From a virus: a DNA stretch of 26,553 bases. Of this stretch, positions 1 to 26,553 are shown one piece after another. Within the stretch, counting starts at the first letter, position 1; each line of letters begins with the position of its first letter. The notes below the pieces were generated by a model that was given only the letters and a program-made list of their open reading frames with translations, ran no database searches and was not told the origin of the DNA. A program made the position numbers and the translations under genes. The stretch spans positions 1-26,553 of the IMG/VR virus record IMGVR_UViG_3300044701_005549; one strand, given 5' to 3'.

Positions 1-221
1 AAGAGGATGCAAGCAGCTTCGATCACTTTATAATTCTAAAAGAGATAGAAAAAGTAAGAACAATAATAGGAAAATCTCATGCTCTGTCTGGAACTTCAAA
101 TTTCATTTATGAAATAACAAAAAATGACGTCGGTCTTGCGACTTTTTTGCTAATTCCTGTTTATGATGATTATTACGTTGGTGAGCCAATTTATTCTAAC
201 CAAGTCTTGATTGAGAGCTGA
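1..221 (+). CDS. C-terminal end of an unknown phage protein (5' partial)
   Basis: An open frame enters from the left edge (first full codon at position 3) and stops at TGA 219-221, giving about 72 residues that end in ...YYVGEPIYSNQVLIES. There is no internal stop and the composition matches the next gene. The stop lies 7 bases before the following ATG, in the tight spacing seen throughout the window. The fragment has no motif I recognise. Its place in front of a block of large structural genes suggests another virion protein, which is inference only. The start lies outside the window. Confidence 0.7.
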   Translation, partial: EDASSFDHFIILKEIEKVRTIIGKSHALSGTSNFIYEITKNDVGLATFLLIPVYDDYYVGEPIYSNQVLIES

Positions 222-228
222 GGATCCT

Positions 229-3200
229 ATGGTCGCAAAGATAAGCAATAAATCAAAGTTAAAAACTGGAATGTTGCAGACTCAGTCAGTCAACAAAAAA
301 GTAGTTAATATCAATGTTATTTCTAAGAAAGCTATTGAAACTAGCGCATCTCAGATAGAAGCTCTCTCTCCTGCTGCGCAAACTTCAAGTAATCAAAATT
401 TAAAAAGCATAAGCATGAAGCAAGTTGGAGACACCATCTCCAACGCTTCTCACACTTTGCCCAATGGGACATCTGTCACTCCCACACCAAGCATCTCTTC
501 AGATGCATTAAGCTCTGCATTAGACGCGATTAGTAGCCCTGCTGCGAATAAAATAGCTGCGACACAAATAGACAATAATAAAAAAACAACTTATGAAAGT
601 TTGACAAATCTTTCTAACAAAAGACCTGAAATAATAGCTTTGACTAATTTTTCTCCTCTTTACTATGAGCAAGGAGAAAAAACTGAACAGGGAAAGCTTT
701 TCGAGCTTTATGTAGAACTGATGAGACAGTTAGAAACTGCATCAGTAGAAGCTGTCAAGAATAATGAACTTTGGTCTTCGCTAACAGAAAAACAAAACTT
801 AGAGATAAAAAAGCAAATTGAAAGTATACGAGGAACTGCGCAGGGAATTTATGACATTCTAAGAAGAATCTCAGTTGATAGATCAAGGCTTTCTTTGCAT
901 GATCCAATTTATCAATTTTCTCCTCAAGAATTTGCTAATTCTTTCATAAGCACAGACTCAATCGCTAACTTAAACAAAGTCAAAGAAATATTGACGTGGG
1001 GAGGCGGAAAGATTGGCTTAGTAGATGCTATCAGCAACATAACTAAAATTCCTAAGAATGCTGTAGAATTATATTCGTCTACGCAGCTTTGGCTATTGCT
1101 GCTCTATGAGACAAGAAATCTTCTTGAAAGCCACAGCGTTCTTGCTGTAGATAACGTCAAATACCAAAATATCTTTGATTCTTCAGGGCTGCCATATCGA
1201 GAAAAGAATAAGCAAATTTCTTTAAAGAAATTACAAGATGGCTCGAGCATAAAAGAAAAATTGAACGGTCTTGATGGCGGAAATTTGCAGTCTTTATTAG
1301 AGGCATATTCAGGTGTAGCTTCTAGCGCTGGCGCGCAGAGCAATGACGCTTCTCAAGAAGCAGAAACTCAAAGTGAATTTTTGGCAGAGCTCAACGCAGC
1401 TTCAGAACCCTTGCTGACTTTAGCAAAAAATATTGGAGAAGTGATGAAGAGCATGGATGACATGATACTCACATCTGTTCCGCAGAACAGCATGACAATG
1501 TCTATTGCTCTTATGCTTCATCTAGTGTGTAAAGAAATGAGACATTCTGCATGCTACAGCTCAGCTTCAGACAAGCTTCTTAAAAGCATTGATCGTCTCA
1601 GCTTAGGAACTGGTGTGTCACCTGCACAAGTTCCGCTATACGACTTTTTTGGAAAGATGAGTGAAGGGTTCAAAGTGTTAGAACCTGGGCAAAACGCTGG
1701 TGCCCGACCAGGCCTCACTGACCTCTGTTATCATGACGAGTCTGACAACCTTATTCTTACGTTAGAGCCTGAGCAAATATTTGAATCTTCAAATACAGCA
1801 GTAAAGAGTGGCGGAGAATTTTTCTTTAGTCAAGAAAATATCATAGAATTTACCAACACTGCAAATTTAACTTTGCTTTCAAGAATCGAAAGTTTTTCAA
1901 AAAAGATAAACGGACTTGACGAAGCTGTCTCGAGCGTAGCTATAGAGCTTGGGTTGCTCTCTGCTAAAGATGACAAAGTCTTTAGCAAAGACGTGACACA
2001 TGACGGAATTTTTTCTGCAGATCCACAGACATTTTTAGAAAACATCTTTAATGATTTAACAAAAGAGCTGCAAGCTGTAGGAGAATTTACGACAAAAAAT
2101 ACAGATCTAGGGATCAACGCCTTGATAAAGTTCGCAGGATCTACTGAACTTCGTGCTAGATCTATTCGCTCTTTGCTTTTCATGATGTCTATCATAATAA
2201 ACAGAGACATCGAAGAATTTTCTTTCATAGATTCAAGAATCTATGAGATATTAAAAATTATTTCTGATAATAAGCAAAATAGCCCTGAAGCAAATGAAAT
2301 TAACAATGATAGAAGTTCTATATACGGCTACGTAGATGAGGTTTTGCGTGCAAACAACACCGATGCCGCGCTGAAAGAAGAAAGCTTCAAGTTTGTTTTA
2401 AAAAATAAATACAAAAATGGAAGCATCTCATACCTTCCTTGCAGATATGAAACTGCAGTACAACTTGGAGAAGCAATAAGAAAAAATCCAACTTTCAAAA
2501 TGATTACAAAAATCATGAGAAAAGTCAGAGACATTTTTTTCGCTTATTCAAATCAAAGAAGCGAAACTTTAGTTGGAAAAATAAGTGTTTATACCATAAT
2601 GTTATTAACTTTCAACGCTTTGTGCAAGATCGTTGAAAGAACAGAAGTGCATGATATGGCTTTTATAAACACAAAATTAAACACTATTTCTTATAATACT
2701 TCTCTTATTTTAGAAGCTACTGGTTTGCAGCAAACATCTTCAGAAGTAAAAAATATCCTTAAGAGCGCAGGCATTCTTACAAGCAGCGGCAAAGCATTCG
2801 ACATAGAGATTTACGCAAAGATCAACGAAGTCACAAAAGAAAATGAAAAGTCGAAGATCAAGAATGGAATTTTAGGAAAGATATTCATTGAAACTTCTCT
2901 TTTAAATTTTTCTACTATCACGATCTTGAACACAATAAAGACACTAAAGTCACAGATAGAATCTTCTTTAAACACTGCAAAAAAGCTAACAGCGCAAAGT
3001 CTAAGACTCTTATCAAATTACATGGATGACCCATCAAATTTAGAGTTTTTGTTAGTTGAACCGCAGCTCACACTGCTGCTGTCTAACTTAGAAGATGTGT
3101 ACCAATCTTTTAGAAATTTTTCTGATTCTGTAGATCAAAGTCCTAATGATTCAAAAGTAAGTTTTACGAACTATCAAGAAACGCTGTCACATTCTAAAAA

Positions 3201-4128
3201 AATAGTTGACATTCTTAAAAGCTTGTTTCAAAATGCTGAGTTTAAAGAAAAAAAGGGATATAACAAAAAGATAATGACTGTGGGTTTGCCGCAAGGTCTG
3301 ATAAAAAATCACATCGCAAGATCTACAGCAAATAGCAAAAACAACAAGCACGACGACATCATAAAAATATCAGTCTATAAAATAGACTTAATTAACAACG
3401 ACATAGTCTATAAACCAAAAAGCTTTTTATTCGAAGCTTCAAGATACCCTGTGAGAGTTCCAAGTTTGATTCTATCAAACACGTTAGATTTCTCGCAAAT
3501 ACCCACAAGAAATTACTCGTTTTTCCCAGACGTTGATCGACAGGGAGAAAGTTTTTACTATGACAATAACTTGGGAGAAGAATATTCTTTTTTAAGCACA
3601 ACTGAAAAAAATGAAATAATCCAAAACCATTCAATGAGTTTTTTGTTAGAAAATTATTTAAAAATCGTTTCTGGTCTTGTGCTGAGTGAAAATACCTTTA
3701 ACCTTTCGTCTAGTGAAACCAAAGCATTACTAGATCAATTAGAAAAAAAATCTTCACAAGTCGAAGGGTCTATAAGCTTTTCTCCAGGACCGGACACAGT
3801 GGTGAGGCTCACAGAAAAGCTATTTCCTACTTCAATCGAGCTAGTAAAGCAGCTTGTACAGCCAAAGAAATTTGACAGAATATTCAACATCATATTCGAC
3901 CCAGAGTTTATCGTTGATACAGAAAAGACAAGTCCACAGAAGCTTGATGAGTTCATCAATTCAAGAAAAGTAATTGGTATAAATCAGAACGATGCTTCGC
4001 TTGGAATAAAAGACGTCGACAAGACTTCAGAAGACGCTACACTTGAAGCTTATTTTGCTGTGATTGAAACGCACGCTCCTGCTTCTTTAGACAGCGCTTT
4101 AAACACTCAGATAGAATTTGCAAATTAA
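229..4128 (+). CDS. Large protein of unknown function, probable virion component (1299 aa)
   Basis: I chose ATG 229 because GAGG (220-223) sits about five bases upstream and the ATG directly follows the previous stop; an in-frame TTG at 211 would overlap that stop. The N-terminal ~110 residues are rich in Ser, Ala, Thr and Asn and look disordered. The rest is mostly helical-looking, with many Lys/Glu/Ile/Leu stretches and a more beta-like, aromatic-rich part near residues 1070-1130 (RNYSFFPDVDRQGESFYY). I see no signal peptide, membrane segment or catalytic motif. It is followed one base later by another structural-looking gene. A baseplate, tail-associated or internal head protein is plausible from size and context, but I do not recognise the family. 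Codon use is AT-rich (ATA, AGA, AAA common), unlike the capsid gene at the other end of the window. Confidence 0.8.
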   Translation: MVAKISNKSKLKTGMLQTQSVNKKVVNINVISKKAIETSASQIEALSPAAQTSSNQNLKSISMKQVGDTISNASHTLPNGTSVTPTPSISSDALSSALDAISSPAANKIAATQIDNNKKTTYESLTNLSNKRPEIIALTNFSPLYYEQGEKTEQGKLFELYVELMRQLETASVEAVKNNELWSSLTEKQNLEIKKQIESIRGTAQGIYDILRRISVDRSRLSLHDPIYQFSPQEFANSFISTDSIANLNKVKEILTWGGGKIGLVDAISNITKIPKNAVELYSSTQLWLLLLYETRNLLESHSVLAVDNVKYQNIFDSSGLPYREKNKQISLKKLQDGSSIKEKLNGLDGGNLQSLLEAYSGVASSAGAQSNDASQEAETQSEFLAELNAASEPLLTLAKNIGEVMKSMDDMILTSVPQNSMTMSIALMLHLVCKEMRHSACYSSASDKLLKSIDRLSLGTGVSPAQVPLYDFFGKMSEGFKVLEPGQNAGARPGLTDLCYHDESDNLILTLEPEQIFESSNTAVKSGGEFFFSQENIIEFTNTANLTLLSRIESFSKKINGLDEAVSSVAIELGLLSAKDDKVFSKDVTHDGIFSADPQTFLENIFNDLTKELQAVGEFTTKNTDLGINALIKFAGSTELRARSIRSLLFMMSIIINRDIEEFSFIDSRIYEILKIISDNKQNSPEANEINNDRSSIYGYVDEVLRANNTDAALKEESFKFVLKNKYKNGSISYLPCRYETAVQLGEAIRKNPTFKMITKIMRKVRDIFFAYSNQRSETLVGKISVYTIMLLTFNALCKIVERTEVHDMAFINTKLNTISYNTSLILEATGLQQTSSEVKNILKSAGILTSSGKAFDIEIYAKINEVTKENEKSKIKNGILGKIFIETSLLNFSTITILNTIKTLKSQIESSLNTAKKLTAQSLRLLSNYMDDPSNLEFLLVEPQLTLLLSNLEDVYQSFRNFSDSVDQSPNDSKVSFTNYQETLSHSKKIVDILKSLFQNAEFKEKKGYNKKIMTVGLPQGLIKNHIARSTANSKNNKHDDIIKISVYKIDLINNDIVYKPKSFLFEASRYPVRVPSLILSNTLDFSQIPTRNYSFFPDVDRQGESFYYDNNLGEEYSFLSTTEKNEIIQNHSMSFLLENYLKIVSGLVLSENTFNLSSSETKALLDQLEKKSSQVEGSISFSPGPDTVVRLTEKLFPTSIELVKQLVQPKKFDRIFNIIFDPEFIVDTEKTSPQKLDEFINSRKVIGINQNDASLGIKDVDKTSEDATLEAYFAVIETHAPASLDSALNTQIEFAN

Positions 4129-4129
4129 A

Positions 4130-6094
4130 ATGGCAAAGATAAATTCAAATCCAATTAAAAATTATGTTACGCCCGGAGATTTAGCAAATTCTCCCACGAC
4201 TGTTTCAGCTGCTTCAGCTGCTTCAAATTTATCTGATAAGCCAAAATCACAAATCAATCGTCGAGGCGTTCTTACTCTTCCGTCAAGAATAGTGTACGCT
4301 CTTGATGTACCTGAAATAAAAAATTTAATTGCAAATTTCATTTACAATTACTATGTTCCGAGCGAAGTCGTCAAAGACAAAGACATACTAAGTGATGAAA
4401 CTTTGCGACAAAAAATGAATATTTCACAAAACATAGTTTTTAAGAAAGACTATAGCTACACTGATGAAAAATGGTTGTTTGAAGACAACATAAAGCAAAT
4501 TCTCTTAGAAAAGATACCCAGATATATAAAAATACAATTCACAGCACCCAAAAAAGAAAAAATACCTTATGCTTCTGGTGCTCCGAACTTGATACGTAAC
4601 AATATCACAAGCATCGTAAAAGAAGAGACGTTTTCTTCAAACTACTACACTTCTCTTTATTTCAATAACGCAGATTTAGATAAAAAAACAAGTGTATTCT
4701 TTGAAAGTAAACAAAATTACACCAAGCAAATCGAAGCTGTGGGTGAAGCAGATCCTGTCATAGCTGATGCGATGGCAAACCAGCCTGCAATCACAAAAGG
4801 AGCAAACTTTTTCAAGTACGGACAAGGTATCATAAAAGGAAATAGCTATTTAGAAAGCTTAAAAAAGCTTAGCACAACGACACAGGTAAGCAATAACTTA
4901 GTTCATGATCTGATCGTCACAGCGACAGGAAATCCGCTTACTATCAATGAAAAAACTTTTAAATCTTTTCTTTCTGGTTCTGCTAAGATACAGGAAAACG
5001 TCACAGATAACTCTATCACTGAAGAAGAGTTTAAGACAAGCCTACAGTACTATGAGATAGTTTCTTCTGAAGACAGCAGCAGTGTGAATCCTGCGAAGTA
5101 TGAGATTGTGGGCTATACAATAGAAAAGTTTGAAATTTTTCCTGATGGATCAATAAAAAACCATGATCCGATTATAATAGAAAATCCAACAACAAATTCT
5201 GTTTTAGATTTAAATGTCAGATACGGCACAGTTTACGCATATCATGTCAGGACAATCATGAGCATGACATACGCTGCTGTGAACAATTTGACATATGAAA
5301 CAGCAATGGTCAAGTCGCTCGTTGCTTCAAAGCCAGTCATAGCTTATGCTGAAACTTTAGAAAATGTCGGTCCGCCTCCTCCTGTAGAGCTAAAAGCGAT
5401 ATGGGATTATGACAGGATCAATCCGCTTACATCGCAGTATGATCCTGTAACAGGAGGGCAGTATAAAAACACTGGAAAAATGGGAACTTTGTTATTACAC
5501 TGGTCTTTTCCGATAAATTCTCAGATGGATATAAAGAAATTCCAAGTCTTCAGAAGAAGAAATGTAGACGAGCCGTTTGAACTGATCAAAATGTTCGATT
5601 TCAACGACGCCATGGTAAAATTCCCAGATCTAGAAGAGAGCATAAATTTTAGCGCCGTAGAAAACACTGGAACAGAACCAAGAAAGAGCTATTATGACGA
5701 TGAGTTCACCAAAAATTCTGATTTCATTTATGCCATCGCAGCGATAGACGCGCACGGACTAACTTCTAATTATTCAGAACAAATAAGAGTCACTTTTGAC
5801 GTCTATAAGAACAAGCTATCGTCCACAATCATTTCTTCTGCGGGGGCGCCAAAACAATATCCCAACCTTTTCTTAAAAGAAGATCTTTTCGTGGACACAA
5901 TGAAAACTTCTAACAAAAAAACGCTGGAGGTGTATTTCACACCAGACTGTTATTCTACTTCGAGGAATGACCTGAGCGAAGTTAAAGTCGTGAAGTCCCA
6001 CAACAAAGACAAGACAAAGTATAAGATTAACTTTGTGAATTTAGACAATCAAGACAGTGCACAACTCGACGTCAAGATCAACGACAGAAGATGA
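4130..6094 (+). CDS. Virion structural protein with fibronectin-III-like segment (654 aa)
   Basis: ATG 4130 lies one base after the stop of the 1299-residue gene, so translation is probably coupled; no good Shine-Dalgarno is visible. The N-terminal ~60 residues are Ser/Ala-rich. A segment at about residues 413-555 begins with PPPPVELKAIWDYD and contains LLLHWSFP, KKFQVFRRRN and FIYAIAAIDAHGLTSNYSEQ. That pattern of a Trp strand, a Tyr/Phe core strand, AIDxxGxxSxYS and a closing strand resembles a fibronectin type III fold. Such domains are common on tail and baseplate proteins of large phages, where they contact surfaces or neighbouring subunits. The other two thirds are not recognisable. The product probably acts in the tail or baseplate; the exact role is unknown. 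Confidence 0.78.
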   Translation: MAKINSNPIKNYVTPGDLANSPTTVSAASAASNLSDKPKSQINRRGVLTLPSRIVYALDVPEIKNLIANFIYNYYVPSEVVKDKDILSDETLRQKMNISQNIVFKKDYSYTDEKWLFEDNIKQILLEKIPRYIKIQFTAPKKEKIPYASGAPNLIRNNITSIVKEETFSSNYYTSLYFNNADLDKKTSVFFESKQNYTKQIEAVGEADPVIADAMANQPAITKGANFFKYGQGIIKGNSYLESLKKLSTTTQVSNNLVHDLIVTATGNPLTINEKTFKSFLSGSAKIQENVTDNSITEEEFKTSLQYYEIVSSEDSSSVNPAKYEIVGYTIEKFEIFPDGSIKNHDPIIIENPTTNSVLDLNVRYGTVYAYHVRTIMSMTYAAVNNLTYETAMVKSLVASKPVIAYAETLENVGPPPPVELKAIWDYDRINPLTSQYDPVTGGQYKNTGKMGTLLLHWSFPINSQMDIKKFQVFRRRNVDEPFELIKMFDFNDAMVKFPDLEESINFSAVENTGTEPRKSYYDDEFTKNSDFIYAIAAIDAHGLTSNYSEQIRVTFDVYKNKLSSTIISSAGAPKQYPNLFLKEDLFVDTMKTSNKKTLEVYFTPDCYSTSRNDLSEVKVVKSHNKDKTKYKINFVNLDNQDSAQLDVKINDRR

Positions 6095-6124
6095 AGAAGC
6101 AAATAATTAGACTACAAAATTTAC

Positions 6125-6144
6125 TTACCAATAGTTACCAAATA
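6125..6144 (+). repeat. Imperfect 10-bp tandem direct repeat in an intergenic leader
   Basis: TTACCAATAG is followed directly by TTACCAAATA in the 68-base gap before the gene at 6163. It could be a small operator or chance in AT-rich DNA. AGGTGA (6151-6156), just downstream, is the likely ribosome-binding site for that gene. Confidence 0.25.
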
Positions 6145-6162
6145 AGATTTAGGTGAAGAATT

Positions 6163-6897
6163 ATGGGTTTCTTAGATCACAGCACTAACAACATCATACT
6201 TGATGCAGTGTTGACAGACACAGGTCGACAATTCATGTCGAGAAATGATGGAAGCTTTTCTCTAGCAAAGTTTGCGCTGGGCGATGATGAAGTAAATTAC
6301 AACATCATAAAAAAGTACGGAAGAACTGTAGGCAAAGAAAAGATAGAGAAAAATACTCCTGTTTTTGAAGCCCTAACTAATCAATCTCAAGCCCAAAAAT
6401 ATAAGCTTATCAGTGTTTCTAATCCAAATTTGATAAGACTTCCAAATCTTGTCTTGGCAGGAGACTCTTCTCTTACAAGCAACACAGTCACGATCTACAC
6501 GACAACAGCAGTTGGCAGACAGACACAGTCTCGTATCAACTTATCTCAGTCAGCTTTGAATGAAACGTCTATAGATGTTGAGCTCAGAGATGAAATATTC
6601 ATGATAGATATACCTAACCTTTTCTTGCGGTTAGGCGCAAATTTGTCTCCAAACAACATCGACAATCAGCAGCGTGCATACTACATCTTACCGAAATCAG
6701 GTGTTACGTCAACGGGTGGCGCAATAATTGATTTCACTATTGCAGCCAAATCTTTGACAACAACGCTGTTTGAAGTGTACGGAACAGGAACATCAAAGAA
6801 CACTATAAAAACTTACGTTAGAGTGACTGGTATCAACTCCGGTGCAGTGAAAGATATTGCAATAGACATAAAGCAAGCTACAGCAACTACTACATAA
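6163..6897 (+). CDS. Putative virion structural protein with conserved LDAVLTDTGRQF N-terminus (244 aa)
   Basis: ATG 6163 is preceded by AGGTGA six bases upstream, the best ribosome-binding site in the left block. The N-terminus contains NNIILDAVLTDTGRQFMSRN and then FSLAKFALGDDEVNY. I know this pattern from structural proteins encoded next to tail and baseplate genes in large environmental phages, where the function is unassigned. The remainder is Thr/Ser/Asn-rich and beta-like, ending in GAVKDIAIDIKQATATTT, with no signal peptide or membrane segment. It sits between the FN3-like protein and two proteins that share a C-terminal module, so a baseplate or fibre-attachment role is likely but not shown. 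Confidence 0.75.
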   Translation: MGFLDHSTNNIILDAVLTDTGRQFMSRNDGSFSLAKFALGDDEVNYNIIKKYGRTVGKEKIEKNTPVFEALTNQSQAQKYKLISVSNPNLIRLPNLVLAGDSSLTSNTVTIYTTTAVGRQTQSRINLSQSALNETSIDVELRDEIFMIDIPNLFLRLGANLSPNNIDNQQRAYYILPKSGVTSTGGAIIDFTIAAKSLTTTLFEVYGTGTSKNTIKTYVRVTGINSGAVKDIAIDIKQATATTT

Positions 6898-6914
6898 GAT
6901 AGAGTCAAAATAAG

Positions 6915-8123
6915 ATGGCAACGTATAAAGCTTTAGAACCTGCTGATATAAAAACCGCTAGATCATTTTTAAGCCAATTGATAGATGTAATTCAAGAGGA
7001 CATCAGCGGGTCTACATCTAGAAGAAAATACCAAGTTTTCGTCACAGGCGGCATAGGCCCCGGTGTGACGTCTTCGCTATTTCAAACTGTGTACGATCAA
7101 GACTTTACTCTTCAGACTGCAAACCCTGTGTTTGATTGCACTGTCGGGCTCTTCCCTAGTTCGAACATTGTATCACAGTCTCTAGCTTCTATAGATTCAG
7201 TTGGAAAAGAGCTTTTTCCTTCTTCTTCTTTGATGATGAGAGAAAAGCTAGACAACTACAGACAATTTTCTCAGCTGCTCCTCGGTGATGCAGATTCACA
7301 GTTCGTTGCACCGTATGGCTCTAACTCTCCTGATGATAAGATCGACGCAGCGTTCTTTGTTGCTTTCAAGAGGCTCTTTTCAAGAGATTCTATCAAAAGA
7401 GAATCTTTTGCAATGAGGTTTTATCAGACAGCGTCCTTATGCAGGTACGACGGCGCGCCCGACATTCCAAACATTTATTCAACTTCTGAGCTAGGTATGT
7501 CTGTTTATACTGACATAGGAGCTTCTACAAATAAATTGACAGAATTTGGTGGCCAACTCGGCAACATAGTAGATGCAGCAGACACGAACAGAACAGTCGG
7601 ATTACTATTCTATGACAGAGGGATCGCAGTGCTCGATCTAGAAAAGATCACGTCAGCAAGCCAGTTCATATCAGGTAATATTGACGCAATGACACCTACT
7701 GGTTTGACAGTCTTGGGTGGTCCGTCTACTGAGACTGCAGGCACATCAAAATTTATACCAGACTTTGTAGTCTCAGCTTCAATAGACAATATAGTCGATC
7801 ACATCTGTGCGACCCGATTTAGTTCTGGATCTCAGACTGCTATAACTTTCCAAAATACTACAAACATAAACAGCACATTAGTATTCTGTCGTGCTGCAGC
7901 CGATGAGTTCAACTATTCCTCTAATCCGACTTTTACAGACGACAGCAACAGGATCTCAGTGATAGATCAGGGCTCTGAAACAGAGCAACAGACTTTCACA
8001 TTCGTGACTTCTATCGGTCTGTACGATGCAAATGACAACTTATTAGCTGTAGCGAAGCTTAGCAGGCCTGTTGAAAAGAACCCTGAAAGAGACCTGACAT
8101 TCAGGGTAAGATTAGATTTCTGA
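6915..8123 (+). CDS. Virion structural protein with C-terminal module shared with the next gene (402 aa)
   Basis: ATG 6915 lies 17 bases after the previous stop with only a weak AG-rich leader. Visible conserved blocks are RRKYQVFVTGG near residue 38, DAAFFVAFKRLFSRDSIKRE near residue 150, and a C-terminal ~75-residue module with FNYSSNPTF, then FVTSIGLYDANDNLLAVAKL, then LTFRVRLDF at the very end. The last 40 residues align without gaps to the last 40 of the next protein, with 14 identities by my count. I recognise this style of C-terminus from tail and baseplate proteins of large phages, where its function is not established. It may be a common docking or trimerisation module. No enzyme motif is seen. 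Confidence 0.78.
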   Translation: MATYKALEPADIKTARSFLSQLIDVIQEDISGSTSRRKYQVFVTGGIGPGVTSSLFQTVYDQDFTLQTANPVFDCTVGLFPSSNIVSQSLASIDSVGKELFPSSSLMMREKLDNYRQFSQLLLGDADSQFVAPYGSNSPDDKIDAAFFVAFKRLFSRDSIKRESFAMRFYQTASLCRYDGAPDIPNIYSTSELGMSVYTDIGASTNKLTEFGGQLGNIVDAADTNRTVGLLFYDRGIAVLDLEKITSASQFISGNIDAMTPTGLTVLGGPSTETAGTSKFIPDFVVSASIDNIVDHICATRFSSGSQTAITFQNTTNINSTLVFCRAAADEFNYSSNPTFTDDSNRISVIDQGSETEQQTFTFVTSIGLYDANDNLLAVAKLSRPVEKNPERDLTFRVRLDF

Positions 8124-8160
8124 ATTCTAAGAATAAAGTCAATAGCAATCGTGAAGTTGA

Positions 8161-10692
8161 ATGTCAATATTCAAGATAAATCAAACTGACTTTCAAACCG
8201 TAACGGTCGCGACAAATCCATCTAGATTTTATTCTTCAGGATCGGGCGGCGTCACGGGCTCAGTTCACATCTTTGCTCGAAGGTCTTCAATAGAAAAAGA
8301 CGTCAGGCCGTCCGACACATTTTCTAATCCTACTTTTAATGATTCTGACCTTTCTATTAAGCTTGATGACATTAAACACTCGTTGATCTCAAGTCCCTCG
8401 ACTGACATATTAGGAAAAATAGAATCATATTTGGGCGATGTCAATGAACAGTCTGTGTCGCAAAGAAAGCAAAAGACTCTTGACGTCGGACGATACATTC
8501 CAGTGCCTGTGAGCGGTGGCATCGAAGATGCATATCCAACAAAAAATTATCTAAAAAAAACGATTATAAGAGAAAATTTATCAAAGCACTATAGGTGTGC
8601 ATATCCATCTATAGATTGGGGATATTGCAATTATCACAGCTTAAATTTCTTCTCAGCTTCAGGTATTCCGCATGACACAGCGTTGCTATACCCTAACTAC
8701 GATAACGGAGTTATCCACGAAGGGTATGTGTCAGGAACATATACACCGAGCGGATCTTTTTCTTTTGATTTTTACATTAACCCTCGATATAAAGCTTTGA
8801 ATGGCAAAGGTCATTTTGATGCTGGAACTATTTTTCATCTACACAAAGTGTACGCTCTTTCGCTCATAACTGGATCTAAGAAAGACGAGAACGGATTACC
8901 CGTAGGCTTTAGATTGATGTTACAGCTTAGCCACAGCGCTGGAATTTCTCCAAGTGCTGCTGCGACAGGAAACTTTCCGAACAATCTTACATTTTTGTCA
9001 GATGATAACTCTCTTTCATGGAACAATTGGCATCATGCTGTCGTTCGGTGGGGCACCGACACTATCAACGCTGGAACGGGTTCTTTCAACATCGACGGAA
9101 TCGATAGAGGATACTTTGTTGTTCCCTCAGGGACGATCGCTCCGAAGATCTATCCATCTGAAAACAATCCGGACGTTCTCTGCATCGGAAATTATCTCGG
9201 CTCTACGGGATACCTCGGGTTGACAAACAAAGGAGTGACAGCGCATAGCTTGTTCTTTTCTAAACGCACGTCTGATGCAAAAGGAACACTTGTTCTCACA
9301 GGAAGCACAAGCGAATATGAGCCATTTTCTCCTTCATACACACTAAATCATCCGTTACAAGCAGAAGTCCACGATCTATGCATAAAGAGGTACTACGTTG
9401 CCGATGCAGACATCGCATCTTCTGGTTCTAACGGGTTGAAAGAAATTGACGATTCGATCGCTTTTTATCTCCCTCCTTTTTTTGTTGAAGAAGCGCCTGT
9501 TAGAAGGAAAGATCCGGGGATGTGGGACTCAGGTGTGCACTTTAGTTTAAACAGAAGCTCACATGGAACAAATTTCACACCGTTCAACTTACAAATGTCT
9601 TTTGGCTCTGATGCTCATCTCATCAATATCGAAAATTTCTTAAAAGATTTTGCAAACGGCAGTTTTTCAAACATAATAAATCTCAATAGAACATCAAACA
9701 TCATAAAAAATCTCACATCCAAAGATGCGAACGAGCACGTTTATCATTTTGACGTCTTGAGAAAAAGAAACTTATCGATTCTACCATGCGACGACGGAAA
9801 TTTCTATCCTGACTACGCACTATTGAACGATGAGTCAAAAAAGAAGTTTTTTGTAGATGACACAGGCTCTCCCGCGCCCGGATACATCAGCTTAAACGCG
9901 CTCATGTCTATCACGTCTTCCATTGTCGAACCCAACGCAAATGAAGAAAGAAAACATTTAATAAATGACACACTCGTGACTTATAAGTGGCTGCCTGAAG
10001 ATCCGACAAGCACACAATTTTTGTCATTCATGCCAGCTTATAAATACAACGAAAAGCTGGACGCACTTGCTTTGGCGAGCGGAACAATAGACCAATTTAG
10101 AGACTTACATGAATCTGCTCCCTTAGGCTCTCTTATCAGAACTAAAGATCCAAGCTCTAATCAAGTCACGATGTTTGACGTGAGCAATCTTTATTATGGA
10201 TTAAATATTTTGCCAGGGTCGTTTACCCTGAAAGATTCAAGCTTGTCAGGTTCAGCCGGTGCAATAAGCGTCACCATCAAAGATGACGGGCACGGAACTT
10301 TATACAGGTCTGATAGCCTCACACAAAACTGTTCTTGGAATGCAGTGGGGACTATATTTTATAATGAGGGAATCATAGTCATCAAAAATCCTCACTTGTA
10401 TTTCTTCGGCAAAGACGGATTCGAGATGTCATTCAAGGGTGAGCAAAACATACACGTGCTGCGCTTCGATGTTCTTGCACCATCTAATCACTTGAACTCT
10501 TCAAGCAACCCTTCTTTCGCTGAAGTTCCATCAACACTTCGACCGAACGAGTACGATTCTAAGTTTGTTTATGTCACAGGAATCAATTTTCATGACGATA
10601 ATCTTAACGTGATCATGAAAACTCAGCTCGCACAGCCCATCATGAAACGTCACTCTGATAAGCTAGCTTTTAAAGTAAAGTATGACTTTTAA
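8161..10692 (+). CDS. Laminin-G/concanavalin-like virion protein, probable tail fibre or baseplate component (843 aa)
   Basis: ATG 8161 follows the prior stop by 37 bases with a weak leader. Residues ~195-420 look like a laminin-G/concanavalin A-like jelly roll: an opening strand GSFSFDFYINPR, a central SWNNWHHAVVRW with the typical W-x-H-x-A-V signature, FNIDGIDRG, and a closing DVLCIGNYLG. Such domains bind glycans or serve as structural beta-sandwiches on fibres. The C-terminus (from about residue 770) carries SSNPSF, FVYVTGINFHDDN and LAFKVKYDF, the module also found in the preceding protein. The central part (440-770) is unassigned. The stop overlaps the next start by one base (TAATG). 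A role in host-surface contact is inferred from the LamG-like domain and the neighbours. Confidence 0.82.
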   Translation: MSIFKINQTDFQTVTVATNPSRFYSSGSGGVTGSVHIFARRSSIEKDVRPSDTFSNPTFNDSDLSIKLDDIKHSLISSPSTDILGKIESYLGDVNEQSVSQRKQKTLDVGRYIPVPVSGGIEDAYPTKNYLKKTIIRENLSKHYRCAYPSIDWGYCNYHSLNFFSASGIPHDTALLYPNYDNGVIHEGYVSGTYTPSGSFSFDFYINPRYKALNGKGHFDAGTIFHLHKVYALSLITGSKKDENGLPVGFRLMLQLSHSAGISPSAAATGNFPNNLTFLSDDNSLSWNNWHHAVVRWGTDTINAGTGSFNIDGIDRGYFVVPSGTIAPKIYPSENNPDVLCIGNYLGSTGYLGLTNKGVTAHSLFFSKRTSDAKGTLVLTGSTSEYEPFSPSYTLNHPLQAEVHDLCIKRYYVADADIASSGSNGLKEIDDSIAFYLPPFFVEEAPVRRKDPGMWDSGVHFSLNRSSHGTNFTPFNLQMSFGSDAHLINIENFLKDFANGSFSNIINLNRTSNIIKNLTSKDANEHVYHFDVLRKRNLSILPCDDGNFYPDYALLNDESKKKFFVDDTGSPAPGYISLNALMSITSSIVEPNANEERKHLINDTLVTYKWLPEDPTSTQFLSFMPAYKYNEKLDALALASGTIDQFRDLHESAPLGSLIRTKDPSSNQVTMFDVSNLYYGLNILPGSFTLKDSSLSGSAGAISVTIKDDGHGTLYRSDSLTQNCSWNAVGTIFYNEGIIVIKNPHLYFFGKDGFEMSFKGEQNIHVLRFDVLAPSNHLNSSSNPSFAEVPSTLRPNEYDSKFVYVTGINFHDDNLNVIMKTQLAQPIMKRHSDKLAFKVKYDF
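10039..10046 (+). promoter_or_regulatory. Possible late promoter inside a coding region (TATAAATA)
   Basis: TATAAATA matches the T4 late-promoter -10 element exactly. It lies inside the laminin-G-like gene, about 650 bases before the head-completion nuclease. Because it also encodes Tyr-Lys-Tyr in frame, it may be chance. A promoter here would let the DNA-handling cassette be transcribed late. Confidence 0.25.
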
Positions 10693-11093
10693 TGGTGATT
10701 CAAAAGAAGAAAAAGACTCGAAAAAGAAAAGGATACCAAAGGGGAATTTACAGCTCTCCCATTGCAGGAATCTGTAAATTTAGATCTTCATGGGAAAAAA
10801 AATACATGGAGCACCTCGACGCAGATCCGCAAGTCTCTTCGTGGTCTTATGAAAAACTAGTGATCGAATACGTCTCGAACAGAGCGACAGGGAAGATCCG
10901 TAAATATTATCCCGATTTCTTCATAGAGATGAAGTCAGGCTCTAGGGTTGTCGTTGAAATAAAGCAAAAAAGAAAATTACAGACTGCACCTGTCAAGAAA
11001 AAAACTGCCGCCGCTTTGAAGTGGTGCGCAGAGAACAAAGCTGAATTTTTGCTAATTACAGAAGTCGAGCTAAAAGAACTCGGGCTCTTGTAA
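10692..11093 (+). CDS. gp4-like head-completion nuclease, PD-(D/E)XK fold (133 aa)
   Basis: The start ATG 10692 overlaps the previous stop by one base. After a very basic N-terminus (KKKKTRKRK), residues 30-98 show FRSSWEKKYMEHLD, VSSWSYEKLVIEY, GKIRKYYPDFF and VVVEIKQKRK. The arrangement E35, PD at 74-75, then E89-I-K91 is a PD-(D/E)XK nuclease core. It matches the consensus I know for the T4 gp4 head-completion family, which is also related to TnsA-type endonuclease N-terminal domains. gp4 family members act on filled heads before tail joining. Length is close to T4 gp4 (about 150 residues). The main alternative is a branch-trimming nuclease working with the recombination genes that follow. 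Family assignment is fairly secure, the exact role less so. Confidence 0.75.
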   Translation: MVIQKKKKTRKRKGYQRGIYSSPIAGICKFRSSWEKKYMEHLDADPQVSSWSYEKLVIEYVSNRATGKIRKYYPDFFIEMKSGSRVVVEIKQKRKLQTAPVKKKTAAALKWCAENKAEFLLITEVELKELGLL

Positions 11094-11131
11094 GAAATAT
11101 CAAAAAATAAAAAACATAGAACTTCAGCGGA

Positions 11132-11139
11132 TATAAGAA
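11132..11139 (+). promoter_or_regulatory. Weak late-promoter-like element
   Basis: TATAAGAA (6 of 8 matches to TATAAATA) lies in the 83-base gap before the resolvase gene, 37 bases upstream of its ATG. The rest of this gap is AT-rich and shows no hairpin. It is offered only as a candidate. Confidence 0.2.
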
Positions 11140-11176
11140 AATTTTACTGAGCGCATCTTGATGACAAGAATCTACC

Positions 11177-11740
11177 ATGCTGAACCTGCACATAGGATTA
11201 GATGTCAGCACTTCTTGCACAGGCGTCGCGGTGCTGAGCGTCGCAGCCGATGGGGCAACGCAGATCTTATGCGTAGATCGAATTGAATACAAAAAGTGCA
11301 ACACGCTGTGGGAAAAAGCTGACGTCACCTCACTTTATCTCAAAGAAATTTTTGAAAAGTTTAGTGGAAATTACACAGTAGCGCTTGAAGAACCACTCAT
11401 GGGTTTTAGGACGGGCATGTCTTCTGCTGCGACGATAACGACTCTTATGAGATTCAACGGGATCGTGTCGTACATTTCTAGAGGAATATTCAAAGTTGAT
11501 CCGCTTTATATTTCTTCCTCGTCTGCTCGAAAAGCTTGTGGAATCAAAATGCAGAAGACTTCAAAGGCAGGGATGTCAGGAAAAGAACAGGTCTTTAAAC
11601 ACATGTCTGAGCACGACTTGAAGGACGTTGAGTGGCCAAAAAAGAAAAACGGAGAGCCTGTCGAGTGGAGCAGAGACGCCACAGACGCTTATGTCATTGC
11701 GAAAGCGTCAAGCATGCAAGCTGTGAAAAATTTGACCTGA
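11177..11740 (+). CDS. RuvC-like Holliday junction resolvase, RNase H fold (187 aa)
   Basis: The N-terminus IGLDVSTSCTGVAVL is the first RuvC/RNase H strand pair with catalytic D9. VALEEPL gives the second acidic position (E71/E72), and RDATDAYVIAKA gives the C-terminal acidic pair (D167, D170). Order and spacing fit a RuvC-type four-way-junction endonuclease, slightly longer than bacterial RuvC (about 170 residues). It would resolve branched replication and recombination intermediates before packaging. T4 uses an unrelated enzyme, endonuclease VII (gp49), so this looks like a functional replacement. It lies between a head-completion nuclease and the primase, with the primase 19 bases downstream. 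No strong ribosome-binding site is seen before ATG 11177. Other RNase H-fold roles cannot be excluded from sequence alone. Confidence 0.83.
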   Translation: MLNLHIGLDVSTSCTGVAVLSVAADGATQILCVDRIEYKKCNTLWEKADVTSLYLKEIFEKFSGNYTVALEEPLMGFRTGMSSAATITTLMRFNGIVSYISRGIFKVDPLYISSSSARKACGIKMQKTSKAGMSGKEQVFKHMSEHDLKDVEWPKKKNGEPVEWSRDATDAYVIAKASSMQAVKNLT

Positions 11741-11759
11741 CCGTTTTACATTTCTAAAA

Positions 11760-12731
11760 ATGCAATCTCTCACGGACAGAATAGCATTCTATGAATCGAT
11801 ATTTGGGAGAGGTCGCATCTCAGGAAATGGAAAGAATTTTGATGTAAGATGCCCGATCTGCAGCCCGGTTGATCCTACAAAAAAGAAGTTAGCAATTAGA
11901 ACGACAGATGACGCGAACCACTGCTGGTCTTGTGGTTGGAAAGCAAGATCCCTGGCTCCTCTCCTCAGAAAATACGGCACGCCCGAGCAGATGGCAGCGT
12001 ACAGAGACATCACAGGCAAAAATTATCAATCTCCAATCACAGCTGACGTCGAAAAAACGCAGAAAGTTGAGCTACCCAAAGATTTCAAGCTGTTGCATTT
12101 AGCGCCCGAAACAGATCCAGACGTGAAAGCTGCTTGGAGGTACGTTTATTCAAGAAAGATCACTGATCGTGATGCGTGGTACTTCAAGCTAGGCGTCTCT
12201 GACGAGCCGAAATGGAAGAGAAGAGTCATCATGCCGTCTTTTGATTCTTCTGGAAATGTGAATTACTTCATCGCAAGGGCAATCGACAAAGACAAGAAAC
12301 CGAAATACGATAACCCTGAGGTTGACAAGAACCCCGTCGTTTTCAACGAACTGAACATCGACTGGAAGCGACGTCTTACCCTCGTAGAGGGTGCTTTTGA
12401 CTTGATAAAGTGCCCTGAAAATTCGACTGCCCTTCTTGGATCTGACCTTGACGAACGTCATGAGATCTTCAACAAGATACTTCTAAATGAAACGCCCGTA
12501 GCGCTCGCGTTAGACGGTGACATGTGGGACAGAAAAACTCCTAAAATAGCAAAGAAGCTCATGGAATACAACGTCGACACTGTCATAGTTGATGTTAGAC
12601 CTTGGGGTGATCCAGGCAGCATGTCAAAATCAGAATTTGAGGACGCGCTCAAAGACGCTAGGCCGATGAGCTGGGACGACAATTTTAATAGACGTCTCAA
12701 AAAAGCGCTTGAAGTTAGATTCAGCATTTGA
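11760..12731 (+). CDS. DNA primase, zinc-finger plus TOPRIM (gp61-like, 323 aa)
   Basis: The protein synthesises RNA primers for lagging-strand replication. The N-terminal zinc-binding domain has CPIC (C31, C34) and HCWSC (C55, C58), the CHC2-type pattern of phage and bacterial primases. The TOPRIM part has LVEGAFD (E210) and LALDGDMWD (D252, D254), the metal-binding Glu and Asp-x-Asp. Length is near that of T4 gp61 (342 residues), and there is no fused helicase domain, so a separate gp41-like helicase is expected elsewhere in the genome. It sits between the RuvC-like resolvase and the Mre11-Rad50 fusion in a replication/recombination cassette. Zinc ligands and TOPRIM acids are intact, so it is probably active. 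Confidence 0.93.
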   Translation: MQSLTDRIAFYESIFGRGRISGNGKNFDVRCPICSPVDPTKKKLAIRTTDDANHCWSCGWKARSLAPLLRKYGTPEQMAAYRDITGKNYQSPITADVEKTQKVELPKDFKLLHLAPETDPDVKAAWRYVYSRKITDRDAWYFKLGVSDEPKWKRRVIMPSFDSSGNVNYFIARAIDKDKKPKYDNPEVDKNPVVFNELNIDWKRRLTLVEGAFDLIKCPENSTALLGSDLDERHEIFNKILLNETPVALALDGDMWDRKTPKIAKKLMEYNVDTVIVDVRPWGDPGSMSKSEFEDALKDARPMSWDDNFNRRLKKALEVRFSI

Positions 12732-12761
12732 TTGAACACGCTGAGATAAAGATTTATTATC

Positions 12762-15700
12762 ATGAAGATGCGCATAGCACACATTGCCGACGTGCACATT
12801 AGATCTTTGTCTAGGCACGACGAGTACAAAGAAATATTCACAGCTTTTGCAGAAAGCTGCAAGAAGAAAAAAGTAGATCACATCTTTGTGGGCGGTGACA
12901 TATACCACACGAAGACGTCAGGAATATCACCTGAGTACATAGATTTTCTTAAATGGTGGCTTGAAGAGCTGAGCTCTGTTGCGCCTACACACCTAATTTT
13001 AGGCAATCATGATGGAAATTTAGTAAATCCATCGAGGCAAGACGCTATCTCACCGATCGTTTCTGCTCTAAATAATCCGAGAGTCTTTCTTTACAAGAAG
13101 AGCGGCGTTTATGAATTTGAAAAAGGATTTAACTGGTGTGTCTTTAGCCTCTTTGACGAAGAGGGCTGGGGGACTGTAAAACCACAAGACGGAAAATTTA
13201 ACATCGCTTGTTACCATGGACCTGTGAGGGGATCTGTGACAGAGACCGGCTGGGACATCGTAGATGGCATCACAGTTGATTATTTCAAAGATTATGACCT
13301 TTGTTTTCTAGGAGACATCCATCGAAAACAAATCTTAGGGTACAAAAATGAAAAACCGTGGATTGCATACAGCGGTTGCCCTATACAGCAAAATTACGCA
13401 GAAGAGCTCGAGCACGGTTATTTGCTTTGGGAGATAAATGGAAAGAGCTGGGACACAACATTTGTAAAGTTGCCTAATCCAAAACCCTACGTCACATTAG
13501 ACTGGAATGGTTCACATGACGACTTGTCCGCAGCTGCCTCGTCGTATCCTAAATTCTCTAGATTTCGAGTAAGATCTTCTATTCCAATTTCACAAAGCGA
13601 TGTCAAGTCAATCTTAGACACGATTAAATCTACACACACACCGACAGAAATCACATTCAAGTCTGACGTAAAGCCTGATAGCTCGACGATCAAGTCGCAT
13701 AGCACTATTTTAGAAAAAACGAGCATACGTTCGCACGATACAGTCATAAATCTTTTACAAAATTTCTGTAAAGAGAACAAGTACACGAACATAGATTGGA
13801 AAATAGTAGAATCTGAAGTAAAAAAATATCTAGCAACAGCTCTCTTAAACGACGAAGTTTCTAGAGGGTCAAAGTGGTCTTTAAGGCACTTAAAGTGGGA
13901 CAATTTGTTCGCGTATGGACCAGATAACGAAATAGATTTTTCTAAATTGTCTGGCATCGTTGGAATCTTTGGATCTAATCGGATCGGCAAGTCTTCTGTC
14001 GTCGGATCGATCATGTATTCGTTGTTTAACACCACAGACAGAGGATCTGTAAAAAATCTGCAAGTCTGCAACGTTAGAAAGCAATATTGCTCCACACGAG
14101 CAATATTTGATCACGATGGAAAGACTTACATAACTGAGCGGCAGACAGCAAAATCTTACAACAAGAAAGGTGCTCTAGGAGCGTCAACGTCTCTTAATCT
14201 TTTTAGAATGTCGGATGACGGTGAGGCAGAAGACCTATGCGGAGAGCAAAGAACTGATACAGAAAAAATCATAAAGTCGCTCTTAGGTTCTCCTGAAGAT
14301 TTTCTATTGACATCTTTGTCTGCACAGGGCGAGACAGGCGCTTTTATGCTGCTGTCATCAGCAAAAAGAAGAGCCCTTCTGTCGAAGTTTCTTGATTTAG
14401 ACATCTTTGATAGAATGTACGAAGTTGCTAACAAAGAGCTGTTGGTCTATAAGGCAAGATTAAAGAATCTTCCTGAAAAAGATTGGTCAACATTAGAAGA
14501 AAAATATGAGAGGACAAGGAGCGAGCTTGAGATTGCTGTCGAAGATTATAGCGAGAAAATCTGTGCGGTACAATCCAGCCTCTCATCTTATAGAGCAGAG
14601 CTTGCTAGTCATCAGAATTTCAAGCCTGTCACTTTGACAGATGTCGAGCAACAAGAAAAAGCTGTCACATCTCTAGAAAAGCAGGCAAAGAGCTGCACGA
14701 ACAAAATAAAAGAACTAAGCGAAGAAATCGAAACGCTGAAGTCTAAGCTCGATTCAATCGAGCCGCTCCTTGACTCAGATGAGCTTGCATCTTTAAAAGC
14801 AAGCCTCGCTTCGATTGAAGGCATCGAAAAATCGATAGACAACCTACGACACATCCACGACAAAGAATCGCTTTCACTTCAGCAGCAACAAAAGTCGCTA
14901 AAATTGCTCGATGAAGTTCCCTGTGGTGACGAATTTCCGACGTGCAAGTTTATCAAAGATGCGCACACGGCAAAGTCAAAGATTTTAAAGCAGGCTGAAG
15001 CAGAAAGCTCTGCTCGAGAGTCTCTTGAGCGTGCAGTAGAGTCTTTGAAAAATTTTAATAAAGAAAACATACTTTTAAAAATCGCAAAAAGAGAAAAGGC
15101 AAAAGAATTTTCAGCTAGCATGGCGCTGGAAATCTCAAAGAAAGAAACTGAAATAGAAAAAATTAGATCTTCTTGTGATTCTTGCACGGCCAGCCTAGCA
15201 GGCGCGCTTGAGAAGCTTGACCACCTGAGAGAAGCTCTAAAAAATGAAGAAAACTATGAGGTTGTAAACCTCAGGATAAAAATAGAAGATTTATCTAAGA
15301 GCATCAAGAAGTGGGATCAAGAAAAAATTTTGGCCGCGACAGAAAAGGGAAAAGTTGCGTCAGATTTAGAAAAACTGAGGCATGAAAAAGAGCAGAGGAG
15401 CGCAGTTCTCACTGAGATGAAAAATCTAGAAATGATCTGTGAAGCTTTCTCGAAGAAAGGCTTGCCACTCATCATCACAAAGTCTCAGCTGCCCGTCATA
15501 AATTCAGAGATTTCTAAGATACTGAGCGGAATCGTAGATTTTACTGTAGAACTAGAAAATGACGATGAGACAGACTCAACAGAAATCTACATCAATTATG
15601 GAGATTCGAAGAGAGTCATCGAACTGTGCTCAGGCATGGAAAAAACGATTAGCGCAATCGCAATAAGAGTCGCTTTGATCAACGTTTCTACTCTTCCAAA

Positions 15701-15902
15701 GTCTGACATGCTCATCATAGACGAAGGCTTTGGAACTATGGATGAATCTGGCGTTGAATCATGTAACAGGCTCCTTACAAGTCTAAAGAAATATTTTAGA
15801 ATAATCTTAGTAATTACGCACGTCGATGGAATAAAAGACATGGCAGATCACATGATCGAAATTTCAAAGAATGAGAAGGACTCACATGTGGTGTCCACAT
15901 GA
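12762..15902 (+). CDS. Fused Mre11-Rad50 (SbcD-SbcC, gp47-gp46) recombination nuclease (1046 aa)
   Basis: One uninterrupted frame encodes both halves of the DNA-end-processing complex. Residues 1-~240 are the Mre11/SbcD metallophosphoesterase: IADVHIR (D10, H12), GGDIYH (D46), GNHDG (N82, H83), YHGP (H152) and GDIH (D185, H187). Residues ~370-550 are the Rad50 N-lobe with Walker A GSNRIGKSS (K410). About 550-895 is antiparallel coiled coil with an apex at C721-x6-C728. About 895-1046 is the C-lobe with signature ELCSGMEK (near 954-961), Walker B MLIIDEGFGTMD (near 983-994) and a switch His in ITH (H1020). In T4 these are two genes, 47 and 46. The product should resect ends for recombination-dependent replication. 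ATG 12762 is used; ATG 12768 is possible. The stop overlaps the next start (ATGA). Confidence 0.94.
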   Translation: MKMRIAHIADVHIRSLSRHDEYKEIFTAFAESCKKKKVDHIFVGGDIYHTKTSGISPEYIDFLKWWLEELSSVAPTHLILGNHDGNLVNPSRQDAISPIVSALNNPRVFLYKKSGVYEFEKGFNWCVFSLFDEEGWGTVKPQDGKFNIACYHGPVRGSVTETGWDIVDGITVDYFKDYDLCFLGDIHRKQILGYKNEKPWIAYSGCPIQQNYAEELEHGYLLWEINGKSWDTTFVKLPNPKPYVTLDWNGSHDDLSAAASSYPKFSRFRVRSSIPISQSDVKSILDTIKSTHTPTEITFKSDVKPDSSTIKSHSTILEKTSIRSHDTVINLLQNFCKENKYTNIDWKIVESEVKKYLATALLNDEVSRGSKWSLRHLKWDNLFAYGPDNEIDFSKLSGIVGIFGSNRIGKSSVVGSIMYSLFNTTDRGSVKNLQVCNVRKQYCSTRAIFDHDGKTYITERQTAKSYNKKGALGASTSLNLFRMSDDGEAEDLCGEQRTDTEKIIKSLLGSPEDFLLTSLSAQGETGAFMLLSSAKRRALLSKFLDLDIFDRMYEVANKELLVYKARLKNLPEKDWSTLEEKYERTRSELEIAVEDYSEKICAVQSSLSSYRAELASHQNFKPVTLTDVEQQEKAVTSLEKQAKSCTNKIKELSEEIETLKSKLDSIEPLLDSDELASLKASLASIEGIEKSIDNLRHIHDKESLSLQQQQKSLKLLDEVPCGDEFPTCKFIKDAHTAKSKILKQAEAESSARESLERAVESLKNFNKENILLKIAKREKAKEFSASMALEISKKETEIEKIRSSCDSCTASLAGALEKLDHLREALKNEENYEVVNLRIKIEDLSKSIKKWDQEKILAATEKGKVASDLEKLRHEKEQRSAVLTEMKNLEMICEAFSKKGLPLIITKSQLPVINSEISKILSGIVDFTVELENDDETDSTEIYINYGDSKRVIELCSGMEKTISAIAIRVALINVSTLPKSDMLIIDEGFGTMDESGVESCNRLLTSLKKYFRIILVITHVDGIKDMADHMIEISKNEKDSHVVST

Positions 15903-16192
15903 CGTGGAAAGATTATTTGAACAATAAGCTGATCAAAGAGTGTGATGGATACTGCATCATAAAACCTAAGAATTTTCGTGAAATTACACCAATCGCTTGT
16001 CCTGTTTGTGACTACCTCCTACGAACAGGACAAGATGAAAAATCTTATAGACAATTTTCGTGCTGCGAAAGCTGCGAGCTTCTTTGGGCTCGGCCAAGGC
16101 AGGAAGAGTGGAGAAATGGCTGGAGACCTGATAAAGAGCAGGTCATGAACAAGGTGGGTAGAAAAACCCTTAATGTCGACATCAAAATTTAA
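15899..16192 (+). CDS. Small zinc-finger protein (97 aa), function unknown
   Basis: Two Cys pairs, CPVC (C34, C37) and CESC (C56, C59), 18 residues apart, form a likely zinc ribbon. The C-terminal half is basic with several Trp (WARPRQEEWRNGW), suggesting nucleic-acid or protein binding. Its ATG overlaps the stop of the Mre11-Rad50 fusion (ATGA), which implies translational coupling and perhaps a joint function. It could be a recombination accessory factor or a small transcription regulator; nothing in the sequence decides. The product is complete and in frame. Confidence 0.72.
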   Translation: MTWKDYLNNKLIKECDGYCIIKPKNFREITPIACPVCDYLLRTGQDEKSYRQFSCCESCELLWARPRQEEWRNGWRPDKEQVMNKVGRKTLNVDIKI

Positions 16193-16215
16193 ATTCTTGT
16201 CAAAGAGATAGTTAT

Positions 16216-16226
16216 TGCACGGTGCA
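16216..16226. repeat. Short inverted repeat next to a start codon
   Basis: TGCAC-G-GTGCA is a perfect 5-bp inverted repeat that ends two bases before ATG 16229, where a ribosome-binding site would normally lie. No Shine-Dalgarno is visible there. It may be a protein-binding site or hairpin affecting initiation, or chance. Confidence 0.3.
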
Positions 16227-16228
16227 CA

Positions 16229-16609
16229 ATGGCTGACATAAATCTCAACGCGTTAGGTGAAGCAATTGATACTTCTTGGGGAAGATCGTCGTCTCCAGTC
16301 ATAGGTGGATTTGCTGTAAACATGACACTAGCAGGTCAGAATCAGCTTATCTTGACATATCAGACGATGGTAAATTTTTCTTCTGAGCACGAAATGCATA
16401 AGCAGAAGCAATTTGAAACTGAGCAAGCTTCAAGAAATGTCAAGACAGTTGTAGACAGCGTGAAGAAAAAATATAAAGATCTCACAGGCTCTACGTTGAA
16501 GTTGAAGGAATCAAAATCGAGCGATTTTTTAGAAATAATCGGGATGAATATTCACACTCCGCAACGCCGAGCGCTCTACAGGAAAAAGTGCGTGTTTGAA
16601 ATAGCATGA
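16229..16609 (+). CDS. Unknown protein just upstream of the terminase (126 aa)
   Basis: ATG 16229 gives 126 residues that end by overlapping the terminase start (ATGATG). Visible parts are an N-terminal PVIGGFAVNMTLAG stretch, a charged helical middle (EHEMHKQKQFETEQASRN, VDSVKKKYKDLTG), and a C-terminal segment IGMNIHTPQRRALYRKK that looks ordered. In T4 this position holds gene 16, the small terminase subunit (164 residues), but I see no helix-turn-helix or clear gp16 similarity. It may be a diverged small terminase, or a head- or tail-linked structural protein; the Tyr/Arg-rich C-terminus resembles small virion proteins. Unassigned. Confidence 0.7.
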   Translation: MADINLNALGEAIDTSWGRSSSPVIGGFAVNMTLAGQNQLILTYQTMVNFSSEHEMHKQKQFETEQASRNVKTVVDSVKKKYKDLTGSTLKLKESKSSDFLEIIGMNIHTPQRRALYRKKCVFEIA

Positions 16610-18252
16610 TGTCTGAAAAAAAACTTACAAAGCAGCAGCAGATTTCTGAAATAGTCAGGTGCGGAAAAGACCCAGCTTATTTCATAAAAAATTACGCAAA
16701 GATCCAACATCCGCTCAAAGGCACGATTCCCTTTGAGCTTTATCCGTTTCAAGAAGAGTGCCTGTCTAGCTTTCAGAACAGCAGATTCAACATTGTCCTA
16801 AAATCAAGGCAGCTCGGGCTTTCCACAATTTCTGCTGCTTATGCGACTTGGCTTGCGATCTTTTATAAAGATAAGAACATTTTAGTCATTGCAACTAAGC
16901 TTGCCACAGCACAAAACTTCATAAAAAAAGTCGCTGTTCTCCTGCAGTCATTGCCAAAATGGCTCTTGATGCCGAAATTCGAGCCTTCTAAACAGCAGAT
17001 ATCATTTAGCAATGGATCACAGATAAAGGCTGTCCCGACCTCAGAAGACGCAGGTCGATCTGAGGCTCTTTCTTTGCTCATCGTCGACGAGGCAGCGTTC
17101 ATTAGAGACTTTGACACTATTTGGACCGGTCTTTATCCCACGTTGACTACAGGTGGAAACGCAATCCTCATATCTTCTCCTAACGGTGTCGGAGGCTTGT
17201 ATTATAGGCTGTGGGTAGAAGCTGAGGCTGGTACAAACGAGTTTAATCCGATCAGACTGCCGTGGACAGTGCATCCTGAGCACGATGACGTGTGGTTTGC
17301 AAAAGAAACAAGAAACTTACCTAGAAGAAAAGTTAGCCAAGAGTATCTTTGTGATTTCATCACGTCGGGTGACACATTCTTACAACCCGAAGATTTAGAA
17401 GAATTTAGGGCACAGATCAAGCACCCACTCGAGAAAACAGGATATGATAGGAATGTCTGGGTCTGGGACCACCCGATTCCCGATAAAACGTACGTCATCT
17501 CAGCAGACGTAGCCCGAGGCGATGCTGCGGATTATTCTGCTTTTCATGTCATAGACCAATCTAACTGTGAAGTCGTCGCTGAGTACATGGGCAAGATACC
17601 CCCAGAAAAATTTGCAGATGTTCTGGCGGATTGGGGCAAGAAGTACAACAACGCGTTCATCTGTCCTGAGAACAACACGTTCGGTTACTTCGTCAATGTG
17701 AAGCTCAGAGACACTGGGTATCCGAGGCTTTATTACCACAACCACAAGGGAGATCCTTTTTCTTACAGTCCGGTCGACCCTTCAGAGCTGCCAGGCTTCC
17801 CGACAAACCAAAAGACACGCGTTCAAGTGTTGACGAAGCTTGAACAATTGATCAGGAACAAGACGTTGAAGTGTCATTCACAACGTCTCTATGATCAACT
17901 ACAGGCCTTTGTGTGGAACAACAACAAGCCCATGGCGTCAAAAGACAGCCATGACGACTTGATCATGTGCCTTGCGATCGGCGCATGGCTCGTCGAAGAC
18001 GGGAGCGGCACGAACGAATCAGCGGCGGCGATGGCGTACGCGATGCTAAAGGCTACAGGGATCTCTAGAAGAGAATTGAGCGAAATACAGAACGGACCGA
18101 ACAGTGCTCAGCCCTACATATCTCCGTCGCTCAGAGCTGCAACTGGGCTGAACCCTCAGAACGTCTATAAGCTTCGTGAACCTTCACAGGTTAAGCACGT
18201 TGACGCGAACTCAGATCCGCTAATTTCTGATTTATCGTGGTTATATCGTTAA
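16606..18252 (+). CDS. Terminase large subunit (gp17-like, 548 aa)
   Basis: This is the ATP-driven DNA-packaging motor and headful nuclease, acting at the portal. N-terminal ATPase: YPFQEECL (46-53) adenine-binding region, P-loop KSRQLGLST (66-74), Walker B LLIVDEAAF (157-165; D161, E162) and coupling motif ISSPNG (189-194). C-terminal RNase H-type nuclease: ISADVARGD (D301), ICPENN (E355) and DSHDDLIM (D450/D451). Length is typical of the family (T4 gp17, 610). In T4 the P-loop reads SRQLGKTT; here the usual Lys is Leu72 and the only nearby Lys is K66 at the start of the loop, a deviant Walker A. ATG 16606 and ATG 16609 are both possible; the first overlaps the previous stop. No intron or insertion is seen. 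Confidence 0.97.
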   Translation: MMSEKKLTKQQQISEIVRCGKDPAYFIKNYAKIQHPLKGTIPFELYPFQEECLSSFQNSRFNIVLKSRQLGLSTISAAYATWLAIFYKDKNILVIATKLATAQNFIKKVAVLLQSLPKWLLMPKFEPSKQQISFSNGSQIKAVPTSEDAGRSEALSLLIVDEAAFIRDFDTIWTGLYPTLTTGGNAILISSPNGVGGLYYRLWVEAEAGTNEFNPIRLPWTVHPEHDDVWFAKETRNLPRRKVSQEYLCDFITSGDTFLQPEDLEEFRAQIKHPLEKTGYDRNVWVWDHPIPDKTYVISADVARGDAADYSAFHVIDQSNCEVVAEYMGKIPPEKFADVLADWGKKYNNAFICPENNTFGYFVNVKLRDTGYPRLYYHNHKGDPFSYSPVDPSELPGFPTNQKTRVQVLTKLEQLIRNKTLKCHSQRLYDQLQAFVWNNNKPMASKDSHDDLIMCLAIGAWLVEDGSGTNESAAAMAYAMLKATGISRRELSEIQNGPNSAQPYISPSLRAATGLNPQNVYKLREPSQVKHVDANSDPLISDLSWLYR

Positions 18253-18258
18253 AGAAAA

Positions 18259-18266
18259 TATAAATA
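18259..18266 (+). promoter_or_regulatory. Late promoter, T4-type TATAAATA
   Basis: An exact TATAAATA in the 43-base gap after the terminase stop matches the T4 late -10 consensus recognised by the gp55-type sigma factor. A transcript would start a few bases downstream, ahead of ATG 18296, and would serve the head-assembly block. It also argues against a start for the next gene as early as 18269. Confidence 0.62.
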
Positions 18267-18295
18267 TATTGCGCACAAGAGAGGCACCGCTGAAC

Positions 18296-18604
18296 ATGTC
18301 AAAAAAAATAAATACGCAAGATTTATCTCAGTTGATCGAAATGCAGAAGAGAATCATGATGGAGAGCGTCAACGCTGCCGGAGTCAAAGACCTGATCAGC
18401 GCTGTGACAGACCTATATGACGAAATCGGAGAATTTGAATCTTCTGCTCCACGAGCAGCGATAAATGCTCTTACGCCACACTTGAGACAGGTCAAAGAAA
18501 CTCTTGAACAGATGATAGAAAATCCAATGAGCTACATTGAAGCGCCTGAAAAAGAAAAGACAAGAGTCGTGTTGAAGCCCACTGAACAAGCTGAAGAAGA
18601 TTGA
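18296..18604 (+). CDS. Small helical protein between terminase and portal (102 aa)
   Basis: ATG 18296 is chosen because it is downstream of the late promoter and behind AGAGG (18280-18284); an upstream in-frame TTG at 18269 would lie at or before the transcription start. The protein is almost entirely charged helix (LSQLIEMQKRIMMESVNAAG, YDEIGEFE, VKETLEQMIENP) and ends in the acidic PTEQAEED. In T4 the terminase-portal interval holds gp18 and gp19, the tail sheath and tube; this protein is far too small and has no likeness to either. A portal- or core-associated assembly factor is plausible, but no family is recognised. Confidence 0.72.
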   Translation: MSKKINTQDLSQLIEMQKRIMMESVNAAGVKDLISAVTDLYDEIGEFESSAPRAAINALTPHLRQVKETLEQMIENPMSYIEAPEKEKTRVVLKPTEQAEED

Positions 18605-18664
18605 AGATCGAAATATTCAGCATGTATATTGAGAAGTAATATCAACTAACACTGCAAAAACAAA

Positions 18665-20671
18665 GTGGCAAAAAAAGAAAATAAAAATTTATTTCAACAG
18701 CTGACTAGGCTTTTCAAAAGCGGGCCCGTAGTCAAGAGAAAGATTCGTGCTCTTGACACGACGATAGCAGTGTCTGATAAAACGAAGTCTTCAGCCGCTC
18801 TGCTGTTTCAGAGGTCGGTGTCTCCGACTTATTCGACAATAACAGCAAATTCATACAACCTGTCAGAGAGGTTGATGAGGTACCAAGATTTCCAAGAGAT
18901 GGAGTATACTCCTGAGATCGCGGCTGCTTTAGATATATACGCAGATGAAACATGCGCCCAAGATGAAAAGGGCAGAGTGCTGCATGTATATTCTGATAAC
19001 GAAAAGATCAAAGAGATATTAGAAGACCTGTTCTACAATACGTTGAACGTAGAATTTAATTTACGTTCTTGGGCAAGAAATCTAGTCAAATATGGAGACT
19101 TTTTTCTCTACAATGACGTGTCTCCGACCCAAGGAGTCATAAACGCGTTTCCCATTCCCGTCAACGAAATAGAGAGAGAAGAGAACTACGATAGAGAAGA
19201 CCCATTCGCTGTGAGGTATCGGTGGACTACGATGGGAAATCGAACTCTAGAAAATTGGGAAGTCACACACTTCAGGTACATAGGAAATGACATGTTCTTG
19301 CCATACGGCTCTTCAGCAATAGAGGCAGCCAGAAGAATCTGGCGACAGTTGATCCTATTAGAAGATGCCATGCTGGTGTACCGCGTCGTTCGTGCACCGG
19401 AGCGCAGAGTGTTTTACGTCGATGTAGCCAACATCCCACCAGAAAACGTTCCGATGTACGTCGAAGAGCAGAGGAAAAACTTGCGAACCAACCAAGTCAT
19501 CGATCGAAACACTGGCCGCGTTGACCTTAGATATTCTCCGCTCAGCGTTGAAGATGACTATTTTATACCCGTCCGCGGGAGCGAGAGCGGAACGAAGATT
19601 GACACACTGGCAGGAGGACAAAACGCAGCCTCCGTCGAAGATGTTGCGTACATCCAGAAAAAGCTATTCGCAGCCCTAAAGATCCCAAGAGCTTATCTCG
19701 GATATGATGAGATGCTGTCTTCTAAAGCTACGCTAGCACAAGAAGACATCAGGTTTTCTAGGACCATCAACGTCATCCAAAAGACGATCATCTCAGAGCT
19801 AAATAAGTTAGCGATCATACACTTGTACTCACACGGATTTGACAACGAAGATTTGCAGAACTTCGTTCTGCGCCTCTCTAACCCTTCGACTGTCGCTCAA
19901 CAGCAAAAGCTAGAGCTGTGGAGATCGAAGTTTGAAATTGGCGGAGCTCTTCCTGAGGGCATGGGCAGCAAACAGTTCATTCAAAGGGAAATTTGGGGCT
20001 TGAATGACGAGCAGATCGCAGCCATCAATGAACAGAGAAAGCAAGAAAAGATAATTGACGCAGCAGTCGAAGCTGCTGCGTCAGGTGAAGGCGGAGAAGG
20101 CGGAGGAGAAGAAGATCTGTTCGGAGGAGGAGGAGAAGAGGGCGGAACTGAGGCAGGAGAAGAGCCCGCTGCGGGAGGCGAAGAGGAGCCTGCTGGTGGA
20201 GAAGAAGGAGGAGACCTCTTCGCCTCTGACGAACCCGCAGATGACGCAGCGCCCGACGCGAAGCTTCTTCTTTCGATCGATGAGCCTGAAAGAGACATGC
20301 CCAATCTTTATGAAAAAGACGCACTTCCGATCAAAAAATCTCCCAAAGCAAAGAAGCATGCGTGGGGTAAATCACCGTATAGTCAAGAAAAAGCACAATA
20401 CAACAGCGGAAGGAGAAAAAAGCACTCTTTGCATGAGCCGGACTTCAAAGAGATGGTTTCTTCTTATCAATCGCTCGATGATCCATACGACGCATCCGCT
20501 CTAAAATTAGAATCTCTAAATTTCAAAGGCACAAAGATCCACACTAGTCTATCACCTGACTTGCTGTCTTCTCTAAGAAAGATGACCAATTCTTTAGGCA
20601 TCAGCAGGAAGAAGTCCGATGGACTGCTGGTAGAATCACAAGAAGATTCATTGGATATTGAAATAGAGTAA
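18665..20671 (+). CDS. Portal vertex protein (gp20-like, 668 aa)
   Basis: The portal forms the dodecameric ring through which DNA is packaged and where head assembly starts. Residues ~55-450 carry the T4-type portal core, including EYTPEIAAALDIYADE (80-95), RSWARNLVKYGDFFLYND, APERRVFYVDVANIPP and KIPRAYLGYDE. The start is GTG 18665 with no obvious Shine-Dalgarno; the reading MAKKENKNLF and its placement support it. It is longer than T4 gp20 (524) because residues ~472-530 are a Gly/Glu-rich low-complexity insert, followed by a Lys-rich linker (IKKSPKAKKH) and a short C-terminal region of Ser-rich helices. The extra C-terminal region is unusual for gp20 and may be disordered or bind other head proteins. 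Confidence 0.93.
   Translation: MAKKENKNLFQQLTRLFKSGPVVKRKIRALDTTIAVSDKTKSSAALLFQRSVSPTYSTITANSYNLSERLMRYQDFQEMEYTPEIAAALDIYADETCAQDEKGRVLHVYSDNEKIKEILEDLFYNTLNVEFNLRSWARNLVKYGDFFLYNDVSPTQGVINAFPIPVNEIEREENYDREDPFAVRYRWTTMGNRTLENWEVTHFRYIGNDMFLPYGSSAIEAARRIWRQLILLEDAMLVYRVVRAPERRVFYVDVANIPPENVPMYVEEQRKNLRTNQVIDRNTGRVDLRYSPLSVEDDYFIPVRGSESGTKIDTLAGGQNAASVEDVAYIQKKLFAALKIPRAYLGYDEMLSSKATLAQEDIRFSRTINVIQKTIISELNKLAIIHLYSHGFDNEDLQNFVLRLSNPSTVAQQQKLELWRSKFEIGGALPEGMGSKQFIQREIWGLNDEQIAAINEQRKQEKIIDAAVEAAASGEGGEGGGEEDLFGGGGEEGGTEAGEEPAAGGEEEPAGGEEGGDLFASDEPADDAAPDAKLLLSIDEPERDMPNLYEKDALPIKKSPKAKKHAWGKSPYSQEKAQYNSGRRKKHSLHEPDFKEMVSSYQSLDDPYDASALKLESLNFKGTKIHTSLSPDLLSSLRKMTNSLGISRKKSDGLLVESQEDSLDIEIE
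20089..20225 (+). repeat. Purine-rich low-complexity tract inside the portal gene
   Basis: A G/A-rich stretch of GGAG, GAAGAG and GGCGGA units encodes the Gly/Glu-rich segment of the portal. The repeats are irregular, with no fixed unit length. Slippage-prone DNA of this kind may differ in length between relatives. Confidence 0.6.
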
Positions 20672-20725
20672 ATTTCTCAATATCTATTACTACACATGCG
20701 CAGCACTTGAAAGGAATTGACCTGA

Positions 20726-21586
20726 ATGTCATCCTCACACAACAAAAAAAGAAACACAGGATTGCTATACGAATTTTTGATAAAGACTATTTCTAGCTCG
20801 CTCGTCGAAAATGACAAGCAGAGATCAGCAAAAGCGCTGCGAATAATAAAACAAAGCTTTAAGCCCGGCACTGAGCTCTATAGAGAATTTAGACTCATAA
20901 ATTCTTTGATCAAAACGACAGTTTCTTCTGAGGCAGTCGCTGCGTCGATCATCTCAGAAGCAAAAAACGCCGCACGCAGCATCGATTTTGAAGCGCTCGA
21001 TCGACAGAAGTCGATCTTGATCAAGAACATTAACCATCAGCTTCAAGACGAAAATTTCTATGACCAACATGTCAAAGAATACAAGATTTTTGCAACAGTC
21101 CAGGGCTTAGTCAACGGCTGGAGAGCTAAAGACGTAGACCTACAGAGGCTTGCAGAGTATGAAGACCAGCTAGTAAAGTGGCTCACGTCACATAAAGATG
21201 AAGAATCTCCTCAGAAGATAAACGAAAATTCTGTCGGCACGAACCGCCTCGTCTTGAAGGTGATGATGAAGAAGCTGAGCGAAAAGTATGATGGAAACTT
21301 GACTCCTGATCAAAAGTCTCTCATAAAAGCATACGCGTTCTCGACAGCGAACGATGATGCGGGCACGATGACAAAAAAGATGCAAGAAATCAGAGAGAAG
21401 CTGCTCGAGTCGATTGAGTCCTACATCTCGTCAGAAGACTCTTCTTTATACTTGCATGAACGTTTGATGAGCATAAAAGAGAAGCTCACCGAAGGCGTGA
21501 CCAAGGTGGACGATTCTTCGATTTCTGAATACATGTTATACGCAAAGCTCGTAGAAGAGCTGACGTCGGGAGGGTCAAATGGCTGA
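20726..21586 (+). CDS. Helical head-cluster protein between portal and prohead protease (286 aa)
   Basis: ATG 20726 has AAGGA (20711-20715) about ten bases upstream. The product is soluble and mostly helical. Notable blocks are NTGLLYEFLIKTISSSLVEN near the N-terminus, KQSFKPGTELYREFRLINSL, and SSEAVAASIISEAKNAARSI. I associate this pattern with head-gene clusters of large T4-like phages, but no function is established. In T4 the portal-protease gap holds the prohead core genes 67 and 68, both much smaller. Its gene overlaps the protease start by eight bases, which points to coupled expression and a role in the prohead core or portal initiation complex; that is inference. Confidence 0.75.
   Translation: MSSSHNKKRNTGLLYEFLIKTISSSLVENDKQRSAKALRIIKQSFKPGTELYREFRLINSLIKTTVSSEAVAASIISEAKNAARSIDFEALDRQKSILIKNINHQLQDENFYDQHVKEYKIFATVQGLVNGWRAKDVDLQRLAEYEDQLVKWLTSHKDEESPQKINENSVGTNRLVLKVMMKKLSEKYDGNLTPDQKSLIKAYAFSTANDDAGTMTKKMQEIREKLLESIESYISSEDSSLYLHERLMSIKEKLTEGVTKVDDSSISEYMLYAKLVEELTSGGSNG
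21568..21574 (+). promoter_or_regulatory. Strong Shine-Dalgarno for the prohead protease inside the upstream gene
   Basis: GGGAGGG lies four bases before ATG 21579 and within the end of the preceding coding region. It fixes the protease start and supports translational coupling across the eight-base overlap. Confidence 0.7.
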
Positions 21587-22190
21587 CTTGAGGCTTTTAA
21601 ATTCTTACGAAATATTTGATTACACTCCTGAGATGATCAAGGAGTCGAGAGAAAAGAACAACGGAAAAATAACGATGAAAGGAATACTGCAGAAGGCAGA
21701 CACCTTGAATCAGAATGGCAGAATTTACCCTAAAAAAATTCTCGAAAGAGAGATTAGGAATTATCAAAAGTTTATTGCTGAAAATCGTGCGCTTGGTGAG
21801 CTCGACCACCCAGACTCGTCTGTCGTGAATCTAAAGAATGTTTCTCACATCATAAAAGAAGCGTACCTAGAAGGAGACGTCGTGTACGGATCAGTAGAAA
21901 TACTCGACACACCTTCGGGAAAAATCCTACAATCTCTCGTAGAGAGCGGAGTGAAGCTCGGTATTTCTTCAAGAGGTGTGGGCTCTACGAAGAAGCAGGG
22001 AGATTATCAGGTGGTGCAAGACGATTTTCAGCTCATATGCTGGGACTACGTGTCTGAACCATCGACACCCGGCGCCTTCATGATGGCTGAAGGGAAAACT
22101 CTGGATGCAGCGTCTTTGAAGAACATATTCAACAAATCTGACCGCATCAACAGGATAATAAATGACATTCTTGCACCCGTGAGGATATAA
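21579..22190 (+). CDS. Prohead core protease (gp21-like, 203 aa)
   Basis: This serine protease matures the prohead by cutting scaffold, core and capsid proteins. The catalytic His lies in GELDHP (H77) and the Ser in LGISSRGVGS (S130/S131), the pattern of the T4 gp21/herpes-assemblin-type fold. Other family blocks are LNQNGRIYPKKILEREI and DYVSEPSTPGAFM. Length is near that of T4 gp21 (212). It lies between a helical core candidate and two small proteins whose N-termini look like its possible substrates. The expected cleavage rule, [L/I]-x-E before Ala/Gly/Ser, is met in several neighbours. Catalytic residues are intact. Confidence 0.93.
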   Translation: MADLRLLNSYEIFDYTPEMIKESREKNNGKITMKGILQKADTLNQNGRIYPKKILEREIRNYQKFIAENRALGELDHPDSSVVNLKNVSHIIKEAYLEGDVVYGSVEILDTPSGKILQSLVESGVKLGISSRGVGSTKKQGDYQVVQDDFQLICWDYVSEPSTPGAFMMAEGKTLDAASLKNIFNKSDRINRIINDILAPVRI

Positions 22191-22214
22191 TTCAGAAAAT
22201 TTGCAGGAGTAGCG

Positions 22215-22637
22215 ATGAAATTATCAAGAGATCACCTAAAAGAAATTGTGAAGGAGTGCATGCTGGAGATACTGTCTGAAGGCATCGGTCCGACCAAGAT
22301 AAAAGAAACATTTTCTAGAAGGCCTCTTGCAACAGTGCAACAAGAACGCGTCACAGCAAGATCAAATCAGCAGTCTGAGCTCCTTGAAAAGAAGAGAATC
22401 AACGACCTCATCAAGTTTGAGTCGAAGGGTGACCCCGTGCTCGCTTCGATCTTGGCAGACACTGCTAGCACAACTCTTCCTGCGATGCTGATGAACGAAA
22501 ACAACAAGCACATTCCAGCGCCTGCAGGATCAGTAGAGAGCGTCGTTGCAGCAAATAAGCCCGAAGACTTATTCGGCGATGAGGCAGCTTCTAAGTGGGC
22601 AGCGCTTGCTTTCATGAACGTTCCGAAGAAATTTTGA
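22215..22637 (+). CDS. Small head-cluster protein with capsid-targeting-like N-terminus (140 aa)
   Basis: ATG 22215 has AGGAG eight bases upstream. The N-terminus MKLSRDHLKEIVKECMLEIL is an amphipathic helix and is followed by S-E|G, so L20-S21-E22|G23 fits the T4 gp21 cleavage rule. The middle is Gln/Arg-rich and Ala/Thr-rich; the C-terminus KPEDLFGDEAASKWAALAFM looks like a conserved folded end. By analogy with T4 internal head proteins, whose short N-terminal targeting peptide is removed by gp21, it could be packaged into the prohead core and trimmed. The similarity of its N-terminus to the next gene supports a shared signal. Function otherwise unknown. Confidence 0.72.
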   Translation: MKLSRDHLKEIVKECMLEILSEGIGPTKIKETFSRRPLATVQQERVTARSNQQSELLEKKRINDLIKFESKGDPVLASILADTASTTLPAMLMNENNKHIPAPAGSVESVVAANKPEDLFGDEAASKWAALAFMNVPKKF

Positions 22638-22665
22638 CATTTTGTTTTTTGACGAATATTTAACA

Positions 22666-22681
22666 CATATATTTGCACGAA
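22666..22681 (+). promoter_or_regulatory. CATATAT...CACGAA motif before a small head gene
   Basis: CATATATTTGCACGAA lies 11 bases ahead of ATG 22693, with AAAGG as a likely ribosome-binding site just downstream. A similar CATATATACACGAA precedes the gene at 22975. The pair may be divergent promoters or a shared leader motif. Confidence 0.25.
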
Positions 22682-22692
22682 AGGTTACGCAA

Positions 22693-22929
22693 ATGAAACT
22701 AACGTCGAACGTTTTAAAGAAGATCGTGATGCAAGAAGTCGCAAAGTTCAAGGCGATGAAATCGACAGAAGACGCAGCAAAAGACGCTGACGAAGTCGAC
22801 GCTGACGAGCTCGCAGACACGCTAGAGAATCCGCACAACTATTACAAGGCGCTCGGCCTCGAAGAAGCTCGCCTTGCCAAGCGCTTAAAAAAGATTCGTG
22901 AAGCAAAAGCCTTGCTAAAGGGCGTCTGA
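22693..22929 (+). CDS. Very small charged head-cluster protein (78 aa)
   Basis: ATG 22693 is preferred over an upstream TTG at 22642 because AAAGG lies eight bases before it and because the resulting N-terminus, MKLTSNVLKKIVMQEVAKF, resembles that of the previous gene (MKLSRDHLKEIVKECM). The middle is acidic (DAAKDADEVDADELADTLEN) and the end is basic (ARLAKRLKKIREAKALLKGV), so the protein is strongly two-faced in charge. GLEE|A near residue 57 would fit the gp21 cleavage rule. It may be a core or internal head protein, perhaps comparable with the small acidic T4 gp67. That is inference from position and composition. Confidence 0.68.
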   Translation: MKLTSNVLKKIVMQEVAKFKAMKSTEDAAKDADEVDADELADTLENPHNYYKALGLEEARLAKRLKKIREAKALLKGV

Positions 22930-22943
22930 TTATTGCGCAGTTC

Positions 22944-22957
22944 CATATATACACGAA
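22944..22957 (+). promoter_or_regulatory. CATATAT...CACGAA motif, second copy
   Basis: CATATATACACGAA lies in the 45-base gap before ATG 22975, just ahead of the strong AAGGAG ribosome-binding site (22963-22968). See the matching element at 22666. Evidence is only the resemblance of the two leaders. Confidence 0.25.
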
Positions 22958-22974
22958 CGTAGAAGGAGAATTCA

Positions 22975-23469
22975 ATGCCGGGTCAAGGAAAATACACAGT
23001 TTTTGCTCCTGAAGCTAATCCTAAAAACATACTGTTGAGCAAGTTGTTCCCTGCTTCTCCTACAAGCGCGTTCGTGGGACAAGAGAAAGAATACCGAGCC
23101 GCCGTCGTCGCAGCTGGAAACCAGTACCTCACGACGCCGTCCGTCACAGGTGACGCGTACTTTGGTCCTGGTGTGAACAGAGACTACTCGCTCGCCCCTG
23201 ACATTCTTGCAGGCGCAGAGGGTGCCTGGAAGAACCCTGGCGATCCCGCAAATTCTTTTGCGCCAGATCTTTCTTCGCCTGGGCCAGGCAAAACAGAGGG
23301 AATCGATAAGAACAATGATCCAGGCCTCAAGGCGTCTGACCTCAAGCCGTCTTACGTCCCAGGTGGACCGACGACGGGCACAAGGTCTCCCGCTGAGCAC
23401 GCAAAGAAGATTGCTGCGCTCGTCTTGGGCAGCAGCGGCAAGCTAGGCACGTCTGATTCTACGACGTGA
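22975..23469 (+). CDS. Gly/Pro-rich protein of unknown function before the scaffold (164 aa)
   Basis: ATG 22975 has AAGGAG six bases upstream, one of the best initiation signals here, suggesting high expression. The N-terminal half contains KNILLSKLFPASPTSAFVG and EKEYRAAVVAAGNQYLTTPS. The C-terminal half is rich in Gly, Pro, Asp and Ser (SPGPGKTEGIDKNNDPG) and probably extended, ending with an Ala/Lys helix. There is no signal peptide or membrane segment. Placed between protease-linked small proteins and the scaffold, it is likely a head protein, such as an internal or decoration protein, but I do not recognise the family. GC content and codon use are already shifting toward those of the capsid gene. 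Confidence 0.72.
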   Translation: MPGQGKYTVFAPEANPKNILLSKLFPASPTSAFVGQEKEYRAAVVAAGNQYLTTPSVTGDAYFGPGVNRDYSLAPDILAGAEGAWKNPGDPANSFAPDLSSPGPGKTEGIDKNNDPGLKASDLKPSYVPGGPTTGTRSPAEHAKKIAALVLGSSGKLGTSDSTT

Positions 23470-23491
23470 TATTGAGTTTACGGAGAAACAA

Positions 23492-25246
23492 ATGTCAAAA
23501 CAGCTCTATGAAGAAGCACTTGCTGATGTAAAAAAAATAAAAGAAATTGCAGAAGACAACGCTAAGCGCGCTGTCGTCGAAGCCGTCGCGCCTCGCATCA
23601 GAGAGCTTATAGAAAAAGAGCTGTTGGGAGAGTCTTCTTATAATGAAATTGAAAAAGAGCCAGAAGAAGATGAACTTCTGACCGACACATTGCCAAAAGG
23701 CAATCCTGAGGGTAATCACGAGGGTAATCCCTCTATAAATCAAGAAAGTGTGATCTCCCTCGATGAGCTCGTGAGAGAGAGCACAGCTACAGAAAATAAG
23801 AATGACGCCATTGCCTATGTTTCTAAAAGCATCGACAAGCTAGAGCAGCTCTTGTCGCTGTCAGAAAATTCTCAATATTCAGCTGAAGAATTGGCTGGAT
23901 TGGTGGCATCGCTCGGCAAGATGCAAGAGATTGTAAAAGAAAATGCCGACAGCTTGTCCCAAAAGCTTGGGTACAACCTAAAAATTCACAACTGTTTAAA
24001 GAAAGTAGAAAAGCTTCAGGAGATCAAAAAAATGAAAAAAAGAATGAGCCGTTTGGACGAAGCAGAAATTTTGCTAAAGCTCACAGGTGTGCCCGATGAG
24101 CTTGAAGATGAGCTTGATAGCCTAGGTGTTGAGCTTGTTGCAGGTGAGGGCGAAGAGGGCGAGTCCGCCGAGGGTGAAGAGCCCGAGGGTGAAGAGCCCG
24201 AGGGTGAAGAGGCCGAAGATTCTGAGGGCGGAGAGGGCGAAGAAAGCCTGGACTTTGACCTCGAAGGCGGTGAGGAGCCCGAGGGTGAAGAGGCCGAGGG
24301 CGGTGAAGAAGAAGTCGAAGAGATGACAGCGCACGAGTCTCGGCGCCTCAGCGACAACGTCATCGTCGAGATCGACGAGGGCATGCTCCGCAGAGAGATC
24401 TCTCGCATGAAGGCTCTCCGTGAAGCAAAAGAAGACGTGCAGGCTTGGGGCCATGGCCCAGGTGACGTCTCTTCAGAAGAAGACTTCGAAGCTGATGACA
24501 TGGGAGATCCCCTCGAGCTCTCTCTCAGAGAGTCTGATTGCGGCCCGAACGAAGATGACACGAACGAAGGCGCCGCTCATGAAGATGAGAAGCCCATGGG
24601 CGAGATGTCTGTTGAGTCGCTTCGCCGACGCATGGCCCACGAGCTGAAGCTTCAGGAGACCCTCAAGAGCAGAGCGGCTTCTGCTGCGCGTCTTTACGAA
24701 GCAGCTCAGGCAAGATTCCGCAAGTCGACTACTCTTGCCGAGCGCAAGGACGTTTCACGTCGCGGCGCCGAGCACAAAGCTGCATACACAAACTTTGCAA
24801 AACGCTACAACGAATCAGTGAAGCGTTTCAACAGTCTATCAAACGCGCTAGCAGAAGCAAGAGCGCGACAGAGCGCACGTTCGAATAACGTCGCAAGTAA
24901 GCCTGCTGCGAGCTCAGGCGCATCCGCACAGCTCCGCAACAAGTTGGCAGAAACGAATCTGCTCAACGCCAAGCTCATGTTCACGAACAAGCTTCTCCAG
25001 TCGGAAGCGCTCACCTCGCGTCAGAAATCGCAGGTCATCGCGCAGCTCGACGAAGCGGAGACGCTCCGTGAGGTGAAGCTTGTATACGAGAGCCTCGCCA
25101 AGACATTGGCAGCTCCTCGTAAGACTGTGACAGAGAGCCGAGTCCTCGGTTCATCTTCACAGGCGACACGCTCTGCATCGCCCCAGACACTGAACGAAGG
25201 GTTCGAGGCTGAGCGTTGGGCAAAGCTCGCGGGCATATCAAAGTGA
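23492..25246 (+). CDS. Prohead core scaffold protein (gp22-like, 584 aa)
   Basis: Placed directly before the capsid gene, as gene 22 is in T4, it is highly charged and helical. N-terminal AKRAVVEAVAPRIRELIEKE is a conserved core-protein block. Residues ~215-270 are Glu/Gly-rich with EGEEP repeats. The C-terminal third is coiled-coil-like, with NLLNAKLMFTNKLLQ and AQLDEAETLREVKLVYESL, blocks I know from T4-type core proteins. At least seven sites fit gp21 cleavage: LGE|S near 47, LDE|A near 190, LRE|A near 310, LYE|A near 400, LAE|A near 453, LDE|A near 520 and LNE|G near 568. It is roughly twice the length of T4 gp22 (269). A scaffold that is degraded during maturation is the best reading. 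Confidence 0.78.
   Translation: MSKQLYEEALADVKKIKEIAEDNAKRAVVEAVAPRIRELIEKELLGESSYNEIEKEPEEDELLTDTLPKGNPEGNHEGNPSINQESVISLDELVRESTATENKNDAIAYVSKSIDKLEQLLSLSENSQYSAEELAGLVASLGKMQEIVKENADSLSQKLGYNLKIHNCLKKVEKLQEIKKMKKRMSRLDEAEILLKLTGVPDELEDELDSLGVELVAGEGEEGESAEGEEPEGEEPEGEEAEDSEGGEGEESLDFDLEGGEEPEGEEAEGGEEEVEEMTAHESRRLSDNVIVEIDEGMLRREISRMKALREAKEDVQAWGHGPGDVSSEEDFEADDMGDPLELSLRESDCGPNEDDTNEGAAHEDEKPMGEMSVESLRRRMAHELKLQETLKSRAASAARLYEAAQARFRKSTTLAERKDVSRRGAEHKAAYTNFAKRYNESVKRFNSLSNALAEARARQSARSNNVASKPAASSGASAQLRNKLAETNLLNAKLMFTNKLLQSEALTSRQKSQVIAQLDEAETLREVKLVYESLAKTLAAPRKTVTESRVLGSSSQATRSASPQTLNEGFEAERWAKLAGISK
23702..23728 (+). repeat. Short 12-bp tandem repeat in the scaffold gene
   Basis: Two units, AATCCTGAGGGT and AATCACGAGGGT, followed by a partial third, encode GNPEGNHEGNP. 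The repeat is in frame and lies in a likely disordered linker of the scaffold protein. Confidence 0.45.
24167..24211 (+). repeat. Three tandem copies of a 15-bp repeat in the scaffold gene
   Basis: Units 24167-24181, 24182-24196 and 24197-24211 read SCCGAGGGTGAAGAG (first base G or C) and encode repeated EGEEP. A fourth copy, CCCGAGGGTGAAGAG, lies at 24278-24292. The 15-bp unit keeps the frame, so copy number could change without breaking the gene. Confidence 0.75.
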
Positions 25247-25261
25247 CACCCGAGGGCACAT

Positions 25262-25271
25262 AGATTAATCT
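25262..25271. promoter_or_regulatory. Perfect 10-bp palindrome in the capsid gene leader
   Basis: AGATTAATCT is its own reverse complement and lies in the 51-base gap between scaffold and capsid genes, 26 bases before the capsid ATG. The rest of the gap is AT-rich and contains no good TATAAATA. It may be an operator or an RNA element; chance is possible. Confidence 0.3.
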
Positions 25272-25285
25272 TTCAATTTGTTTAT

Positions 25286-25290
25286 AGGAG
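25286..25290 (+). promoter_or_regulatory. Ribosome-binding site of the major capsid gene
   Basis: AGGAG seven bases before ATG 25298 is a strong Shine-Dalgarno with near-ideal spacing. It sets the capsid start and fits very high expression. Confidence 0.75.
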
Positions 25291-25297
25291 AAACCAC

Positions 25298-26553
25298 ATG
25301 AAAAGCTTTACGATTGATCAGCTTGCACAGGGCATCAGAGAGCGCCACGTCGGCGCTGAGCGTGCCCGTCTAACAGAGAAATGGAGCCGCACAGGCCTCC
25401 TCCGTGGCCTCGACGGCACACGCAGAGAGGTCATGTCACAGCTCCTCGAGAACCAGGCAGCGCAGGTCCTCAAGGAGAGCAACAGCCTCTCGACCGGCGG
25501 CGGCAACGTCGCATCGAGCGGCCAGATCCAGGGCTTCACGAACATCGCCTTCCCGATCGTCCGCAGAGTGTTCGGCGGCCTCGTCGCCAACGAGCTCGTC
25601 TCGATCCAGCCGATGAGCCTCCCCTCAGGCCTCATCTTCTACTTGGATTACACCTACGGCACGAACGTCGGTTCGGCACAGAGCGGTGAGTCAGTTTACA
25701 CCCGCGGACAGTCTGTCTACAACAACCCAACGGGCAAGGGCGTCCAGAGCGGATCGCTTGCAACGGGCGGCATGTACGACCTCGCAGGCACGGGCTACTC
25801 CAAGGTGACGGGCTCGCTCGTCGGAACCTCGCTCGCAACAGCGACGACCGCGCTCGGTTACTGGTCGGGCGCAGACGCGAACGGTCCATTCGCAGCAGGC
25901 ATGCTCTCGGGCTCGACTGACTTCAGCGGCTCGAACGCTCGCTACATGGACTTCGACGGACAGATCGAGACAGCGCTCGCCACGAACGCCCTCGATGCTT
26001 GCTTCCTCTACGTCTCGTCTTCTCTCTTCACGACAGCGAACGCAGCGGCTGACCTCCTCGCAGTGGATCAGATCGCCCTCTTCGCAGGCGTGACCGGAGC
26101 GACGGCATGGGGTGAGACCTACCAGGGTGGAACAGGAGTGCTCAACCTCCGTCGCCTCAACAAGCGCGGAAACTGGTCGCTCAACGGCTTCACCGTCGAC
26201 CCACTGAACGGAACACACGTGCAGATGGTCGTCAAGGGCGCAAACGCGGCGCAGCTCGTCGGTGCAGCAGGCGGACGCTTCACGTTCTCCCTCAAGGCAG
26301 GCCTCACGGTCGACAGCAACAGCGGAGCGACGCTCACTGTTCCCTCGTTCGAGTCTGACTTCGGTTCGACGCCGCAGCCTGCAATCCCCGAGATCGACAT
26401 CAAGATCGAGTCGATCGCAATCACGGCAACGACCCGCAAGCTCCGCGCACGTTGGTCGCCAGAGCTCGCACAGGACCTCAACGCCTACCACAGCATGGAC
26501 GCTGAGGTTGAGCTCACCTCGATCCTCTCGGAGCAGATCGCCCTCGAGATCGA
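25298..26553 (+). CDS. Major capsid protein (gp23-like), 3' partial (418 residues in window)
   Basis: This HK97-fold shell protein starts at ATG 25298 and has no stop before the window ends. Family blocks include NIAFPIVRRVFGGLVANELV, IQPMSLPSGLIFYLDYTYG and, near the edge, RWSPELAQDLNAYHSMDAEV followed by ELTSILSEQIALEI, close to the T4 gp23 consensus. VLKE|SNSL around E60 fits a gp21 cleavage site near the position of the T4 cut (E65), so residues 1-60 are probably a propeptide. Ile is read as ATC in every codon but one, and Leu mostly as CTC, in DNA near 55-60% GC, unlike the left-hand genes. This is typical of selection for high expression. The C-terminal part lies beyond the window. Confidence 0.95.
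   Translation, partial: MKSFTIDQLAQGIRERHVGAERARLTEKWSRTGLLRGLDGTRREVMSQLLENQAAQVLKESNSLSTGGGNVASSGQIQGFTNIAFPIVRRVFGGLVANELVSIQPMSLPSGLIFYLDYTYGTNVGSAQSGESVYTRGQSVYNNPTGKGVQSGSLATGGMYDLAGTGYSKVTGSLVGTSLATATTALGYWSGADANGPFAAGMLSGSTDFSGSNARYMDFDGQIETALATNALDACFLYVSSSLFTTANAAADLLAVDQIALFAGVTGATAWGETYQGGTGVLNLRRLNKRGNWSLNGFTVDPLNGTHVQMVVKGANAAQLVGAAGGRFTFSLKAGLTVDSNSGATLTVPSFESDFGSTPQPAIPEIDIKIESIAITATTRKLRARWSPELAQDLNAYHSMDAEVELTSILSEQIALEI

Follow-up and report, generated by a model that had tools for sequence, protein, structure and literature searches.

A single-chain Mre11-Rad50 protein encoded by an uncultured phage and the re-division of its gene in relatives

The window, the whole 26,553-nucleotide stretch of viral DNA analysed here (IMG/VR record IMGVR_UViG_3300044701_005549), carries a fused Mre11-Rad50 (MR; SbcD-SbcC) gene. 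The analysis confirmed the fusion, and also the anatomy assigned to it in a preliminary description made from the sequence; the gene adds one more member to a kind already described and stands out by its hook, motif V and signature. The less expected result is that the gene has been split again in relatives. This re-splitting adds a case to a phenomenon already known; it resembles split nrdA but has a new target gene, and the copy in the window is unaffected.

Both halves of the complex in one open frame

The gene and its parts are as follows.

12762..15902, + strand: fused Mre11-Rad50 (SbcD-SbcC) gene (single open frame; Pfam, PHROG and NCBIfam matches to both halves; relatives)
12762..13472, + strand: Mre11/SbcD phosphoesterase domain, residues 1-237 (PF00149, AlphaFold2 model, PDB fold matches to SbcD)
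12786..12797, + strand: phosphoesterase motif I, ADVH, D10/H12 (both invariant in 65 sequences)
12891..12908, + strand: motif II, GGDIYH, D46 (motif positions, 65-sequence alignment)
13002..13013, + strand: motif III, GNHD, N82/H83 (motif positions, 65-sequence alignment)
13212..13223, + strand: motif IV, YHGP, H152 (motif positions, 65-sequence alignment)
13311..13322, + strand: motif V, GDIH replacing GHxH, D185/H187 (motif positions, alignment, R555 parallel)
13488..13847, + strand: Mre11 cap (about residues 243-318) and Rad50-binding helix-loop-helix (325-362) (AlphaFold2 secondary structure; comparison with Mre11 architecture, PMC3175470)
13848..13871, + strand: short linker, residues 363-370 (AlphaFold2 model)
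13872..14351, + strand: Rad50 N-lobe, residues 371-530 (Pfam, motifs, alignment, AlphaFold2, fold matches)
13971-13997, + strand: Walker A, GSNRIGKSS, residues 404-412 (motif positions)
14322-14336, + strand: Q-loop, Q522 (motif positions)
14358..15524, + strand: Rad50 coiled coil, arms 533-718 and 732-921 (AlphaFold2 model)
14919..14945, + strand: apex hook, PCGDEFPTC, C721 and C728 (predicted apex loop 719-731; alignment)
15543..15899, + strand: Rad50 C-lobe, residues 928-1046 (Pfam, motifs, alignment, AlphaFold2)
15627-15644, + strand: signature, CSGMEK, with SGMEK at residues 957-961 (motif positions)
15714-15743, + strand: Walker B/D-loop, IIDEGFGTMD, residues 985-994 (motif positions)
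15816-15827, + strand: H-loop, THVD, H1020 (motif positions)

The frame reads from an ATG through 1046 codons with zero internal stops. Pfam Metallophos (PF00149) matched residues 3-188 of the product (E 1.4e-13), and weak matches, each under its own cut-off, were obtained with AAA_23 at 380-663 and SbcC_Walker_B at 948-1006. Among PHROG profiles, SbcD-like phrog_100 covered residues 1-357 (1e-30) and SbcC-like phrog_77 covered 281-1044 (7.7e-62). The NCBIfam SbcC/Rad50 and SbcD models also matched, with scores far under their equivalog cut-offs, and the fusion is thus a divergent MR protein. The single frame and the domain matches bear out the proposal that nuclease and ATPase occupy one polypeptide, rather than the separate genes of canonical SbcCD and gp46-gp47; a fixed 1:1 ratio of the halves, also proposed, follows necessarily from the single chain.

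The single chain was modelled with AlphaFold2 from a 65-sequence alignment, giving a mean pLDDT of 84.4 and a pTM of only 0.54. The predicted layout comprises the phosphoesterase domain (1-237), cap (~243-318), helix-loop-helix (325-362) and ~8 linker residues, followed by the N-lobe (371-530), two coiled-coil arms (533-718 and 732-921) and the C-lobe (928-1046). Matches of the model to folds in the PDB were MR, SMC and SbcD structures (7zr1, E 2e-20; 7yzp; 3auy; 7dog). Motifs and model agree with the earlier assignment of the order nuclease, N-lobe, coiled coil, C-lobe. The link at about residues 240-370 had been taken for the normal Mre11 C-terminal region without a long spacer and this is what the model displays, the cap and helix-loop-helix being followed by a linker of only ~8 residues. 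The protein has the features of the Mimivirus R555 kind: an Mre11-like part and then a Rad50-like part in one open frame, the two halves of the P-loop ATPase (Walker A; Walker B with the signature), and, in the model, a retained cap and helix-loop-helix with a short linker to Rad50.

The preliminary description had also counted all five phosphoesterase motifs and all Rad50 motifs. All are present, but motif V is GDIH rather than the canonical GHxH, and it is so throughout the family, with every ligand position occupied. Residues D10, H12, D46, N82, H83, H152, D185 and H187 of the nuclease and N406, G409, K410, S411, Q522, S957, G958, E960, D987, E988 and D994 of the Rad50 half are invariant in the 65-sequence alignment. 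The ABC signature departs from canonical SGGE/SGGQ, reading SGME in 93 of 99 sequences and SGMEK in the window. At the apex, the hook is C-x6-C in place of the canonical CxxC; C728 is invariant in the 65 sequences, and the C-x6-C spacing occurs in most relatives, with C-x2-C in the Mel-JY01 clade. C721 and C728 are precisely the cysteines of the predicted loop (719-731) that joins the two arms; this pair is the hook by position, and it may bind zinc. A second CxxC (CDSC, residues 805-808) was rejected as a zinc hook as it is unconserved and lies away from the apex. The hook consensus in loci L008-L086 is VPCGDxFPTCKFIKDxH, the sister clade (Mel-JY01, L087-L103) having C-x2-C at the same place. 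The hook peptide found no match in the phage collection that was searched.

Relatives and known fusions

The search for single chains in metagenomic viruses that had been recommended yielded at least 579 confirmed relatives in IMG/VR, and nearly all of the best 80 span residues 1-1044. An uninterrupted frame of ~1045 amino acids was present in 106 distinct relatives. That two adjacent genes were joined artificially by a missed stop or frameshift near residues 240-370, a refutation foreseen at the outset and conceivable in a viral contig of 26,553 bases assembled from a metagenome, has a negligible probability because the same joint is open in these 106 relatives, which come from independent contigs at 26-66% identity, and in the isolate Microcystis phage Mel-JY01, where the fusion is one CDS. 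Annotated records with relatives include, beside Mel-JY01, Tenacibaculum phage PTm1 and two megaphage genomes. A few relatives come from MAG contigs that were binned as bacterial or archaeal; where primase, RuvC or terminase genes lie alongside, the contig looks like that of a phage. Plasmid homologues amounted to two weak partial matches. A separate observation concerns a 287-kb contig binned as Bacteroidales (L112), in which positions 6001-6834 near a primase gene encode a stand-alone Mre11-like protein of 277 amino acids with GHIH; the contig is likely to be a phage with an unfused relative.

The claim that the architecture is new did not survive, earlier description of such a fusion in relatives having been named at the outset as a refutation: N-terminal Mre11/C-terminal Rad50 fusions were described in 2011 in Mimivirus R555, bacteria, plasmids and eukaryotes (Yoshida, Claverie and Ogata, 2011; PMC3175470) and the relatives in IMG/VR number at least 579. 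The same work noted an Mre11/Rad50 fusion in Bacillus phage 0305phi8-36, a linker requirement of 9-12 residues, and the replacement of Pyrococcus His206 by Asp in R555, which converts GHxH to GDxH. It also proposed that abundant aquatic R555-like sequences are phage-borne and found primase genes on the same scaffolds (PMC3175470), a proposal which the data for the window and its relatives fit. Compared with R555 through its published description (PMC3175470), the window protein shares the Mre11-then-Rad50 chain, cap and helix-loop-helix, short linker, GDxH, aquatic viral setting and nearby primase, but has 1046 amino acids against 1351, belongs to a tailed-phage lineage with T4-type head genes and bears the C-x6-C hook. 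The Mel-JY01 protein (WWT39521.1, annotated as 'AAA domain containing protein') is the same fusion with primase close upstream and 26-29% identity over the full length, but has a C-x2-C hook and other surrounding tail genes. The T4 gp47/gp46, SPO1-type and T5-type SbcD/SbcC proteins form the same two-subunit machine with a probable role in recombination-dependent replication, but are encoded by two genes. Among two-gene phages, BSP38 and S-SSM7 have a CPxC hook and SEGE signature in contrast to C-x6-C and SGMEK in the window, and motif V in those that were inspected is GHYH, or GDLH in Vibrio phage D254.

The gene is divided again in some relatives

When frame continuity was checked, relatives were found in which the gene consists of two ORFs with the break away from the Mre11/Rad50 border. 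The break falls between GDIHxxQ (motif V) and YPGSxxQQN, which is the turn of a beta-hairpin at window residues 190-203.

13344..13355, + strand: turn of beta-hairpin 190-195/198-203, the insertion or split site in relatives, intact and unoccupied in the window (locus comparison, AlphaFold2)

In split loci the first fragment gains a tail such as DVELEIDESDLSKYPGAEVIG and the second fragment begins M(S/G)KKIKIRVKKPWIAYPG. A targeted scan, for which part of the loci were fetched with the tail as query, produced an ordered series. At its start an intact endonuclease gene occupies the gap (L141/L144, L145, L005), and L147 has a similar-looking ORF that is unclassified.

L141, 2961-3878: inserted ORF, Vsr-like, matching PHROG homing endonucleases
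L144, 5173-6090: inserted ORF, Vsr-like, matching PHROG homing endonucleases
L145, 5132-6016: inserted ORF, Vsr-like, matching PHROG homing endonucleases
L147, 1952-2842: inserted ORF, unclassified and Cys-rich, of similar place and size
L005, 8665-9582: inserted ORF, TnsA-like with zinc fingers, homing-endonuclease-like
L137, 5175-5324: endonuclease remnant between the MR fragments, both ends of an L141-type ORF joined in frame, 50 codons

In L137 and L139 the endonuclease is deleted internally and only its two ends are left. Gaps of 87-121 nt with at most a short remnant follow in L024, L138 and L142, and the series ends in compact overlapping genes, often at NTGA. The site is empty in L010/L011, L184 and the window, so that an endonuclease ORF lies inside a coding sequence which close relatives possess without it. 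In relatives, then, the gene has very probably been targeted repeatedly by homing endonucleases, whose insertion divides the nuclease domain.

The 171 parsed loci comprised 129 fused and 42 split genes, or 106 and 28 after removal of near-duplicates; none of these numbers is a frequency, because the tail served as query for some of the loci. Eight were split among the best 80 of the at least 579 relatives, which were fetched with a general alignment. A quick maximum-likelihood tree with SH-aLRT support only requires the gene to have switched between the fused and the split state seven times or more, all forced by well-supported branches with gain and loss indistinguishable, and the four distinct occupied loci fell in four places. 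Clades as separate as those of L141/L138 and of L024/L142/L137 have tails that are almost the same, which indicates spread of one cassette. When other annotated phage genes were searched for the motif of the tail, nothing significant was returned. No report of a split Mre11 or SbcD was found in literature of which coverage was incomplete.

Probable reassembly of the fragments

Over all pairs, pN/pS was 0.34 for the tail, 0.37 for the head and 0.34 for the flanking body with synonymous sites near saturation, and in 23 closer pairs the value for the short head reached 0.71. Thus, there is a good case that the tail is constrained, whereas that for the head is less secure. The L134 protein was modelled as a read-through in which the stop codon was read as a residue and the two chains were artificially joined. 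In this model the tail formed a strand-helix-strand and the head a further strand, both within the SbcD fold, and the pLDDT of the block was ~91-95. The model suggests that tail and head assemble by non-covalent strand complementation, and the fragments in split relatives probably reassemble through these strands.

It is unlikely that split relatives still make a full-length protein by frameshifting, stop readthrough or intein or intron splicing. The fragments of L024, L132 and L134 share a frame with a single stop between them, which favours this alternative, but across the loci the frame relation is -1, +1 or 0, all three stop codons are used and a start codon adjoins the second fragment; programmed frameshifting or readthrough was rejected as a general explanation on account of this variation in frame and stop codon. 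A group I or II intron at the split site also was rejected, with no Rfam match in L005 or the window, and so was a split intein, since the tails have much less than the length of one and do not carry the residues found at intein ends.

In the boldest reading of the split loci, mobile homing-endonuclease cassettes would dock time and again in the fused Mre11-Rad50 gene. They would split the nuclease domain near the active site and supply a beta-alpha-beta tail that matches a beta-strand head, the pieces snapping back together as a working nuclease without intron or intein and the endonuclease decaying while the split stays. We give this account as a whole about an even chance of being correct. 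In Aeromonas phage Aeh1, nrdA is split by mobE and yields a functional two-piece enzyme (PMC2988022), and a paper by Crona et al. (2011, as cited in PMC3267527) states in its title that interaction domains derive from the mobile element. As in Aeh1, a homing endonuclease lies within the gene for an essential phage enzyme and two polypeptides would have to reassemble. Unlike Aeh1, the target is a fused Mre11-Rad50, the endonuclease is Vsr/TnsA-like instead of the HNH MobE, and many loci have lost the endonuclease yet keep the split.

Genome context and proposed function

The neighbours of the fusion are listed below.

11177..11740, + strand: RuvC-like Holliday-junction resolvase (phrog_827/159; RuvC-primase order in 65 loci)
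11760..12731, + strand: DNA primase, next upstream of the fusion (phrog_47, E 1e-38; same adjacent order in 97 loci)
15899..16192, + strand: small Cys-rich (zinc-finger-like) protein (ATG overlaps the fusion stop; order MR-zinc finger in 76 loci)

The conserved order is RuvC-like, primase, MR fusion, small Cys-rich protein, terminase, portal and protease. The small Cys-rich protein gave no match in Pfam or PHROG. Elsewhere in the window, 10692-11093 encodes a TnsA-like endonuclease/T4 gp4-like head-closure protein, whose product has a local match of 36% identity to the nuclease part of the MR-inserted endonuclease of L005 (LR756508). After the head genes, an open-ended frame of 418 codons (25298-26551) probably encodes the major capsid protein and is truncated where the contig stops, and a long minus-strand ORF over it is probably spurious. 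As the window is a 26.6-kb fragment, the question of a second MR was examined in 10 large relatives (142-369 kb). Each of the 10 has one SbcC-like and one SbcD-like region; seven carry both in a single ORF, and the other three in a split pair. One of the 10 (G003) has an extra, very weak SbcC-profile match elsewhere. RecA is encoded in nine of the 10.

By analogy with the role of T4 gp46/47 (PMC3175470), the complement of one MR per genome, RecA and the gene order support a resection and tethering enzyme for recombination-dependent replication, a reading also supported by the domains and motifs, the fold matches, the conservation of the whole fused frame and the viral fusion precedents (PMC3175470). 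Very probably, the window gene gives the phage its own and only Mre11-Rad50 (SbcDC) complex, made as one chain that resects and tethers ends for RecA/UvsX-dependent replication and repair. Activity, dimer geometry and replication role are predicted here from sequence features. Two chains would pair through the Mre11 nuclease and Rad50 ATPase heads; in each, the nuclease lies N-terminal to the Rad50 head, and the cap and helix-loop-helix would dock on the coiled-coil root. ATP-driven engagement of the heads would gate the two-metal nuclease, which would open hairpins or blocked ends and resect DNA ends. Tethering of ends or of sister genomes would fall to the coiled coil and the cysteine hook at its apex. 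Phage RecA/UvsX would take up the resulting 3′ single strands for recombination-dependent replication and repair, in parallel with T4 gp46/47.

As GDIH (the His206-to-Asp change), SGMEK in place of SGGE, and C-x6-C differ from characterised MR proteins, the chemistry or ATP coupling could differ. A drift of the fused protein to a non-nuclease, structural role of SMC-like tethering would accommodate the GDIH and SGMEK substitutions and the two-piece nuclease domain of some relatives. It is nonetheless improbable, for the metal-ligand positions, including Asp at 185, are all invariant in 65 sequences, and the split forms retain metal ligands and have bodies under purifying selection (pN/pS ~0.34). 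Still less probable is a protein that acts mainly against host DNA or host defence, for instance in degradation of the host chromosome: MR nucleases can degrade DNA ends generally, but the conserved place beside primase and RuvC and the RecA of nine in 10 large relatives indicate phage DNA metabolism.

Discussion

Although the fusion is a known architecture, it is a standard MR form in a large group of uncultured aquatic phages, where it has a hook, motif V and signature of its own. A natural single-chain MR would be useful for structural work because its stoichiometry is fixed. Moreover, one gene family offers empty, occupied, decayed and compact states of homing-endonuclease insertion, and this nested series of splits makes the tolerance of phages for insertions in important enzymes directly testable. 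If the docking-site reading is true, a complex brought together by evolution is being cut apart by mobile elements at a different point, and the enzyme which they hit corresponds to T4 gp46/47, which may themselves play a part in homing.
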